NCBI RefSeq assembly: GCF_014698235.1 | Contig: NZ_JACJSP010000006.1 | Span: 62,001 to 126,000 of the forward strand | Direction of reading: 5' to 3' | Source: Limnothrix sp. FACHB-406 | GTDB lineage: Bacteria > Cyanobacteriota > Cyanobacteriia > CACIAM-69d | DNA: 64,000 bases | Shown here: one piece after another, positions 1-64,000 of the stretch | Layout of the letters: every line of letters starts with the position of its first letter | Position numbering within the stretch: position 1 is the stretch's first letter | Made by a program: the position numbers and the translations under genes | Notes under the pieces: model-generated | Seen by the model: only the letters and a program-made list of their open reading frames with translations | What the model was told of the DNA's origin: nothing | Database searches by the model: none

Positions 1-200
1 AACAAGATGAACGGGGCGGCTATCGGCGCGGGGCTGTCATTGCCAGTTTTGTCAGCATTTTTCCCGTTGAAAATCCTCGATATGTGGTGATGACCATTTT
101 TGATGAACCTCCGGGTGGTTCTGGCGGGGTGGTGGCGGCTCCGGCGGCTAAGCCGATTTTGGAATCGATTATTACGCTCGATGGATTACCACCCCAATAG
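1..200 (+). CDS. ftsI: FtsI/PBP-like peptidoglycan transpeptidase, C-terminal end (partial)
   Basis: The first 200 bases are an open frame (first whole codon at base 3) that ends at TAG 198-200. The roughly 65 residues include GAVIASFVSIFPVENPRYVV, then IFDEP, a Gly-rich stretch and GGVVAAPAAKPI. This is the usual end of class B penicillin-binding proteins (FtsI/PBP2), where the transpeptidase domain closes with an ASF-x-P-x-NPRY strand and a GG-x-VAAP helix. FtsI cross-links septal peptidoglycan in the periplasm. The catalytic serine and the KTG motif lie outside the window. The gene converges with the next one with only 49 bases between them. The assignment to FtsI rather than another class B enzyme is an inference from the tail alone. 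Confidence 0.8.
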   Translation, partial: QDERGGYRRGAVIASFVSIFPVENPRYVVMTIFDEPPGGSGGVVAAPAAKPILESIITLDGLPPQ

Positions 201-249
201 GTTTTCAGAGATCAAGTTCGCTCAATTTTCTGACCACTTGGGAACGGAT

Positions 250-2640
250 TTAGCGCGATCGAATCACCGATAGCAAACTGGAGCGATCGTCTGTCCAAAG
301 TTGGCTAGGGGGTTGGGGTGGAACCGGTTGCCATTGGGTTTGGGGGCGATCGATTAACCAATTCAGATCCTGGGGCGATCGGGCGATTGCCACCCAATGG
401 GAAGGGGTTTTACCGATTGCTTTTTCCGCTTCCAAAACCCGTAAATCCCAGCGATGAATCGCCGTTAAACGCAAATCTTGGCTAATGGCTCCCAAGACGG
501 GCAACAGGTCAAGATAGCGATTCGTAATGTTAACCAAAATCAAGCCCCGATCGGTCAGCTTGTTGAGATAGCTGGCAATGGCTTCACGGGTAATTAAGTG
601 CACAGGAATGGAGTCGGAGCTAAAGGCATCCATAATCACCAAATCTAGGGAGCGATCGCTCGCCGTTTGCATTTTTAAACGGCCATCCCCAATTTCCACC
701 GCTACCTTGCCCTTCGACAGTTCCAAGAAACTGAAATAGGTGGGATTTTGAGCGATCAACTTCACTGTGGGATCAATTTCATAAAATGTCCATTGCTGAT
801 CCGGTTGGGCATAGCTGGCCAACGTGCCAATGCCCAGGCCCAAAACCGCCACCTGATCGCGCCGAGATTGATTAAACCCCGCAAAAAATTCCCCGATCGG
901 ACCCGTTTCTGTGAAGTAGGTGAGCGGTCGATCGCGCCGTTGGGGCAGCAGGCTTTGTTGGCCATGGAGTGTGGAGCCGTGGAGCAAGGACATGACCTGT
1001 CTTGAGCGATCGCGCACCACCCGATTCACTCCAAAAAAGCTGCGATCAATTAACAACACCTCGCCCCGTAAGCCCACGGAAAATTGCATCATTAAAATAA
1101 TGGCCAGTCCCGCAGAAATAATTTTGGTTTTGCGCAATTGCAGCGCCCAACCAATCGAGGCCAGCAAGCCAAAAGCAACGCCATAGGCGGCCCAATAGTC
1201 TGCCAGATGATTGAAATTAATTCCTGCTAGCAGCGCTCCAAACCCCAGCCCGATCGCAATCCAACTCCACTTGGGCAAGCGGTGGGAGTTAATCACCGAC
1301 AGCAGCGTCAAAATCAGAATCAGGGGATATTCTTGGGTTGTGGGAAACAGGTAGGGCGCAGCGATCGCGTTAAACGATCCACCCAAAGCTCCCCCCAAAG
1401 CAATCCAGAAATAAAACTGCGTTAGGTAGGTTACGGATGGCTTAATTAGCGCCAGAGTTTGATGGCAAACAAAGGCCGCGATCGCAAATCCCAGCCAGTG
1501 AAATGGCAACATCACCCACAAATTTTGGGCCCCATCCAAGCGCGACCAAAACACCAACGGAGTCACCAATAATGGCAAGCTGGCGATCGACAGTGGATAG
1601 GCGATCGCGCTCCATCGCCAATTGGAAAAAGCGACAATATAAGTTAGTAGATAAAGGCTGAGGGGAATTGCCCAAAAGAGGGGAATTGCCGCCAAATCCG
1701 TGGTGACATAGGTGGTGACACCCAGCGATAAGCTGGCTGGCAAGAAGGCAAATAGGGCCCATTGGAGTCGATCGCGCCAAGTGGGTTGCAAGGGTTTGTT
1801 TGGCGAGCTATCCGGCTCAGAAGCAAACGTTAAGCGATTGACCACTGCGCCATTTTTTGAACTAGCTGGTGTATTGCCGAGGGTGGTTAATTGCTCTGGT
1901 AATGTTGTTAATTCTTCTAGATTTTCGAGGCTTTCTAGTTTTTTAAAGTCTCCTAAACTTTCAAAATTTTCTAATCCTGGTTGTTGTTTTGATTGCAGAA
2001 ATTGTTCTAAGTCATTTGAGTCGCCCGCAGAATTCCAATTGCGATCGCGCCAAGTAATTAGCACACAGGCCCCAATGAGAAGCAGCTCAATCCCATAGCC
2101 CAATTGCCAAAATTGTCGCTGTTCCAGCAGGGAAAAGAGCGGCTCAATAGCCCCTGGATATCCCAAAACGCCTAACAAGCTGCCCGCATTACTCGCAGCA
2201 TAAAGGACATAGGGATCCTTACCTAAATCTAAGCGAGTTTGCGATACCCACCGTTGCAACAAGGGAGCCGTTGCTGAAAGGGCAAAAAACGGCAAAGCCA
2301 CTCCTAAAAACAAAATTTGGAGCAGAGTGATTAAGGGGCGATCGACAGTAATGATTGATTGACTCAAGACTTGGTTGAACTGACTCCAAAGCGCCAACCC
2401 ACCCCCGATCGCCACAGCTCCATGGATCCAAAACTGAGAGCGTAACGACGGGCAATCGCTCAACCAAGCCGCATAGCCATAGCCGGCCAACAGCATCATT
2501 TGAAAGAAAGCCTGGCAAACATTCCAAACGGCCGGTGTTCCCCCCAACAGAGGCAGCAGGCTTTTTGCAACAATAAATTGCACCCAAAATAGTAAAAAAG
2601 CGCTACCAAAGAGCGCTACCGAAAATATTGTTTTTTTCAT
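250..2640 (-). CDS. Membrane-embedded spermidine synthase-like protein
   Basis: This 796-residue protein has two parts. The N-terminal half, up to roughly residue 550, is a series of hydrophobic segments resembling the fused MFS/spermidine synthase proteins of bacteria. The C-terminal part is a Rossmann methyltransferase-like domain of the polyamine aminopropyltransferase family: VLGLGIGTLASY is the nucleotide-binding loop, FYEID the acidic strand end, and DAFSSDSIP the position where spermidine synthases carry a catalytic Asp. The substrate is unknown, and many such fusions are uncharacterised. Between membrane segments, at about residues 201-285, lies a hydrophilic insertion whose middle repeats Leu or Phe every third residue (LEN FES LGD FKK LES LEN), encoded by a 9-bp repeat. 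The ATG at 2640 opens directly into a hydrophobic segment. It converges with the upstream ftsI fragment. Confidence 0.8.
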   Translation of the reverse strand: MKKTIFSVALFGSAFLLFWVQFIVAKSLLPLLGGTPAVWNVCQAFFQMMLLAGYGYAAWLSDCPSLRSQFWIHGAVAIGGGLALWSQFNQVLSQSIITVDRPLITLLQILFLGVALPFFALSATAPLLQRWVSQTRLDLGKDPYVLYAASNAGSLLGVLGYPGAIEPLFSLLEQRQFWQLGYGIELLLIGACVLITWRDRNWNSAGDSNDLEQFLQSKQQPGLENFESLGDFKKLESLENLEELTTLPEQLTTLGNTPASSKNGAVVNRLTFASEPDSSPNKPLQPTWRDRLQWALFAFLPASLSLGVTTYVTTDLAAIPLFWAIPLSLYLLTYIVAFSNWRWSAIAYPLSIASLPLLVTPLVFWSRLDGAQNLWVMLPFHWLGFAIAAFVCHQTLALIKPSVTYLTQFYFWIALGGALGGSFNAIAAPYLFPTTQEYPLILILTLLSVINSHRLPKWSWIAIGLGFGALLAGINFNHLADYWAAYGVAFGLLASIGWALQLRKTKIISAGLAIILMMQFSVGLRGEVLLIDRSFFGVNRVVRDRSRQVMSLLHGSTLHGQQSLLPQRRDRPLTYFTETGPIGEFFAGFNQSRRDQVAVLGLGIGTLASYAQPDQQWTFYEIDPTVKLIAQNPTYFSFLELSKGKVAVEIGDGRLKMQTASDRSLDLVIMDAFSSDSIPVHLITREAIASYLNKLTDRGLILVNITNRYLDLLPVLGAISQDLRLTAIHRWDLRVLEAEKAIGKTPSHWVAIARSPQDLNWLIDRPQTQWQPVPPQPPSQLWTDDRSSLLSVIRSR
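1873..1974 (-). repeat. 9-bp degenerate repeat inside the coding region
   Basis: Codons 223-256 of the spermidine synthase-like gene form about eleven three-codon units, mostly Leu/Phe-x-x. It is AT-rich compared with the flanking gene and looks like an in-frame minisatellite expansion in a cytoplasmic or periplasmic loop. Confidence 0.55.
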
Positions 2641-2797
2641 GATTCTTGTGAACCAAGGAAGTTTTATAAAACCAAATCATTACCTATCCAGTTCTGGCTA
2701 GCTCTGATCCTGCTGTCACCCATGCTGAACAAGCCGGTTTGGTCTTAACTCAGCACCTATTTAGCCCAAATTATCTTAACCTAGTTCCCCAAAAGAC

Positions 2798-2817
2798 AAG
2801 GGGCTTAAGCCCCTTGC
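2798..2817. repeat. 20-bp perfect palindrome
   Basis: CAAGGGGCTTAAGCCCCTTG reads the same on both strands. It lies in the 296-bp spacer between two minus-strand genes. It is not followed by a T run on either strand, so it looks more like a dispersed cyanobacterial palindromic repeat than a canonical terminator. I see no gene in the rest of the spacer (2641-2936). Confidence 0.7.
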
Positions 2818-2936
2818 CCCCGAACTTTTGCACAATCACGATCTGCCAAGATCACGATCTTCTGGGGAAATTATTTTCCAGGTTCGTGACTTTTAAGCCT
2901 TCAGGATTTGAGGTGACGGAAACCAGATAATCAACG

Positions 2937-4127
2937 CTAGACCTTAGCGGGTTCTGAAAAGCGGATTTTCAGGTAATCTTCTTCCATTTTAGCACCCGTT
3001 GGTTGCAGAGCCGCCAGGGCTTGGGGCAACACCAAATTACGGCGATGGTTACCGATCCGAACATTCAGTTCATCACCGGTTTTGCTCAGTTCAATCTGGC
3101 TCTTAGGAATGCCCGGCAAGTACATTTCCAGACTGTAGGTGTTGTCCACCTGCACCACACGCAAGGTCGTTTCTTTGTAATAAACCTGAGCAGGATCTTC
3201 GTTGTTCGGGTAAAGGGTTTCCTTCAGGCGATCGAGCGCTGCCAATCCGCATAATTCTTCAGAAAAAAGCGGCACTTCTTTCACCGGCAAGGGGCGGAAA
3301 TTCTCGTGAATTTCATCCTTATATTTCTGTTGATCGGCTTTCCAGCGATCGAAAAAGGGATCGCTCACCTCCGCCGGAATCACCCGATTGGCCACCACCA
3401 TATCGGTTGCCACGTTATATAAACTCAGGTAAGCATGGGCCCGCAGCGATTCCTTGATCACCATTTTTTCTGGATTGGTCACCAGCCGCACCGAAGTTTG
3501 GGAACTGTTGGTTAAGACCTTTTCCAACGCCTCAATTTGTTCATAGAACTCGTAGGGCGCGTCCATCACTTCCTTATCCGGCAATGAAAAACCAGCGATC
3601 GGGCGGAAGATCGGTTCTACCAATGGCCGCAGGGCGACAGACATGCTTTGCAGCGGCTTATAGAAGCGGCGCATGTACCAACCGCCCACTTCCGGCAGGC
3701 TCAAAAGCCGCAAGGCCGTGCCCGTGGGGGCTGAGTCAATGATCAAGACTTCGTATTCACCCTCGTCGTAGTGTCGCTTCATGCGCACCAGGGCGAAAAT
3801 TTCGTCCATTCCCGGCAAAATCGCCAATTCTTCCGCTTGCACACCTTCTAGGCCACGCGCTTGCAGGACTTGCGTGATGTAGCGCTTCACTGCGCCCCAA
3901 TTTCCTTCTAATTCTGCCAGGGCATCCAACTCCGCCGCCCACAGGTTCGGTCGCACCGCGATCGGGTCGTGACCCAACTCTAAATCCAGGCTATCGGCTA
4001 AGGAATGGGCCGGATCGGTACTGAGGACGAGGGTTTTGTAGCCCAGCTCGGCACAGCGCAGGCCGGTGGCTGCGGCGACGGAGGTTTTACCGACTCCGCC
4101 TTTGCCGGTCATCAAAATTACGCGCAT
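2937..4127 (-). CDS. Get3/ArsA family ATPase with C-terminal Hsp20-like domain
   Basis: A 396-residue P-loop ATPase of the ArsA/GET3 family. From the chosen ATG at 4127 the protein begins [20 protein letters not shown], so the deviant Walker A motif (GKGGVGKT) starts at residue 8. [11 protein letters not shown] follows, the conserved switch I region of the family, and later comes [14 protein letters not shown]. The last ~75 residues match the small Hsp20-like beta domain (ArsA_HSP20) common in plastid and cyanobacterial members. Get3 proteins deliver tail-anchored membrane proteins; ArsA drives arsenite export. No ars genes are near and the Cys pattern for arsenite is not evident, so a chaperone or targeting role is more likely. 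The open frame extends further upstream to 4253, but that overlaps the neighbouring gene and lacks family similarity. Confidence 0.88.
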
Positions 4128-4233
4128 GATGGAATTGCCTTTGTTTCGGAGGAGACGATCGCCCAGTGCGCCTCCATTATGGCGTTTTTTGTAAAGCTTT
4201 TTGAAGCCTGTCTCAGTTAGGTTGCGCGATCTG

Positions 4234-4644
4234 TCAACCGTTTGCGCGAGCAAAATGCTGTTTCAACACATCCCAGATGGAACATTGCCAATAGTCAATG
4301 TGGGAGTTGATTAAACCCTGGGAATTCAGCCCCAGCTCGCTCCAACCGGTGATCGAAATTCGCGGTTTCCAGGGGATTGGTGTCGTCCAAGTCAGAGTCC
4401 AGTCTGTGCGGATCGTGCGATCGGTTGTCACAGCAATTTCATGCAGCCTGAGGCAAGGATCCTGAAACCATTGATCAATAAAGGCGATCGTTTTTCGGTA
4501 GCGATCAACTCCTCGAAATTCACTCGTTGGATCTTTGAAATAAACCTCCCGATCGTAAATTTCAAATGTTTGATCCTTAGGAAATTTCTGATAGTCTGCC
4601 TTCAGAATTTCGACAATTGATTCCATACTCATCAGTTTATGCAT
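4234..4644 (-). CDS. DUF2358 family protein
   Basis: This 136-residue soluble protein matches the DUF2358 family of cyanobacteria and chloroplasts, an NTF2-like cone fold. Visible family features are an N-terminal helix ([10 protein letters not shown]), [20 protein letters not shown] and a C-terminal [14 protein letters not shown]. Function is unknown. It lies 106 bases upstream of the Get3-like gene on the same strand, so co-transcription is plausible. Alternative ATGs at 4632 and 4626 would remove four or six residues. Confidence 0.85.
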
Positions 4645-5250
4645 TTGATTCTCAAGGTTAATTCAGAGAATATTTGAAGCAGCAAAGCCCATGTCTAATT
4701 CATCTCATCAATCAACGAACCAAAGGAACTAGCTCAATAGCACCAGTCAAAGAGCTATCCCGTTTGCGCAATTAATTGATTGCTTGTGAGCATTAAAATC
4801 ACCTTTCAAATCTCCTCGTGAAATAAAGTTATCTAAAAATGTTATTCTTTATAAAAGATTTTTATCATGGCTACTGTCTGAATCTTTTGAAATTAATTTC
4901 TCAATAAATTTTTAATTGCATTTTTGAGCCAATTTTAAAGCAAATTGCTCCATAATTCTTAAAATAACTATTTAGTTATAAAACATTCGATAACTCACTT
5001 CAAAGTCTTCTCCTAACACAGCTCAGCTTATTTTTTTCTAGTTTTGATTCAATTTTCTGCCTACTAATCTAGCAACCTATCGTTGCAATTGCTATGATCA
5101 GGGCTAAGCCAACATGATCTCAAGCAGTCGTCAAGTTAAGCCCCAAAGCTCTTCAAACTCCACTCAAGACCATGACCCAATCAGCCTCGCTCAAGGCTTG
5201 GGTCGTGACTAAGGCGCTGAATCCACCCCTCAACTGCATGACCGTGGCCC
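4645..5250. other. AT-rich intergenic region between divergent genes
   Basis: About 600 bases, much richer in A and T than the flanks, separating a minus-strand DUF2358 gene from the plus-strand multi-kinase gene. It must hold both promoters. I see no convincing ORF, hairpin or RNA gene. Confidence 0.5.
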
Positions 5251-8200
5251 ATGACTAGCCCACTGCAACAAACATCACCCACTTTGTGGCCCAACCTTGA
5301 TGGTTACGAAATTACTGAGCAACTTTACTCAGGATCTCGCACAGCCGTTTACCGGGCAATTCAGACGGATACAGGGCGATCGGTCGTCATCAAAATTCTT
5401 TGCCATGAGTATCCCAGCTTTAACGAGCTGACACAATTTCGCAATCAATATAGCATCGCCAAGTCTTTGAACATTACGGGTATTGTACATCCCTATAGTT
5501 TAGAAGCCTATGGCAACAGTTATGCCCTAGTGATGGAAGATTTCAGTGCTATCTCCCTAGAAAATTACCGAAAACAATATTCAATTTCATTAACTGATTT
5601 TCTGTTTATTGCCTTACAGGTATCCGAAATTCTTCATGACTTACACCAAAGCCGCGTTATTCATCGAGATATCAAGCCCGCCAATATTTTGATTCAACCC
5701 AGCACCAAAGCAATCAAGATTATTGACTTTAGTATTGCTTCCGTGCTGCCCAAGGAAACTCAGGAAATTCAGAACCCTAATCTTCTTGAGGGAACCATTG
5801 CCTATTTAGCCCCTGAACAAACCGGCCGCATGAATCGCGGCATTGATTATCGCACGGACTTTTATGCCCTTGGAGTCACCTTTTATCAATTGTTGAGTGG
5901 TCGGCTCCCCTTTGAAGCAGCGGATCCCCTCAAACTCATTCACTGTCACATTGCCAAAACACCCACAGCGCTTGACCAGGTGAATCCCGCGATTCCTTCC
6001 ATGGTGGCAGCCATTGTCTCTAAATTAATGGCAAAAAATGCAGAACATCGCTATCAAACCGCGAAAGGGTTAAAGCATGACCTGGAGGAATGTTGGACAC
6101 AGTGGGAGGCCACTCAACAAATTCAGCCTTTTGAGTTGGGAACTCGAGATTTAAGCGATCGATTCCTGATTTCTGACAAACTCTATGGGCGCGATCGGGA
6201 AGTTGCTCATTTATTAGCAGCCTTTGAACGCGTTGCCCAAGGAAGTACAGAATTGATGCTGGTGGCGGGATTTTCCGGAATTGGCAAAACCGCCGTCATT
6301 CATGAAATTCACAAGCCTATCACTCGCCAAAAAGGCTATTTCATTAAGGGGAAATTTGATCAATTCAATCGCAATGTTCCTCTCTCGGCTTTTGTGCAAG
6401 CTTTCCGCGATTTAATGAGCTATTTGCTTTCTGAGCCAGATCGTCAATTAAACCAATGGCGAACCAAAATTTTGCAAGCCTTGGGAGAAAGTGGACAAGT
6501 TTTGGTTGAAGTCATTCCCGAGCTGGAGACCATCATTGGGTCTCAGCCAGCCGTGCCCGAACTATCAGGAACAGCCGCCCAAAATCGGTTTAATTTTCTG
6601 TTTCAGAAATTTATTCAGGTTTTCACAAGGCCCGATCATCCCTTGGTCATTTTTTTAGATGACTTACAGTGGGCAGATTTAGCTTCTTTGCAACTTTTGA
6701 AGGTTTTGATGGGGGATAGTGCCCACTTATTCATGTTGGGAGCCTATCGCGATAATGAGGTTTCGCCCATTCACCCCCTCATGGTTACCCTGGAAGAATT
6801 GATCAAAGAAAAAGCGATTGTTAACACCATTACCCTAGATCCACTGAGTCTAGAACATACCAATGATTTAGTGGCTGATACGTTGCGTTGCCCGCCCGAT
6901 CGAGCCTTACCCTTAACTGAATCAATTAATCGGAAAACCCAGGGCAATCCTTTTTTCACAACACAATTTCTAAAGTCGCTCCACGAGGAAGGCTGGATTA
7001 CATTCAACCGAGAAGCCTGCTATTGGGAATGTGATATTTCCAGCATCTACACCCTAACCACCACTGATGATGTGGTGGAGTTTATGGCGGCGCGGCTTCA
7101 AAAGCTGCCTGAATCCACGCGATCAGTCTTAAAGCTAGCGGCTTGTTTGGGTAACCAATTTGACTTAACAACCCTCTCGATTATTGCTCAACAATCTGCC
7201 GCAGAAACAGCCAATACCCTTTGGAAGTCATTGCAAGAGGGCTTGGTTTTACCCAACAGTCAGGTCTATAAATTTTTCCAGCCGGAGGTACTAACCCCAG
7301 CCGATCGGGAGGTGCAGGAACCGCAGGTTAATCCAACCTATCGTTTTTTACACGATCGCGTCCAACAGGCTGCCTATTCCCTGATTGATCCGGCTCAGAA
7401 ACCCATGACCCATCTGATGATTGGTCAACTTTTGCAGACTCAGCTCTCGGGTTCAGAGTTAGAAAATCGACGATTTGATATTATTAATCACCTAAATTTA
7501 GGCCAAGACTTACTCACCACCGATACAGAACGGTTTTCCTTGGCTCAAAGTAATTTGGAAGCTGCCCAAAAAGCCAAAATGGCAACGGCCTATGCGGCTG
7601 CTAGCAACTTTGTTAATACGGGGTTATCGCTCCTATCTAATGATCGTTGGCAGAAACAATACCACCTGAGTTTGGAGCTACATATCTTAGCGGCCGAGGT
7701 GGCATGCCTCATGGGCGACATTGCCGAGATGGACAATCATTGTCAACAGGTTTTAACGGCAGCCCAAAATCCATTAGACAAGGTAGAAATCTACAAAATT
7801 CAAATTAATGCTCTCGCCACTCGCAACCAAATGTTAGAGGCGATCGCAGTCGGGGCCAATGCACTTTCGGAACTGGGTGTGGCCTTGCCCACCCAAGCCG
7901 ACTCAACCATGAGTCATCAAGTGCTTGAAGCATTAGCTCAGCAACTTGAAGATTATGTCATTGAGGATCTGGGGCATCTTGCTCCCATGACCAATCCTCG
8001 GATCATGGCAGCTATGAAGTTAATGGCAGCACTTTTTGCACCGATCTACATGGTGAAGATAGAACTCTTTCCATTGGTTTGTGCGCGGATGGTGAGCTTA
8101 TCTTTAGAATTTGGCAACAGCTCTGTTTCCATGATTGGCTACAGTGGCTATGGCCTAATTTTGACCAATTCTTACAATGAGTTTGAAAAGGGATATCAGT

Positions 8201-10665
8201 TTGGCAAGGTGTCCTTAGAGTTGCTCGATCGCTTCAGTGCTCCTGAATATCGGGCCATGACCCTTTTTCTATTTAGTATTTTTATTCAGCATCGCCATAA
8301 CTCTTTGCGATCAACCATTCCCATGCTCAAGGAAAGCTATCTGTTGGGAATGGAAACCGGCAATTTACTCTACGCAGTCTATAGCATTAATAATTACTTT
8401 TTTAATCAATTTTTCTCTGGCTTTTGTCTAACTGACATAGAACCGGAGATGGAGCAATATTGCATCATTTTGAGCCAAATGAAGCGAGAAAACCCTGTAA
8501 GTTATCTGCGAATGCAGCAGCAGGCTTTTCAAGGCTTTGTGACCAACACTGATTACCCCGATCGACTAATTGGTGAGAGCTATGATGAAACTGTGATGTT
8601 CCCCCAGTATGTCCAAAAAAATGAATCGTCCGGCTTGGCATTTGCTTATATTTATAAATTGATTTTGGCTTATCTTTTTGATCATTATGAGCGGGCTATT
8701 GATTATATCAACGCAGGCTCCCCTTGCATGTATATCATCACGGGACATATTCATATTTCAGTTTTCTATTTCTATGCAGGGTTAACCTACTTTCGGGTTG
8801 CCACTACTCAGTCTAGCTTAGGGCGATCGCGGGCCTTATCTCTCGGAGAACAGCAGCAAGCTACCTTAGCCACTTGGGCCAATCAATCGCCAATTAATCA
8901 TCAACATAAGGTGGATTTGTTAGAAGCAGAAAAGTGCCGCGTGCTGGAAAAGTTTTACGAAGCCGGTATTTTGTACGATCGCGCCATTGATGGAGCCAAG
9001 GCACAGGGATTCTTACAGGAAGAAGCTTTAGCGAATGAACTGGCTGCCAAGTTCTATTTAGATTGGAACAAGGAAAAATTCGCTGCCAGCTATATGCAAG
9101 AAGCCTATTACTGCTATGCCCGATGGGGTGCAAAGGCGAAGGTCAGTGACATCGAACAGCGTTATCCCAAATTGCTGGCTCCTATTCTCGAATCGACTTC
9201 CGAGAAATTAAATCCTCTGGAAACATTTGTTTCTGTTGCGACAGCAACCTATAGCTCCACCGCCACACAAAATTCCAGCAGTAATAATCTCAATGTCATG
9301 CTCGATTTGGCAACTATCATTCGAGCATCTCAAAGCATCGCTAGCACCATTCAACTAGAGGAGCTACTGCAACAATTAACGCAAATTATTTTGCAATATT
9401 CCGGCGGTGACCAATGCATTTTGATGGTTCCTGATCATGATGGTGAATGGTTAGTGCGGGCGATCGCCTCCACGGAAACGACCAAGCTTTGCACCATTCC
9501 TCTTCAGAATGAAAATTCCCTGCCTTTACCCCTAATTCAATGGGTGAAAAATACTAGAGAATCGGTGGTGATCAATGAAGGTCAAACCCATTTGCCGATC
9601 GGGGATGCTTTTCTTGATCGCCCGATGCCCCAAAGCGTGTTGTGCTTACCAATCCTCAACCAAGCGCAATTGGTGGGCATTTTGTATCTCAGTAACCAAG
9701 CTGCGAAAAATGTATTTACGAGCGATCGGCTCTTGGTTCTGAATTTCCTTTGTGCCCAAGCAGCGATTTCACTGGAAAATGCTCGGCTCTATCAGCAAGC
9801 ACGCACCTATGCTCAACAGCTTGAACAATCTCAACTACAAATTGTTCAAAGTGAAAAAATGGCATCTTTGGGAAACTTGGTGGCGGGAGTTGCCCATGAA
9901 ATCAATAACCCGATCGGCTTTTTAAATGGCAGCATTCAAAATTTGCAAGATTCTTTTCAGGATCTCATTGGTCATTTAGAACTCTATCAACAACATTATC
10001 CCAACCCTGAACCCAGCATCACAGAAAATGCAGAAGAGATTGATTTAGACTTTTTGAGTGAAGATTTGCCAACCTTGTTGAAATCGATGCAATTGGCAAC
10101 CGATCGCATCAAAGGTATTAGCAATAGTCTGCGTACTTTTTCACGGGCAGATACTGAATATAAAGTTCAAGCCAATTTACATGAAGGAATCGACAGCACA
10201 TTATTGATTCTGAAATATCGACTAAAAGCCAATGAGCATCGCCCCGCTATTGAAGTCAGTCAAGACTATGGGGACATTCCGGCAATCGATTGCTTTCCGG
10301 GACAGCTTAATCAAGTGTTTATGAATCTTTTGGCCAACGCGATCGACATGTTCGATGAGCTAGCGCAAGGGCAATCATTCGAGGCGTTAGCGGCCCATCC
10401 GCAAACCATTACGATTGGCACTCGACGAGTGGATGATCACGTGCAAGTGACCATTCAAGACAATGGCAAGGGCATGAACGAGGAATTACAAGCCAAGATT
10501 TTTGATCCCACTTTCACTACCAAGTCCGTTGGCAAAGGCACAGGGTTAGGCTTGGCGATCGCTCGCCAAATTGTGGTGGAAAAACATGGCGGTAGCTTAA
10601 TGGTGCGATCGGAGTTGGGCCAGGGGTCTCAGTTTCTGATGAGTTTGCCCATTCACGGATCTTGA
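5251..10665 (+). CDS. Multi-domain Ser/Thr kinase - AAA ATPase - GAF - histidine kinase
   Basis: A 1804-residue signalling protein with the layout known from cyanobacterial multi-sensor multi-kinases such as the Anabaena HstK family. Residues ~18-285 are a PknB-type kinase with catalytic loop HRDIKPANI at 138 and GTIAYLAPEQTGRM as activation segment; the usual DFG reads DFS at 160. Residues ~310-650 are an AAA-type ATPase with Walker A GFSGIGKT at 340 and Walker B VIFLDDLQWAD. A long helical repeat-like middle part (to about residue 1340) follows, then a GAF domain (~1350-1500) and a histidine kinase with phospho-acceptor in GVAHEINNP (His1549), an N box (NLLANAID) and G boxes DNGKGM and GKGTGLGLA. 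No response regulator is adjacent. The GAF lacks a bilin Cys-His motif. It is lower in GC than neighbouring genes. Confidence 0.93.
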   Translation: MTSPLQQTSPTLWPNLDGYEITEQLYSGSRTAVYRAIQTDTGRSVVIKILCHEYPSFNELTQFRNQYSIAKSLNITGIVHPYSLEAYGNSYALVMEDFSAISLENYRKQYSISLTDFLFIALQVSEILHDLHQSRVIHRDIKPANILIQPSTKAIKIIDFSIASVLPKETQEIQNPNLLEGTIAYLAPEQTGRMNRGIDYRTDFYALGVTFYQLLSGRLPFEAADPLKLIHCHIAKTPTALDQVNPAIPSMVAAIVSKLMAKNAEHRYQTAKGLKHDLEECWTQWEATQQIQPFELGTRDLSDRFLISDKLYGRDREVAHLLAAFERVAQGSTELMLVAGFSGIGKTAVIHEIHKPITRQKGYFIKGKFDQFNRNVPLSAFVQAFRDLMSYLLSEPDRQLNQWRTKILQALGESGQVLVEVIPELETIIGSQPAVPELSGTAAQNRFNFLFQKFIQVFTRPDHPLVIFLDDLQWADLASLQLLKVLMGDSAHLFMLGAYRDNEVSPIHPLMVTLEELIKEKAIVNTITLDPLSLEHTNDLVADTLRCPPDRALPLTESINRKTQGNPFFTTQFLKSLHEEGWITFNREACYWECDISSIYTLTTTDDVVEFMAARLQKLPESTRSVLKLAACLGNQFDLTTLSIIAQQSAAETANTLWKSLQEGLVLPNSQVYKFFQPEVLTPADREVQEPQVNPTYRFLHDRVQQAAYSLIDPAQKPMTHLMIGQLLQTQLSGSELENRRFDIINHLNLGQDLLTTDTERFSLAQSNLEAAQKAKMATAYAAASNFVNTGLSLLSNDRWQKQYHLSLELHILAAEVACLMGDIAEMDNHCQQVLTAAQNPLDKVEIYKIQINALATRNQMLEAIAVGANALSELGVALPTQADSTMSHQVLEALAQQLEDYVIEDLGHLAPMTNPRIMAAMKLMAALFAPIYMVKIELFPLVCARMVSLSLEFGNSSVSMIGYSGYGLILTNSYNEFEKGYQFGKVSLELLDRFSAPEYRAMTLFLFSIFIQHRHNSLRSTIPMLKESYLLGMETGNLLYAVYSINNYFFNQFFSGFCLTDIEPEMEQYCIILSQMKRENPVSYLRMQQQAFQGFVTNTDYPDRLIGESYDETVMFPQYVQKNESSGLAFAYIYKLILAYLFDHYERAIDYINAGSPCMYIITGHIHISVFYFYAGLTYFRVATTQSSLGRSRALSLGEQQQATLATWANQSPINHQHKVDLLEAEKCRVLEKFYEAGILYDRAIDGAKAQGFLQEEALANELAAKFYLDWNKEKFAASYMQEAYYCYARWGAKAKVSDIEQRYPKLLAPILESTSEKLNPLETFVSVATATYSSTATQNSSSNNLNVMLDLATIIRASQSIASTIQLEELLQQLTQIILQYSGGDQCILMVPDHDGEWLVRAIASTETTKLCTIPLQNENSLPLPLIQWVKNTRESVVINEGQTHLPIGDAFLDRPMPQSVLCLPILNQAQLVGILYLSNQAAKNVFTSDRLLVLNFLCAQAAISLENARLYQQARTYAQQLEQSQLQIVQSEKMASLGNLVAGVAHEINNPIGFLNGSIQNLQDSFQDLIGHLELYQQHYPNPEPSITENAEEIDLDFLSEDLPTLLKSMQLATDRIKGISNSLRTFSRADTEYKVQANLHEGIDSTLLILKYRLKANEHRPAIEVSQDYGDIPAIDCFPGQLNQVFMNLLANAIDMFDELAQGQSFEALAAHPQTITIGTRRVDDHVQVTIQDNGKGMNEELQAKIFDPTFTTKSVGKGTGLGLAIARQIVVEKHGGSLMVRSELGQGSQFLMSLPIHGS

Positions 10666-10704
10666 GCAGCTTGCGAAATGGTTGGAGATTTCGATCACAG
10701 ACTG

Positions 10705-10802
10705 CCTGAAATTAATAACCTAGAGCTAATAGCCTAGAACCAATAACCTGGAACCAATAATCCGAAATTAATAACCTAGGCTCCATAGCCTGAAATTCAA
10801 TG
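10705..10802. repeat. Seven-unit 14-bp tandem repeat running into a start codon
   Basis: Seven consecutive degenerate 14-mers with consensus CCTGAAACCAATAA (starts 10705, 10719, 10733, 10747, 10761, 10775, 10789). The last unit ends ...CAATG and supplies the ATG at 10800 that opens the longest frame of the downstream aminopeptidase gene. Confidence 0.85.
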
Positions 10803-10853
10803 CCGATCAGCGAGCAACAATCAGAAACAGAGATCAGCAACAGAGATCAGAGC

Positions 10854-12239
10854 ATGAGTGATTACAGTTTTGTCGATGGGTTGCGCGATCGCCGTCGCCG
10901 GTTAAGCGATCGGGTGTCGTTTCCGGTGGCCCTGTGGTCTGGGCAAGGGGCGGCGCGAAATTTTCCCGCCAATCGCTATCCTTTTCGGGCCAGTAGTCAT
11001 TTTCTATACTTTGCGGGTCTGTCCCTCGAGCGGGCCGTGCTGCTGATCCTGGACGGGCGCTCCATTCTGTTTTGGGATCAGCCCACGGTTGATGATGCGT
11101 TGTGGCACGGGCCGGAACCCTCGCGGGCGGAATTGGCGGCCCAAATGGGGGTGGAGGATGCCTATCCCCTGGCGGAGCTGGCGAGCTATTTGGGCGATCG
11201 GGTGGTGGAGGTAGCCACCATTGCGGTGCAGTCGCCTGCGGCTCGGGCCGATCAGGAAACATTGCTGGGGCGATCGCTCCCCCAACCGGCCCAGGCGAAC
11301 GGCCCCGATGGGGCCCTGGTGGATGCGATCGTGGCGGTGCGATCGACCCAGGATCCGATAGCCCTAGGGGAGTTGCGGCGATCGGCGGCGATCGCGGTGG
11401 CTGCCCACCGGGCCGGTCTCGCGGCCACTCGCCAAGCCCTCACGGAAGCGACCGTGCGGGCGGCCATCGAAGCCACTTTGATCGCCCAGGAGGCTTGCCC
11501 CGCCTACAACAGCATTGTCACTACCCGGGGCGAAGTGCTCCACAATGAGCGCTACCACCACCCCCTCACGCCGGGAGATTTGTTGTTGGTGGATGCGGGG
11601 GCTGAGGTGGCCAGCGGCTGGGCTTCCGACATTACCCGCACCTGGCCCGTATCGGGGCAGTTTTCCACCACGCAGCGGGCAATTTATGAGGTGGTGTTGG
11701 CGGCCCATGATGCGGCGGTGGCGGCGGTGCGGCCGGGGGTGGAATACCGCGACATCCACCACAAGGCGGCTTGGGTGTTGGTGGAAGGCCTGGTGGACTT
11801 GGGCATTTTGCGGGGGCAACCGGCGCAGTTGGTCGATCGGGATGCCCATACGCTGTTTTTTCCCCATGGTGTGGGTCACCTGTTGGGGCTGGATGTGCAT
11901 GACATGGAGGATCTGGGCGATCGCGCGGGTTATGCGCCCGATCGCCAACGCAGTAAGCGGTTTGGCTGGTGTTTCCTGCGGCTCGATCGCCCCCTGGAGG
12001 TGGGCATGGTGGTGACGATCGAACCCGGTTTTTATCAAGTGCCGGGCCTGCTGCAAGACCCCGCTCGGCGCGATCGCTATGACGACTGTGTTGATTGGGA
12101 ACGGTTGGCCCAATTTGCCGATGTGCGCGGTATTCGGATTGAGGATGACGTGTTGGTCACGGCGACAGGGCCGGAGGTGCTCACGGCCGATTTGCCCACG
12201 GATCCCGACCAAATTTGCGCGCTGATCACTGGTGCTTAG
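10854..12239 (+). CDS. pepP: Xaa-Pro aminopeptidase (aminopeptidase P, M24B)
   Basis: Removes N-terminal residues that precede proline, using two metal ions. An AMP_N domain (from FRASSHFLYFAGL) is followed by the pita-bread fold. The five expected metal ligands are in place: two Asp in LLVDAGAEVASGWASDITR, His in HGVGHLLGLDVHDME, Glu in TIEPGFY and Glu in IRIEDDVL. The ATG at 10854 gives 461 residues. An in-frame ATG at 10800 would add 18 residues of Gln/Ser/Glu-rich sequence derived from short DNA repeats and lacking family similarity, so I prefer the later start, though neither has a strong ribosome binding site. The gene converges on the LOV kinase gene with a strong hairpin between them. 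Confidence 0.9.
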   Translation: MSDYSFVDGLRDRRRRLSDRVSFPVALWSGQGAARNFPANRYPFRASSHFLYFAGLSLERAVLLILDGRSILFWDQPTVDDALWHGPEPSRAELAAQMGVEDAYPLAELASYLGDRVVEVATIAVQSPAARADQETLLGRSLPQPAQANGPDGALVDAIVAVRSTQDPIALGELRRSAAIAVAAHRAGLAATRQALTEATVRAAIEATLIAQEACPAYNSIVTTRGEVLHNERYHHPLTPGDLLLVDAGAEVASGWASDITRTWPVSGQFSTTQRAIYEVVLAAHDAAVAAVRPGVEYRDIHHKAAWVLVEGLVDLGILRGQPAQLVDRDAHTLFFPHGVGHLLGLDVHDMEDLGDRAGYAPDRQRSKRFGWCFLRLDRPLEVGMVVTIEPGFYQVPGLLQDPARRDRYDDCVDWERLAQFADVRGIRIEDDVLVTATGPEVLTADLPTDPDQICALITGA

Positions 12240-12263
12240 CGGGTTCAAAAGTCAGCCTCAAGT

Positions 12264-12303
12264 CTGGCTCCTGGGCTGACGGGCGTTTCAGCCCAGGAGC
12301 CAG
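12264..12303. terminator. Bidirectional hairpin between convergent genes
   Basis: A perfect 16-bp stem (12264-12279 with 12288-12303, CTGGCTCCTGGGCTGA) and an 8-base loop fill most of the 67-base gap between pepP and the LOV kinase gene. There is no T run, so it is either a shared terminator of the strong-hairpin type or a dispersed repeat that serves as one. Confidence 0.7.
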
Positions 12304-12306
12304 CCC

Positions 12307-14553
12307 CTAGCTAGACAACAACAGAGACGGCATCGATCGCCCGCCACCATTGGGCAGCATGGGCGGTATGGGTCGATCGCCCAAATTACCCCGAATCAGA
12401 AATCGATCGGGCAAATCCGCCGCCGATTCTGCCTCCTCCAGCGCAGGCGGCGCAGGGGGCAACTCCACCACAAAGGTCGTGCCCTGATTGGGTTCCGACT
12501 CAAACCAAAGCCGCCCCCCATGCTGCTCCACAATGGTTTGATAGGCGATCGACAGGCCCAACCCCGTCCCTTGCCCGATCGGCTTCGTACTAAAGAAAGG
12601 ATCCAAAATGCGATCGTGCACCGCTTCCGGAATGCCGAGGGCATTGTCTCGAATCCGAATCACCGCCCGCCCGCTGGCCGGATCCAGGGCCGTGACCAGC
12701 CAAATGGTGGGGCGTTCCTCCTTGGCTAACCATGGGGGCGACTCGATCGCCACCGTCAAAGCATCGATCGCATTTTCAATCAGCGCCGCCAACGCCTGAT
12801 TCAGCGGCCCCGGATAGCAAGTGATGGCCGGCAGTGCTCCCCACTCATGAATGAGCTGAATTGAGTGGAGTTGATCACCGCTGCGCAAAGCATTCAGCCG
12901 CCCTTGAAACAACACCAAGGCACTATCCAAACTCTCGTTGAGGTTAATGCTCTTGACAATTGCCTCATCCAACCGCGAGAAAGCCCGCAGCGATCGAACA
13001 ATCTTTTGGATTCGCTCCACGCCCGATCGCATCGATTGCAACATTCGTGGCCAATCCTCAGCAATGTAAGCAGGATCCACCTCTTCCACCAACGCTTCCA
13101 CCTCAGCCGAAGGAGCCATCCCCGATCGCGCCCACTCCGCTTGGTAGACATTCACCAAATTCAACAAATCCTGGATATAGTGCCCCGCGTGGGCCAAATT
13201 GCCCGCAATGAAGGCCACCGGATTGTTCACCTCATGGGCCACCCCCGCCACCAACTGTTCCAGCCCCGCCAACCGTTCCGCCTGCACCAACTGGGCCTGC
13301 TGCCACTTCAGGGCCTGCAACACCGCCTCCAACTGAGCCGCCTTATCCGCGAGCTTGTCCTCCGCTGCCTGTCGCCGCCGAATTTCCGCTTGGGCCTGTT
13401 CGTACAGTTCCGCCTGCAACACGGCCACGGCCAACTGATGGGACAACCGCTCCAACAAATGAATTTCGTTCGGATGCCACTGGCGCGGACTGTGGCAATG
13501 GTGAGCGATTAACAGACCCCAGAGCCGGCCATGGTCAGAGATGGGCAACACCAAATTAGCCCGCACTTGGAACCAACGCAGCAAATTGCGATGGCACTCG
13601 CTCAGGGGAGCCGTTTCAATGTCGCTGATGGCGCTAATGCGTCCCTGTTGGTAATCCTGGGCGCGGCTGATCTGAAAACAGGTGTCCTCGATCGTCACAT
13701 CCAACGACGCATCCCAACCCTCGCCCACGGACTCGGCCACCACCATGCCGCTCCAGTCGGGGTTAAAGCGATAGACCACCACCCGATCGGTCTGCAGCAG
13801 TTGGCGCACCTCATTCACCGCCGTGCTCAACACCGCCGTCAAGTCCAGGTCTTGGCGAATGCGCTGGGTCACACCGCTCAGGAGTTGTTCCTCTTGCAAT
13901 TGCCGATTTTGGCGCTTGCGGGCTTCCACCGCTTCGGTCACATCCGTTTGCACGCCGATGTAGTGGGTCAAATGGCCCGCCGCATCATGCACGGGGCCGA
14001 TCGAAAGGCGATTCCAAAAGGGCCGGCCATCCTTACGGTAATTGAGCAACACCACCTCACAGGCCTCGCCCCGGCGAATGGCCTGGCTGAGTTGCTCCAC
14101 CGCCACCGGATCCGTGTCAGGCCCCTGCATAAACCGACAGTTACGCCCCAACACCTCTTCCCGGCGGTAGCCTGTCATGGTCTCGAAGGCTTCGTTGCAA
14201 TAGATTAGGGGGCGATCAGGCCGGCTCATATCGGCGATCGCAATGCCACAACTGGCCGAAGCCATCGCCCGTTCATACAACTCCAGGGTCACCGGCAATA
14301 ACCCTGGACTCGCTTGATTTTCCATAAGCCTCCAAGCTTCAGGATCTGACTCGTCCTCTGATTGGTTTGTGGTTTGCCATCCGGCCAAACATTCAGAACC
14401 ATTCAACAGCGCCGTTGAATCTTCAGACACCCTCTCGGATGACTGGGCATTCATGGTGTTTTCCGCCGCACCCTGCAACGACAAACAGCGTTCAAGGTCG
14501 ATCCCTGGTGATCCCGAATCCTTCATTGTTCCGGGCCAGTCCACGGTGATCAA
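12307..14553 (-). CDS. LOV + DXCF cyanobacteriochrome GAF sensor histidine kinase
   Basis: A 748-residue predicted dual photoreceptor. Residues ~90-205 form a PAS domain with every hallmark of a LOV domain: GRNCRFMQG with flavin-adduct Cys139, NYRKDGRPFWN and YIGVQTDVT. Residues ~225-385 form a GAF domain of cyanobacteriochrome type: Cys320-His321 in SECHRNLL followed by FQVRANLVLPI is the canonical bilin attachment site, and DTCF at 290-293 is the second-Cys DXCF motif, 28 residues before Cys320. A coiled linker leads to a histidine kinase with acceptor His440 in GVAHEVNNP, ENAIDAL as N box, and DNALGI and GQGTGLGLS as G boxes. About 85 residues before the LOV domain are disordered-looking, so the start is uncertain. 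No response regulator is adjacent. The kinase core closely resembles that of the multi-kinase at 5251. Confidence 0.92.
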   Translation of the reverse strand: MITVDWPGTMKDSGSPGIDLERCLSLQGAAENTMNAQSSERVSEDSTALLNGSECLAGWQTTNQSEDESDPEAWRLMENQASPGLLPVTLELYERAMASASCGIAIADMSRPDRPLIYCNEAFETMTGYRREEVLGRNCRFMQGPDTDPVAVEQLSQAIRRGEACEVVLLNYRKDGRPFWNRLSIGPVHDAAGHLTHYIGVQTDVTEAVEARKRQNRQLQEEQLLSGVTQRIRQDLDLTAVLSTAVNEVRQLLQTDRVVVYRFNPDWSGMVVAESVGEGWDASLDVTIEDTCFQISRAQDYQQGRISAISDIETAPLSECHRNLLRWFQVRANLVLPISDHGRLWGLLIAHHCHSPRQWHPNEIHLLERLSHQLAVAVLQAELYEQAQAEIRRRQAAEDKLADKAAQLEAVLQALKWQQAQLVQAERLAGLEQLVAGVAHEVNNPVAFIAGNLAHAGHYIQDLLNLVNVYQAEWARSGMAPSAEVEALVEEVDPAYIAEDWPRMLQSMRSGVERIQKIVRSLRAFSRLDEAIVKSINLNESLDSALVLFQGRLNALRSGDQLHSIQLIHEWGALPAITCYPGPLNQALAALIENAIDALTVAIESPPWLAKEERPTIWLVTALDPASGRAVIRIRDNALGIPEAVHDRILDPFFSTKPIGQGTGLGLSIAYQTIVEQHGGRLWFESEPNQGTTFVVELPPAPPALEEAESAADLPDRFLIRGNLGDRPIPPMLPNGGGRSMPSLLLSS

Positions 14554-14875
14554 GAGCTTGGTTAAAAAATTTCGCGATTCACCCGATTCAAATGCTGTTG
14601 ATTAGGATTGATTTTTGCTGAATTTTATTTCCCTAATCTCATTCTAGAAGTGATTTCAGGAATTGATTGGGTCGACGGCGGCCACCGGCCACGGAGCGAT
14701 GGGAGCTATGGGAGCATTACAGGAGAATTGTGGGGGAGTTGCGGGAGCATTGCGAGAACGTGGTGGGAATGTTGCGGGAACGTTGATCGATCGCACGAGA
14801 CAGACCAAGGCAGACGGATTATTGTTGGCTGTTATTGTGGTTTTCGATTGATGTTGTGGTGTCTGGTGGCGATTC
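14554..14875. other. Intergenic region between divergent genes, with repeat array
   Basis: 322 bases between the LOV kinase start and the substrate-binding protein start. Apart from the 11-bp array at 14697-14784 I see no gene. The AT-rich part near 14560-14650 is the likely promoter zone. Confidence 0.5.
14697..14784. repeat. Eight-unit 11-bp tandem repeat
   Basis: Eight consecutive degenerate 11-mers around the consensus GCGGGAGCATT, in exact register from 14697 to 14784. It ends 91 bases before the start of the substrate-binding lipoprotein gene. Confidence 0.8.
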
Positions 14876-16663
14876 ATGCCTAACCTGTTTTGGCCTCGGA
14901 AATGGACAAGGGCGATCGCTCCGGCTCGATCGCCCCAGTTGCGTCAGTCGTTGGGGGCGATCGGGCTGGTGGCCAGCTTGCTGGTGGGGGGCTGTGGCGG
15001 CGGCACATCCACCAACTCCGCCAACCGTCCCAGCGCCAGCGGCCCGGCGGATAAAACCCTGAAGTTGCTCTATTGGCAAGCCCCCACCATTTTGAATCCC
15101 CACCTGGCCACAGGAAATAAGGATTTTGACGGGGCGCGCGTGGTCTATGAACCCCTCGCCAGCTACGACAAAACGGGCAAATTGGTTTTGTTTTTGGCGG
15201 CAGAAGAACCCACCCCGGCCAACGGTGGCGTGGCCAAGGACGGGCGATCGGTCACTTGGAAGCTGAAATCCGGCGTGAAGTGGGCCGATGGCAAACCCTT
15301 CACCGCTGAGGATGTGGTCTTTACCTATGAGTTTTTGAGCGATCCTAAAACCGGCGCGGCCACCCTCACGGACTACGCCATGGTGAAATCGGTGCGGGCG
15401 ATCGATCCGCAAACGGTGCGGATTGAATTCACAGCGCCCACGGCCAGTTGGTCTCAGCCCTTCACTGGCTACAACGGCATGATTTTGCCCAAACACATTT
15501 TTCAGGACTATGTGGGAGCCAGGGCCAAGGAAGCACCGGCCAACCTGAAGCCGATCGGGACGGGCCCCTATCAAGTGGAGTCCTTTAAGCCGGGTGATTC
15601 GATCGTCTACAAACCAAACCCCAACTATCGCGATCGGGCCAGCCTCGCCTTCGAGCAGGTGGAAATTAAAGGCGGCGGCGATGCCACCTCGGCCGCCCGG
15701 GCCGTGCTGCAAACCGGCGATGCCGACTATGCCTACAATCCGCAGGTGGAAGCGCCGATTTTGAGACAACTGGAAAGCGGCGGCAAGGGCAAACTGCTGG
15801 CCGTGACCGGGGCCCAATCGGAGCGGATTCACTTTAACTTCACTGACCCCAACCGGGCCACTGCCGACGGGGAGCGATCAAGCGTGCAGTTTCCCCACCC
15901 CTTCTTCACGGATAAAACCGTGCGCCAGGCCTTTGCCCTCGCGGTCGATCGCGCCACCATCGCCCAGCAGCTCTATGGCCCCACCGGCAATCCCACAGCC
16001 AATCTGATCATCGCTCCCCAGCAGTTTGCCTCACCCAACAACCAAGTGGAATTCAACCTGCAAAAAGCAGCCCAACTGTTGGATCAAGCGGGTTGGAAAG
16101 ACACCAACGGCAACCAAATTCGCGACAAAAACGGCGTGGAAATGCGGGTGCTGTTTGTCACTTCGGTGAATCCCCTGCGCCAGAAAACCCAGGAGATTGT
16201 GAAGCAAGCTTGGGAGTCGATCGGGATTGGCGTGGAACTGAAGTCCGTGGATGCCGGAGCCTTCTTCTCCGGCGACCCGGCCAACGCCGACACCGTAAAC
16301 CGCTTCCAAGCCGATTTGCAGCTCTACACCACCGGCAACACCTCCCCAGATCCCAGCGCACACCTGAAATGGTGGACTTGCGCCGAAATTGCCAGCAAAG
16401 CCAACGACTGGAACCGGAATAACTACACCCGCTATTGCAACTCAGCCTATGACCAAGCTTGGGCCAAAGCCGACCAGGAATTGGATCCGATCAAACGGCA
16501 GGCGGCCCTGATTGCCCTCAATGACCAACTGATTCAGGATGTGGCCCTGATTCCCCTCATTGCCCGGGCCAAAGTGGGAGCCGTCAGCGATCGATTGCAG
16601 GGCGTGGATCTCACCCCTTGGGACAGTGACACCTGGAACATCGCCACCTGGAAGCGTCCCTAA
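14876..16663 (+). CDS. ABC transporter peptide-type substrate-binding lipoprotein (SBP family 5)
   Basis: A 595-residue extracytoplasmic solute-binding protein of the DppA/OppA type. The N-terminus has basic residues, a hydrophobic stretch and the lipobox LVGGC (Cys at ~41), so it should be a lipoprotein anchored on the periplasmic side. Family features include ILNPHLATGNKDF, the SVTWKLKSGVKWADGKPFTA block with downstream EDVVFTYEF, GTGPYQVESFKPGD and VRQAFALAVDRATIAQQLYG. The usual cargo of the family is oligopeptides or nickel; the cargo here cannot be read from the sequence. No permease or ATPase gene is adjacent, so the transporter partners are encoded elsewhere. The SRP RNA gene follows 83 bases downstream on the same strand. 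Confidence 0.92.
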   Translation: MPNLFWPRKWTRAIAPARSPQLRQSLGAIGLVASLLVGGCGGGTSTNSANRPSASGPADKTLKLLYWQAPTILNPHLATGNKDFDGARVVYEPLASYDKTGKLVLFLAAEEPTPANGGVAKDGRSVTWKLKSGVKWADGKPFTAEDVVFTYEFLSDPKTGAATLTDYAMVKSVRAIDPQTVRIEFTAPTASWSQPFTGYNGMILPKHIFQDYVGARAKEAPANLKPIGTGPYQVESFKPGDSIVYKPNPNYRDRASLAFEQVEIKGGGDATSAARAVLQTGDADYAYNPQVEAPILRQLESGGKGKLLAVTGAQSERIHFNFTDPNRATADGERSSVQFPHPFFTDKTVRQAFALAVDRATIAQQLYGPTGNPTANLIIAPQQFASPNNQVEFNLQKAAQLLDQAGWKDTNGNQIRDKNGVEMRVLFVTSVNPLRQKTQEIVKQAWESIGIGVELKSVDAGAFFSGDPANADTVNRFQADLQLYTTGNTSPDPSAHLKWWTCAEIASKANDWNRNNYTRYCNSAYDQAWAKADQELDPIKRQAALIALNDQLIQDVALIPLIARAKVGAVSDRLQGVDLTPWDSDTWNIATWKRP

Positions 16664-16746
16664 CCCTCCATCCATCAATCGGGTTCAGAAACCGCCGAGT
16701 TTCTCGCCCTTGCGTTAACGGGGGCCCTTCATGGTATGGTTATTGC

Positions 16747-16842
16747 GACCTGGACCCGCGCAATCCCAACGCCCGAACCGTGTCAGAGCCGGAAGGCAGC
16801 AGCACTAAGGGATGCTTGAGATAGGCGCGGTCTCCGGGTCTC
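16747..16842 (+). ncRNA. ffs: Signal recognition particle RNA (4.5S type)
   Basis: A hairpin RNA of about 96 nucleotides. The 5' arm GACCTGGACCCGCGC pairs with the 3' arm GCGCGGTCTCCGGGTC. The apical domain reads GTCAGAGCCGGAAGGCAGCA, close to the bacterial SRP domain IV with its GGAA tetraloop and AGCAGC strand. A T-rich run directly after the stem (16841-16849) acts as the terminator. The tetraloop-closing pair and one base of the symmetric loop differ from the usual bacterial sequence. The RNA binds Ffh and helps target membrane proteins. Confidence 0.93.
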
Positions 16843-16847
16843 TTTTT

Positions 16848-16912
16848 TTGTTGATTGCTTTTGTTGATTGCTTTTGCTAATTGCTTCTGTTTATTGCTTC
16901 TACTTATTTTTT
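16848..16912. repeat. Five-unit 13-bp tandem repeat
   Basis: Units at 16848, 16861, 16874, 16887 and 16900. The first two are identical (TTGTTGATTGCTT) and the rest progressively diverge. It starts in the terminator T run of the SRP RNA. Confidence 0.85.
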
Positions 16913-16942
16913 GTTCGTATTCAATCTTGTAAAGTACCCCGG

Positions 16943-17038
16943 TCGATCGCGGGATGGATCGCCGAATATATCTCGGGATAGATCTCGGGACGCATTGCGG
17001 GATAAGTCGCGGGACACATCACGGGACACATCGCGGGA
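16943..17038. repeat. Eight-unit 12-bp tandem repeat
   Basis: Eight 12-mers in strict register, most ending CGGGA (for example CACATCGCGGGA). The first five bases of each unit vary while the last five are conserved. Confidence 0.85.
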
Positions 17039-17277
17039 TACATAAATCAACGGGCGAATTTCCTGAGTTGTTGATGAATCCAACAACCACAGACCTGAAT
17101 TGCATAGGATTGAAGTATTCAGCCTGTTGAACTGAAATCGAGACAGTCCTAGCGAAGGCTGAGGTACTGGTTTTGGCAGCCGATCGATCGGGAACGTCTC
17201 AGCGGCAGCCCAGTTCAATCACCAGGGTCAGGGCGCGGGGATTCGCGATCGCACAGCCACTAGGAGCGTAATTAACA

Positions 17278-17793
17278 ATGATGGAGCGGCATCATGGGGC
17301 CAGGCAGGCGGCCCAACAGGCCTTCTTAGAGGCCCTCGAACGCCTACGGGAAAATCTGACCGATCCTGAAGATGCGGCCGCCCTTGACACGGTGGAACCC
17401 GAAGCAGCCCCCAGCGCCCAGGCCGCAACCGAAACCGCACCTCCCGCCAACCAGGAAATTACCCTGGAGGACTTGGAAGCAGCGATCGAGGACATTGAGC
17501 GCTATATGGGCAGCCGGCACCCACAGGACGAAGACCCCCAGGCTCCCGTAAATCCTGAAGATCCCGAAAATTCCGAGAATCCCGAAAGCTCTGAAAATTC
17601 CAAGGCGGCACAGGGTGAGGCAAGCAACCCCGATCGCCCCTTGGATCAAGGGATGGAACCAGCGGCCGAAACACCCGATCTGGCAGACTCAAACGCGCTA
17701 TGGGCAGAAATTCTGTTGGGACTGGAGCAAAAGACCGCTCCTCCGCCACCGCCTGCGCCCCCCGATCGGCGGCGCTCAGGGGAAACCCGTTGA
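17278..17793 (+). CDS. Acidic, proline-rich protein of unknown function
   Basis: I do not recognise this 171-residue protein. The first ~35 residues form a helix (ARQAAQQAFLEALERLREN). A second predicted helix, ITLEDLEAAIEDIERYM, lies at about 62-78. An acidic low-complexity linker rich in Glu, Asn, Ser and Pro follows (~82-125), then SNALWAEILLGLEQ, and a Pro-rich basic tail. There is no signal peptide or membrane segment. Two short helical motifs joined by disordered linkers suggest an adaptor or interaction protein. An AGGAG at 17262-17266, 11 bases before the ATG, supports the start; a second ATG follows at once. Confidence 0.6.
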   Translation: MMERHHGARQAAQQAFLEALERLRENLTDPEDAAALDTVEPEAAPSAQAATETAPPANQEITLEDLEAAIEDIERYMGSRHPQDEDPQAPVNPEDPENSENPESSENSKAAQGEASNPDRPLDQGMEPAAETPDLADSNALWAEILLGLEQKTAPPPPPAPPDRRRSGETR

Positions 17794-17820
17794 GTGGTTC
17801 CCTCAACGATTAGTGAGCCG

Positions 17821-18135
17821 TTAGCCGCGCCGCCCCTCTGCGATGCCCTCGATCGCCTCAAAGTAGTCTGCGGCCTCTTGCCACACTTCCCGAAATGACA
17901 TGGCTCCCGATCGCTCGTTGGGCGACACCAGATGTTCCCATTCGGCAATGTAACTGGTCACTAAATCCACCATCGGTTCACTGATGCTGCTGGTGGGCAT
18001 TCCCGCTCCGGCAAACCGATAGACCTGATCGGTGGAAAAAGATTGCAGTTGAAACCCTCCCGGCTGGGTGATGGCTTGGTAGGGGCCAATTTGCACGGAC
18101 GTTTGCGGGGACGGGGCGGGCTGTTCGATCGTCAT
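17821..18135 (-). CDS. Conserved-looking hypothetical protein
   Basis: A small soluble protein of 104 residues from the ATG at 18135 (start MTIEQPAPSPQ). An upstream in-frame start at 18207 would run into a repeat-rich segment, so I prefer the later one. The protein has a short Pro-rich N-terminus, a beta-like region (VQIGPYQAITQPGGFQLQSF) and a C-terminal helical part with Trp and acidic residues (EWEHLV, FREVWQEAADYFEAIEGIAE). No catalytic motif is evident and I cannot assign a family. It converges with the preceding gene and lies downstream of ftsH on the same strand, separated from it by a repeat-rich spacer. Confidence 0.6.
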   Translation of the reverse strand: MTIEQPAPSPQTSVQIGPYQAITQPGGFQLQSFSTDQVYRFAGAGMPTSSISEPMVDLVTSYIAEWEHLVSPNERSGAMSFREVWQEAADYFEAIEGIAEGRRG

Positions 18136-18273
18136 GGTTCCAAGCAATGGGGAATTGGGGGGCAATGGGAGGCGATCGGCTTGGGCATCGATCTCAATCG
18201 ATCTCATTGGATTTCAATCAATCCATTCAGTCCAAGCAAACTAAGCAAGTCGGGACGATTAATCGAGATCAAC

Positions 18274-18354
18274 CCAACGCGATCGACCCAAAGCAATCGA
18301 TTGTGATTAACCGATCTAGAGCAATCAAGCCAACGCGATCGACCCAAAGCAATC
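18274..18354. repeat. 25-bp exact direct repeat, 56-bp spacing
   Basis: The 25 bases at 18274-18298 recur without change at 18330-18354 (core CGATCGACCCAAAGCAATC). The spacing is 56, that is four times 14, and the intervening bases look like diverged 14-mers, suggesting a higher-order array in the 3' region of ftsH. Confidence 0.75.
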
Positions 18355-18402
18355 CAGATCAATTCAGGGTGATCGATCCAGAGCGATCGGGCGATCGCGG
18401 CC

Positions 18403-20523
18403 CTAAACCCTGGCCGCAGCCGGGTTGCCAACATTGCTGGCTTGACGCATTTGTCGATCCTCCGGGTAATCCTTGTCGGGAATTGGGACGTAGGAACGAA
18501 CAATTTTGCGGAATTCATCCCCTTCGATCATTTCTTCGTCGAGCAGTTGATCAACCAATCGATCGACCAGTTCTCGATGCTCACGGAGGATCTGACAGGC
18601 CTTTTCGTAGCAGTTGACGGCAATTTCCCGCACGGCGCGATCGATTTTGGCGGCCACCTCTTCGGAATATTCCGGCTGCGACATCCAACCTCGTCCCAAA
18701 AACACCTCGCCCGATTGGCTTTCCAGGGCCAACGTACCCAGGTCAGACATGCCATAGCGCGTGACCATTTCGCGGGCCAAGGTGCTGACCACCTTCAGAT
18801 CGTTGCTGGCTCCGACGGTGATTTCGGAATCGCCAAACACTTCCTGCTCGGCCGCCCGTCCCCCCAGGGTCATCACAATTCGATCGAGAATCCAAGCACG
18901 GGTATAGAGACCGCTATCCACCATTTCTTCATTGAAAACCTGTTGGGCAAACCCACCAATGCCGCCCGATCGGGGAACGATCGTTACCTTATTCAACGGG
19001 TCAGAATGCTTCAGCAGCGTCATCAACAGGGCGTGGCCCACCTCGTGATAGGCAATCAAGCGTTTTTTCTTGCTATCCAACAGGGGAGCCAACTTCAGGC
19101 CAATGGTGATCCGGTCGATCGCGTCGTCAATTTCCTCCAGGCTGATGGCCGGCTTCCGTCGCCGGGCCGTCAAAATCGCCGCCTCGTTGAGCAAATTCGC
19201 CAAATCGGCCCCCGCAAAACCGGGAGTGCGCCGGGCGATCGCCTCGATCGAAACCCCTTCTTCAACCTTCTTGGTGCGGGCATGAACTTGCAAAATCGCC
19301 AGCCGACCCGTATAACTGGGCAAATCAACGGTAATTTGGCGATCGAACCGGCCCGGTCGCATCAAGGCCGAGTCCAGCACATCGGGGCGGTTCGTGGCGG
19401 CAATAATAATCACCCCGGAGTTGCCCTCAAACCCGTCCATCTCAGTCAGCAGTTGGTTGAGGGTTTGTTCCCGTTCATCGTTGCCGCCGCCAATACCCGC
19501 GCCCCGTTGGCGACCCACCGCATCAATTTCATCAATAAATACAATGCAAGGGGCGCTCTCCTTTGCCTTGCGGAACAAGTCCCGCACCCGAGACGCACCC
19601 ACCCCCACGAACATTTCCACAAATTCCGAACCGGACATGCTGAAAAAGGGCACGCCCGCTTCTCCGGCGATCGCCTTGGCCAAAAGGGTTTTGCCCGTTC
19701 CCGGCGGCCCCACCAACAACACCCCGCGCGGAATCTTGGCCCCCACGGCCGTGAAGCGTTCCGGCTGCTTCAGGAAGGTCACCACTTCCTGTAGCTCCTC
19801 CTTGGCTTCCTCCACCCCGGCCACGTCATCAAAGGTCACGCCGGTTTTGGCTTCCATCTGAAACTTGGCGCGGGATTTGCCAAAGTTCATGGCCTGGCCC
19901 GAAGCGTTGGCCGTGCGGCGCACAATGTTCACCAGTAGGGCAATCACCAACCCCACAAACAGCAAATTGGCGATGAGACTGAGGGCCGCGGTGCGATCGA
20001 CCGACTCTTGCACCGAGAGTTCCACCCCCTTCGCCCGGGCAATTTCGATCAATTCCGGGTTGCGCTCAAACAGGGTCACTTCGTAGGGCGAGCTGGCGCG
20101 ACCATTTTGATCCAAAAAGACCCGGGCCAGTTGTTCTGCGGGAAACAGATCAATCCGCTTGACCTGACCCGCCTCCAACTTTTCCATCAGATCGCCGTAG
20201 GTGAGGGTGCGGCCGCGGCGCTGGTTGGCAGGTTGGCTGGCGGATGAGCTGCCGGATTGGCCAGCCGTGGAAGTCGCTTCCGAAGAAGAGCGATCGTTAT
20301 GTTGGCCTTGGGCCAGTTGACCTTGGGCTAAGGCGGGCGCGGTCACCGTCAACAGGTTAAACAGCAGCAGGGCCGAGGCGATCGCCCGTCGCCGACGATG
20401 GCGCGATCGGGTGGGTAGGATCCATGAACCGGGATGCCCCCCACCGGTTCGATCGGCCTGCGATCGGTTAGCGGTGTGGTGCGATGATTCCGAGGGAGAT
20501 CCCATTCCAAAAAAGCGCATCAT
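18403..20523 (-). CDS. ftsH: ATP-dependent zinc metalloprotease FtsH
   Basis: A 706-residue membrane AAA protease. An N-terminal membrane segment (~47-66) is followed by a Ser/Gln-rich stretch, a lumenal or periplasmic domain, a second membrane segment (~182-202), the AAA module with Walker A GPPGTGKT at 272, Walker B IVFIDEID at 327 and the second region of homology ([18 protein letters not shown]), then the protease domain with zinc motif HEVGH near 493. In cyanobacteria FtsH complexes degrade damaged D1 in photosystem II repair and regulate iron-stress factors. It is longer than the usual ~620-640 residues because of the basic N-terminal leader before the first membrane segment and the Ser-rich insert at about 70-105. 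Which paralogue it is cannot be settled here. Confidence 0.95.
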
Positions 20524-20620
20524 GCTGAAAGCTGCTGGCGGTGTGGACTGTTTCTAGTCTAGCTTGCTCCGTCTAGGCCCTTGGCGGTTTGCACAGCCCG
20601 GTTCGATCTCTGGGTCATTG

Positions 20621-20653
20621 TTTGATCGGTGTCTGATCGGCGTTTGATCGGCG
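20621..20653. repeat. Three-unit 11-bp tandem repeat
   Basis: TTTGATCGGTG, TCTGATCGGCG, TTTGATCGGCG in register, followed by further GATCGGGGCAA-like copies up to about 20705. It fills the spacer upstream of ftsH. Confidence 0.7.
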
Positions 20654-20718
20654 GATCGGGGCAATCTGCGATCGGCGCAAGCGTTCGATCGGGGCAAGTG
20701 TTCGCAATTCCCAGGCTT

Positions 20719-21264
20719 TTAGCGATCGCCCACCCGTTGGTCATCAACGGCCCCAAAAATCGCCTCAGGATGGACATAGTGCTTAAATTCCAGCAAATTG
20801 TGGAACGGATCGGCTAAAAATGCCGTGTAATGCTCCAATTGTTCCCCAGGAAACCGACGGCGCGGGGGCTGTTCAAAGGTGAGTTGTTTGGCCTCGGCTC
20901 GATCGATCAAGGCTTGCCAGTCGGCCAAGGCCGCAAACACCAACCCAAAATGGCGCGGATAGATCCCCTTTTGCGGTTGGCAGGCCCCAGGACTCACGTG
21001 GGCCACAATTTGGTTGCCATAGCAATTCAAAATCAGCGAGTTGGGCCCCTCGCGTCCAGCGGTGCAACCTAGCCCATCAATATAAAAGGCCTTGGTTTGG
21101 GCCAGGTCGGCCACCGGAAAGGCCAGGTGAAACAGGGCGATCGCCCGGGAATTTTCGGAACCGAAGGGTTGACCCGTGGGAGTTACTTCCAAATTTGCGG
21201 GAGTAGCTACAGCCCCGGTTGCTGAAGCCCCGGTTGCTGAAGTTATCGCTGTTGAAGTGATCAT
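20719..21264 (-). CDS. VOC (glyoxalase/bleomycin resistance) family protein
   Basis: A 181-residue protein with a vicinal-oxygen-chelate fold. Recognisable elements are FHLAFPVADLAQTKAFYIDG at about 45-64, a central metal-site region, and AFLADPFHNLLEFKHY near the C-terminus, which carries the conserved DP-x-x-N-x-x-E of the family. Such proteins include dioxygenases, isomerases and glyoxalases, and the substrate is not predictable. The first ~40 residues are Ala/Thr-rich, repetitive (SATGASATGAVATPA) and outside the fold; the real start may be internal. It is divergent from the DUF92 gene with a 91-base gap that must hold both promoters. Confidence 0.82.
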   Translation of the reverse strand: MITSTAITSATGASATGAVATPANLEVTPTGQPFGSENSRAIALFHLAFPVADLAQTKAFYIDGLGCTAGREGPNSLILNCYGNQIVAHVSPGACQPQKGIYPRHFGLVFAALADWQALIDRAEAKQLTFEQPPRRRFPGEQLEHYTAFLADPFHNLLEFKHYVHPEAIFGAVDDQRVGDR

Positions 21265-21355
21265 GATGAGAACGGTTTAGAGAAATTGCCAAAGTCAGAG
21301 GGAGCCACCATCCACCTGATAGCATGACAGAAGAAGTCTGAAGGAAAAGGCTGCC

Positions 21356-22168
21356 GTGGATTTCAGCGCGATCGCAACGCCCATTACCCAGCAAGCGACC
21401 CAACACCCTTGGCTCACGGCCGCGGTGCTGAACACGCTATTGCTCACCCTAGTGGCGATCGCCCCCAAAAAACTGCTCACGCCGGCCGGCATTGTCCATG
21501 CTTGGATTTTGGGTGTGTTGGTGTGGGGTTGCATGGGTTGGCCGGGCTATGCCGTGGTGGGGTTCTACTTTTTGGCGGGGTCGGCCGTCACTCGGGTGGG
21601 TTTGGCTCGCAAGGAAGCCGCTGGCATTGCCGAGAAACGATCGGGCGCAAGGGGCCCGGAAAACGTTTGGGGATCGGCCCTGGGCGGGGCCCTCTGTGCC
21701 GGGGCGATCGGGCTGTTGTCCTTAGCTGCTGACCAGGCGATCGCCCAAACCTGGATCCCCCTTCTCAGTTTGGCCTATGCCGCCAGCTTCAGCGCCAAAC
21801 TCTCCGACACCTGCGCCAGCGAAATTGGCAAAGCCTATGGCCGGCGCACCTTTTCGGTGATTTCCTTTCAGCCCGTGCCGCCGGGAACCGAAGGAGCCGT
21901 CAGCCTGGAAGGAACCTTGGCCGGTTTTGCCGCCTCGATCGCCCAAGCCCTTGTGGCCTGGGGTGTGGGCTTAATTTCTCCCTTCGGAATTTTGGGATGC
22001 GCGATCGCCGCATTCCTGGCTACAACAGTGGAAAGTATTGTGGGCGCGACTTGGCAGGAGCAGCAACCGTGGTTAACAAACGAAGTCGTGAACGGTCTGC
22101 AAACCCTGCTGGCGGCCCTGCTGGCGATCGCGATCGGGTGGCCGGCGATCAGCCCGATCAGCCCCTAG
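21356..22168 (+). CDS. DUF92 / VTE6-like membrane kinase (phytyl-phosphate kinase family)
   Basis: A 270-residue integral membrane protein of the DUF92 family. Conserved elements are LTPAGIVHAWILGVLVWG near the N-terminus, KLSDTCASEIGKAYG and the PPGTEGAVSLEGTLAG block, which form the cytidylyltransferase/kinase-like active site. The plant and Synechocystis members (VTE6) phosphorylate phytyl phosphate to phytyl diphosphate for tocopherol and phylloquinone synthesis. The start is a GTG at 21356. Its 3' end overlaps the CHAD gene in another frame, suggesting translational coupling. A VTE5-like kinase for the preceding step lies at 32008-32709. Confidence 0.85.
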   Translation: MDFSAIATPITQQATQHPWLTAAVLNTLLLTLVAIAPKKLLTPAGIVHAWILGVLVWGCMGWPGYAVVGFYFLAGSAVTRVGLARKEAAGIAEKRSGARGPENVWGSALGGALCAGAIGLLSLAADQAIAQTWIPLLSLAYAASFSAKLSDTCASEIGKAYGRRTFSVISFQPVPPGTEGAVSLEGTLAGFAASIAQALVAWGVGLISPFGILGCAIAAFLATTVESIVGATWQEQQPWLTNEVVNGLQTLLAALLAIAIGWPAISPISP

Positions 22169-23103
22169 ACTCGCCCGCCAACCCCAACTCCCGCAGCCTT
22201 GGGGCCACGGCCCAAACCGCGATCGAAAAGCATTGGGCCAAGGCCGGTCGCCACGAAGCCGCCGTCCTCAAAGACCAGGATCCCGAAGAGCTACACCAAA
22301 TGCGCGTGGCCCTGCGACGGCTGCGATCGGCCATTGTGGGTTTTGCCGTGGCCATTGACCTGCCCAAACGAGCCAGCGAGCGGGCCGTGGGGCAAGTGGC
22401 CAGAATTTTGGGAGAACTACGCGATTTGGACGTAATGGACGAAGCCTTGCGCGATCGCTACCTGCAAAACCTGCCCCCGGAAGAACAGCCCCTTTTGCAA
22501 ACGGTTCGCGAAGAGCTGGCCGGCCAACGCCAAAAAGCCTTCGGTCGCGTCAGCAAAACCCTGCAAAAACGCGAATGGCCCGCCATCAACACAGCTCTGG
22601 GGCGTTGGATTGCCCAACCGCGCTTGCGACCCGCCGCCGATTGGCCCGCCGTGGTGGTGGTTCCCGACCTGCTGTTACCGGTTTTGTCCCACTGGTTAAT
22701 GCATCCCGGCTGGTTGGTGCAAACCGAAGGGCGATCGGTCACGGATCTTTCACTGTTGGAGTGGGCGGTGATTCATGACCTGCGCAAGGTGGCCAAGCGG
22801 GTGCGCTACCAAATGGCCCTTTTTACCGATTTCTATGGCAGTGACTACGAGCAATTGCTCGACACCATTGGCGATATCCAAACCGTGTTGGGCGATTTGC
22901 AAGATATCGCCGTGCTGGAAAACTTTTTGGTGAAAACGATCGGGATTCAGTGGGCCACTGATGCGCCCGTTTGGGCTGGCTTGCTGGAACAACAGCGCGA
23001 TCGAGCCTGGGAAAACTGGCTGCAGCTCCAGGAGCAGTTCGATCGCCCCAATCAACGGGAACGGATCCGAGACGTGGTAAATCGTCCGCGCCTCAACTCC
23101 TAA
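22138..23103 (+). CDS. CHAD domain protein
   Basis: A helical CHAD-domain protein of about 321 residues. The domain begins near EKHWAKAGRHEAAV and shows the diagnostic basic pattern HQMRVALRRLRSAI and, later, HDLRKVAKRVRYQMALF, followed by YEQLLDTIGDIQTVLGDLQD. CHAD domains bind polyphosphate through conserved His, Arg and Lys residues lining a basic groove. No CYTH/triphosphate tunnel domain is attached. The open frame reaches back to 21997 inside DUF92, but the conserved part begins later, so I place the start at the GTG at 22138, giving a 31-base overlap with DUF92. A GTG at 22069 is the alternative. Confidence 0.82.
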   Translation: MAGDQPDQPLDSPANPNSRSLGATAQTAIEKHWAKAGRHEAAVLKDQDPEELHQMRVALRRLRSAIVGFAVAIDLPKRASERAVGQVARILGELRDLDVMDEALRDRYLQNLPPEEQPLLQTVREELAGQRQKAFGRVSKTLQKREWPAINTALGRWIAQPRLRPAADWPAVVVVPDLLLPVLSHWLMHPGWLVQTEGRSVTDLSLLEWAVIHDLRKVAKRVRYQMALFTDFYGSDYEQLLDTIGDIQTVLGDLQDIAVLENFLVKTIGIQWATDAPVWAGLLEQQRDRAWENWLQLQEQFDRPNQRERIRDVVNRPRLNS

Positions 23104-23154
23104 CCATTGGCTGACTTCCTTAAGTCGTTTCAAGCCTTGAAGGACATTGATCCC

Positions 23155-23694
23155 TTAAGCTGTGCCATCCTCGCCCAGACCATACCAACCTTGGAGATAG
23201 GTTTGCAGCATGGTGGCGGCCGTCGTGCGGCTGGGGGACCGATCGGGCACAGACCACCACCCCCAGGCGCGATCGGGCGATCGCCAAAAAGCCTGATGGT
23301 CCAAGGGGGGATCAGCCCAAAACTGCGCCCGCCCGGGCCCCAACCAAGCGGAACTGCGGTGCGTCCATTGATCATGGCTGAACCGATAAATCGGCAGTCC
23401 CCCCGGCAGCGCCACCCCCCAACCATCCCAGGCAAACACCGCCCGCACTCGCCCACCGCGCCGCTGCCAAGCCTGGGCGGCTCCCAAGGCTGCCACCACG
23501 CCTGCACTGAAGCCAATTAGCCCGATCGCCCGTTGGGGATCGATCGCCCGCAGCGCCTCCAGCACCCGATCGCCCTGATAGGTGGCCTCCCAAATCACCA
23601 AGGGCTGGGGCCAGGCGGGTTTCCAGGTGGCCGCTAAAAACTGTTCCGTCGCCGATCGATCCGCAAAGCCGGGACAAATGCAACAAATCGGCAT
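23155..23694 (-). CDS. Alpha/beta hydrolase-like protein
   Basis: The 179-residue protein from ATG 23694 starts MPICCICPGFADR, a typical first beta strand plus oxyanion loop. GLIGFSAGVVAALGAA contains a GFSAG nucleophile elbow with the predicted catalytic Ser. The presumed acid and histidine are not clear; candidates are Asp in FAWDGWG and His in FSHDQW. An upstream extension of the frame to 23880 is Cys- and Asn-rich and does not fit the fold. It converges with the CHAD gene with a 51-base gap. The substrate is unknown. Confidence 0.7.
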   Translation of the reverse strand: MPICCICPGFADRSATEQFLAATWKPAWPQPLVIWEATYQGDRVLEALRAIDPQRAIGLIGFSAGVVAALGAAQAWQRRGGRVRAVFAWDGWGVALPGGLPIYRFSHDQWTHRSSAWLGPGRAQFWADPPLDHQAFWRSPDRAWGWWSVPDRSPSRTTAATMLQTYLQGWYGLGEDGTA

Positions 23695-24092
23695 GGCGGC
23701 CTGGGTGCGTTGGGGCTGAGGTCTGGGCGCTTGAGCCTCGCAAGTCAGTGGAGCGTCATTTTGAGGGCCATGGAGTTGAAAATCAGGGGCTTGGCCGATT
23801 CCATTGCAACAATTGCCAGCGCTCCAAGCATTTGCATACTTATTTGAATTTTTCATGGAGATTGTTATCCCATTTCCCATTAATGTTTGCGTTTAATGAT
23901 CAAGCATTACAAAAAGACAAGAACTCTCTTCAAGATCTCCAAAGAAACTTGTCTTCTTCTCAAGAATTTCCCTCAACTGGTTCCGATTGACCAACTGAAA
24001 TCTGATTCCGCTTTCATAATAGAAATGAATCCCCCCACGAGGCATTTGTTGTGGCTGCGTCTTCCCAAAAGGCTGAAGGTCAATCCCCCCTG

Positions 24093-25358
24093 ATGGCAAC
24101 CCCAATCAGCGCGATCGACCCATCAGAAGTCGAAATCGGGCCCGGCGACGATCGGGTAGCCGTTTTGCTGATGGGCTATGGCGAAGTGGAGTCCTATGCG
24201 GATTTTGCCAATTACAACGAACAGGCTTTGAACCTGTTGACTGCCAAGTTTGCACCGGTTCCCCAGTGGGTTTATCCACCCCTGGCGAAATTATTGGCGG
24301 CCTTTGATTTGCATGAGTGGAGTCACCAACATGGTCAATTTATTTCTCCCCACAATGCAATTTTTGAGCGCCAACGATCAGGAATTGAGCAAGCACTCCA
24401 ACAACGTTGGGGCGATCGAGTCTCGGTGTTTAAGGCGTTTAACTTTTGTCGTCCCCATTTGCCCGAGCAAGTTTTGGCAGAAATTCGCGATCGGGGATTT
24501 AGCAAGTTACTGATTTATCCCTTGCTGGTAGTGGACTCTATTTTCACCAGTGGGATTGCCATTGAGCAGGTGAACCGGGCCTTGAGTCAGTTAACCGATG
24601 GCGACACCCATTGGGTGCGATCGATGCGCTATCTCCCGTCGTTTTATGACCAGGCTAGCTATATTCAACTGCTGGCAAAGTTGGTGAGCGAAAAAATTGA
24701 TCGGGACTGGCGATCGCACTTTTTGCCATCGCAAATTGGGATTGTGCTGCTGAATCATGGTTGTCCCCATGAAGCCAAGGGATTTGTGTCAGGAATTTCC
24801 GAAAGCCAAGCCCTGTATGAATCGGTGCGTCGGGAGCTGATCACTCGCTACCCCCTGATTTCGATCGGCTGGCTCAATCACGATACGCCCATGATCGATT
24901 GGACACAGCCCAATGCTCAATTGGCTGCTCGCAATTTAATTGAACTGGGAGCCAAGGCAATTTTGATGGCCCCGATCGGGTTTGCCACCGAAAACCATGA
25001 AACATTGCTGGATGTGGACCATATTTTCCTAGCGCTCCAGCGTCAATATCCTGAGGTGGTTTATCAACAATTACCCTGCGTGAATGATCACCCTGAGTTT
25101 TTGACCATGGCAGCGGATTGGGTTGATCCTCTAATTACGGAGTTATTGGCAGAAACCAGCGCTGTGATTCATTTCGCTGGGTTCGATCGCTCCAGCCTCG
25201 ATTCCGAGCATCATCACCACCAAAGCCATAGCCATGATCACAGTTATGATCACGGTCATAATCATGGGGACAATCACAGTCATGATCATGGTGGCAACCA
25301 CAGCCATCATCATGGCCATTCCCATGATCACGCTCATCATCAACATTCCCATCATTAA
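24093..25358 (+). CDS. Ferrochelatase/class II chelatase-like protein with His-rich tail
   Basis: A ~421-residue protein with two chelatase-type domains. The first begins VAVLLMGYGEVESYADF, resembling the LLxNxG start of HemH. The second contains LLNHGCPHEAKGF and IGFATENHETLLDVDHIFLA, equivalent to the ferrochelatase active-site block FVSDHIETLEELDHEY with its metal-coordinating His and Glu. The last ~50 residues are dominated by His, with Asp, Ser, Gly and Asn, a metal-binding or metal-storage tail like those of CbiX, HypB and UreE. It lacks the chlorophyll a/b-binding segment of cyanobacterial HemH, so it is probably a paralogue handling Fe, Co or Ni rather than the housekeeping enzyme. 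A GTG at 24051 would add 14 residues. Its stop overlaps the stop of the next gene. Confidence 0.8.
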   Translation: MATPISAIDPSEVEIGPGDDRVAVLLMGYGEVESYADFANYNEQALNLLTAKFAPVPQWVYPPLAKLLAAFDLHEWSHQHGQFISPHNAIFERQRSGIEQALQQRWGDRVSVFKAFNFCRPHLPEQVLAEIRDRGFSKLLIYPLLVVDSIFTSGIAIEQVNRALSQLTDGDTHWVRSMRYLPSFYDQASYIQLLAKLVSEKIDRDWRSHFLPSQIGIVLLNHGCPHEAKGFVSGISESQALYESVRRELITRYPLISIGWLNHDTPMIDWTQPNAQLAARNLIELGAKAILMAPIGFATENHETLLDVDHIFLALQRQYPEVVYQQLPCVNDHPEFLTMAADWVDPLITELLAETSAVIHFAGFDRSSLDSEHHHHQSHSHDHSYDHGHNHGDNHSHDHGGNHSHHHGHSHDHAHHQHSHH

Positions 25359-26158
25359 GGTTTCAAATTCAGCGACAGTTGCAGAATTGAAGCGGGATGA
25401 TTCGGTGTTGGAATTGGCTCGGGGCTGGTGGTTTGGGCTGGGCAATATTGTTTGTAATGACACTGATCGCAATGGGTTCCGGGATTGGGTTCCCAGGCGC
25501 GATCGGTTCGTAATCGCTGGGCCAAGTCTGCAATCACCGCCTGGGCTGCGATTAGCCGTTCTTCGGTGACGGGAATTCGCACCGATTCTCCGGGCCGCAA
25601 AAAAATGAGGTTGATGTATTTCAACTCTCGTTCCCATTGCTGATTGATGGCGATCGCGTAGAGGCCCACTTGCATTGTGAGCTGATCGAAATCTGGCTCC
25701 ACAAATTGCCGTGAGGTTTTGTACTCAATTAGCTCAAGGGAATCTAAATCAAACCAATCGAGGCGATCGAGCCGACCCGTGAGGGCAAATTCCAAATCAT
25801 TGATTTGTAATCGACCTTGAATTTTTGCCTCCGTGGCCAGGGGTTTGAGGAAGCGATCGATCGGTTCAATCCAGTGATGGAAATAGCGCACCAAAATATC
25901 GTAGCCCTCAGCAATTTGACGCTCCGTGAGGCCAGCGGTTTCCTGAGTCCAGCAAGCATCAATCCAACTGAGTCCTGGTTTTTGGGGATAGCTATAGTCC
26001 CAATCGCGGTAAATTCGCGTGAGTGCCCCATGGAGCGATCGCCCCAGGGCCGCGCCTCCAAAACCCGCCGTCGGAATTTTATATTCATAGCGAAATTGAT
26101 ATCGAGCGGGACAGGTTTGGTAGGTGGTTAATTTGGCCGGTGAGAGTCGATAGGACAT
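25355..26158 (-). CDS. PD-(D/E)XK nuclease with Fe-S cluster motif (RecB/Cas4-like)
   Basis: A 267-residue stand-alone nuclease. RLSPAKLTTYQTCPARYQFR is the entry motif of RecB-family exonucleases, with the first cluster cysteine in TCPARY. ALTGRLDRLDWFD and LELIEYKTSR provide the catalytic Asp and E-x-K. QLTMQVGLYAIA is the conserved Q-x-x-x-Y helix. Three cysteines in HCDQCHYKQYC complete a 4Fe-4S site like that of Cas4 and AddB. No cas genes or helicase partner are near, so this is a generic RecB-like nuclease of unknown pathway. It converges with the chelatase gene and the two stop codons share the bases TTAA. Confidence 0.87.
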   Translation of the reverse strand: MSYRLSPAKLTTYQTCPARYQFRYEYKIPTAGFGGAALGRSLHGALTRIYRDWDYSYPQKPGLSWIDACWTQETAGLTERQIAEGYDILVRYFHHWIEPIDRFLKPLATEAKIQGRLQINDLEFALTGRLDRLDWFDLDSLELIEYKTSRQFVEPDFDQLTMQVGLYAIAINQQWERELKYINLIFLRPGESVRIPVTEERLIAAQAVIADLAQRLRTDRAWEPNPGTHCDQCHYKQYCPAQTTSPEPIPTPNHPASILQLSLNLKP

Positions 26159-26197
26159 TTGGCTTCAGAGGGCTTCAGAAAAACCGGGAATTTTTGA

Positions 26198-26233
26198 CCG
26201 CAGGATCTATCACAGGATCTACCGCAGAATCTA
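26198..26233. repeat. Three-unit 12-bp tandem repeat
   Basis: CCGCAGGATCTA, TCACAGGATCTA, CCGCAGAATCTA in register, in the divergent spacer between the nuclease gene and anmK. A short GGCTTCAGA doublet precedes it at 26161-26179. Confidence 0.75.
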
Positions 26234-26320
26234 TAGACTAAAAAGAATTGGGAGCCGATGCTTAATTTCGGTTAGATTTGCTTAGATTTAAGGCATAGCT
26301 TCAATTTTAAGACCTCCAAA

Positions 26321-27511
26321 ATGGCCATGGGAATGCGAGCGATCGGGTTAATGAGCGGCACCTCCGTTGATGGAATCGATGCGGCATTGGTGGAACTGTC
26401 GGGGACGGAAACGGACTTGGAGGTGAAGTTGCTCCGTTCCGAAACCTTTGACTATCCAGCGGCCTTGCGATCGCAAATTTTGGCGGTTTGTGCCGGTGAA
26501 TCCCTGTCCATGGCGGCCATGGCCCAGTTGGACGACGCGATCGCTCGGGAATTTGCGGCGGCCGCCAAAACAATCCAAACGGCCCAACCGGACTCACAAC
26601 CCATTCGCTTCATCGGTTCCCACGGACAAACGGTGTTCCATCGCCCACCCCAAACGGCCGACGAACAATCCTTGGGCTACAGCTTGCAGTTGGGTCGCGG
26701 CAGCGCGATCGCCCACTGGAGCGGCATCACCACCGTCAGCAACTTTCGGGTGGGCGACTTGGCCATGGGGGGCCAGGGTGCGCCGTTAGTGCCTCGGGTG
26801 GATGCTTACCTGTTGGGGGATGAGCAGGAATGTCGCTGTGTGCAAAATATTGGCGGCATTGGCAATGTGACCTATCTCCCGGCTCGGCGGGGGTTCGCCA
26901 ATTTGACAGCGTGGGAGGGGGCCGTTTGGGGTTGGGACACGGGGCCGGGCAATGTGTTGGTGGATTTGGCGGTGCAACATCTAACGGACGGGGCCCAAAC
27001 CTTCGATCGCGATGGAGCCTGGGCTGCCCAAGGGCAAATTTCAGATTCCCTGGTGGCCCAGTGGCTGGCGGATCCCTTCTTTAGTCAGGAGCCACCCAAG
27101 TCCACGGGACGCGAGCACTTTGGCCCGGACTGGTTGGCCCGCAGTCGCCAAGCGGCGATCGCCCTGGGTCTGTCCGATGCCGATTGGTTAGCCAGCCTCA
27201 CGGAACTGACGGCCCGTTCCATTGCCGACAGTTACCGCAACCACTTGCCCCAACTGCCCGATCGGGTCTTGGTCTGTGGGGGCGGCAGTCGCAATCGCAC
27301 CCTCTGGGCCCGTTTGCAACAGCATTTGGGATCAATCCCGCTGGAAACCACGGATCAATGGGGACTCTGTGCCAGCAGCAAGGAGGCGATCGCCTTTGCG
27401 GTTTTGGGCTACTGGCGACTGCTCGATCGCCCCGGCAACCTGCCCGCCGCCACGGGAGCACGGCAATCCGTACCCCTCGGCGAGGTGTGGCCCGCCCCCA
27501 GCGCAGGGTAA
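26321..27511 (+). CDS. anmK: Anhydro-N-acetylmuramic acid kinase
   Basis: A 396-residue cytoplasmic sugar kinase that phosphorylates and hydrates 1,6-anhydro-MurNAc to MurNAc-6-phosphate, recycling cell wall. The N-terminus [20 protein letters not shown] is diagnostic. Further family motifs are [57 protein letters not shown] and [13 protein letters not shown]. Length is normal. ATGs at 26321, 26327 and 26333 are all in frame; the last gives the start most like other family members. No MurQ gene is adjacent. Confidence 0.93.
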
Positions 27512-27573
27512 ACTCGATGGCAGGTTCGTAACAAAACATTTCAAATCTGAGTTTCCCCCTGGAGGCCCCACCC

Positions 27574-28014
27574 TTGGCAACCCCCACCGGATTCGGCAAG
27601 CCCAAAGCCCAACCCAAAGCAAAATCGAACGATCGCCGCGCCGCCGCTGCCAGTCAGCTTGATGAGATGCGATCGAAGGGAATGCCGGAATTTGAAGTTT
27701 ACGTGCGGGTCAAAGACCAGAAACCCTGGTACCCGGTTGGGGCCTTGGCGGTGAACCGCAGCAATCAAATTAACCAGGCCATCTTTGCCAATGAAAATGA
27801 CCTGCGCCAAGGGGCGTTCCGTCTTTTTCCGCGCCTGAAAAAACAGCAGGGCAATTTGGAATATGGCTATCGGATTAAGGCCTACAAGGACGATCCGATT
27901 ACCCTTGCGGTTCAACCCACATCGGTGTTGCCTGGGCCGCTGCAAGGGGCGATCGACCAAGTGCGGGAAGGTCTGGGCAGTTTGGTCAGTCGGTTCACGG
28001 CTCGCCGCTCTTAG
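27574..28014 (+). CDS. HHL1-like photosystem protection protein
   Basis: This 146-residue soluble protein matches the cyanobacterial relatives of plant HHL1 (hypersensitive to high light 1): EFEVYVRVKDQKPWYPVGAL, QINQAIFANENDL, GAFRLFPRLKKQQGNLEYGYR. In plants HHL1 associates with photosystem II and helps its repair; the role of the cyanobacterial form is inferred. The first ~30 residues are Lys/Ala/Arg-rich and disordered-looking. The start is decided by a GGAGG at 27561-27565, 8 bases before a TTG at 27574; no ATG fits. It follows anmK by 62 bases on the same strand. Confidence 0.78.
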   Translation: MATPTGFGKPKAQPKAKSNDRRAAAASQLDEMRSKGMPEFEVYVRVKDQKPWYPVGALAVNRSNQINQAIFANENDLRQGAFRLFPRLKKQQGNLEYGYRIKAYKDDPITLAVQPTSVLPGPLQGAIDQVREGLGSLVSRFTARRS

Positions 28015-28180
28015 ATCATCATTTCCTAGCCTAAGACACAGGTTCAAACCGGCCTCACGACCTGGGGCGATCGGGCAGTGACCACCACTGGGATTGCCCC
28101 CAGGATCGACCATCAACGCAATTTGGCTAAGATGGTGGCCTACAGAAGCATTGGACTCTTTCACCAGGAGAGCGATCGGC

Positions 28181-28537
28181 ATGGCCCAACCCGTTCCGCC
28201 CGTCATTTTGGCCCCCGTTGAAGATTTGGATCGCGAACGCCAATGGCTGGAGCAGTCCCTCGCAAACCTCCTCGACTCGGAATATATTCCCGAGGCCGTG
28301 AACAGCCAAATTGCCCGCGTAGCCGCCAATGCCTATATCCGTCAACGCATGGAAGGCGAGGATGATATTGATGGCATTGCGATCGCGATTTTGACGGAAA
28401 TGCAGGGGTTTGACTTTTCCAAGAGCTTTTTCAGTGAATTTGCGATCGCCAATGCGGTGAGTGAGCTACTGCTCGATCGGATGGGCATTGAACCCTGTTG
28501 TGGTCGCGGCCGCTTTGATCCGCCGGCCGCTGCTTAG
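28181..28537 (+). CDS. Conserved-looking cyanobacterial hypothetical protein
   Basis: A 118-residue soluble helical protein whose function I do not recognise. From the ATG at 28181, preceded by AGGAG at 28166-28170, it reads MAQPVPPVILAPVEDLDRER, then a long helical part (WLEQSLANLLDSEYIP, VAANAYIRQRMEGEDDIDGI) and ends IEPCCGRGRF with two adjacent Cys. The even helical character and good ribosome binding site indicate a real gene. It lies between the HHL1-like gene and def on the same strand with spacers of 166 and 140 bases. Confidence 0.72.
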   Translation: MAQPVPPVILAPVEDLDRERQWLEQSLANLLDSEYIPEAVNSQIARVAANAYIRQRMEGEDDIDGIAIAILTEMQGFDFSKSFFSEFAIANAVSELLLDRMGIEPCCGRGRFDPPAAA

Positions 28538-28677
28538 GCGGCTGCCTGGGCATGAATGGGTTGCGACTCGGGCGTTGCTGCCAGCCAGCCGCAACCCTGA
28601 GCACCAGTCCACGGAAAAAACCAATCTTTCGATAGGATGGGAAGGCAGAAAGGTAACCGCCAAAGACCGCCCCACCC

Positions 28678-29241
28678 ATGACCGCGAAAGTATTGGTTGA
28701 GAAGAAAAAGCTAAAGAATCCGCCCCTTGAGATCCACACCCTGGGCGATCGGGTGCTGCGTCGTCCGGCCAAGCGCGTGGCCAAAGTGGATGCTGAAGTG
28801 CGCAAAATCGCTGAAGACATGCTGAAAACCATGTACAGCGCTGACGGCATTGGCCTCGCAGCTCCCCAAGTGGCGATCGACAAGCAAATTATTGTGATTG
28901 ACATCGAGCCAGACAAGGCCGATGTGGAACCCCTAATTTTGATCAACCCCGTGGTGAAGTCCGCAGGCGGCCCCCTGGAATGCGACCAAGAAGGTTGCCT
29001 CAGCATCCCGGGAGTCTATTTGGATGTGGAGCGCCCCACCCAAATTGAAGTGGCCTACAAAGACGAAACGGGCCGCCCGCGCACCCTCAAGGCCGATGGG
29101 CTTTTGGCCCGCGCCATTCAGCACGAAATGGATCACCTGAATGGGGTGATGTTTGTCGATCGGGTCGAAAACGAGCTGGCCTTGACCACAGCCCTCAAGG
29201 AAAAAGGCTTTGTCTATGGCGATGTGCGTCCTGTGCGCTAA
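28678..29241 (+). CDS. def: Peptide deformylase
   Basis: A 187-residue metalloenzyme that removes the formyl group from nascent N-terminal methionine. All three signature motifs are intact: motif I GIGLAAPQVA, motif II EGCLSIPGV with the metal Cys, and motif III QHEMDHLNG with the two metal His and catalytic Glu. The short basic N-terminal extension (VEKKKLKNPPLEIHTLGD) is common in cyanobacterial forms. No fmt gene follows. Confidence 0.95.
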   Translation: MTAKVLVEKKKLKNPPLEIHTLGDRVLRRPAKRVAKVDAEVRKIAEDMLKTMYSADGIGLAAPQVAIDKQIIVIDIEPDKADVEPLILINPVVKSAGGPLECDQEGCLSIPGVYLDVERPTQIEVAYKDETGRPRTLKADGLLARAIQHEMDHLNGVMFVDRVENELALTTALKEKGFVYGDVRPVR

Positions 29242-29357
29242 TGCGGAGGAGCTGCGCTAATCGATTTCACACCGTGGCCTAGCCCAGTAACCGAAGTTGC
29301 TGGGCTAGGGCCGGAATCCCCAAACCTGCGGGATCAAGAGGATATCAGCCAGGCTAC

Positions 29358-29399
29358 TTCAAGAAAGCCATTTCAAGAAAGCCATTTCAAGAAGGCGAT
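29358..29399. repeat. Three-unit 14-bp tandem repeat
   Basis: TTCAAGAAAGCCAT twice identical, then TTCAAGAAGGCGAT, in the spacer between def and the small membrane protein gene. Confidence 0.85.
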
Positions 29400-29476
29400 C
29401 TCAAGCCAGTTCAGGCCAATGCCGGCCCAGATTTTTCAGCAAAAATTCAGCAAAAATTCGGAGCAAATCAAAACCC

Positions 29477-29671
29477 ATGCTGACTCCTAAGAGTGGCTTA
29501 TTTTTGGCGATCGCCTGCGTTGCCGCGATCGCAGCGGTGGGTTGTGTGTTTGAACTCACGTCCGGCGAACCGGAATTGGGAACCGTCACCACAGGAACCA
29601 TTCTGGGCTTGAGCATCCCTGTCACGATCGCCAGTTTCTTTGGGGCCATCAAAAACGCCCAACAGGATTAG
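29477..29671 (+). CDS. Small membrane protein of unknown function
   Basis: A 64-residue protein with two hydrophobic stretches: FLAIACVAAIAAVGCVFEL (residues ~8-26) and TILGLSIPVTIASFFGAI (~41-58), joined by a short acidic loop (SGEPELGT). I do not recognise it. The pattern fits a two-helix membrane hairpin. The ATG at 29477 has no clear Shine-Dalgarno sequence. It converges with the HAD gene; the 34-base gap contains a short inverted repeat (GGGCTAG with CTAGCCC). Confidence 0.5.
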   Translation: MLTPKSGLFLAIACVAAIAAVGCVFELTSGEPELGTVTTGTILGLSIPVTIASFFGAIKNAQQD

Positions 29672-29705
29672 GGCTAGCCTGTCCCATCGCCCGCAACCCT
29701 AGCCC

Positions 29706-30443
29706 CTAGGAGCCAGTTCTCGGCAGGCTACCTTCGCGCGGCAGCGTTGTTTTGGTGGCTCGGTTCGTTTTCGCAATGATGTAGTCGATCGCTCCGGCCA
29801 GATTCGGGGCGATCGCGTCGGGTTCATACCGTTCCAGGCGATCCCGATCGCGAATTCCGCTGAGCACACCCACGATCGGGATTTGAGCCGATCGAGCCGC
29901 TGCAATATCCGCCTCCGTATCTCCCACCATCCAGGTCAGGGCGGCGGGCGGCAACTCGCCCATGGCCTTGGCCATGAGTTTGGGCTTGTCTTCCACGTCG
30001 CGGGTTTTCACATAGTCATTCGGTAGGCAATAGCGGCGATCGGGTGTGAAGAACCGCGCCAAGCCACACCGCTCCAGCGCTTCATCCAATTCCCGCACCC
30101 GGCGCATCGTCATTACCACCAGCTCCCAGCCCATGTCTTGGGCCCGCTCCAGTGCTTGGATTGCACCGGGAACCGGTTGATCCAGCGACATATATTCCAT
30201 GCGGTGAACCGTGTCCCGCCGCAGTTGGGCAAATTGATCCGCTTGGGTTCCATCCAAGCCCGATCGCACACCAATTTCAGCCTCTTTGACTTGGGCCCGT
30301 TTCAGGTTCCAAAATTCCCGCTTGGACAAACGGTGGATTTCCTGACCCGATCGAGCAATTTCCCGCAAACAGTATTGATAGACCTGGTAATACCGTTCTG
30401 AAACATCCGCGATCGGGCCGTCGAAATCCGTAATCAGTCTCAT
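29706..30443 (-). CDS. HAD superfamily phosphatase
   Basis: A 245-residue soluble HAD hydrolase. Motif I is ITDFDGPIADVSERYYQ with the nucleophile and acid Asp in the D-x-D pair. Motif II is the Thr in LVVMTMRRV. Motif III Lys is in DKPKLMAKAM, and motif IV is TWMVGDTEADIAAARSA with the metal-binding Asp. The cap domain is alpha-helical and inserted after motif I, as in the phosphoglycolate phosphatase group. The last ~20 residues are a Thr/Arg/Gly-rich tail. A phosphoglycolate phosphatase role is possible but not shown. Confidence 0.85.
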   Translation of the reverse strand: MRLITDFDGPIADVSERYYQVYQYCLREIARSGQEIHRLSKREFWNLKRAQVKEAEIGVRSGLDGTQADQFAQLRRDTVHRMEYMSLDQPVPGAIQALERAQDMGWELVVMTMRRVRELDEALERCGLARFFTPDRRYCLPNDYVKTRDVEDKPKLMAKAMGELPPAALTWMVGDTEADIAAARSAQIPIVGVLSGIRDRDRLERYEPDAIAPNLAGAIDYIIAKTNRATKTTLPREGSLPRTGS

Positions 30444-31630
30444 ATGCTACTAGTGACCTGATGATGGACAAGCGAATTTCGCAATCAATTTGCAAACTGA
30501 TTGCCTTAGCTCGCCCTTAGGTTTGTTAAGAGTTGTAATGAAATCTATCTAATGACAATTCACCCCATTCGTCAATTGAAAGGGTCGTTATAATCACCGA
30601 TCGTTCATCGAAATATTCAATGGCTTGATCCAAGATTGCTTATTTTCATTCTCAATAACCCTAATTTTTAAGCAGTTCCCGACAGCATTTCTGTGCCCTA
30701 GACTGGCGTTGATTCCCGATCGTTACTGTTGATCGCCCTTGCCGATCGTCACTGCAATCACGCGCAGCCATTCCCCATTGCCCTAACGCAGCAGCACGAT
30801 TCACGGCGGTCACGGACGCTCAAAATTCACAATGATCATTCACCACTAAAATTCATATCGAGTTCGAGTTATCAAAACCGGTTAAAAATTTGGCACAAAT
30901 TCGCGCTCAATGAAGCGGCAATTTGGCAGTAACTCCCCCAGAGTCTGGCGCTGATTTGCCCAAATGTGCCTGCGGAGCCAGCCCTAAACGGCCAAATATT
31001 GCGCGTTTGGCCATGATCGATCGAGGGGATGCTCCTACGACGTGATCCCCTGAATTTGCGGCTCAGCCCCGATCAAGCGGCCGATGGTCATTTGAGCCAT
31101 GATCGGGACTGTTACGAAACATTTCAGAAATAATGCTAATATGAAGTTGCCCTTAACAAGTTCCAGGGCAACCCCCCAAAAGTCACGCTTTTAGACCCCC
31201 ACTTCACCAAGTCTTTACGCAAAAACGGCAAATTTTATACGTTTCTTTAACTGGGTCTGGCTTAGACTTTTTAAGCTGAAATCGAGGCAAGGGGAGTGTA
31301 TCTTGCAATGAGCCTTGAAGTATGGCCTGCTCTCACGTCAAATCTCGATCGCACGAAGCGAAATTACCCCAAAGCCTCATCGGTTTTCGCAACAAATTGG
31401 TTGTTTTTGTGCCCAGCCAAACAGGATCTTGGTTTGCAGCTTGTCCGCTGTACCTGTTGAGACATCATCTGAGTCTCTGAAGCATTGCTCAACCTGACTT
31501 GAACGGTTTTTCCAAAACGGCTACCCCCATTCATCAATTTTGGTCGGTGGCTGCGGCATCCAAACTCGGTGTGCCCCCTCTGCAATCACGACGCTTCAGC
31601 GTCACTTGTTAGCTTTCTTCAACTTTCCAG
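30444..31630. other. Long gene-poor stretch
   Basis: Nearly 1.2 kb without a convincing gene. It contains an AT-rich part (30530-30700), a perfect 8-bp stem-loop at 31146-31172 (GTTGCCCT with AGGGCAAC), a promoter-like TTTACG ... TTATAC pair around 31214-31240, a purine-rich run at 31286-31296 and one possible short ORF. No tRNA or known RNA family is visible. Confidence 0.45.
31308..31460 (+). CDS. Possible 50-residue ORF with upstream AGGGGAG
   Basis: An ATG at 31308 preceded by AAGGGGAG (31289-31296) opens a frame of 50 codons (start MSLEVWPALTSNLDRTKR, end CTC). I do not recognise it. The product has four Cys and no clear secondary-structure signature. The ribosome binding site and the promoter-like sequence about 70 bases upstream are its only support; it could be a leader peptide or chance. 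Confidence 0.2.
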   Translation: MSLEVWPALTSNLDRTKRNYPKASSVFATNWLFLCPAKQDLGLQLVRCTC

Positions 31631-31891
31631 ATGTTCCAACTTCTCCAATTCCTTCGTGACAGCATCGATCGCATTGAAATCCGCGATCGGGAAATGGCCC
31701 TTTTGATCTATCGCCTCATCCCCAGCCAATGCCCCTTTGCTCGGGACGTGAAGTTGTTTGGGCGCTTGTTGTTTCGGATTCCGCCCCTGTGCAAGCTGAA
31801 CCCGCTCTATGAACAGTTGATGGGGCTGCGATTCCGCGCCACTTGCTATTTGGTTGACCAATGCGGCATAGATCTGCTGGCTTTGGGTTAA
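31631..31891 (+). CDS. Mo-nitro_C family (Mo-dependent nitrogenase C-terminal-like) protein
   Basis: An 86-residue protein matching the family annotated as Mo-dependent nitrogenase C-terminal. Diagnostic blocks are LIPSQCPFARDVKLFGR and PPLCKLNPLYEQLMGLRFRA followed by TCYLVDQCG. The name is historical: such small proteins occur in non-diazotrophic cyanobacteria, and nothing here indicates nitrogen fixation. Four conserved Cys could bind metal. No clear Shine-Dalgarno precedes the ATG. The last ~41 bases of the gene belong to a 59-bp tandem duplication. Confidence 0.8.
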   Translation: MFQLLQFLRDSIDRIEIRDREMALLIYRLIPSQCPFARDVKLFGRLLFRIPPLCKLNPLYEQLMGLRFRATCYLVDQCGIDLLALG

Positions 31892-31968
31892 CCAACGCTG
31901 GGCTAATCATGGTTGACCAATGCGGCATGGATCTGCTGGCTTTGGGTTAACCAACGCTGGGCTAATCA
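31851..31968. repeat. 59-bp tandem duplication over a gene end
   Basis: The 59 bases at 31851-31909 are repeated at 31910-31968 with one difference (A at 31870, G at 31929). The first copy carries the last codons and stop of the Mo-nitro_C gene; the second repeats them beyond the stop. Shorter CACCAACTA repeats follow to about 32000. Confidence 0.9.
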
Positions 31969-32007
31969 ACGGTTCACCAACTAACCAGCGCACCAACTAG
32001 CCAACAA

Positions 32008-32709
32008 TCAAAGCCAGAGCCGATCGCCCAACAGGGCAATCACGCTGCTCGCAATGGGCACGGTGAGGTTGTCGATTCCCCACTTGGAGAAGGCTTCCAA
32101 CCCCGTTGCCAACCCGGCAATTCCCAGGGCGATCGCCCCAGCCGGCCAACTGAACCCTTGGGTGCTAAACAAAATACTGGCGGCCACCAGAAAACTAACG
32201 ATGGCCATGGTGGCACTACCTTCCCAACTTTTGGTGATGCCGCCTAATTGATATGGATGGCGGCCAAACCGCTGCCCCACCAAGGCCGCCAACCCATCAC
32301 CCCAGGCCATGACCAAAATGCCCAACGCTGCATATTGGGGGCGATCGGCTGGCCAGCAAAGGGCAATGACAAGACCAATGCTGATGGCATAAAACAGCGT
32401 GCCCAAACTCCGGCGACCCACGCCGTTCACGCTGGGGAGCAGGGGTAGGTGATAGGACAGCCAGGCCCCCAAGGCGGCCAACAGAGAAGCCGCGATCCCC
32501 ACCCAGGCCGGAATTTGCAACCACCAGGCCAAGAGCAACACATGGCCGGTGCTGATATGTACCACTTTGCGCCCCACTTCGGGCCCCGCAACCTGGCGGC
32601 GATAGAGCCATTCGGCGGTGAAGATGGTGGCTCCCAACCAGGCGGCCACTAGGGCGATCGACCCCAGCAAAGAGGGTGTGAGGTTGAGGTGAGGATCAAG
32701 AAAAGACAT
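32008..32709 (-). CDS. VTE5-like phytol kinase (polyprenol/dolichol kinase family)
   Basis: A 233-residue integral membrane kinase from the ATG at 32709. Conserved features are the GRKVVHISTGHVLL block, typical of VTE5/FOLK and dolichol kinases, the VMAWGDGLAALVGQRFG motif and YQLGGITKSWEGSATM. These enzymes phosphorylate phytol released from chlorophyll breakdown, using CTP. The upstream in-frame extension (to 32775) is not conserved. Together with the VTE6-like gene at 21356 it could complete phytol to phytyl diphosphate. It lies tail to tail with the duplicated end of the Mo-nitro_C gene. Confidence 0.83.
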   Translation of the reverse strand: MSFLDPHLNLTPSLLGSIALVAAWLGATIFTAEWLYRRQVAGPEVGRKVVHISTGHVLLLAWWLQIPAWVGIAASLLAALGAWLSYHLPLLPSVNGVGRRSLGTLFYAISIGLVIALCWPADRPQYAALGILVMAWGDGLAALVGQRFGRHPYQLGGITKSWEGSATMAIVSFLVAASILFSTQGFSWPAGAIALGIAGLATGLEAFSKWGIDNLTVPIASSVIALLGDRLWL

Positions 32710-32826
32710 GGGAGTTGCAACGCAGCCGAACCCGATCCACTCTAGCCTGGATTGCGGCGCTCCCGATTTCCCCAACTGGGAGCTGCGAATTAACCAGCCG
32801 CGTGGTCAGCTTCGCTCGCAACTCAG

Positions 32827-33840
32827 CTAGCGGCGACGGCCACTGCTGCCAAAACCACTGCGCCGACTGGAAGATCCCGAGCTACGCGATCGCTCCCGCG
32901 CGGAAGAACCGGACGATCGAAAGGTGCTGCTGCCAAAGCCGGCCCCGGTCGATCGGCTGCCATCGCGGCTTGGGGAACGAGTGGCGCTGGACGGCGTGGC
33001 GGTTGTGGTGGAGTCAGGGGTTGTGCTGGGCGTTGCGGCCGGAGATGAACCACTGGTGTTGGAACCAAAGCCGCTCGATCGGGAAGTGGGGCTGGGGCTA
33101 GGGCTGCGGGTGGGGCTGTTTGCTGGCGAAGGTCGCAAATTTTGGGTGGTGCGGAAGTTGCGATTTTGCACGGGCGCTGGGGGAGCGTTGTAGCGCTGTT
33201 GGTATTGCCCGGCGGCCTGTTCATAGGTTCCGCCATAGCCGCCAAATCCCGTCAGCACCGATCCCGATCGATAGGGCGGCGGCACGTAGTAGTAGGGCTG
33301 ATAAAAGTCGAGGTCAATTTCCAACTCCCCACCGCGCTGCATCGGTTGCCAGTAGGTGGGTTGCAGTCCCGCCTGTTGCACTTGGGTCGGTTCACCGCTC
33401 AACATTTCAATTTTGAAAGTGGGCAGCAGATGCAACACCGGAGAACTCGTGGGGCTGCTGACGGCCAGATAGCTGGTTTTGCCCGCTTTGGCTTCAGCTT
33501 CCGGAATCTGAGCCATTTGCAAGTTGCTGATCCGGTAGGGACTCATCCCCGGCGGCGCATTCAGCAACATGAGGGTATATTCCCCGGTGCTGTTGTTGTA
33601 GCTGGCCTGTTGCACAGGATAGTTACCCGCCACCGCAGGCGCAGCGGCCCTTTGGTTAACGATGCCATTGTTCGTCGAGCTGTTGGCATTGTTGGCATTG
33701 TTGGCGGAACCACCGCAGGCCGCCACACCCCCCCCCAGGGCGATCGCCAAAGCCAGCACAGCGAAACGCCGGAGGGCCACCGATCGCGATCGAGACCAAG
33801 CGGGAGCCAAAGAGTCTGCCAACAACCGATGAGAAACCAT
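32827..33840 (-). CDS. Ser/Arg/Pro-rich lipoprotein of unknown function
   Basis: A 337-residue protein starting MVSHRLLADS at 33840. After a basic region (SRSRSVALRR) comes a hydrophobic stretch and a lipobox GVAACG, so it is a predicted lipoprotein. An Asn/Ala repeat (NANNANNANSS) follows, then a ~110-residue folded-looking domain (YTLMLLNAPPGMSPYRISNL, LPTFKIEMLSGEP), a Tyr/Pro-rich segment (FYQPYYYVPPPYRSG) and a ~140-residue disordered tail of Ser, Thr, Pro, Arg and Gly. The basic Ser/Arg tail could bind envelope polysaccharide or remain flexible; I do not recognise a family. Confidence 0.72.
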   Translation of the reverse strand: MVSHRLLADSLAPAWSRSRSVALRRFAVLALAIALGGGVAACGGSANNANNANSSTNNGIVNQRAAAPAVAGNYPVQQASYNNSTGEYTLMLLNAPPGMSPYRISNLQMAQIPEAEAKAGKTSYLAVSSPTSSPVLHLLPTFKIEMLSGEPTQVQQAGLQPTYWQPMQRGGELEIDLDFYQPYYYVPPPYRSGSVLTGFGGYGGTYEQAAGQYQQRYNAPPAPVQNRNFRTTQNLRPSPANSPTRSPSPSPTSRSSGFGSNTSGSSPAATPSTTPDSTTTATPSSATRSPSRDGSRSTGAGFGSSTFRSSGSSARERSRSSGSSSRRSGFGSSGRRR

Positions 33841-33991
33841 AGCAACCACATCAATCAACCATCATGACTCTACAAAACTTTCGGGATGGCCAGCAATGGC
33901 AGAAATGAGTGATGACCGATGGCCGGCTATTGCGGCCAGACGAGTCCTGATCGCCCCACCGCCCGATCGCTTCCCGATCGGCCAAGGATTA

Positions 33992-34885
33992 TAGTCATTT
34001 CAAATAAGAACGAGACAGTCTACCCGCTTGGGGCTGGTACGATGCCACCAGCTCATCCAGGGATGTCTCGTCTGACTCATAGGCTCGCTTCTTCTTGAGG
34101 GCCGCAAAATCCCCTTCAATCGGATTGAAGTCCGGAGAATAAGGCGGCAGAAACAACACTCGATGACCGGCCTGCTCCATTAACTCCGTTACCCTGTGGG
34201 GTCGATGAAACGCCGCATTGTCCAGGACTAAAACCGAGGGTTGAAGCAGCGACGGAATTAACTGTTCGCTTAACCACTGCTCAAACAATTGCGCTGTCAC
34301 TGAACCTGGAAACAACAACGGCGCTAACCACTCTTGGCGAGTTCGAGCGGCCAGCAGGTTTTCTCTTGGACGACGCTCGCCACTCCGCTCTCCATAGACG
34401 GGCACCCCTCGGGGTGACCAGCCGTACAAACAAGGGGCATCTGGCTCAAATCCGCTTTCGTCGCAGTAGACAATCGACCAGCCGGCCTGTTTTAGCGCCC
34501 GCAACTGACGGAGGTAGAGCTGGCGTTGGTGCGGGCAGCGTTGTCGATAGCGAAGCTGTTTTTTTTACAAGTCACCTTCAGTTGCTTGAGTCGATAGCTG
34601 ATCGCGCTGGGACAAACCCCAAATTCAGCAGCTCGGTCTCGCAGGCGGGCATCAGGGTAACGTCGCACATGGTCGAGGAGCTTTTTGGGATCGAGTTTTC
34701 GAGTCCGAATCTTGGGTAGGGGCTTGGGGGTTGGATTCTCTAACCAGCGGTACAGAGTGGCTCGACTCACCTGGAAGGTGCGACTAGCGGTTGTGGGAGG
34801 CATTCCCTGCGCAACCGCAGCCAAGACTCGTTGTCTGAGGTCTTTGCTGTAGGTCATGCTGTCTCATTCCTAATTGAACATACTA
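33992..34885 (-). mobile_element. Complete IS630-family insertion sequence
   Basis: An 894-bp element with imperfect terminal inverted repeats of about 27 bp: TAGTCATTTCAAATAAGAAC at the left and the complement of ...CATACTA at the right; both sides end in GAGACAG internally. Each end abuts a TA (33990-33991 and 34886-34887), the expected target duplication of IS630/Tc1-mariner elements. It encodes one transposase in two overlapping frames. Its right end lies only about 12 bases from the T run of a terminator hairpin. Confidence 0.92.
33995..34857 (-). CDS. IS630-family transposase, two frames joined by -1 frameshift
   Basis: Frame A (34857 down to 34492) encodes the helix-turn-helix part: MTYSKDLRQRVLAAVAQGMP, ASRTFQVSRATLYRWLENP, with a second HTH. 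Frame B (ending at 33995) encodes the DDE catalytic core: VYCDESGFEPDAPCLYGW, SVLVLDNAAFHRPHRV and FLPPYSPDFNPIEGDFAALK with the three acidic residues. They overlap, and a run of eight A on the coding strand (34566-34559) sits at the join. A -1 slip there reads KKKQLRYRQRCPHQRQLYLR and runs straight into frame B, giving a full-length protein. Programmed frameshifting is known in several IS630 members, so I regard the transposase as intact rather than broken. Confidence 0.88.
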
Positions 34886-34899
34886 TAAAAACAGCAAAA

Positions 34900-34938
34900 C
34901 AGCAAAACGACGGCTCAGCACAAAGACTGAAGCCGTCG
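34900..34938 (-). terminator. Rho-independent terminator
   Basis: On the minus strand a stem CGACGGCT(T)CAG / CTGAGCCGTCG with an 8-base loop (34908-34918 with 34927-34938, one bulge) is followed by TTTTGCTGTTTTG. It lies about 75 bases downstream of the small membrane protein gene 35014-35250. Confidence 0.8.
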
Positions 34939-35013
34939 AGAGAGGAGAAAAGAAATGAGACGATTAACGCGGCTGAAATTCAGCTAAAGGCTTTTGCAGT
35001 TCAAAACCTGCCC

Positions 35014-35250
35014 CTACTGTTGGGTCACCTGCTTGCTGGTATACGCATCCATGGCGTAGGCATAGGCGGGGCGGCGCTTGCCGTAATCGATCGAGGAACC
35101 CGTGATCGCTTGGGCCAGGGTTTCAAATTCTTGGGAATTCCAGTTGCGCGAGTGGATCGGTTTGGTCTGCTCGCCCAGGAAATAGGCTTGGGTTCCGAGG
35201 ACGACGGCTGCGAGCCAGCCGATCGCGAACAGTGCGATGAGTAAAACCAT
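35014..35250 (-). CDS. Small single-pass membrane protein, cyanobacterial type
   Basis: A 78-residue protein from the ATG at 35250, chosen because AGAGG lies 5 bases upstream (an ATG 8 codons earlier lacks one). One N-terminal membrane helix, VLLIALFAIGWLAAVVLGTQ, is followed by a soluble tail: GEQTKPIHSRNWNSQEFETL and ending YAMDAYTSKQ. The combination of a membrane helix, a GEQ-x-KPIH junction and a conserved AMDAY-like end reminds me of small cyanobacterial membrane proteins, but I cannot name it. A terminator follows it. Confidence 0.72.
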   Translation of the reverse strand: MVLLIALFAIGWLAAVVLGTQAYFLGEQTKPIHSRNWNSQEFETLAQAITGSSIDYGKRRPAYAYAMDAYTSKQVTQQ

Positions 35251-35585
35251 GACAACCTCTCGGGGTGATCGCAACGCTTTGTTGCCTTATGTAAATAAAT
35301 GTAACAACATGTTTACGATCTGTCAAGCAAATCCCTCGGGATGGTTTTCCTCGCGTTGCCTCACCGTGCCCAACGTCGGCTAATCCCGCCCATTCAAGGG
35401 TTTCTGGTGACGGTAATGGCCGGGTTTGATCCCTCCAAAGTCCGGTTTTTTGCCCCGAGCCACCCAAGACAGCCCATCAAAAAGCGATCGGCCATGGCCG
35501 ATCGCTGAGGAACAAAAGCCCGGATTCTGAGAATCTGGCTCAAATTGTTAAAGAACGTTGCAAGCCTGGGAGGCAGCATCAGCCC
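35251..35585. other. Intergenic region between two minus-strand genes
   Basis: 335 bases downstream of glgA and upstream of the small membrane protein gene. It holds the glgA terminator (35476-35506) and an AT-rich part at 35283-35330 that is a likely promoter zone for the downstream gene. Confidence 0.5.
35476..35506 (-). terminator. Rho-independent terminator of glgA
   Basis: A perfect 24-bp palindrome (AGCGATCGGCC ATGGCCGATCGCT, 35483-35506) containing a HIP1-like core is followed on the minus strand by TTTTTG. It lies 80 bases past the glgA stop. Confidence 0.8.
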
Positions 35586-37037
35586 CTAGGACAAGGCCGC
35601 CTCTAGGCGATCGTGGGCGGCCGGTTCCGCCACGGGCGTTAGGATCCCCAGTTCCGATTCGGGGATTCCCAGCAGGTTGCCGTAAAGCTTCACGTATTCG
35701 ATCGCGGATTTTTCCCAACTGAAATCTTGGCCCATAGCCCGCTGCTGCAACTTGAGCCATTCCGCCTTGAACCGGAAGGCTTCCGAAGCCCGCACCATGC
35801 AGGTAAACAAATCCAGCGGTTCATAGCGATCGAAACAATAGCCCGTGCCCGCTTGGCCCACGGGATCGTTATGTTGCACTGTGTCCACCAGGCCGCCGGT
35901 TCGCCGCACGATCGGGATGCAACCATAGCGCATGGCCAGCATTTGACTGATTCCGCAAGGCTCAAACCGCGACGGCATCAGGAACGCATCGCACCCGGCA
36001 TAAATCCGGCGGGAAAGGGCATCGTTGTATAGCAAAAAGACTGAAACGCGGCCAGGATGGCGGGCCGCCAGTTCCCACATCTGGGTTTCATAGTAGCGAT
36101 CGCCCGTTCCTAGCAGCACAAACTGCGAATCGGTGTAGGCCAAGAAGCGATCGATCGTTTGCATGATCAGATCCACCCCTTTTTGTTCCACCAACCGCGA
36201 CACCATCCCCACCAGGAACGTGTTGGCATTGATCTCTAGGCCCATCTCCTCTTGCAGGGCCACCTTGTTCAACCGGCGATTCTCGATCGTCTCGGCCGTG
36301 AACGGTTTGACCAAAGCGCGATCGGTGGCTGGGTCGTAAACCTCCGTGTCAATCCCATTCACAATTCCCGACAGCTTGCCGCTAATCCAAGACATCAACC
36401 CCTCCAACTGCTCGCCATAGGTGGGGGTTTGGATTTGGTGGGCATAGGTGGGCGACACCGTGGTGACCCGATCGGCATATTGCACCGCCGCCGCCAAGGT
36501 GTTGTGGCCCTGCATATACCAAGGACACCAGGTCATTTGCTCCAATTTCCAGCGCCAAGGCCCTTGGTAAGCCAGGTTGTGAATCGTAAAGACCGTCGAG
36601 ATGTCCGGCGATTGGTGCATCCAAACCGGAATCATGCCCGTGTGCCAATCGTGGCAGTGAATAATCTGAGGTTTCCAATAGTTCCAGGCAAATTCCGAGG
36701 CGGCATTGGCAAACAGGGTAAACCGCCAATCCTCGTCATCCCCAGAATAGATACGCCGCGGCCAAAATGCCGGATGCCCCATTAGGTATAGGGGAACATC
36801 GGTTCCCGGCAGGGTTGTTTCATAGACGGCAAACCGCTGAAACATGGCATCGCTCCACCAAATTGGCTCCTTGGGCGCGTCCACTAACTTGTCAGCGATG
36901 AAGCCATAGAACGGCATAAAGATCCGCACGTCGTGGCCCATGGCCCGCAACACCTTGGGCAACGCACCAACCACATCGCCCATGCCACCCACCTTGGCCA
37001 GGGGAGCTACTTCAGCGGAAACAAACAGGATTCTCAT
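35586..37037 (-). CDS. glgA: Glycogen synthase (ADP-glucose type)
   Basis: A 483-residue GT5 glycosyltransferase that extends alpha-1,4-glucan with ADP-glucose. The start [20 protein letters not shown] contains the ADP-glucose binding K-x-GG motif (KVGGM here, where bacterial enzymes usually have KTGGL). [34 protein letters not shown] and the C-terminal [21 protein letters not shown] and [10 protein letters not shown] all match the family. Length is typical. Glycogen is the carbon store used in the dark. Downstream is a strong terminator; upstream it is divergent from a sigma factor gene. Confidence 0.95.
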
Positions 37038-37514
37038 GGGGCGATCGCTTCTATATAGAGATCAGATGCTATGCAGGGCTGTAACTGTTTTACCAGCGGT
37101 TCGGTGTTTTGGGAGTGCTTATTGCTGCCGATCCCCACCGATCCCCTGAAGCCGATCGCCCCGTGGGGCCCCATCAGGCAGTCACGAATTTTGCAAACCG
37201 GGTTTTGTGCGCCCATCCATCTTGCTTATTGCGAAAATCAGCACATTTTTGCCCGATCTCAGCCGCTGGTTTCCCCGATCGCCCTGGTTTTGTCAAACCC
37301 TGGCCAGCCGCACAATGACGGGCAATTCAGGATTTTGTGATTCAAGATGCAGACCACCTCGCCAAAGGTGGGTATTCTAAAATTAGAGAACGCAATGATT
37401 TCGAGTTTTGATATTTCTTTACTAATTTGCCGTCAAAACCGCAAAACGACTTCAAAATTCGTTACTATAGAGTTTCCTCAGTTGCCCAGCGGTCGTTCGC
37501 GGAGCCGAACTGCC
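37038..37514. other. Divergent promoter region between glgA and the sigma factor gene
   Basis: 477 bases. The first part is GC-rich, the second (37370-37480) AT-rich with a TACTAT box near 37463 that could be the -10 element for the sigma gene. An open frame extending the sigma protein upstream to 37347 lacks family similarity. No other gene seen. Confidence 0.5.
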
Positions 37515-38471
37515 ATGAAAAAAGACCCCACAGCTACGGATCTCGTTCGCGCCTACCTTCGTGAAATTGGTCGCGTTCCCCTGCTCACCCACGAGCAAGA
37601 AATCGTCTTGGGCAAGCAGGTACAACGCCTCAACGTTCTGCAAGAGGAAAAAGACAAGCTGACCCTGCGCCTGGGCTATGAACCCGGCTTGGCGGAATGG
37701 GCAGCGGCAATCGGTTTGAGCCTAGATGAGCTGAAAGCCGCCATTCGCGAGGGCGATCGCGCCAAACGCAAAATGGTGGAAGCAAACCTGCGCCTCGTGG
37801 TGTCCGTTGCCAAGAAATACATCAAGCGAAATGTGGACCTTCTGGATCTGATCCAAGAGGGCACGATCGGGATGCAGCGCGGCGTTGAGAAGTTTGACCC
37901 CACCAAGGGCTATCGGTTCAGTACCTATGCCTATTGGTGGATCCGTCAGGCCATCACTCGGGCGATCGCGGAAAAGGGGCGCACCATCCGCCTCCCGATC
38001 CACATCACCGAGAAACTGAACAAAATCAAAAAAGCCCAGCGCACCCTGTCGCAACAACTGGGCCGCAGCGCCACCATCGCCGAGTTGGGCGACGAAATTG
38101 GCCTCTCTCCCAAGCAAATCCGGGATTACCTGGAACGGGCCCGCCAGCCCCTATCGTTGGATTTGCGAGTGGGTGACAACCAAGACACGGAACTTGGTGA
38201 GCTGCTCGAAGACGAAGGGCCCTCCCCAGAGGAATTCGCCACCCAGTCTTCCCTGCGCGGCGACATTGAAACCATCATGGCCGACTTGACCCCCCAACAG
38301 CGGGAAGTGCTTTCTCTGCGCTTTGGGTTAAGTGACGGTCAGGCGCTCACGTTGGCCAAAATTGGTGATCGCCTGCAAATTAGCCGCGAGCGCGTCCGCC
38401 AAATTGAACGCGAAGCTCTCACCAAGCTCCGCAAACACAAGGCAGACATCCGTGAATACCTAGCCAGTTAA
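37515..38471 (+). CDS. Group 2 RNA polymerase sigma-70 factor
   Basis: A 318-residue sigma factor lacking the long region 1.1 of the primary factor, so a group 2 SigB-SigE type. The start at 37515 ([20 protein letters not shown]) has GGAG at 37501-37504. Region 1.2 is followed by region 2 ([54 protein letters not shown]), region 3, and region 4.2 ([20 protein letters not shown]). Group 2 factors adjust transcription in stress, darkness or nitrogen limitation. A SigE-like role in sugar catabolism would fit its place divergent from glgA, but the sequence does not prove it. Confidence 0.92.
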
Positions 38472-38800
38472 GGATTTGGTGCTCATTTGTTGCTGAACTT
38501 CTGTTGCTGAACTTAAGTTCGTTTTTTAATCGACCATTTATATTACTATATTACGCTGGGTCAATTTGATCCGGCGTATTTTTTGGCTTTATAGGGAACG
38601 GGGCGATCGACTGCCCCGGGGGACTTGGCGTGGAGCGAAATCCGGAGGAAATATAAAATCTTCATGAGTTTTTCACAATCCAAATCGCTATTATGAAGTG
38701 TTGATGAAGAGACTAGGCGAAAAAAGGTCTCAAAATCTATGATTGGGATCAAGCGGTACTTAACCAAATGTTCTTCTACGTCTTCATTTGGTGACTCTTC
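38472..38800. other. Intergenic region after the sigma factor gene
   Basis: 329 bases holding the terminator at 38552-38584 and an AT-rich upstream region for the glycosyltransferase gene. A 68-codon minus-strand frame at 38561-38767 overlaps the terminator and is not credible. Confidence 0.5.
38552..38584 (+). terminator. Rho-independent terminator of the sigma factor gene
   Basis: Stem TACGCTGGGTC (38552-38562) pairs with GATCCGGCGTA (38568-38578) through two G-U pairs, with loop AATTT, and is followed by a run of six T. It begins 80 bases after the stop. Confidence 0.88.
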
Positions 38801-39763
38801 ATGAAATTCTCAGTTGTTATCCCCTGCTATAACGCCGAACAATGGATCAATCAGGCTTTGCAAAGCATTGCCGAACAAACCATTCCAGCTAGCGAAGTCA
38901 TTGTGGTTGATGATGGTTCTACCGATCGCTCGATCGAGTGCCTCCGTCGTAGCCCAGTACCAACCAAAATTTTGCGCACACCCAATCTGGGCCCCGGAGG
39001 AGCCAGAAATGCAGGAATTGCCGCCGCCACTGGTGATTGGGTTGCTTTTTTAGATGCCGATGATTGGTGGAAACCAAACCACTTAGAACGCATTCAAGAC
39101 TTAGTTGGCAACTCGGACGATGTGCTTTATTTGGCCGCCGCTGAGCACTATTCCATCAGTGCCGATCGAGTGGTTTCCATGTCCGATACGGGCCCATTTT
39201 CAGAGCCAACGGGGCAACTAGATCACGCCACTTATTTCCAGCTTTATCGCAAGCATGGCATCTTGGAACTGTCGAGTTTGGCCGCCCGTCGATCGCACCT
39301 GCAAGCCGTTGGTGGGTTTGATGAAAAAGCATCCGGTGCAGAGGATTTAGAATTGGTTTTGCGGGTCATTCATGGCCAAACCTGGGCTTACGATCCCGTG
39401 CCTTCCAGCCTGTATCGATGCAGCAATCCTGCCAGCTACTCCCGCACTGCCCATGCCAACGAACAGCGCTTAACCGCTAAGTTTCGGGTCTTTTTGAAGC
39501 ACCGCGATCACTATCAAATCAGCCAATCAATCTTCATGGAGCTGGGCAAAACCATGATGAGCAAGGCAATTATGAGCGGTGATTGGCAAATGCAACAGCG
39601 GGTTAAAGAGTTGGTTTATTACTACCTGTCAACTCCCCAAAAAGCTGTTTTCTCGATCGCTGGACAGTTACCCACCTTCTATAGCCTATTGAATCAACTG
39701 CGCAATCAACTGAAAGGAGAGCAGTACCGACCTCGCAAGGTGTTGAACCCGGTCAGTGCTTAA
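38801..39763 (+). CDS. Family 2 glycosyltransferase
   Basis: A 320-residue GT-A glycosyltransferase. The N-terminus FSVVIPCYNAEQWINQAL, the VIVVDDGSTDRS nucleotide-binding acid, GPGGARNAGIAAATGDWVAF and the LDADDWW metal-binding D-x-D are all present. GAEDLELVLRV provides the likely catalytic Asp/Glu. There is no membrane segment, so it is cytosolic or peripheral. The sugar and acceptor are unknown; family members build exopolysaccharide or lipopolysaccharide. It stands alone between a terminated sigma gene and a long spacer. Confidence 0.9.
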   Translation: MKFSVVIPCYNAEQWINQALQSIAEQTIPASEVIVVDDGSTDRSIECLRRSPVPTKILRTPNLGPGGARNAGIAAATGDWVAFLDADDWWKPNHLERIQDLVGNSDDVLYLAAAEHYSISADRVVSMSDTGPFSEPTGQLDHATYFQLYRKHGILELSSLAARRSHLQAVGGFDEKASGAEDLELVLRVIHGQTWAYDPVPSSLYRCSNPASYSRTAHANEQRLTAKFRVFLKHRDHYQISQSIFMELGKTMMSKAIMSGDWQMQQRVKELVYYYLSTPQKAVFSIAGQLPTFYSLLNQLRNQLKGEQYRPRKVLNPVSA

Positions 39764-40542
39764 TCTCTTCAACGTTGCTTCCTAGGCTTTCATACCATTG
39801 CATTGCTCTTGATTGGGGCCACTCCATTTCAGCCCCAATTTCAGAGCCTGCTAAAAGCGGTTCACAGCTAGCTGTCAATCGAGTTCTGTACTTTCATCTT
39901 TCATAGAACCGGAGCATTCAATTTGTTCTGGTTCTATTTTGTTTTTTCTTTCATTCTTCGATTTTTCCTATATCTCTGATTGATTTCTATCTTTTGAAGA
40001 TGAATAGTAGCTCCGCTGAAGTTGACTTTCTGGCAATCCAGATGACCATGCCACAGATAGGCCACTTAAACATCGCCAGACTTCGTTTGATCAGTCTCGA
40101 TCACAAAGAAACTGCCTAATTTTCCTGATTAGTGGCGTGAGAAATTGAGCAAATTGCCGCATGATTGCCACATAATCGATCTCCGTCAAATCCGGTGAGG
40201 TCGTCTTGGCCTCGTCTTGGCTGGCAGGAGGTCTGAAAAACCAAAACTGCTACCCTGTGGATCGCCTCGATCGACGCAGACCGGGGGCTGAAGCTCCTCG
40301 AACCCGGGACTCTTGGCGCTTTGCCAGTCCCCCAAGTGACTTCTCAGGCATCTTCATTTAGGTCTAAATTGACCTGTTGATGAACCCTGAGTTGACCCTG
40401 ATTTGGCTCTCAGTTAGTTCTGAGTTAGTTCTAAACTGACCCATTGGAACCGCAGCCCTCAGCTTCAGCCACCCGCACCAGCCTGAGTGCGCCGTGCCGT
40501 TGACTGCGTTAGTCCTGCCACGACGGAGAAACTGTAGCGCTC
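39764..40542. other. Gene-poor stretch before the CPBP protease gene
   Basis: About 780 bases. AT-rich at first, then GC-rich from 40190. A region at 40240-40320 has tRNA-like words (GGGTTCGA on the minus strand) but no cloverleaf. An 11-bp array lies at 40387-40441. No gene is supported. Confidence 0.5.
40387..40441. repeat. Five-unit 11-bp tandem repeat
   Basis: CTGAGTTGACC, CTGATTTGGCT, CTCAGTTAGTT, CTGAGTTAGTT, CTAAACTGACC in strict register about 100 bases upstream of the CPBP gene. Confidence 0.8.
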
Positions 40543-41424
40543 ATGTTCGATCGCCTCTTGGCCCAAGCTCCCAAGCTCGCGGCCTATCCCCTGCCCTTGC
40601 GGATTGCCAGCTTCATCGGTGTGTTGTTGGTGTTGTGGTTGCCGGTGGCGGCCCTCACCTGCTGGCCCCTGGTGCTGTCCCTGGGTTGGAGCCACAACCT
40701 CACCAACCTGATGGCGGTGTTGACCTTATATTTGGCCATTCTGACCACCCTGTGGCTGTGGGGGCGACGGGTGCGCGGTCAGCAACGGCCGCTCTCCGCC
40801 TATGGTTGGTCTTGGAACCGGGGCATGGTGCAGGATTTGGCGATGGGCGTGGCGATCGCGATCGGGAGTTTTGCCCTGCTCCATGGTCTCTATTACCTGT
40901 TGGGTTGGTTTTGGTGGGAAATGCCGCCTAATCAGTCCTGGTTAACCATTTGGCTGAATGGCATCCTCAACGGCGTGGGGATTGCGTTCCTCGAAGAGCT
41001 GTTTTTTCGAGGTTGGTTTTTGGCAGAATTTCGCCACTCCATGCCCCGGAAACAAGCGGCCATTTGGACGAGCGCAATTTTTGCGACCCTGCATTTTTTG
41101 AAGCCTTTGGATGCGGTTTTGGCCACTTGGCCCCAATGGCCGGGCCTGTGGTTGCTGGGAATGACCATGGTGCAGGCGCGGGCCTTGGGGCGGGCCCAAC
41201 CGGGCAGTTTGGGTTGGTCGATCGGGATGCATGGCGGTTGGGTTTGCACCATTACTGTTCTGAGCCTCAGTGGCATGGGGCACTACAACCCGGCCGTGCC
41301 CGCTTGGCTCACGGGCATTGGTGGCAACCCATTGGCCAGTGTGTCGGGGTTGGGATTCATGGCGATCGTGTTTGGGCTATTGCGCTGGCGATCGCACCGG
41401 CAATCCATGCCCCCCATCCACTAA
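40543..41424 (+). CDS. CPBP family intramembrane protease
   Basis: A 293-residue polytopic membrane protein of the CAAX protease/bacteriocin-processing (ABI) family. The catalytic motif EELFFRGW is at about residues 151-158, followed by AAIWTSAIFATLHF with the second conserved His, and the third motif region SIGMHGGW with a further His. At least six hydrophobic segments surround these. Substrates of such proteases in cyanobacteria are mostly unknown; one plant relative (SCO4) acts in plastids. It is followed by mnmG 174 bases away on the same strand. Confidence 0.87.
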   Translation: MFDRLLAQAPKLAAYPLPLRIASFIGVLLVLWLPVAALTCWPLVLSLGWSHNLTNLMAVLTLYLAILTTLWLWGRRVRGQQRPLSAYGWSWNRGMVQDLAMGVAIAIGSFALLHGLYYLLGWFWWEMPPNQSWLTIWLNGILNGVGIAFLEELFFRGWFLAEFRHSMPRKQAAIWTSAIFATLHFLKPLDAVLATWPQWPGLWLLGMTMVQARALGRAQPGSLGWSIGMHGGWVCTITVLSLSGMGHYNPAVPAWLTGIGGNPLASVSGLGFMAIVFGLLRWRSHRQSMPPIH

Positions 41425-41598
41425 AAATTGCTTAGAAAATCCGTCGAAAAGTGCCTGGGAATCTAATTGAGATCTCATCAAGATTTGGTCGCCATCTGAT
41501 CGCCTGAATGATCCTCTGATCAGCCCCATGGCGAATCCAAGACCTCAGCCAAATGTGTCAAAATTCCTGTACGCCTTGATTTGCGCCCCAAATTTCCC

Positions 41599-43530
41599 AT
41601 GACTGTCGCCGCTCTCGATCGCCCCGTTCAACCCGATTTCCAAGACGACTTCGATGTGATTGTCGTGGGAGCCGGCCATGCGGGCTGCGAGGCGGCCTTG
41701 GCGGCGGCCCGGCTCGGTTGCAAAACCCTGCTGATTACCCTGAATTTGGACAAAATTGCCTGGCAGCCTTGCAACCCAGCCGTGGGCGGCCCGGCCAAGT
41801 CGCAGCTTGTCCATGAAGCTGATGCATTGGGCGGTGAAATTGGCAAAATCGCCGATCGCACCTATCTGCAAAAGCGGGTATTGAACGCCTCCCGCGGCCC
41901 AGCGGTTTGGGCGCTGCGGGCCCAAACGGACAAGCGCGAATATGCCGCCGAAATGAAACAGGTGGTGGAAAATCAGCCCAACTTGATGATCCGGGAGGCG
42001 ATGGTCACGGATCTGATTTTGGGAAACAACGACGAAATCATCGGCGTAGAAACCTATTTTGGCGTGGCGTTCCGCTGTCGATCGGTGGTGCTGACCACGG
42101 GCACGTTCCTGGGCGGGATCATCTGGGTCGGCAACAAGTCGATGCCCGCCGGTCGCGCCGGGGAATTCGCCGCCGTGGGGCTGACGGACACCCTGAAACG
42201 GCTGGGCTTCGAGACCGATCGCCTGAAAACCGGCACGCCCGCCCGGGTCGATCGGCGATCGGTGGACTTCAGCAAAATGGAACCCCAACCGCCCGACCCC
42301 GATAACCGCTGGTTTAGCTTCGACCCGGCAGCTCACATTGAGCGGGAGCAAATGAATTGCTATTTGACCCGCACCACCGCCGAAACCCATCGCCTAATCC
42401 AAGAAAATCTGCATTTGTCGCCGGTCTATGGCGGCTGGGTCGATGCCAAGGGCCCGCGCTATTGCCCCAGCATTGAAGACAAAATCGTGCGTTTTGCCGA
42501 CAAGGAATCGCACCAAATTTTCATTGAACCGGAAGGGCGAGAAATCCCGGAACTCTACATTCAAGGCTTTTCAACGGGCTTGCCGGAACGCTTGCAAATT
42601 GCCATGTTGCGATCGCTGCCGGGGCTGGAAAACTGCACGATGTTGCGCCCAGCCTACGCGGTGGAATATGACTACTTACCCGCCACCCAGTGCTATCCCA
42701 CGATGATGACCAAAACCGTGGAAGGGCTGTTTTGTGCGGGACAAATTAACGGCACCACGGGTTACGAAGAAGCAGCCGCCCAAGGGTTAGTGGCGGGCAT
42801 CAACGCAGCTCGGTTGGCACAACAAAAACCGCTCGTAATTTTGCCGCGCGAAAGCAGTTATATTGGCACGCTGCTCGATGATTTGTGCACGAAAGAATTG
42901 CGCGAACCCTATCGAATGCTGACCTCGCGATCAGAATATCGGCTGTTGTTGCGATCGGACAATGCCGATCGCCGGTTAACGCCTTTGGGTCGCGAAATTG
43001 GCTTGATTGACGATCGCCGCTGGGATCTGTTCCAAACCAAACAGGCGAATATTGCCGCTGAACAGGAACGGCTGCAAACCTCGCGGGTTAAGGAAAACGA
43101 CCCGTCAGCTCCGGCGATCGTGGCGGCCACAGGCGGCCCGATCAAAGGCTCCGTAACCCTGGCGGAATTGCTGAAGCGGCCGGGCTTCCACTACGAACAA
43201 TTGGCGGAGTTTGGGTTAGGCAATCCCGACCTCGATCGCACCGAAACGGAAGGAGCAGAAATCGAAATCAAATATTCCGGTTACATCCAGCGGCAACAAC
43301 GACAAATCGAGGCGATCGCCCGCCAAGAAAATCGCCGCCTACCGGAAAATTTGGATTACCAGGCGATCGACACGCTCTCGAAGGAATCGCGGGAAAAACT
43401 GGCAAAGGTGCGTCCCCTCACGGTGGGGCAAGCCTCGCGAATCGGCGGCGTGAACCCGGCGGATATCAACGCGCTGTTGATCTATTTGGAACTGCGCGAT
43501 CGACAACCGGCTACTACAATCACAGCTTAG
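41599..43530 (+). CDS. mnmG: tRNA uridine-5-carboxymethylaminomethyl synthesis enzyme MnmG
   Basis: A 643-residue FAD enzyme that with MnmE modifies the wobble uridine of several tRNAs. The dinucleotide fold [20 protein letters not shown] is followed by [19 protein letters not shown], the diagnostic family signature, and [11 protein letters not shown] and [20 protein letters not shown]. The C-terminal helical domain ([35 protein letters not shown]) is complete. The start at 41599 gives [11 protein letters not shown]; a TTG 18 bases upstream is less likely. It marks the left edge of the accessory island. Confidence 0.96.
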
Positions 43531-43557
43531 TGACCGGAGTAAACTTAGAAGGTTAGC

Positions 43558-43582
43558 GTTGGGTTGAGGCACGAAACCCAAC
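43558..43582. repeat. Dispersed hairpin repeat of the TAGGTTGGGTT type
   Basis: GTTGGGTT (43558-43565) pairs with AACCCAAC (43575-43582). Read on the minus strand it is TAGGTTGGGTTTCGTGCCTC, a hairpin repeat I know from many filamentous cyanobacterial genomes. It sits just after mnmG and may also stop transcription. Confidence 0.7.
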
Positions 43583-43626
43583 CTACTAAATACTGAGATA
43601 CTACGGATGACTGGTAGGGCTGATAC

Positions 43627-43794
43627 ATGATCATCAATTGGATACAGAAAATTGCATCATGGGTGCAAAGTTTTTGGAATCAGTTGGACGAACCAACGAA
43701 ACGCAAAATTATTGACGCAATCGTGAAAGAGTTCGGAGAACTACTTCGTGCATTCTATCGAAACTGGAAGAATCAATCCAAAGGTCAAGGCTAG
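43627..43794 (+). CDS. Small amphipathic/tryptophan-rich protein, first gene of an unknown pair
   Basis: An unrecognised 55-codon frame: it begins MIINWIQKIASWVQSFWNQL, continues DEPTKRKIIDAIVKEFGELL and ends RNWKNQSKGQG. It has four Trp, and the whole is predicted as two amphipathic helices with a net positive charge. Stop TAG 43792-43794 is followed after two bases by the ATG of the next gene, so the two look translationally coupled. No close Shine-Dalgarno is evident (GGTAGGG at 43612-43618 is 8 bases before the ATG and could serve). Possible roles include a small toxin, a holin-like or an accessory factor; none is shown. Confidence 0.55.
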   Translation: MIINWIQKIASWVQSFWNQLDEPTKRKIIDAIVKEFGELLRAFYRNWKNQSKGQG

Positions 43795-43796
43795 GT

Positions 43797-44138
43797 ATGA
43801 CAACGTTTAAAGAATTCATGCAGCAACTTAAAAGCTCATCTGCATCAGCTTTGCCATCTGCGAACTCATTGGTATCGGCTGTCGAGAGTTCGCTGACTCT
43901 AGCAGTAAGTAGCCTATTGCCTTCAGCACCAGGCAGTGATGAAAGTGAGGATGAATTGTCTAAAAAATACAAATTTGCAGAGAGAGTGACAAATTTTATC
44001 CATGATGATCAATTCATTTCGGAGCTAAGTGACCAAGTTGGATCACCATCCCCAACTGAAACTGAAGATGAGTTTGTTGCGCGAGGTAGTGATGCACTGA
44101 AAAAGATGCTATACAACCGATTTGGTGTCAGAGAATAG
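43797..44138 (+). CDS. Unknown acidic, serine-rich protein, second gene of the pair
   Basis: A 113-residue soluble acidic protein I do not recognise. The N-terminus is helical (MTTFKEFMQQLKSS), then comes a Ser/Ala/Leu-rich stretch (~14-55), an acidic spacer (GSDESEDELS) and a folded-looking C-terminus with FAERVTNFIHDDQFISELSD and ALKKMLYNRFGV. Its net negative charge contrasts with the basic Trp-rich partner encoded 2 bases upstream, as in many toxin-antidote or effector-immunity pairs. It is flanked by dispersed hairpin repeats on both sides. Confidence 0.6.
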   Translation: MTTFKEFMQQLKSSSASALPSANSLVSAVESSLTLAVSSLLPSAPGSDESEDELSKKYKFAERVTNFIHDDQFISELSDQVGSPSPTETEDEFVARGSDALKKMLYNRFGVRE

Positions 44139-44164
44139 CCGCACTGCTAGCTCATAGTAGCAGC

Positions 44165-44293
44165 AGTAGGGTGGGCACTGCCCACCTCATAATCATCGTT
44201 CTGCACATCCGATCACCTTTGGCAGAGGGTCATCATGGATTGGAAGATAGATAACACCTGGGCTAGAGGGTGGTGGGCAATGCCCACCCTACT
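44165..44293. repeat. Inverted pair of 22-bp palindromic repeats
   Basis: AGTAGGGTGGGCACTGCCCACC (44165-44186) and its inverse complement with one change (44272-44293) bracket 85 bases. Each arm is itself nearly palindromic (GTGGGCA-TGCCCAC). It resembles a small non-autonomous element or a paired REP-like repeat, immediately upstream of mntA. Confidence 0.75.
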
Positions 44294-44326
44294 AGCTTTT
44301 TGTCAGTGGTCAATGGAGATTTACTC

Positions 44327-44662
44327 ATGCAAAGCTTTCGAGTCAGCGCCTCAAAAGTTGCGATCAATGAGAACCAAATTTCAGCCTTCTGCCAGCGCTG
44401 GAAAATTACGGAATTTTCATTGTTTGGGTCAGTCCTAAGAGACGATTTCCAACCCGAAAGTAGTGATATTGATGTGCTTATTTCGTTTTCCCCGGATGCG
44501 CATTGGACACTGTTTGACTGGGCAGATATGGAAGATGAAATTCAACAAATTTTCCAACGAAAAGTTGATCTAATCAGTCGCCGAGGACTAGAGCGCAGCC
44601 GCAATGAGCAACGCCGTCAAGCCATCCTAGATTCTGCTCAAGTGATTTATGCAGCCTCGTGA
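44327..44662 (+). CDS. mntA: MntA-type nucleotidyltransferase antitoxin
   Basis: A 111-residue minimal nucleotidyltransferase. The active site FGSVLRDDFQPESSDIDVLI has GS, the R-x-D-F and the S-D-x-D pair of acids that bind metal. GGAG at 44315-44318 supports the ATG at 44327. In characterised MntA-HepT modules MntA transfers AMP groups to a Tyr of HepT and so silences it. Here the gene overlaps hepT by 14 bases, the usual operon order. Confidence 0.9.
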   Translation: MQSFRVSASKVAINENQISAFCQRWKITEFSLFGSVLRDDFQPESSDIDVLISFSPDAHWTLFDWADMEDEIQQIFQRKVDLISRRGLERSRNEQRRQAILDSAQVIYAAS

Positions 44663-44981
44663 ACCAAACTACCTACGAGATATGCTAAACGCTGCACAAT
44701 TGGCGCAAAGCTTTGTGCGGGGTATTGACTGGGAAGTATTTGAACAAGATTTAATGCGCCAAGCTGCGGTCATTCGTCAGTTTGAGATCATTGGTGAAGC
44801 CGCTCGTAGAATTTCTACTGAAACTCAAGCAGCTATTCCGAGCATTCCTTGGGCTAAAGTGATTGGGATGCGAAATCGCCTGATTCATGAATATGATGCG
44901 ATCGATCTCGAAGTCATTTGGGACACTATTCATCTGGCATTGCCGGGGCTAATCACTGCCATAGAACGAGCCATTACCTGA
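44649..44981 (+). CDS. hepT: HepT-type HEPN ribonuclease toxin
   Basis: A 110-residue HEPN-fold protein. The catalytic R-x4-6-H motif and its target tyrosine are together in RNRLIHEYDAID near residue 75, with the family block FEIIGEAARRIS before it. HepT cleaves RNA when not modified by MntA. The start ATG 44649 lies inside mntA (14-base overlap), indicating translational coupling. Everything expected for an active module is present. Confidence 0.9.
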   Translation: MQPREPNYLRDMLNAAQLAQSFVRGIDWEVFEQDLMRQAAVIRQFEIIGEAARRISTETQAAIPSIPWAKVIGMRNRLIHEYDAIDLEVIWDTIHLALPGLITAIERAIT

Positions 44982-45015
44982 TTTCCAGGGGTTAACTCGA
45001 TCGCGTTGGTTGTGC

Positions 45016-45273
45016 TCAACCGGGTAACGAATCCAGCAAAGCAGTCAACATTCGGCCTGGATCGGCTTTCAGCTTCACCGCCACCAGACCCAACAAACCA
45101 CTAGCCGCTAAACCCAAAAACCAACCACCCACCGGCCAAGGCACATCCGCCACGCCATAGCAGTAGAGCGCAGCGAAAGCCAGTCCCAAAAGCCCCAGAA
45201 CAGTGCCGCCCCAAAATCGCTGCCAAGTCGTCAGGTTCTGGTCTGGATTAAGATCATCAGGTTGCGTCTTCAT
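45016..45273 (-). CDS. Small two-helix membrane protein of unknown function
   Basis: An 85-residue protein from the ATG at 45273 (start MKTQPDDLNPDQNL; a TTG five codons earlier is possible). After an acidic N-terminus it has TWQRFWGGTVLGLLGLAFAA and GGWFLGLAASGLLGLVAV, two membrane helices, then a short KADPGRMLTALLDSLP tail. I do not recognise the family, though the layout is common among cyanobacterial small membrane proteins. It is divergent from the DUF2199 gene and converges with hepT. Confidence 0.6.
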   Translation of the reverse strand: MKTQPDDLNPDQNLTTWQRFWGGTVLGLLGLAFAALYCYGVADVPWPVGGWFLGLAASGLLGLVAVKLKADPGRMLTALLDSLPG

Positions 45274-45387
45274 CGGTTCACCGGACAATAATAGGTGGAC
45301 GATCGGGCGTTAAGTCCTGATCTGCTTCTCCAATGTAGCGAAACTCAGCTCAGGATTGTGTCCCCAAGTTCAAGATTTATAGATCAA

Positions 45388-45906
45388 ATGGACTTTTCGT
45401 TTCAATGTACCTACTGTCATGAAGTGCATGAAGGATCACCAAGCTTTGGATTCACAGCGCCCGATCCCTACGTGGCACTTAGCGAGGAACAGAAGCAGTC
45501 GATCGCTTCGCTGACCGATGATCTATGCGTGATTCGCTATGAAAATGGCACAGTCGATCGATTTGTTCGAGCAGTGCTGGAAGTCCCCATTCATGGCATT
45601 GATCGCCCCTTTCTCTGGGGAATTTGGGTCTCAGCAAGTGAGCAGAGCTTTGATCGCTATGTTGCCACGTTTGATGACCCGATTGAGGGCGATGGTTTCT
45701 TTGGGTGGATCTCAAATCGCATTCCTGAATATCCCGTGGAGTCGATGCGATCGGGCGATGTTTACATCCAAATGGGTCAGCAGCGCCCCAAAGTCCTGCT
45801 TCATCAGCCTAAGCAAGGAATTGATCAACTATTCATCGATCAGCAGCAAGGAATTCCAGTCGATCGCGCCCAAGTTCTAACCGAAAAACTCTTACACGGA
45901 CTCTAG
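45388..45906 (+). CDS. DUF2199 family protein
   Basis: A 172-residue protein from the ATG at 45388. It starts MDFSFQCTYCHEVHEGSPSF, a C-x-x-C plus His-x-x-x-P pattern typical of DUF2199, followed by DLCVIRYENGTVDRFVRAVL and a domain ending with a helix (VDRAQVLTEKLLH). The two Cys and a His may bind zinc. Function is unknown; these proteins often sit singly in variable regions and are thought to be immunity or stress related. The longer frame from 45295 overlaps the upstream promoter area and is less likely. Confidence 0.8.
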   Translation: MDFSFQCTYCHEVHEGSPSFGFTAPDPYVALSEEQKQSIASLTDDLCVIRYENGTVDRFVRAVLEVPIHGIDRPFLWGIWVSASEQSFDRYVATFDDPIEGDGFFGWISNRIPEYPVESMRSGDVYIQMGQQRPKVLLHQPKQGIDQLFIDQQQGIPVDRAQVLTEKLLHGL

Positions 45907-45930
45907 GGTGTCACGCATAAACCTCAGGAA

Positions 45931-46608
45931 TTATCCGGCTTGCTCTGCCTGAGTCCACTGTTGCATCAGCCATTGTATTGTTTCCCCTTGGCTCTCCTGT
46001 TGGCTCCGTTGCAAGGCTTCGGAAACTAGGGCGATCGACAGATTGGGTAATACTGCGGACGTTTCAATCACGCCGCTACGACCCTGATCAATTCCAAATG
46101 CCATCACTTGGGATTGCACCGAATCCACCACCCAATATTCCTGAATTCCTAACTGTTCATACAACAGTCGCTTAAATCCCAAGTCTGTATTGAGGGAACT
46201 GGCGGCAATTTCGATCACCAACGTGGGCGGCGCATACTGATTCAGATCGACGATTGCATTATTAGCTGGTAGCAAGCGGCGATCGTCCCCCAAATAAAAC
46301 GCAATGTCTGGCTGAGCTTCCCGTTCTCCTGGTTTCTGGAAGCTTGTGTTTGTGTAGCCATGAACTCGTATGCCTTGCTGCATGGCATACAACAAAATGA
46401 TTGCACTCAGCAGTGTGTTATCTCGTCCGTGCAGTGGCCCAACTGGTGACATATCAATCAAAAACCAACCATCGTGATAAAAGCATCGAGCCGCTGCGAA
46501 TTCGGGGCGATCGGCTTGCTGGCGAAAATCTGTCCAAGCGCCAGCCAGCCAGCCTTCGTCCAAGGAAGCAGCGATTGGGTTCGGTGCGATCGTTGCAAGA
46601 TCGATCAT
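45931..46608 (-). CDS. Uma2 family PD-(D/E)XK endonuclease-like protein
   Basis: A 225-residue protein of the Uma2 (DUF820) family, which is strongly expanded in cyanobacteria. The nuclease-like core shows EREAQPDIAFYLGDD (catalytic Asp), PTLVIEIAASSLNTDLGFKR (E of the E-x-K position; the Lys is replaced by the downstream K in FKR) and GIQEYWVVDSVQSQVMAF. Function is uncertain; many copies spread within genomes, suggesting transfer. It stands alone, divergent from nothing close. Confidence 0.85.
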   Translation of the reverse strand: MIDLATIAPNPIAASLDEGWLAGAWTDFRQQADRPEFAAARCFYHDGWFLIDMSPVGPLHGRDNTLLSAIILLYAMQQGIRVHGYTNTSFQKPGEREAQPDIAFYLGDDRRLLPANNAIVDLNQYAPPTLVIEIAASSLNTDLGFKRLLYEQLGIQEYWVVDSVQSQVMAFGIDQGRSGVIETSAVLPNLSIALVSEALQRSQQESQGETIQWLMQQWTQAEQAG

Positions 46609-46698
46609 GGATTGTTAGCCTCAGTGCGATCGCCTTATTTGATTATGACTCAAGACTTTAATGTGTCTCAGTTGAATTTCTCGACCAAGAGTAAAGCT

Positions 46699-47310
46699 CT
46701 AATCTGATAGTTGTGAATTTATAAACTGAAGACCATGATCAAATCTAGGAATCATTCGGCAGTTCAAATTTTGTAGGGACTCCACAATATCAGGGCGATC
46801 AAAGTCCTTAGAATTTCGATTCAGAAAACAAGCTTCCTGCGGCTTCTTCTCTTCCAAATGATGGATAACCGAAGCATACACAACTGAGTCTTGGGCACTT
46901 AAGCCATATTCAGACTCGCAAATAGTCGCATGATTCAAAATTTTCTGAGAAAGAGTGATGATCTCGGCCGCGTCAAGCAACTGATTCCGATAAAGCAAAA
47001 ACCTTGATTGTTCCTCTTGAGTACTCGCAATGATTAAGCTGGCAGTATCTTGTAGATTCTGAATACGAGTTCGATGAGCTTCTGACCTTCGTAGCTGACT
47101 CAGCTCTTGATTAAGCTCTTCTTGAAGCTTTTTACGCTTTTGAGCTTGTCGATACAGCTTGTCATTGGGTTCAACTAATGAGTAAGCAGGTACGATCAAC
47201 TTCAGTTGATGTGATTGACATAGCGCCAGAATTACTTCACAAGATTCATATTCTTCCTGCTGAAAGACCAACTCTAGAAAAAAGTTAGTCTCAACATAGA
47301 CACTGATCAT
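46699..47310 (-). CDS. PIN-domain protein, second gene of a nuclease-PIN pair
   Basis: A 203-residue PIN-fold protein, longer than the ~130 residues of VapC. The acidic ligands appear as Glu in VYVETNFFLELV (Asp in most PIN domains), Glu in YSLVEPNDKLY, Asp in LSAQDSVVYASVIHHL and Asp in LNRNSKDFDRPDI. A central helical insertion (KKLQEELNQELSQLRRSEAH) accounts for the extra length. Start codon and the stop of the upstream gene share ATGA, so the pair is co-translated. PIN domains are usually RNases. The partner is not a recognisable VapB antitoxin. Confidence 0.8.
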   Translation of the reverse strand: MISVYVETNFFLELVFQQEEYESCEVILALCQSHQLKLIVPAYSLVEPNDKLYRQAQKRKKLQEELNQELSQLRRSEAHRTRIQNLQDTASLIIASTQEEQSRFLLYRNQLLDAAEIITLSQKILNHATICESEYGLSAQDSVVYASVIHHLEEKKPQEACFLNRNSKDFDRPDIVESLQNLNCRMIPRFDHGLQFINSQLSD

Positions 47311-47762
47311 GCAACCAGAACCTCATGCTCAATTTTTCCTCCTTGAATAGCTGAATAAAGCCCCGATTCCAGAATCCAGCTTTGAGACTCATCCAAGTCA
47401 CTCGGCTCTGGATTGGCATAGATTAGTGTTGCCAACCAAGTGGAAACAATTAAGACCAGGCTTTGCCCAGCGACTTGATCTTTAGAAATATTGGCACGAT
47501 CAAAGTAGGGCTGAAGAATTGACTCTGCGTTGATGATGTAATCAGGTTCTCGGAGCGATGGGATAGGCTCTGCATCACACCAAAGATAAAAATGATCTAA
47601 GAATGCAAATAGGAAATAAGGCACGTTGGGCTGATCGCCATGGGCTAACAGATTCTGGCGAAACTGAGCAACCCAACTAGGCGATTTTTGGCGGTAGCGT
47701 TTGACTTCAACCATCAGCACCAAACGCCCATCTGCACCGCGCACAACTAAATCTGCTTGCAT
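47307..47762 (-). CDS. PD-(D/E)XK-like protein, first gene of a nuclease-PIN pair
   Basis: A 151-residue protein with a restriction-endonuclease-like start: ADLVVRGADGRLVLMVEVKR gives an acidic residue, a strand and the E-x-K signature. Then comes WVAQFRQNLLAHG and YFLFAFLDHFYLWC, typical of the small PD-(D/E)XK proteins found beside PIN genes in cyanobacteria. The C-terminal half (LILQ-like helix, QSLVLIVSTWLATLI) is helical. It overlaps the PIN gene by 4 bases. I know of no assigned function for this pair; whether the fold cuts nucleic acid or only binds it is open. Confidence 0.65.
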   Translation of the reverse strand: MQADLVVRGADGRLVLMVEVKRYRQKSPSWVAQFRQNLLAHGDQPNVPYFLFAFLDHFYLWCDAEPIPSLREPDYIINAESILQPYFDRANISKDQVAGQSLVLIVSTWLATLIYANPEPSDLDESQSWILESGLYSAIQGGKIEHEVLVA

Positions 47763-47853
47763 TTAAGGAGTTCCAGTTAATAGTCCAAGCACAATTCTGA
47801 CCAGAAGTGCCTAGCTCCAGTATCGCTGATCCCATTGAGTCAGCATAAAAGTA

Positions 47854-47884
47854 CAGATGCCGACCTAGGAGCGATCGGCATCTG
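47854..47884 (-). terminator. Hairpin terminator of alaS
   Basis: A perfect 10-bp stem (CAGATGCCGA with TCGGCATCTG) and 11-base loop lie 36 bases after the alaS stop on the minus strand, followed by TACTTTTATG. The T run is short, so termination may be partial. Confidence 0.65.
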
Positions 47885-47919
47885 CTGGTTAACGAGTTTT
47901 TAGGCCAATTGCGATTGCG

Positions 47920-50556
47920 TTACCCGATCGCACCTTGCAGTTGGGTTTTCGCGGCGGCGATCGCTTCGTCCAGTTTGCTGGCATCGCGGCCGCCCGCTTG
48001 GGCCAGGTTGGGTTTGCCGCCGCCGCCGCCGCCGCAGAGTTTGGCGATCGCCCCGATGAATTTGCCCGCTTGTAGGCCCTTGGCGATCGTCGCTTTGCCG
48101 AAGGCCGCCACCAGGCTCACTTTGCCGTCATCGGTAGCCGAAGCCAGCACCACCGCCGCGCCGTCGCCCAGCTTTTGGGCCAGCCGATCGCCCGCCGTGG
48201 TCAGGGAAGCCGCATCGACTCCATCCAACCGCGCTACCAAAATGCGGAAGTCACCGATCGCCTCGGCCTGACTGGCCAAACTATCGGACTTGGCGATCGC
48301 CAGTTCCGCTTTCAGGGCATCCAGTTGCTTTTGGCTGGTTTTCAGCTCCTCTTGCAGGGTGCTGACCCGATCGAGCACTTCCTCAGGCTTCACCTTGAAC
48401 CGATCGCTCAGGTCGCGCACCACCCGATCACGCAGGTTCAAATAGTCCAAAATTGCCGGGCCCGACACCGCCTCAATCCGTCGGATGCCGGAAGCCACGC
48501 CCGCTTCGGAAATAATCTTGAATGCGCCGATTTCCGCCGTATTGCTCACGTGGGTACCGCCGCACAGCTCCATAGACACGCCGGGGAAGTCCACCACGCG
48601 CACCACGTCGCCGTATTTCTCGCCGAACATCGCCGTTGCGCCCTTGGCCTTGGCATCGGCGATCGGCATTTCCGCCACCACCGCGCCGTGGGCTTCCGCA
48701 ATCCAGGTGTTCACTTGGCTTTCCACCTGGGCCACCTCGTCGGCGGTCAGGGGGCGGGGGCAGTTGAAGTCAAACCGCAGCCGATCGAAGTCCACCAGCG
48801 AACCGGCTTGGGAAATGCTGGGGTCGATCAGCGCCTTCAGGGCCGCTTGCAACAGGTGGGTGGCGCTGTGGTTGGCTTGGGCCCGGCGGCGGCAGGCTTG
48901 ATCGATCGTTGCCGACACCGTTTGACCGGCTTTCAGGATGCCGCGCTCGATTCGCCCGAAATGCACAAAAAAGTCCGATTCCTTTTTGACATCGGTGATT
49001 CGCACCAGCAAATCATCGCCGCTGAAATAACCGCGATCGCCAATTTGTCCGCCCGATTCCGCATAGAAGGGGGTGCAATCGAGCAGAATTTGCACCTCGT
49101 CCCCGGCGCTGGCAGTTTCTACTACTTTGCCCGCCACCAGCAGCGCTTCCACTTGGGCGGTGCTAGCGCTGTTTTGGTAGCCCAAAAATTCGGTTTTTTG
49201 GACTTTTTCGGCGAGGGAGTCGATCGAGCCTTGGACAGTCAAATCGATCGTTTCGTGGGCGGCGCGGGCCCGTTCCCGCTGCTTTTCCATCTCCACTTCA
49301 AACCCGGCCGCATCCACGGAAATGCCCTGCTCTTCGGCGATTTCCTGGGTCAATTCCAGCGGAAAACCAAAGGTGTCATACAGAACGAAAGCATCGGCTC
49401 CCGAAATTTGTTGGGGATTTTTCGCCAGAATTTCTGCGAGCAGTTTCTCGCCCCGTTCCAGGGTTTTCAGGAATTGGGCTTCTTCCCGTTGCAATTCCGA
49501 TTTGATGTAGTCGGCCCGATCGCGCACATTCGGATAGATCGCTTCCGACAGGGCGATGGCCGTTTCGGCCACTTTTGTGGTGAATTCACCGGCAATTCCA
49601 ATCAAGCGGCCGTGGCGCACCACCCGCCGAATTAACCGCCGCAAAATGTAGCCCCGACCGAGGTTAGAAGCCGTCACCCCATCAGCAATCAAATGCACCA
49701 CAGCGCGCACGTGATCGCCAATCACCTTGAGGGAAACCTTGGTTTTTTCGTCGGCTTTAGTGTAGTCAACCTGGGCAATATCGGCGGCCGTTTTAATGAT
49801 CGGAAAAATCAGATCCGTTTCATAGTTATTCGGCACTTTTTGCAGGATTTGGGCCATCCGTTCCAAGCCCATTCCGGTGTCGATATTTTGGTTTTGCAGG
49901 GGCGTGAGATTGCCGTCTGCATCGCGGTTGTATTGCATGAACACCAAGTTATAAAACTCGATGAACCGCTCATCATCTTCTAGGTCAACTTCGCCTGCTT
50001 GGTCGGGGAAAAAGTCGTAATAGAGTTCCGAACAAGGGCCGCAAGGGCCGGTGGGGCCAGAGACCCAAAAGTTATCGGCCTCGCCCATCCGTTTAATGCG
50101 ATGTTCGGGTACACCGACTTGATCGCGCCAGATTGCAAAGGCTTCGTCGTCGCTTTCAAACACACTAACGGCGATGTTTTTCGGGTCTAAGCCAAAGCCC
50201 ACTTCGGGATCGGTGGAGAGTTTCCAAGCCCAGGCGATCGCCTCTTTTTTAAAATAGTCCCCGAAGCTAAAGTTGCCCAACATTTCAAAGAAAGTGTGGT
50301 GGCGCTTGGTGCGGCCCACGTTTTCAATGTCGTTGGTGCGGATGCATTTTTGGGAAGTGGTGGCGCGTGGCGTGGCGGGCGCTTGCTGACCCAAAAAGAT
50401 CGGCTTGAAGGGCAACATCCCGGCGATCGTCAGCAACACCGTCGGATCTTCCGGAACCAGGGAGGCGCTGGGCAGGCGCTTGTGGGCCTGGGCCTCGAAG
50501 AAAGCCAGGAATTTTTCGCGAATTTGGGAACCGCTGAGGGGGGCTGGCGACGGCAT
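47920..50556 (-). CDS. alaS: Alanyl-tRNA synthetase
   Basis: An 878-residue, full-length class II synthetase. The catalytic domain begins [20 protein letters not shown], with [10 protein letters not shown] and the [11 protein letters not shown]-type block (here [19 protein letters not shown]). The editing domain carries the zinc motif [12 protein letters not shown] and, later, [12 protein letters not shown], with all metal ligands. The C-Ala domain ends [17 protein letters not shown], which binds the tRNA. Nothing is missing. The Gly run is encoded by a CGCCGCCGC tract. It marks the right edge of the accessory island. Confidence 0.97.
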
Positions 50557-50622
50557 AGGGCGGGGGTAAGCAGGGCGATCGGGGACGGGAAATAGTTGCG
50601 AAAACCAGTCTATGAGTTTAAC

Positions 50623-51621
50623 TCAAGTCGGGGCGGCGCTGGTTAACTCCAGGACTCGTTGATAGAACCAATGGTTACGATCGCGCGTTTCCTGCAAACT
50701 TTCGGGATAGGTGCGGCATTGTTTTAAAAAGCGTTGCCAGCCCGTCACATCACAGGTGAATCGATCGTACCGACGGCGATCGATCCAGGTTTTTCCCAGT
50801 AATTTCAGTTGCCAACCGGCGGGCCGCCACCGCTCGATCGGGAAAATGCCCGGCTGATGTTTCAGGGTGTGAGTTTTGCTGGTGAACGGAAAGGCCAAAA
50901 CCCTCCGCCCCAACAATGTTCCCCAATAGGCTCCATGATAGGAACTGGTGAGAATGGTTTCGCCGGATCCGAGGAAATTGAGAACCGTTTCAAAATCCGT
51001 TTCCTCGTTGGTCATGCGGGGAAAATCGGGGAAATCAATCTGGAATTTTTTGTGGGAAAACACCACAAACTCATGGCGAATCAGCCTCGGTTGGTCAAAG
51101 GCGGGATGCAGGCAACTGGCACAGGGCAGCCAATGGTAACCCAAGCCCAAATTCTCCACATGGGCATCCCGCAACCCCACTAAATCAAACCCATCCAGAT
51201 AGGTTCGATAGTCAAAATTTTGAATTTGTTGGGGTGTAAATTTGCCGTAGATCTGCTGACCGGGGCCCCAGGCAATTAGTTTGGTTCGATCGGGTGATTG
51301 TTGTCGTTGCTGAACCAGGGCTTGGATCGCCTTTTGAAAGCGATCGAACAATAGGCCACCTCCACCCAACACATGCACGATCGGGCGATCACCGAATAAT
51401 AATTCCGCTTGGGTTTGGTCGCGGGTTTCTGGATCTAAGCGGCGCAGATCGATCGCCTGTTGATCGGCGGCTAATGTCAAATAACGACTCGGAGCCGCGA
51501 GCAAATCACCAATATTCTTAGGGTCAATGACATGCCAATTGAGTAACTGCCAAGCATCAGCAACAGGGGTATCCATAGGCTCCGGGCGGCTGCCGTCACT
51601 CCATGAAGGGATGATTCCCAT
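50623..51621 (-). CDS. Polysaccharide pyruvyl transferase family protein
   Basis: A ~332-residue protein whose start I place at ATG 51621 (MGIIPSWSDG); an open extension upstream to 51930 overlaps the next gene and is Arg/Cys-rich nonsense. Family marks are DRPIVHVLGGGGLLFDRF, LIAWGPGQQIYGK, GLRDAHVENLGLGYHWLPCA and ILTSSYHGAYWGTLLGRRVL, the last holding the conserved His. Such enzymes transfer pyruvyl from phosphoenolpyruvate to sugars in exopolysaccharide or cell wall glycans. It is 19 bases from the 3' end of the following hydrolase gene on the same strand. The acceptor is unknown. Confidence 0.82.
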   Translation of the reverse strand: MGIIPSWSDGSRPEPMDTPVADAWQLLNWHVIDPKNIGDLLAAPSRYLTLAADQQAIDLRRLDPETRDQTQAELLFGDRPIVHVLGGGGLLFDRFQKAIQALVQQRQQSPDRTKLIAWGPGQQIYGKFTPQQIQNFDYRTYLDGFDLVGLRDAHVENLGLGYHWLPCASCLHPAFDQPRLIRHEFVVFSHKKFQIDFPDFPRMTNEETDFETVLNFLGSGETILTSSYHGAYWGTLLGRRVLAFPFTSKTHTLKHQPGIFPIERWRPAGWQLKLLGKTWIDRRRYDRFTCDVTGWQRFLKQCRTYPESLQETRDRNHWFYQRVLELTSAAPT

Positions 51622-51640
51622 TTTCCAAAGCGGCCCCCAC

Positions 51641-53797
51641 CTAGCGGGACTGAATTCGGAAATTACTGAGCACCCCTTCCAAAACCGCATCCCGATGCCA
51701 AAGGGAATCGCTGTCGATCGCCACCACGTAGGTTTTGCCCTGGCGCGTGTACAGGGCAACGATCGAAGCCAGGGATGGATTATCGATCGTATACAGTTGC
51801 CAGCGCCGGTTCCGATAGCGTCGTTCTCCGAGCGATCGGGTGGGGTAAGGGAGCGATCGCAACACTTCCGCCGTGGACTGTTGGGCCACCGACACCGCCA
51901 ACACCCGCCCCGTGGCAAACCCGCTGCCATCCACCTCGCTCCAAACCGGAGCCAGTCCTTGCATACTCAAGCGCCAACCCGCTGGAATCACCATACTGAT
52001 CCCGAGATTGTTGGCCGTGGCCGGCGTGAACCGCAGAGTTTTGGGCACTTCAAATTGCGTCCGCATTTGCGACACACAGGCCGCATTGGGGGCGCGATCG
52101 GGCGCTTGCAAAAACCCTCCCATAATTTGGCTCACGCAATCGGAACTCCCGAACACCGCGTGACTCAGACCCGGCAGCACGTAGCGATAGTGGCGATCCA
52201 ACCCCCGGGCCACCCGTTCCGCAAACTCTGGCGGCGTGACCTGATCCAACTCCCCAGACAACAGCAACGAGGGCACAGAGCTGCGCACCGGTTGATTCGC
52301 CTTAGGAGCCAGGGCCGGCACTTGCCAAGTTTGACAGGTGCGCAACAGTTCCTCAGGCGCTTGGAGCAGGGCCGGGGCAATTTCCGGATATACACCGCTG
52401 GCATCCACTTCCGCCAAGGTAAATCCGCCATCTTCCGAACACATCACGGAGTTATAAACCCCATCGGCCTGGCTTTTGCTAAACAGCAACAGCGGCAACA
52501 CGCGCAAAATTCCCGCATAATTGTTCTGGCGAGTTTCCCGCAGGGCCTGGGGCAACTTGGGAATGCTGGCGGAGGAATAAAACGCCGTGCTGACAGCAGA
52601 AATGAACCCATCCCCATCCAACAACACGGGAACCGCCAGCCGATTCGGATCCAAATTCTCGATCGAGAGCCGACCTTCCAACAAATCCTGAAGCTCCCCA
52701 TAGTTGGGCAACTGAATCACCTGGGGGCGCGCCCGCAGCTTGGCCACGGCTCCCAAAAAGTCCTGTTCAAGGGTGGTGTAGGTGGAACCACAAAGGCGAT
52801 CGCGCCGACAAGCTTCAAAAAACCGCCGCAGGGCCCGATCAGTATTGCGCGGTAAATGCACGATGAAGCTGGTATCCAGGGGCGCAACGGAATCCAAAAT
52901 CACCGATCGCAGGCGATCGGGAAAATCGCGCATCAGGTGCTGGGCCAACATCGTCCCGTAGGACACCCCATAAAAATTGAACGGGCCGCCATACCCCGCC
53001 GCTTGCACCACCAAGGGCACATCCGCTGCACTTTCTAGGCTGTTGTAGGCCGCCAAATCCACACCGGAATTTTTGAGCCGATCGCGACAGCCCGCCACGG
53101 CCGCTTGATAGCGATCGCGCAGGGCCGGTGAGTCGGGGAACCGCGCATTTTGCACCTTGAAATCATAGACTTCTTGGCAAAACAAAAAGGGTTCTGAATA
53201 GCGTGTGCCCCGTTGATCGAACAAAATAATGTCCCGATCGCGCATTCCCGCCAACGAGGGCAAAAAGGCCGGCAACAACTCCAACATTGATCCACCCGGC
53301 CCCCCTTGGGCCATCACCAGCGGATCCGGTTGCGGGTTGGCACTCTTGCTTTTTAAGATTGCCACCCCCAGACGAATGGTTTTCCCGGTGGGATTACTGT
53401 GCCGCTCGGGCACGGTCACCATGCCGCAGCGCACCGTTTCCCGGGCAAACTCCGGCGGTAGGGTAAAGGGGCAATTGTTCGGCTCGAAAGTGGGCGCGAA
53501 GCCGGAATTAGCGCTGGAGTTGGGTGTGGAATTGGGGACGGAATTTAGGTCAGGGCCGCTGGAATCTGGCGCGATCGGGGGTGCAGCCGGAGCATTGGGT
53601 TGCAGCAGCAGCTCGATCGCCTGAATTGTTTGGCCCGTCTCTTGGGCCAACGATCGAGCAGCCATAGGCAACGTTGTGATCGTTGTGGCACAGGCGGCCA
53701 ACAACATCCCCAACCGCCGATGCCAATTGCGCGATCGCCGCGTTCTCACCCCTGAAGTCGTCATGTTTTTGTATTGACTCCGCAACGTTGACCCCAT
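51641..53797 (-). CDS. Secreted alpha/beta hydrolase, tripeptidyl aminopeptidase (TAP)-like
   Basis: A 718-residue exported hydrolase. Basic residues (TRRSRNWHRRLG), a hydrophobic core and an ARSLAQE site form a signal peptide. The core begins VAILKSKSANP, with the oxyanion region AQGGPGGSML, catalytic Ser in FYGVSYGTMLAQH, Asp in LLSGELDQVTPPEFAE and His in GLSHAVFGSSDC. This is the proline iminopeptidase/TAP group, which cleaves N-terminal peptides outside the cytoplasm. The ~150-residue C-terminal extension (PAGWRLSMQG to SNFRIQ) resembles no peptidase domain I know and may be a binding module. A Ser/Pro/Asn-rich linker at ~70-105 follows the signal peptide. Confidence 0.87.
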   Translation of the reverse strand: MGSTLRSQYKNMTTSGVRTRRSRNWHRRLGMLLAACATTITTLPMAARSLAQETGQTIQAIELLLQPNAPAAPPIAPDSSGPDLNSVPNSTPNSSANSGFAPTFEPNNCPFTLPPEFARETVRCGMVTVPERHSNPTGKTIRLGVAILKSKSANPQPDPLVMAQGGPGGSMLELLPAFLPSLAGMRDRDIILFDQRGTRYSEPFLFCQEVYDFKVQNARFPDSPALRDRYQAAVAGCRDRLKNSGVDLAAYNSLESAADVPLVVQAAGYGGPFNFYGVSYGTMLAQHLMRDFPDRLRSVILDSVAPLDTSFIVHLPRNTDRALRRFFEACRRDRLCGSTYTTLEQDFLGAVAKLRARPQVIQLPNYGELQDLLEGRLSIENLDPNRLAVPVLLDGDGFISAVSTAFYSSASIPKLPQALRETRQNNYAGILRVLPLLLFSKSQADGVYNSVMCSEDGGFTLAEVDASGVYPEIAPALLQAPEELLRTCQTWQVPALAPKANQPVRSSVPSLLLSGELDQVTPPEFAERVARGLDRHYRYVLPGLSHAVFGSSDCVSQIMGGFLQAPDRAPNAACVSQMRTQFEVPKTLRFTPATANNLGISMVIPAGWRLSMQGLAPVWSEVDGSGFATGRVLAVSVAQQSTAEVLRSLPYPTRSLGERRYRNRRWQLYTIDNPSLASIVALYTRQGKTYVVAIDSDSLWHRDAVLEGVLSNFRIQSR

Positions 53798-53870
53798 GAG
53801 TTAAGGCAGCCGCGCTACTACTGTAGAAATTTGGTTTAGGAATTTTTTCGTTGGGGGCGCGAATCCTGTA

Positions 53871-53892
53871 GGGGTGTACGGCCGTACACCCC
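53871..53892. repeat. 22-bp perfect palindrome
   Basis: GGGGTGTACGGCCGTACACCCC is fully self-complementary and resembles the GTAGGGGCGCACGGCCGTGCG type of dispersed repeat known in cyanobacteria. It lies in the 123-bp gap between two minus-strand genes, downstream of the aminotransferase. Confidence 0.8.
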
Positions 53893-53920
53893 AATCCAGA
53901 ATTGCACTAACCCGCTGGAA

Positions 53921-55066
53921 TTAGCCGATCAGATGCTTGGCCGCTGCTGCCACCCCAGCGCCGGAGGTCACCTCAGCCCCCAACTCAATCAAAGTGGCTT
54001 CCAGAGCGGCGATCGCCGTCAGCACGTCCCGATCGCTCACAAAGCCCAAGTGACCAATGCGGAAGATCTTGCCCTTCAGCGCATCCTGACCACCGGCCAA
54101 GGCGATGTCGTACTTCTTGCGCATCACCGATCTCACCTGTTCCGCATCCACGGACTGGGGCATCACCGCCGTAATCGCCGGGCTGGCGCAATCATCGGGT
54201 GCATAGAGCGGCAAATTCAGGGCCGCCACGGCCGCCCGGGTCGCGGCCCGCAAGCGAGCATGGCGCGCAAAGATATTGTCCAGCCCTTCTTTCTTCATCA
54301 ACCGCAAGGCCTCTTGCAGCGCGTAGAACAGGTTCACAGGGGGCGTGAAGGGCGTGCTGTTTTTGGCGGCATCCTTGCGATATTTGCCCAAATCTAAGTA
54401 GTACTTGGGCAGGGTTGCGGTTTTGTAAGCTTCCCAAGCCTTGGGACTGACGGCCACAAAGCCCAAACCGGGCGGAATCATGTAGCCCTTTTGGGAGCCG
54501 GAAGCCACCACGTCCAGGCCCCACTCATCGATCGGGACGCTGGTTGCGCCCAAGCTGGTGACCGCATCCACCATCATCAGCGCACCATGAGCCTTCACAT
54601 GGCCATTGATAGTTTGCAGGTCGTTGATCACCCCCGTGGAGGTTTCGCTGTGGGTGACGATCACGGCCTTGATGCTCTTGTCGCTGTCGGCACTCAGGCG
54701 ATCGGCAAAGGCTTGGGGATCCAAAGGTTTGCCCCAATCCGCCGTCAGGGTTTCCACCGTTAGACCGTAGGCTTCTGCCACCTCGGCCCAGCGTTCGCCA
54801 AACTTACCGTTCGTGCCCACCAACACGCGATCGCCCGCGCTCAGGAAGTTGATGATGCCGGCTTCCATGGCCCCCGTGCCGCTCGAAGCCAAGATCAGCA
54901 CATCATTTTGGGTTTGGTGCAGCCATTTCAGGTTTTCGGTCACTTCGGCCATAATCTTGCCAAAGTCGCCGCTCCGGTGACCGATCGGGTGTTTGGCCTG
55001 GGCCAGCAGCACGGGTTCCGGAACCGGGGTGGGCCCCGGAATCATCAGCATCAATTTGTTATCCAT
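53921..55066 (-). CDS. Alanine/serine--glyoxylate aminotransferase
   Basis: A 381-residue class V PLP aminotransferase. The start MDNKLMLMIPGPTPVPEPVL is the family N-terminus, HPIGHRSGDFGKIM binds substrate, SSGTGAMEAGIIN binds the cofactor phosphate, and the PLP-bound Lys is in DVVASGSQKGYMIPPGLGFV. Cyanobacterial members convert glyoxylate from photorespiration to glycine using alanine or serine; the same family was long misnamed as the soluble hydrogenase 42 kDa subunit. Length is normal. It is separated from psbM by a long spacer. Confidence 0.93.
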   Translation of the reverse strand: MDNKLMLMIPGPTPVPEPVLLAQAKHPIGHRSGDFGKIMAEVTENLKWLHQTQNDVLILASSGTGAMEAGIINFLSAGDRVLVGTNGKFGERWAEVAEAYGLTVETLTADWGKPLDPQAFADRLSADSDKSIKAVIVTHSETSTGVINDLQTINGHVKAHGALMMVDAVTSLGATSVPIDEWGLDVVASGSQKGYMIPPGLGFVAVSPKAWEAYKTATLPKYYLDLGKYRKDAAKNSTPFTPPVNLFYALQEALRLMKKEGLDNIFARHARLRAATRAAVAALNLPLYAPDDCASPAITAVMPQSVDAEQVRSVMRKKYDIALAGGQDALKGKIFRIGHLGFVSDRDVLTAIAALEATLIELGAEVTSGAGVAAAAKHLIG

Positions 55067-55329
55067 CAGCCGGATTGATTCGCTACAAAAAAGGGGTGGT
55101 TACTCAGTTGGCCGGGTTGCCGACCGGTCGCGGCTCATCAGTCACGGTTCATCGCCGGGCGATCGGCTGGGGGACGCGATCGCCCGGTTGCCATTGCCTT
55201 GTCGCCTGTGTCATCACTACGTCGTGAATAAGTTGGATCCACGCGAGAGACCATCCGAGAGACCATTAGTGTAGAGCCGGAGTGGGAACTTGCGATCGAA
55301 CAGCGCCAATAAGTCAGCTTTTGCTTACG

Positions 55330-55371
55330 GATTTGCTTGATCAGATTTGCTTGATCGGATTTGCTCGATCG
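55330..55371. repeat. Three-unit 14-bp tandem repeat
   Basis: GATTTGCTTGATCA, GATTTGCTTGATCG, GATTTGCTCGATCG in register. It lies about 265 bases upstream of the aminotransferase start. Confidence 0.85.
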
Positions 55372-55531
55372 AGCATGGCATCATCCCATCCCCATCCCAT
55401 CCTTCCCGCCCACCGATCACGCACAAACCGCCATCGCCAACCACTCCGCAACCAGGAGATCGACCCTCAACCAGCAATCCCAGGCAATCCCGATCGCGCA
55501 CAAACCGCCCCTCAACAACCCAATAACCTCC

Positions 55532-55562
55532 ATAAAGAAAGGGCCCGGCAACGCCAGACCCT
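55532..55562 (-). terminator. Rho-independent terminator of psbM
   Basis: On the minus strand AGGGTCTGGC pairs with GCCGGGCCCT (two G-U pairs) around a 3-base loop, followed by TTCTTTATG. It is about 134 bases past the psbM stop. Confidence 0.7.
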
Positions 55563-55695
55563 CTCCCAAACGGATTTTAAAAAACTTTCCTTGCTCACCG
55601 CCTCAGCGCCACCCCCGATCGCAACAGATCAGAACTGGCGAGTTGAAAACGATCACGACTCAACTGTTGATTAGCCCCAAGCGAGCTTTGGCCAA

Positions 55696-55809
55696 TTAGC
55701 CCTTGCTGTTTTCGCGGCTGGCGGTCTGGATGTAAAGAATCAGCAAAAAGGCAGCAGGAATTGCCACAAACAGAATGCTGGCAATGAAGCCGAGATCATT
55801 AACTTGCAT
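55696..55809 (-). CDS. psbM: Photosystem II reaction centre protein M
   Basis: A 37-codon gene: [20 protein letters not shown], then [17 protein letters not shown]. The start [10 protein letters not shown], the single membrane helix and the ILYIQT-x-SRE junction match PsbM, a low-mass subunit at the photosystem II dimer interface in the thylakoid membrane. ATG at 55807-55809, stop TAA at 55696-55698. It stands alone with its own terminator. It is too short to appear in ordinary ORF lists. Confidence 0.95.
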
Positions 55810-56040
55810 GGAATGATGCCTCTAGGTGTCTTTTGAAGTGTTGGTTGACCCCGCGCTAGGGCAGGGAGCTGAGACCCAAGCCGCCAAATTGATGGCTGGG
55901 GTTGATAGATGCTGTCCAGTCTACCAAAGGCTGCTCGCTCCATTGGCTGGAAGTCGGCCGGATTGGCCCAGGGCGATCGGGCAGCGGTTTCCCAGGCACA
56001 TTCCTGCACGGTTTTGAGGATACACCGGGCTAATTTGCGG

Positions 56041-56100
56041 TGATTGATGGCGATTAATGGCGCTTGATGGTGATTGATGGCGCTTGACGGTGCTCGACCC
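56041..56100. repeat. Six-unit 10-bp tandem repeat
   Basis: TGATTGATGG, CGATTAATGG, CGCTTGATGG, TGATTGATGG, CGCTTGACGG and a diverged last unit TGCTCGACCC, in strict register. Confidence 0.85.
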
Positions 56101-56491
56101 GATCGCGGGGTGATCTCGAATCAGGGGCATTCCCGCAAGCACACGAAGCAAGCGCTGATTGGGCGACTGCGAATCGGCAGTAAATCAACAAGAAATTGCT
56201 GACAAATCGGCGGCTGCGCGAGTACCGAATAATACCCCACCAACCCCGCCCAACACGGAACCACTCATTATTCAGCCCGATCGCCTTGCTTCAGGGGCGA
56301 TCGCGTGCTAGGACTAGGCGGGGTGGTTGCGGACAATCCGCCATTAACCAAGACTTAACCCCTGCGGGTGCTCTCTTCATGCCGTGTTTGGGCATTTTAG
56401 CGGTAACATCCTGAAGGCTCTGACCCAAAGTCTCAACCCCCAGTCGATGGTTTTAAAGCTGTCAGCTTAGGGTTAGTTACTCCGTCAAAGT

Positions 56492-56649
56492 CTTTTGATT
56501 TCACAGCGTTTGTTCAAGAAGATCACCCACTTAAATTCGAGTGAAATTTTCTGAACTAACACTGCTGTTGCTTTTGATTTCACAGCGTTTGTTCAAGAAG
56601 ATCACCCACTTAAATTCGAGTGAAATTTTCTGAACTAACACTGCTGTTG
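56492..56649. repeat. 79-bp perfect tandem duplication
   Basis: The 79 bases 56492-56570 (starting CTTTTGATTTCACAGCG) are repeated exactly at 56571-56649. No base differs, so the event is recent. Each copy carries a GTG that opens the same first 13 codons; in copy 1 the frame then runs into copy 2 and ends, in copy 2 it continues into unique sequence. Confidence 0.92.
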
Positions 56650-56811
56650 CTACTGATCATGATTAACCATGCCCAAGCTCAAGATCTGAATCCTCTGAAT
56701 CATTCTTCAATTAGCCCCCAAAGAATTAGCCCTCAAAGCCTTCCTCAGAAATTCTCAAAAGATTTTCCCAGCACCAAACATCATCCTGATCAAGTCCTTC
56801 CGCAGGATTGA
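56620..56811 (+). CDS. Possible small secreted protein, 5' end duplicated
   Basis: A GTG at 56620 opens 63 codons: MKFSELTLLLLLIMINHAQA, then QDLNPLNHSSISPQRISPQS and a Gln/Pro/Ser/Lys tail. The first 21 residues look like a signal peptide with an AQA-Q cleavage site. I do not recognise the mature part. The start lies in the second copy of the 79-bp duplication; the same GTG in copy 1 (56541) gives a 30-codon frame. No clear Shine-Dalgarno. It may be a real peptide gene or coincidence. Confidence 0.3.
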   Translation: MKFSELTLLLLLIMINHAQAQDLNPLNHSSISPQRISPQSLPQKFSKDFPSTKHHPDQVLPQD

Positions 56812-57554
56812 TAACACCTCCAAAAGCTTAAGGATCATAGACTTTCGCTTGCTTTAATTGCGTTGCAATTGCATTGATGCCAAAGAGCCAAGAATCTCAA
56901 CAGGATTCAACAGTCCTCTAGAGGCATTTAGAGACATTGATGCAAAAATGCTGCTGAAAATGTCGCGTTCAACCGATCGATCACCTGTTGCCCAGGATTT
57001 CAAGATAGGTTTGCATCGGCTTCAAAGTAGATTGGCTTGCGGTAGGCTGGCTTACTTCCAAGGCAAACCATGCGCCATTCAAGGGTGATGCAATTCGAGG
57101 GCAATTAACAAGGGCAATTAATGAATTGATTAATAAATTGATTAATCGTCTGGCTAACGAGCTAGTCTAATTAGTCTGTTTGATTACTCAATTCATTGAT
57201 TTATGAGTCGTTAGGAATTCATCCGGATCTGATCCCCCATTCTGGATGAACTAACTATGGGCAGCCGCCAGACTCAACGATCGATTGCTGCTGATCTTCT
57301 CTGATTTTTAGGGTCACGAATTTCAGTTCTGCCGTCGTTAAAAAAGTCACCCCCATTGCACCAGTTTTACGGAGAGGGGTAATCCTCCCTACTGCCCCTA
57401 GCACATTGCCGAATCACAAGCAAATTGCTAGAACCTTGGGGGATTTGGGTTTCCTGAAACCCAGACCATGCTGGGGGATCACATCGTGTATCAGGGTGCA
57501 GCCCACTAGCTCAACTATCCATTTCTGCTTAACTGCGCTCACTCACTGGTTTTG

Positions 57555-57968
57555 ATGAACGCTTTCCAGCCCCAGCACCGTCCTGATCCACCGGTACAAC
57601 GCCGACCCAGGTTGCGTCCCAAGCAACTGCCGAAGTCTGCGTCCTATCGGTCGATCGCCCTGGAAAGCCTGTTCAAGCTGTCCGTTAACAGCCTGTTGGC
57701 GCTCATTGCGATCGCGGCGCTGGTGCAGTGGATCCCGCTCTATGCCACCCGTCGGGCAGAATTACGGCAACTGCAAGCGGAAGTGCGCCTGGTGGAAACC
57801 CGAGTGCAGACCTTGCGATCGGAAATGACCCAAAACTTTGACCCCGCACGCAATCGAGCCACCGTTGAAGCGGAAACGGGCCGCGTGCCCCTCAATCAGC
57901 GGCCGGTGCGGTGGCAGCCCGATCGCCCCAGTCAGCCCGACTTTGAAGAAGGGGACGGCCTCCCTTAG
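57555..57968 (+). CDS. Conserved single-pass membrane protein with coiled coil (FtsL/DivIC-like layout)
   Basis: A 137-residue protein. The N-terminus (~1-35) is Pro/Arg-rich and cytoplasmic by charge. SLFKLSVNSLLALIAIAALV is a single membrane helix, followed at once by a basic/acidic coiled coil (RRAELRQLQAEVRLVETRVQ, TLRSEMTQ) and a disordered tail ending in acidic residues. This topology is that of FtsL, FtsB and DivIC of the division machinery, but membrane-plus-coil proteins are common, so it is only a suggestion. The ATG at 57555 is preceded by TTG. It lies upstream of bcp on the same strand. Confidence 0.7.
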   Translation: MNAFQPQHRPDPPVQRRPRLRPKQLPKSASYRSIALESLFKLSVNSLLALIAIAALVQWIPLYATRRAELRQLQAEVRLVETRVQTLRSEMTQNFDPARNRATVEAETGRVPLNQRPVRWQPDRPSQPDFEEGDGLP

Positions 57969-58086
57969 GCAATCCTGAAAATTGCTCCGCCGTCCGCTGC
58001 TTCCTTGGGCCGATCGGTCAGCCGCCATGGGCCCTGCGGTAGCATTAGCCATGGTTCACAAATCGCAATGATTTCCTTAGGTTCCT

Positions 58087-58542
58087 ATGGCTATTCAAGT
58101 GGGCGATCGCGCGCCGGATTTTTCCCTGCCAGCTCAAACGGGCGAAACCATTACCCTGAGTCAGTTTGCGGGTAAGCAACCCGTCGTGCTCTACTTTTAC
58201 CCCAAGGACGACACGCCCGGTTGCACGATCGAAGCCTGTGCTTTCCGCGATAGCTACGAAGCCTTTCAAGGGGCCGGCGCAGCAGTGATCGGCGTGAGCA
58301 GCGACTCCGTGGATTCCCACAAAACCTTCGCGGAAAAATATAGTCTGCCCTTCGCCCTCGTGAGCGATCGCGATGGGGCCCTGCGCAAGGCCTACGGTGT
58401 CCCAAACACGCTGTTTGTGGTTCCGGGCCGGGTTACCTACGTCATCGACAAAGCGGGCATTGTGCGCCACCAGTTCAACGATCTGTTGAATGCCAAGGGC
58501 CACGTGACCGAAGCGCTCAAAATTGTGCAAGGGTTGGGCTAG
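58087..58542 (+). CDS. bcp: Peroxiredoxin Q (bacterioferritin comigratory protein)
   Basis: A 151-residue thiol peroxidase. FSLPAQTGETITLSQFAGKQ leads to VVLYFYPKDDTPGCTIEACA, with peroxidatic Cys and resolving Cys five residues apart (CTIEAC), the PrxQ/alpha type. The conserved Thr in DTPGC and Arg in the C-terminal half complete the active site. It reduces hydrogen peroxide and lipid peroxides with thioredoxin. The gpx gene follows 88 bases downstream on the same strand, so the two probably act in one oxidative-stress unit. Confidence 0.95.
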   Translation: MAIQVGDRAPDFSLPAQTGETITLSQFAGKQPVVLYFYPKDDTPGCTIEACAFRDSYEAFQGAGAAVIGVSSDSVDSHKTFAEKYSLPFALVSDRDGALRKAYGVPNTLFVVPGRVTYVIDKAGIVRHQFNDLLNAKGHVTEALKIVQGLG

Positions 58543-58630
58543 CCCCCCGAAGGGTCACCCCCGGGATCATTTCCATCCCAAACCGCTATCCTAGACAACC
58601 ATCACCGGCGACACGACAAGCACACTCATC

Positions 58631-59113
58631 ATGGCAACCATCACCGATCTCTCAGTCAAAACCATTGACGGCGAAGACCGTGCCCTCAGCAGCTATCAAG
58701 GGCAGGTGCTTTTGATTGTGAACGTGGCTTCCTATTGTGGCTACACGCCGCAATATCAAGGACTTCAGGCCTTGCATGAAAAATATAGTGCCCAAGGTCT
58801 GCGGATTTTGGCCTTTCCTTGCAACGATTTTGGTTCCCAAGAACCCGGAACCAATGACCAAATTAAGACCTTCTGCTCAACGCGCTACAGCGTGACTTTT
58901 GAGCTGTTTGACAAGGTACATGCCAAGGGAGCCGAGCAACACCCGCTCTATGCCCGCCTAACCTCGGAAGCCGAGCCGACTGGGGATGTGGCGTGGAACT
59001 TTGAAAAGTTTCTGATTGGTAAAAATGGCGAAATTCTGGGTCGTTTCCCCAGCCGCATCGCACCGGATTCGGCTGAATTGATCGGCGCGATCGAGCAGGC
59101 CCTGGCTGCCTAA
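58631..59113 (+). CDS. Glutathione peroxidase-like thiol peroxidase
   Basis: A 160-residue GPx-fold protein with Cys instead of selenocysteine: LIVNVASYCGYTPQYQGLQA. The second motif reads LAFPCNDFGSQEPGT; the Gln of the catalytic tetrad in the usual FPCNQFG is Asp here. The third, DVAWNFEKFLI, contains the tetrad Trp and Asn. Such enzymes in cyanobacteria use thioredoxin or NADPH and act on lipid hydroperoxides. It follows bcp. The Asp substitution also exists in some other cyanobacterial family members as I recall, so it is not necessarily inactivating. Confidence 0.9.
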   Translation: MATITDLSVKTIDGEDRALSSYQGQVLLIVNVASYCGYTPQYQGLQALHEKYSAQGLRILAFPCNDFGSQEPGTNDQIKTFCSTRYSVTFELFDKVHAKGAEQHPLYARLTSEAEPTGDVAWNFEKFLIGKNGEILGRFPSRIAPDSAELIGAIEQALAA

Positions 59114-59183
59114 ATCAGGTCTGAATTGAGTGCTTCATTCAAGCTTTGTGATTGCTTGATTTTTGATGCCTCATGCTTGATTC

Positions 59184-59225
59184 TGCTGCTTGATTGCCGC
59201 TGCTTGATTGCTACGGTTTGATTTT
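59184..59225. repeat. Three-unit 14-bp tandem repeat
   Basis: TGCTGCTTGATTGC, CGCTGCTTGATTGC, TACGGTTTGATTTT in register, preceded by further TGCTTGATT words from 59145. Confidence 0.75.
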
Positions 59226-59234
59226 GGATGGGCA

Positions 59235-59528
59235 TTACTTTTTGATGGACATTACAGTGAGGATAGGAACTTTTTCGATAGTCCCTATCCTTCTCTGTAA
59301 TCTCTTGATGTAATCTCTCGATCGCCCGTTGAGCTGCTCCTGATTTAGCCATTCTTGAGCCATTGATCGCCATCCCTCGGAACGAATCCAATCGCAACCA
59401 GCTTCTTCAGCATTCTCCAAGACCATCTCTAAGCGTTTGTTTGCACTTTTCCCGATCGCCCGCTGAGCATTCCGGCTAACCCTACTCTGCTTAATGACTG
59501 TTTGCACTGGTCGTTGATGATTGGTCAA
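59235..59528 (-). CDS. Doubtful ORF, basic helical product
   Basis: A 97-codon frame divergent from the DUF3747 gene. The product is basic and helical (NAQRAIGKSANKRLEMVLEN, MAQEWLNQEQLN, SRDYIKRLQRR) with an EAGCDWIRSEGW segment. It could be a fragment of a transposase or DNA-binding protein, or chance. No ribosome binding site and no recognised family. Confidence 0.25.
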   Translation of the reverse strand: MTNHQRPVQTVIKQSRVSRNAQRAIGKSANKRLEMVLENAEEAGCDWIRSEGWRSMAQEWLNQEQLNGRSRDYIKRLQRRIGTIEKVPILTVMSIKK

Positions 59529-59543
59529 TCCAAGGACAATCCT

Positions 59544-60212
59544 ATGGCTCCAAATTCTCGGAACTACTCCCTTAGCAACCCTGGGCTAGGGATCCTCTCA
59601 CTGGCTTTGGGTCTTGGTTTGGGAACAATGGGAGCGATGGGATCATGGGCCGCAATACCCACCCCAGCCACGCCTAAATCCACTACATTTGATCAACAGG
59701 AAGTTGACCAATCGCGCTTCATTGCGATTGCGCAGCCCCTTGGCACGGATTCTTTTAAGCTCTTGGTTTTGGAGCAAGTGTCTAACCAGCGGCTTTGCTG
59801 GGCCGAAAGTGGAAACTACCCCGTAGTGGTTGATCCATTGCTGGTTAACTTCAATTTCACAGGTATTTGTGGACGTAGCATTGATAGCAATGGCTTCTCT
59901 GTTCGAGTAGCCAAACGTGATTTAGGGCTGCAATATTCCCTCCGTCTCAGCCGTCGATTTAATTCAGTGGTGTTGCAAGGAGTGCCCTTCGGTGCCAATG
60001 GTGGCCCGGTGATGGACATTGCCAGCACCCGAGGATTCACTTCTGGATTTTTGAAGCTGCAACTTTTTCCCGGATGGCGATTTACCAAACGCTCCTATCA
60101 AGGCCGCCCCTTGGGCCATGTTTACTTCACCAACGATTCTTTTGATTCGGCGGTGACCCCCAAGGACAACCCGGAGCGATCGCCCGAGAAGCCTCAGCCT
60201 GCGGTCAATTAA
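59544..60212 (+). CDS. DUF3747 family exported protein
   Basis: A 222-residue protein from ATG 59544 with AAGGA at 59532-59536. The N-terminus has a signal-like hydrophobic stretch (LGILSLALGLGLGTMGAMGS) ending near AAIPTPA. The mature part begins TFDQQEVDQSRFIAIAQPLG and continues FKLLVLEQVSNQRLCWAESG, the core of the cyanobacterial DUF3747 family, followed by a lipase-like-free beta-rich domain ending VYFTNDSFD. Function unknown; it is exported to the periplasm or surface. The last residues are Pro/Lys-rich. Confidence 0.85.
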   Translation: MAPNSRNYSLSNPGLGILSLALGLGLGTMGAMGSWAAIPTPATPKSTTFDQQEVDQSRFIAIAQPLGTDSFKLLVLEQVSNQRLCWAESGNYPVVVDPLLVNFNFTGICGRSIDSNGFSVRVAKRDLGLQYSLRLSRRFNSVVLQGVPFGANGGPVMDIASTRGFTSGFLKLQLFPGWRFTKRSYQGRPLGHVYFTNDSFDSAVTPKDNPERSPEKPQPAVN

Positions 60213-60338
60213 ACCGAAGCAAGGCTCAATTCTGTTCATGGGCGATCGCTGTCAATTTCGCTGCCAATTGTGCGGTCAATTTCGATCGCCTTCTTGGCCG
60301 CCTCAATGGTGATCGCGATGGTGCAATTGATGGGGCAA

Positions 60339-60719
60339 TTATGGTGCGGTCTCAGGTTCGATTCCCGATCGCCCGATTTCCGATGACCCGATTTCCGATT
60401 CCGATTGGGTTGGCAACTCAGGCTCAAAAACCTGAGAAATTTGAGACCCAGACCACTCCGCAATCAGGGATTCTGCCCGATCGGGATTGGTGTAAATCAG
60501 TTCCAGCAAGGCCCCAGGATCTTGACCGATCGCCCGGGCATAGAACCCCACTTCGGCCATAATTCGCCCTTCCGACTGTCGCAAATACATCGACAAGCAG
60601 TGATGAGCTTGATTGTTGCGGCTGCGTTGGGTTCGGAAAAAAGCCAACGCCGACAGCAACCGATCTTCATAGGGGGCCAAAGGACGCAGGGCGATCGGCT
60701 CGGGGGTTGAAGGCTCCAT
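60339..60719 (-). CDS. Conserved-looking cyanobacterial hypothetical protein, downstream of the radical SAM gene
   Basis: A 126-residue soluble protein from ATG 60719 (MEPSTPEPIALRPLAPYEDR). The central helices (LLSALAFFRTQRSRNNQAHH, CLSMYLRQSEGRIMAEVGFY, ARAIGQDPGALLELIYTNPD) look conserved; the C-terminus is Ser/Glu/Ile repetitive (ESEIGSSEIGRSGIEPE), encoded by a short DNA repeat. I do not recognise a family. It begins 42 bases after the radical SAM gene on the same strand, so it is probably its operon partner. Confidence 0.75.
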   Translation of the reverse strand: MEPSTPEPIALRPLAPYEDRLLSALAFFRTQRSRNNQAHHCLSMYLRQSEGRIMAEVGFYARAIGQDPGALLELIYTNPDRAESLIAEWSGSQISQVFEPELPTQSESEIGSSEIGRSGIEPETAP

Positions 60720-60761
60720 GGCTCGGGGGGGTGAAGTGGAAAAGCAACCGCTCAAACATCC

Positions 60762-62339
60762 CTAGGGCGTTTTGATCAGCTCGCGGCTTTGGGTTTTTGG
60801 GGCGATCGGGGCCGAAAGGGCCGCCTCCAACGAGCTGCGGCCCAACCGACGCTCCAAAATTCGCATCACTTCCCGGCCGAAATCATTGCTGTTGCTGCGC
60901 CAAGCTTCCAGGCACACTTCCCCAAAAAACGACCCCAACGGTTCCGGATTCCAGAGCAGCTTCCGCGCCGTCCAAGGCATCAGGCTCATGGGGTCATAAC
61001 CGGGTTTCAGAATTTCCTTCTTGAGGGCATATTCTTCCAGGTGAGTATGGGGTTGCAAACCAATGAAGAAAATTGCTGGCTCCACCTTGTCAGCCCCAAA
61101 AACTTCCTCCAGGGCCCGATGATAGGCGATGGTTTGGCGAATGGTTTCATAGGTTTCATCAATCACATTGAAGGAGTAATTAACCGAAACCACATCCTCA
61201 AAACCAGCCGCTTTTAGGTCACGACAATTTTGCAGAACCGTGCGCAAGTTATAGCCCATTCGCATTTTGCGCACCAGTTCTTGGGATCCGCTAGTAATCC
61301 CAATTTCAAAATAGTTCATGCCCGTTTTCACCATCAGATCACAGAGTTCTGGATCGAGGTTATCGGCGCGAATATAGGCAGCCCAATGAATATCCGTCAT
61401 GCCAGCCGCCAGGACATTTTTGAGCAATTCCTTGGCATCTTCAATGAAGCGCCGAGCCGGGATAAATTGGGCATCGGTGAACCAAAAGTTGCGAACACCC
61501 AATTGATAAAGCTGCTGCATTTCTGCAACCACTTCAACGGCCGGATTAATCCGAACTTGCTTGCCCTCAATGACGGTATAGACGCAATAGCAACAGTTAT
61601 GGGGGCAACCGCGCTTGGTTTGCACACCGATATAAAAGTCCCGATCGCGGAAATAGTAGCTAAAGGCCGGCCAGATCGTTTGAATGTAGGCGTAGTTACA
61701 GGCGGTTTTTTCCAAGGGCGCAGGTGGTTCATGCACCAGGCCCACACGGGGCTTCGTTTCCCCGGCAATGTAACAGCGTTCCTGGTCTAAGGACTCGCCT
61801 CGCAGCAGTTTTTCCAGCAGGGTTTCCCCTTCCCCAACGGAGACGATCGTGCCCTTGGGAAGCGATCGCTGCAACTGTTCATAAAACACACTGACGGCCC
61901 CGCCGCCCACCACTGCCCGGGCGCTGGAATTGTAGCGTCGGGCCCGGCGCAGTCCCCGCCGAATGAGGCCCTGATTGCGCCAAAGTTCCGCATAGTAGGC
62001 GCTGGTGACCCGCAAACCACCCAAGGCTCCCCGAAGCTTGATCAGGGGGTTTTTGGCGTAGTAAAACTCGAAGGCATTTTGCAGCGGATTGCCACCACGG
62101 CCGCCCACGGGTGCATAGATCTGAATGTCGCGCCAGGAAAAAACCAGCAGGGTGGGCCGGAAGGCATCGATTTCCGCATCAAGGGCCGCTTTGAAGTCCA
62201 AGGGCGGCACGGTTCCCAGGTCAAAAAGCCGCTGCTCGATCGCGGGAAACTGCTTGTGTACGTGGTCAGCGAGATAAACCACCCCGATCGGGAAGATGGG
62301 GTTACAGGGCAGTCGGACGTACAAAATGCGATCGGCCAT
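60762..62339 (-). CDS. B12-binding/radical SAM protein, candidate high-light acclimation type
   Basis: A 525-residue enzyme from ATG 62339 (MADRILYVRLPCNPIFPIGV). The N-terminal half (~10-190) is a cobalamin-binding-like Rossmann domain (LVFSWRDIQIYAPVG, AVVGGGAVSVFYEQL). The radical SAM core follows with the cluster motif TKRGCPHNCCYCVYT (C-x3-C-x2-C), ELGVRNFWFTDAQFIP-like strands, and GMNYFEIGITSGSQELVRKM. I recall the annotation photosystem II high light acclimation radical SAM protein for this cyanobacterial family; the reaction is unknown. The spacing GVVYLADHVHK lacks the D-x-H-x-x-G of true B12 proteins, so cobalamin binding is unsure. It is followed by the 126-residue gene. Confidence 0.85.
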   Translation of the reverse strand: MADRILYVRLPCNPIFPIGVVYLADHVHKQFPAIEQRLFDLGTVPPLDFKAALDAEIDAFRPTLLVFSWRDIQIYAPVGGRGGNPLQNAFEFYYAKNPLIKLRGALGGLRVTSAYYAELWRNQGLIRRGLRRARRYNSSARAVVGGGAVSVFYEQLQRSLPKGTIVSVGEGETLLEKLLRGESLDQERCYIAGETKPRVGLVHEPPAPLEKTACNYAYIQTIWPAFSYYFRDRDFYIGVQTKRGCPHNCCYCVYTVIEGKQVRINPAVEVVAEMQQLYQLGVRNFWFTDAQFIPARRFIEDAKELLKNVLAAGMTDIHWAAYIRADNLDPELCDLMVKTGMNYFEIGITSGSQELVRKMRMGYNLRTVLQNCRDLKAAGFEDVVSVNYSFNVIDETYETIRQTIAYHRALEEVFGADKVEPAIFFIGLQPHTHLEEYALKKEILKPGYDPMSLMPWTARKLLWNPEPLGSFFGEVCLEAWRSNSNDFGREVMRILERRLGRSSLEAALSAPIAPKTQSRELIKTP

Positions 62340-63020
62340 CATCCACTTCCCTAACTGTCGCAACGGATCATTAAGGCTTGTTCATATAAGTTAACGATAG
62401 CATCAGACCTTGGCCGGATTTCACCCGAGCCACCATTTCGGGCTAATTTTCTTCAAAAATTGGGCCCGCAAGAGTCGTCCCTGGAGTCTCCAGATCGTAG
62501 CGGGTGGGTCTTGTCCGTTAGCAAATGGTGACGATTCCACACCTTGAATCGTCAAGCTCCCACGATTTCGGGAGCCTTGAGCTAGCATGAAAGAATAGAT
62601 CAACTGGCAATTGAACCAATTGGTAAGAGTTGATCAAATTCATAGAATTTGCAGAGAACTTCACAAGAAATTCAAGGAAGTTTGAGGGAGATTTTATTTG
62701 AATTTTTCAGAAAAATTAGGTTCTTTTCAAGACCTGTACCCAATAGAGCTTGGGTTGTGGGAGATTGCTATTGAGCCGCCACTTTCAGCTCAATTGAGAC
62801 CCGTTTTAGTTGAGATTTGGTTGATCCTTAATCGAGCTTTGGTCGAGTCTTGTCAGGATCTTGATTTGGAAAATTGATGTTCGTTAGATTTTCTTAAAGA
62901 TTCGAAAATTGAAAAGCCGCTCGTTGGTAATCGGGTTTACAGCTTGTCGGCAAAGGGGGTGTTAGCGTAGCAAAATCGTTCTATTCCCTTGATCTACCCT
63001 TGGCTCCTATCCCTGCAACC
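62340..63020. other. Divergent intergenic region
   Basis: About 680 bases between the radical SAM gene and the DUF1830 gene. It has a 6-bp stem-loop GCTCCC/GGGAGC at 62557-62576, a weak 12-bp array (62806-62865) and AT-rich sequence from 62630 to 62930. No gene is supported and no known RNA family is recognised. Confidence 0.5.
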
Positions 63021-63380
63021 ATGGCACAAATTATCGATCCCATTCCCAATGACGATCGGCAAAAGCTCCTTTGCTGCTACGTCAATGCCACGAGCAAGAT
63101 TCAAGTTGCTCGGATCACGAACATTGCGAATTGGTATTTTGAACGGGTGGTTTTTCCGGGACAACGCTTGGTTTTTGAAGCGCTGCCAGAAGCACAACTG
63201 GAAATTCACACGGGCATGATGGCTAGCTCAATTCTTTCTGATCGAATTCCCTGTTCAGAATTGTCTTTTGAGGAAGACATGGAGAGTCTAATTGACTCGC
63301 CCGAGCGTGCGAATGAAACCGTTAATCGGGAAACCGAAACCCGTTCGGATCCGGAACCGGCCGTTTCGGTTGGGGCCTAG
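63021..63380 (+). CDS. DUF1830 family protein
   Basis: A 119-residue soluble protein from ATG 63021 (MAQIIDPIPNDDRQKLLCCY). The family core is CCYVNATSKIQVARITNIAN followed by WYFERVVFPGQRLVFEALPE and LEIHTGMMASSILSDRIPCS. DUF1830 occurs only in cyanobacteria and is small, beta-rich and of unknown function. The C-terminal ~35 residues are acidic, repetitive and disordered (ERANETVNRETETRSDPEP). An ATG at 63000 would add seven residues. Confidence 0.9.
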   Translation: MAQIIDPIPNDDRQKLLCCYVNATSKIQVARITNIANWYFERVVFPGQRLVFEALPEAQLEIHTGMMASSILSDRIPCSELSFEEDMESLIDSPERANETVNRETETRSDPEPAVSVGA

Positions 63381-63678
63381 TGACCCATTAGTTGCTGGTC
63401 CAAAGACCGCCCAGAGGAGTAATGAGGCGGTCAGGGGGGACAGCTCGGATTGGGCTGGGTGTGATGGATACGACGCTGAAGGTGGTGCTGAGTTCTGAGG
63501 CCATGGCACTAGATGAGCAGCGCGAGACAGGCAGCGTAGATGTTAGGCTCGATGGAAGCGCTGTTATGGATCTCCGATGGTTAAGAAATGCTGTGACATT
63601 TTGTTAACTGATTGTTAATTCATCGGGTGCTCCATCTCATCTTGTCACTTCAGTTTTGAGCAACTTGAGCGAATTGAT

Positions 63679-64000
63679 TTGAACCTGCCGGATTTTTTGT
63701 GGCTGTGGCGAATTGCCGCATGGTCAATGGGCCTGACGCTGACGGCCTATAGTTTGCTGGGTGTGACGGGAGTGGTGTTGAGGCGCGATCGCTTAAGGTC
63801 TAGCGATCGCGCCTTAGCTATGACAACGACTATGGCAACGACCCTTCCAAGCTGGCTGCGCCCGCTGCACATCACCCTGGGCATTGGGTTGGTGGCGTTG
63901 GTGTTGCTGTTGCTGGGGGTGGGAATTGTCGGCACGCTGGGGCATTTTGGCAGCTTGGGCCACTCGCCCCACCTGCTGGCGGGATTGACCGTGGTGGGGT
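63679..64000 (+). CDS. DUF4079 family membrane protein (partial, N-terminal part)
   Basis: An open frame from TTG 63679 runs off the right edge. It begins NLPDFLWLWRIAAWSMGLTL, a first membrane helix, followed by a Thr-rich loop encoded by a repeat (AMTTTMATTLPS), then WLRPLHITLGIGLVALVLLL and GVGIVGTLGHFGSLGHSPHL. The last block is characteristic of DUF4079, a cyanobacterial and plastid family of 4-5 helix membrane proteins of unknown function. The right half is outside the window. The start is not supported by a clear ribosome binding site. Confidence 0.8.
   Translation, partial: MNLPDFLWLWRIAAWSMGLTLTAYSLLGVTGVVLRRDRLRSSDRALAMTTTMATTLPSWLRPLHITLGIGLVALVLLLLGVGIVGTLGHFGSLGHSPHLLAGLTVVG

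Follow-up and report, generated by a model that had tools for sequence, protein, structure and literature searches.

The question that this locus raises is whether a single histidine kinase could receive light signals through two chromophores of different chemistry. The window (the whole 64,000-nucleotide stretch of Limnothrix sp. FACHB-406 DNA that was analysed) contains a minus-strand open reading frame of 748 codons (14553..12307) in which a LOV domain, a cyanobacteriochrome (CBCR) GAF domain, HisKA and HATPase_c follow one another in that order. A start at TTG 14553 is unlikely because the sister genome G042, which is 98% identical over the LOV–GAF region, is set apart from the window by a single-base indel that falls before residue 34, so that the two frames differ there. 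The first start codon common to both is ATG 14454, and comparison of the two sequences indicates that this is probably the true start, with ATG 14325 also possible. The protein would have 715 residues from ATG 14454 or 672 from ATG 14325, with all domains intact either way. Residue numbers used here count TTG 14553 as residue 1, and the features are as follows.

12307..14454, minus strand: probable coding sequence (ATG 14454 to stop) of a LOV – CBCR GAF – HisKA – HATPase_c histidine kinase, 715 residues (Pfam; comparison with G042).
13930..14283, minus strand: LOV domain, residues 91–208 (Pfam PAS_9; PDB relatives; Foldseek).
14122..14148, minus strand: GRNCRFMQG motif, with the codon of the photoactive Cys139 at 14137–14139 (sequence).
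13846..13929, minus strand: LOV-to-GAF signalling helix, residues 209–236 (equal length in all orthologues; modelled helix).
13420..13845, minus strand: CBCR GAF domain, residues 237–378 (Pfam GAF; PPHK and TePixJ best by sequence; Foldseek).
13675..13686, minus strand: DTCF motif with the second (DXCF) cysteine, Cys292, codon 13678–13680 (TePixJ alignment).
13591..13596, minus strand: canonical bilin-binding Cys320–His321 (TePixJ alignment).
13261..13419, minus strand: GAF-to-DHp helical linker, residues 379–431 (spacing; full-length model).
13063..13260 (domain end approximate), minus strand: HisKA/DHp domain with phospho-acceptor His440 in AHEVNNPV, codon 13234–13236 (Pfam).
12451..12807, minus strand: HATPase_c kinase domain with G1 box DNALG and G2 box GTGLGL (Pfam).

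An earlier note on this DNA had read an intact LOV signature around Cys139, and this reading is confirmed; its residue numbers are correct when TTG 14553 is counted as residue 1, and it named no strand. The PAS_9 profile matches residues 104–207 with 87 bits, above its curated cut-off, and Asn171, Asn181 and Gln202 lie 32, 42 and 63 residues after Cys139, the spacing of the flavin-contact residues of AsLOV2. The closest solved relatives of this part of the protein in the PDB are all LOV domains, and the modelled domain superposes on Meiothermus MrLOV (PDB entry 9vf7) with TMt values of 0.91–0.94 (Foldseek).

The second sensor matches the Pfam GAF profile over residues 237–378 with 90 bits, likewise above the curated cut-off. 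Its alignment with TePixJ (phmmer, 2e-36) is free of gaps over both bilin sites, pairing IEDTCF with IEDPCF and ECHRN with ECHLN, and Cys292 and Cys320 fall on the two bilin cysteines of TePixJ, 28 residues apart. Since both cysteines align without gaps, the 28-residue spacing that the note gave for TePixJ is right, and the assignment of Cys292 of the DTCF motif and of Cys320–His321 as CBCR residues is upheld. In a tree of 142 GAF domains the orthologues of this protein form one clade (99/95), which lies outside the red/green XRG clade (100/99); the position of TePixJ in this tree is not firm. It is the alignment that supports the label 'DXCF-type'; the tree gives no clean placement. Enzymes for making phycocyanobilin (PCB) are encoded in the host genome, namely PcyA (320 bits against an equivalog cut-off of 206) and two heme oxygenases, and the genome is rich in other CBCR-like GAF domains (16 matches at E ≤ 1e-15).

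It is conceivable that the GAF domain binds bilin as a CBCR but without the second linkage through Cys292, or without PVB, in which case it would have a green/red, orange or teal cycle and the kinase would have two true colour channels. PPHK, which contains the closest solved GAF domain, carries DQYF instead of DXCF and with PCB has a green-absorbing Pg state at 562 nm (PMC11480761), and even DXCF members can keep PCB and give orange products, as does NpF4973 (435/600 nm; PMC4469895). Against the absence of a second linkage, Cys292 coincides exactly with the second cysteine of TePixJ and is invariant in the orthologues of the order. We therefore regard this alternative as unlikely and prefer a GAF domain that uses both cysteines, with PVB formation and the exact colours less certain because PPHK has no second cysteine and the tree position of TePixJ is not firm.

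The remainder of the protein has the features of a histidine kinase. HisKA is matched with 33.7 bits against a cut-off of 26.9 and HATPase_c (residues 583–701) with 82 bits, again above the curated value, so that PAS_9, GAF, HisKA and HATPase_c all exceed their cut-offs. The phospho-acceptor histidine and the N, G1, F and G2 boxes are present; the G1 box reads DNALG in the genus of the window and DNGLG in G133. A model of the LOV–GAF region (md805e56f6e1e; pLDDT 87.0) joins the two sensors by a single helix, 121–149 of the model, and matches LOV, TePixJ and PPHK structures (Foldseek). The full-length model predicts a continuous helix (328–444) running from GAF into DHp with low-to-moderate confidence; its pLDDT of 62.8 was considered too weak and it was dropped as a source of geometry.

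Orthologues were found in all six of the genomes of the host's order that were examined, which represent three genera. Each of the six keeps the LOV cysteine, the DTC cysteine and the canonical cysteine, with the DXCF cysteine 153 residues after the LOV cysteine in every case, while the canonical Cys–His has become Cys–Tyr in one genus. The canonical GAF cysteine and the phospho-acceptor histidine are separated by 120 residues in three genomes and by 127, one heptad more, in G133. We note that the G387 orthologue (L278, 8307–11291) is a LOV–GAF–GAF–kinase protein in which both tandem CBCR GAF domains have the DTC and canonical cysteines 28 residues apart; its second GAF has 150 residues between cysteine and phospho-acceptor histidine, which by hand count is about 127 once a 23-residue loop insertion is subtracted. 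Measured against G386, dN/dS is low in every domain (LOV 0.08, GAF 0.14, kinase 0.19); synonymous sites are close to saturation in this comparison. Judged from the sequences, the fixed spacing and the heptad-step linker are consistent with a coiled-coil spine that runs without a break. The earlier note's proposal that both sensors converge on one kinase is supported by this anatomy of invariant spacing, linkers that change by a heptad and a predicted continuous helix; the coincidence detection or colour-ratio sensing that it envisaged would be a possible consequence.

Two further alternatives bear on these results. Non-photoactive PAS–GAF pairs are frequent in cyanobacterial kinases, and most of the PAS–GAF matches in the census described below have no LOV cysteine or bilin cysteines, so it is conceivable in principle that the motifs arose by chance in ordinary PAS and GAF domains that do not sense light. 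We consider this very improbable. Chance does not explain the LOV and GAF features, which are kept in six of six genomes of the order; the completeness of the motif sets, their spacing and the bilin pathway speak against it too. On the strength of the conserved orthologues, the low dN/dS and the complete motifs we rejected chance or degenerate domains. PAS and GAF domains often serve as spacers, and this lends some plausibility to the idea that one sensor alone controls the kinase while the other serves dimerisation or folding as a structural or redox module. Such a division of roles seems to us rather improbable, as what is kept over 59–98% identity is not the fold only but the chromophore-binding residues of both domains. 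The reading that we retain is that both domains would be working photosensors.

To place the pairing in a wider context, we surveyed 386 genomes of the cyanobacterial phylum, frame-scanning most of the loci with LOV matches. A strong LOV match occurs in 81 of the 386, and at least nine combine a LOV domain with its cysteine and a two-cysteine CBCR GAF domain on one chain (G000, G042, G133, G170 with two such proteins, G060, G195, G344, G191 and G070); this count is a lower bound, with about two dozen weaker LOV matches left out of the frame scan. The pairing is also present in five genomes beyond the sample, namely G386, G387, G388, Trichocoleus FACHB-40 (L109) and Coleofasciculus LEGE 07092 (L054). 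The proteins of G170, G060, G195, G344, G191, G070, Trichocoleus FACHB-40 and Coleofasciculus LEGE 07092 resemble the one described here in having the LOV cysteine and the two-cysteine CBCR GAF in one frame; most of them differ in having about 140–260 extra residues between LOV and GAF, and one has the GAF before the LOV domain. The GAF domains of the LOV and two-cysteine CBCR proteins occupy about five separate places in the GAF tree, which suggests that the pairing was assembled repeatedly in cyanobacteria. Of the description of the pairing as unusual, the rarity therefore holds, whereas the idea of a one-off does not, since it recurs in several cyanobacterial families; singularity to this protein was ruled out by the same counts. 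The architecture is conserved and recurrent but uncommon, its components known and their combination rare.

No single-cysteine red/green CBCR fused to a LOV domain was seen among the frame-scanned census loci. In nine genomes whose CBCRs were scored against this GAF and against AnPixJ, the red/green type made up, as judged by eye, about 30 of about 170; since it is a minority anyway, we claim no preference of LOV for two-cysteine over red/green CBCRs. A further set of proteins (L017, L018, L019 and the like) has a LOV or LOV-like PAS domain followed by CBCR-like GAF domains in which PCLV[ED]F replaces Cys–His; these GAF domains have no DXCF cysteine and form a separate group in the GAF tree. 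We found no description of LOV and CBCR proteins in the open-access papers that were searched, subscription papers being outside the search.

The kinase gene stands alone, between an aminopeptidase P gene that converges on it and a divergently oriented gene for an SBP_bac_5 solute-binding protein (14876–16663, plus strand). The divergent kinase/SBP_bac_5 pair is found also in G042, G386 and G133, and no response regulator gene adjoining the kinase was seen in the window or in G042. Elsewhere in the window there are an 1804-residue protein combining a Ser/Thr protein kinase, an AAA ATPase, a GAF domain and a histidine kinase (5251–10665, plus strand), a bacterial small SRP RNA (16747–16843, plus strand; Rfam RF00169) followed by a 12-base tandem array (16946–17043), a Ferrochelatase/CbiX-like protein whose C-terminal tail is long and His-rich (24051–25358, plus strand), a DDE_3 transposase domain in a 169-residue frame (33995–34504, minus strand) and a perfect tandem repeat of two 79-base copies (56492–56651).

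Our preferred interpretation, to which we assign a probability of about 0.7, is that the sequence describes a soluble dimeric orphan dual-chromophore kinase that integrates a blue-light signal from LOV with that of a reversible CBCR of the blue/green type. The LOV domain would bind FMN, form an adduct with Cys139 in blue light and revert thermally. The GAF domain would bind PCB through Cys320, perhaps isomerised to PVB, and reversible attachment of Cys292 at bilin C10 would give a blue- or violet-absorbing dark state and a photoreversible product absorbing at longer wavelength. LOV domains absorb at about 450 nm, and the dark state of DXCF proteins is typically blue-absorbing, as in TePixJ (430/530 nm) and NpF4973 (435/600 nm) (PMC4469895, PMC11284453). 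As both dark states should thus lie in the blue/violet, the two sensors would not simply be two different colour channels; a net response to blue light is likely, and the second colour would enter through photoreversal of the CBCR, resetting that arm while LOV gauges light intensity or works as a timer. Both signals would travel along a single coiled-coil spine to the DHp helices, where together, whether by AND, OR or additive logic, they would set the autokinase/phosphatase balance toward an unlinked response regulator. A broader proposal, which we hold to be evenly balanced, is that these proteins constitute a natural, vertically inherited and undescribed family of LOV–CBCR kinases with FMN and bilin inputs on one spine, in which the second colour erases the CBCR arm, the LOV arm decays thermally and several assemblies have occurred.

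If this interpretation is correct, the protein is a compact example from nature of two sensors with different photochemistry acting on one kinase. Each component is familiar, so what surprises is that they are paired, and repeatedly so, rather than any new mechanism. Orthologues of fixed spacing, together with a natural one-heptad change in the linker, are material for testing signal integration, and the protein could offer optogenetics a ready-made kinase with two inputs.

Comparison with known systems indicates what is shared and what differs. The LOV histidine kinases (Brucella LOV-HK, Meiothermus ruber Mrub_1259 and the engineered YF1) likewise have the LOV cysteine, the flavin-contact residues and helices leading to HisKA/HATPase_c, whereas we know of no bilin-binding GAF domain between LOV and kinase in any of them. 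The GAF domain of TePixJ (PDB entries 3vv4 and 4glq) shares both bilin cysteines and their spacing, with TMt values of 0.80–0.90, but does not group firmly with this GAF clade in the tree; TePixJ is a chemoreceptor-type protein with neither LOV nor kinase. PPHK from Leptolyngbya sp. JSC-1 (PDB entries 6oap, 6oaq and 6ob8) is the best match of this GAF both by sequence (183 bits) and by fold, and is likewise a soluble dual-sensor histidine kinase with a CBCR GAF placed after another sensor and a long signalling helix. Its first sensor is a REC domain, responsive to phosphorylation (a BeF3-bound form is among the entries), and not LOV, and its DQYF sequence has no second cysteine where this GAF has DTCF with Cys292. 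Neochrome of plants and algae, which combines a phytochrome with LOV domains and a Ser/Thr kinase, also has two photosensory modules with different chromophores on one chain, but no CBCR. Ppr carries two chromophore types in the same manner, uniting PYP, a bacteriophytochrome and a histidine kinase (PMC5812497), with PYP in place of LOV and no CBCR, and in the engineered kinase YHF a LOV and a haem-PAS domain are integrated cooperatively (PMC6798134). By analogy, PPHK, Ppr and YHF provide natural and engineered precedents for two-input kinases.
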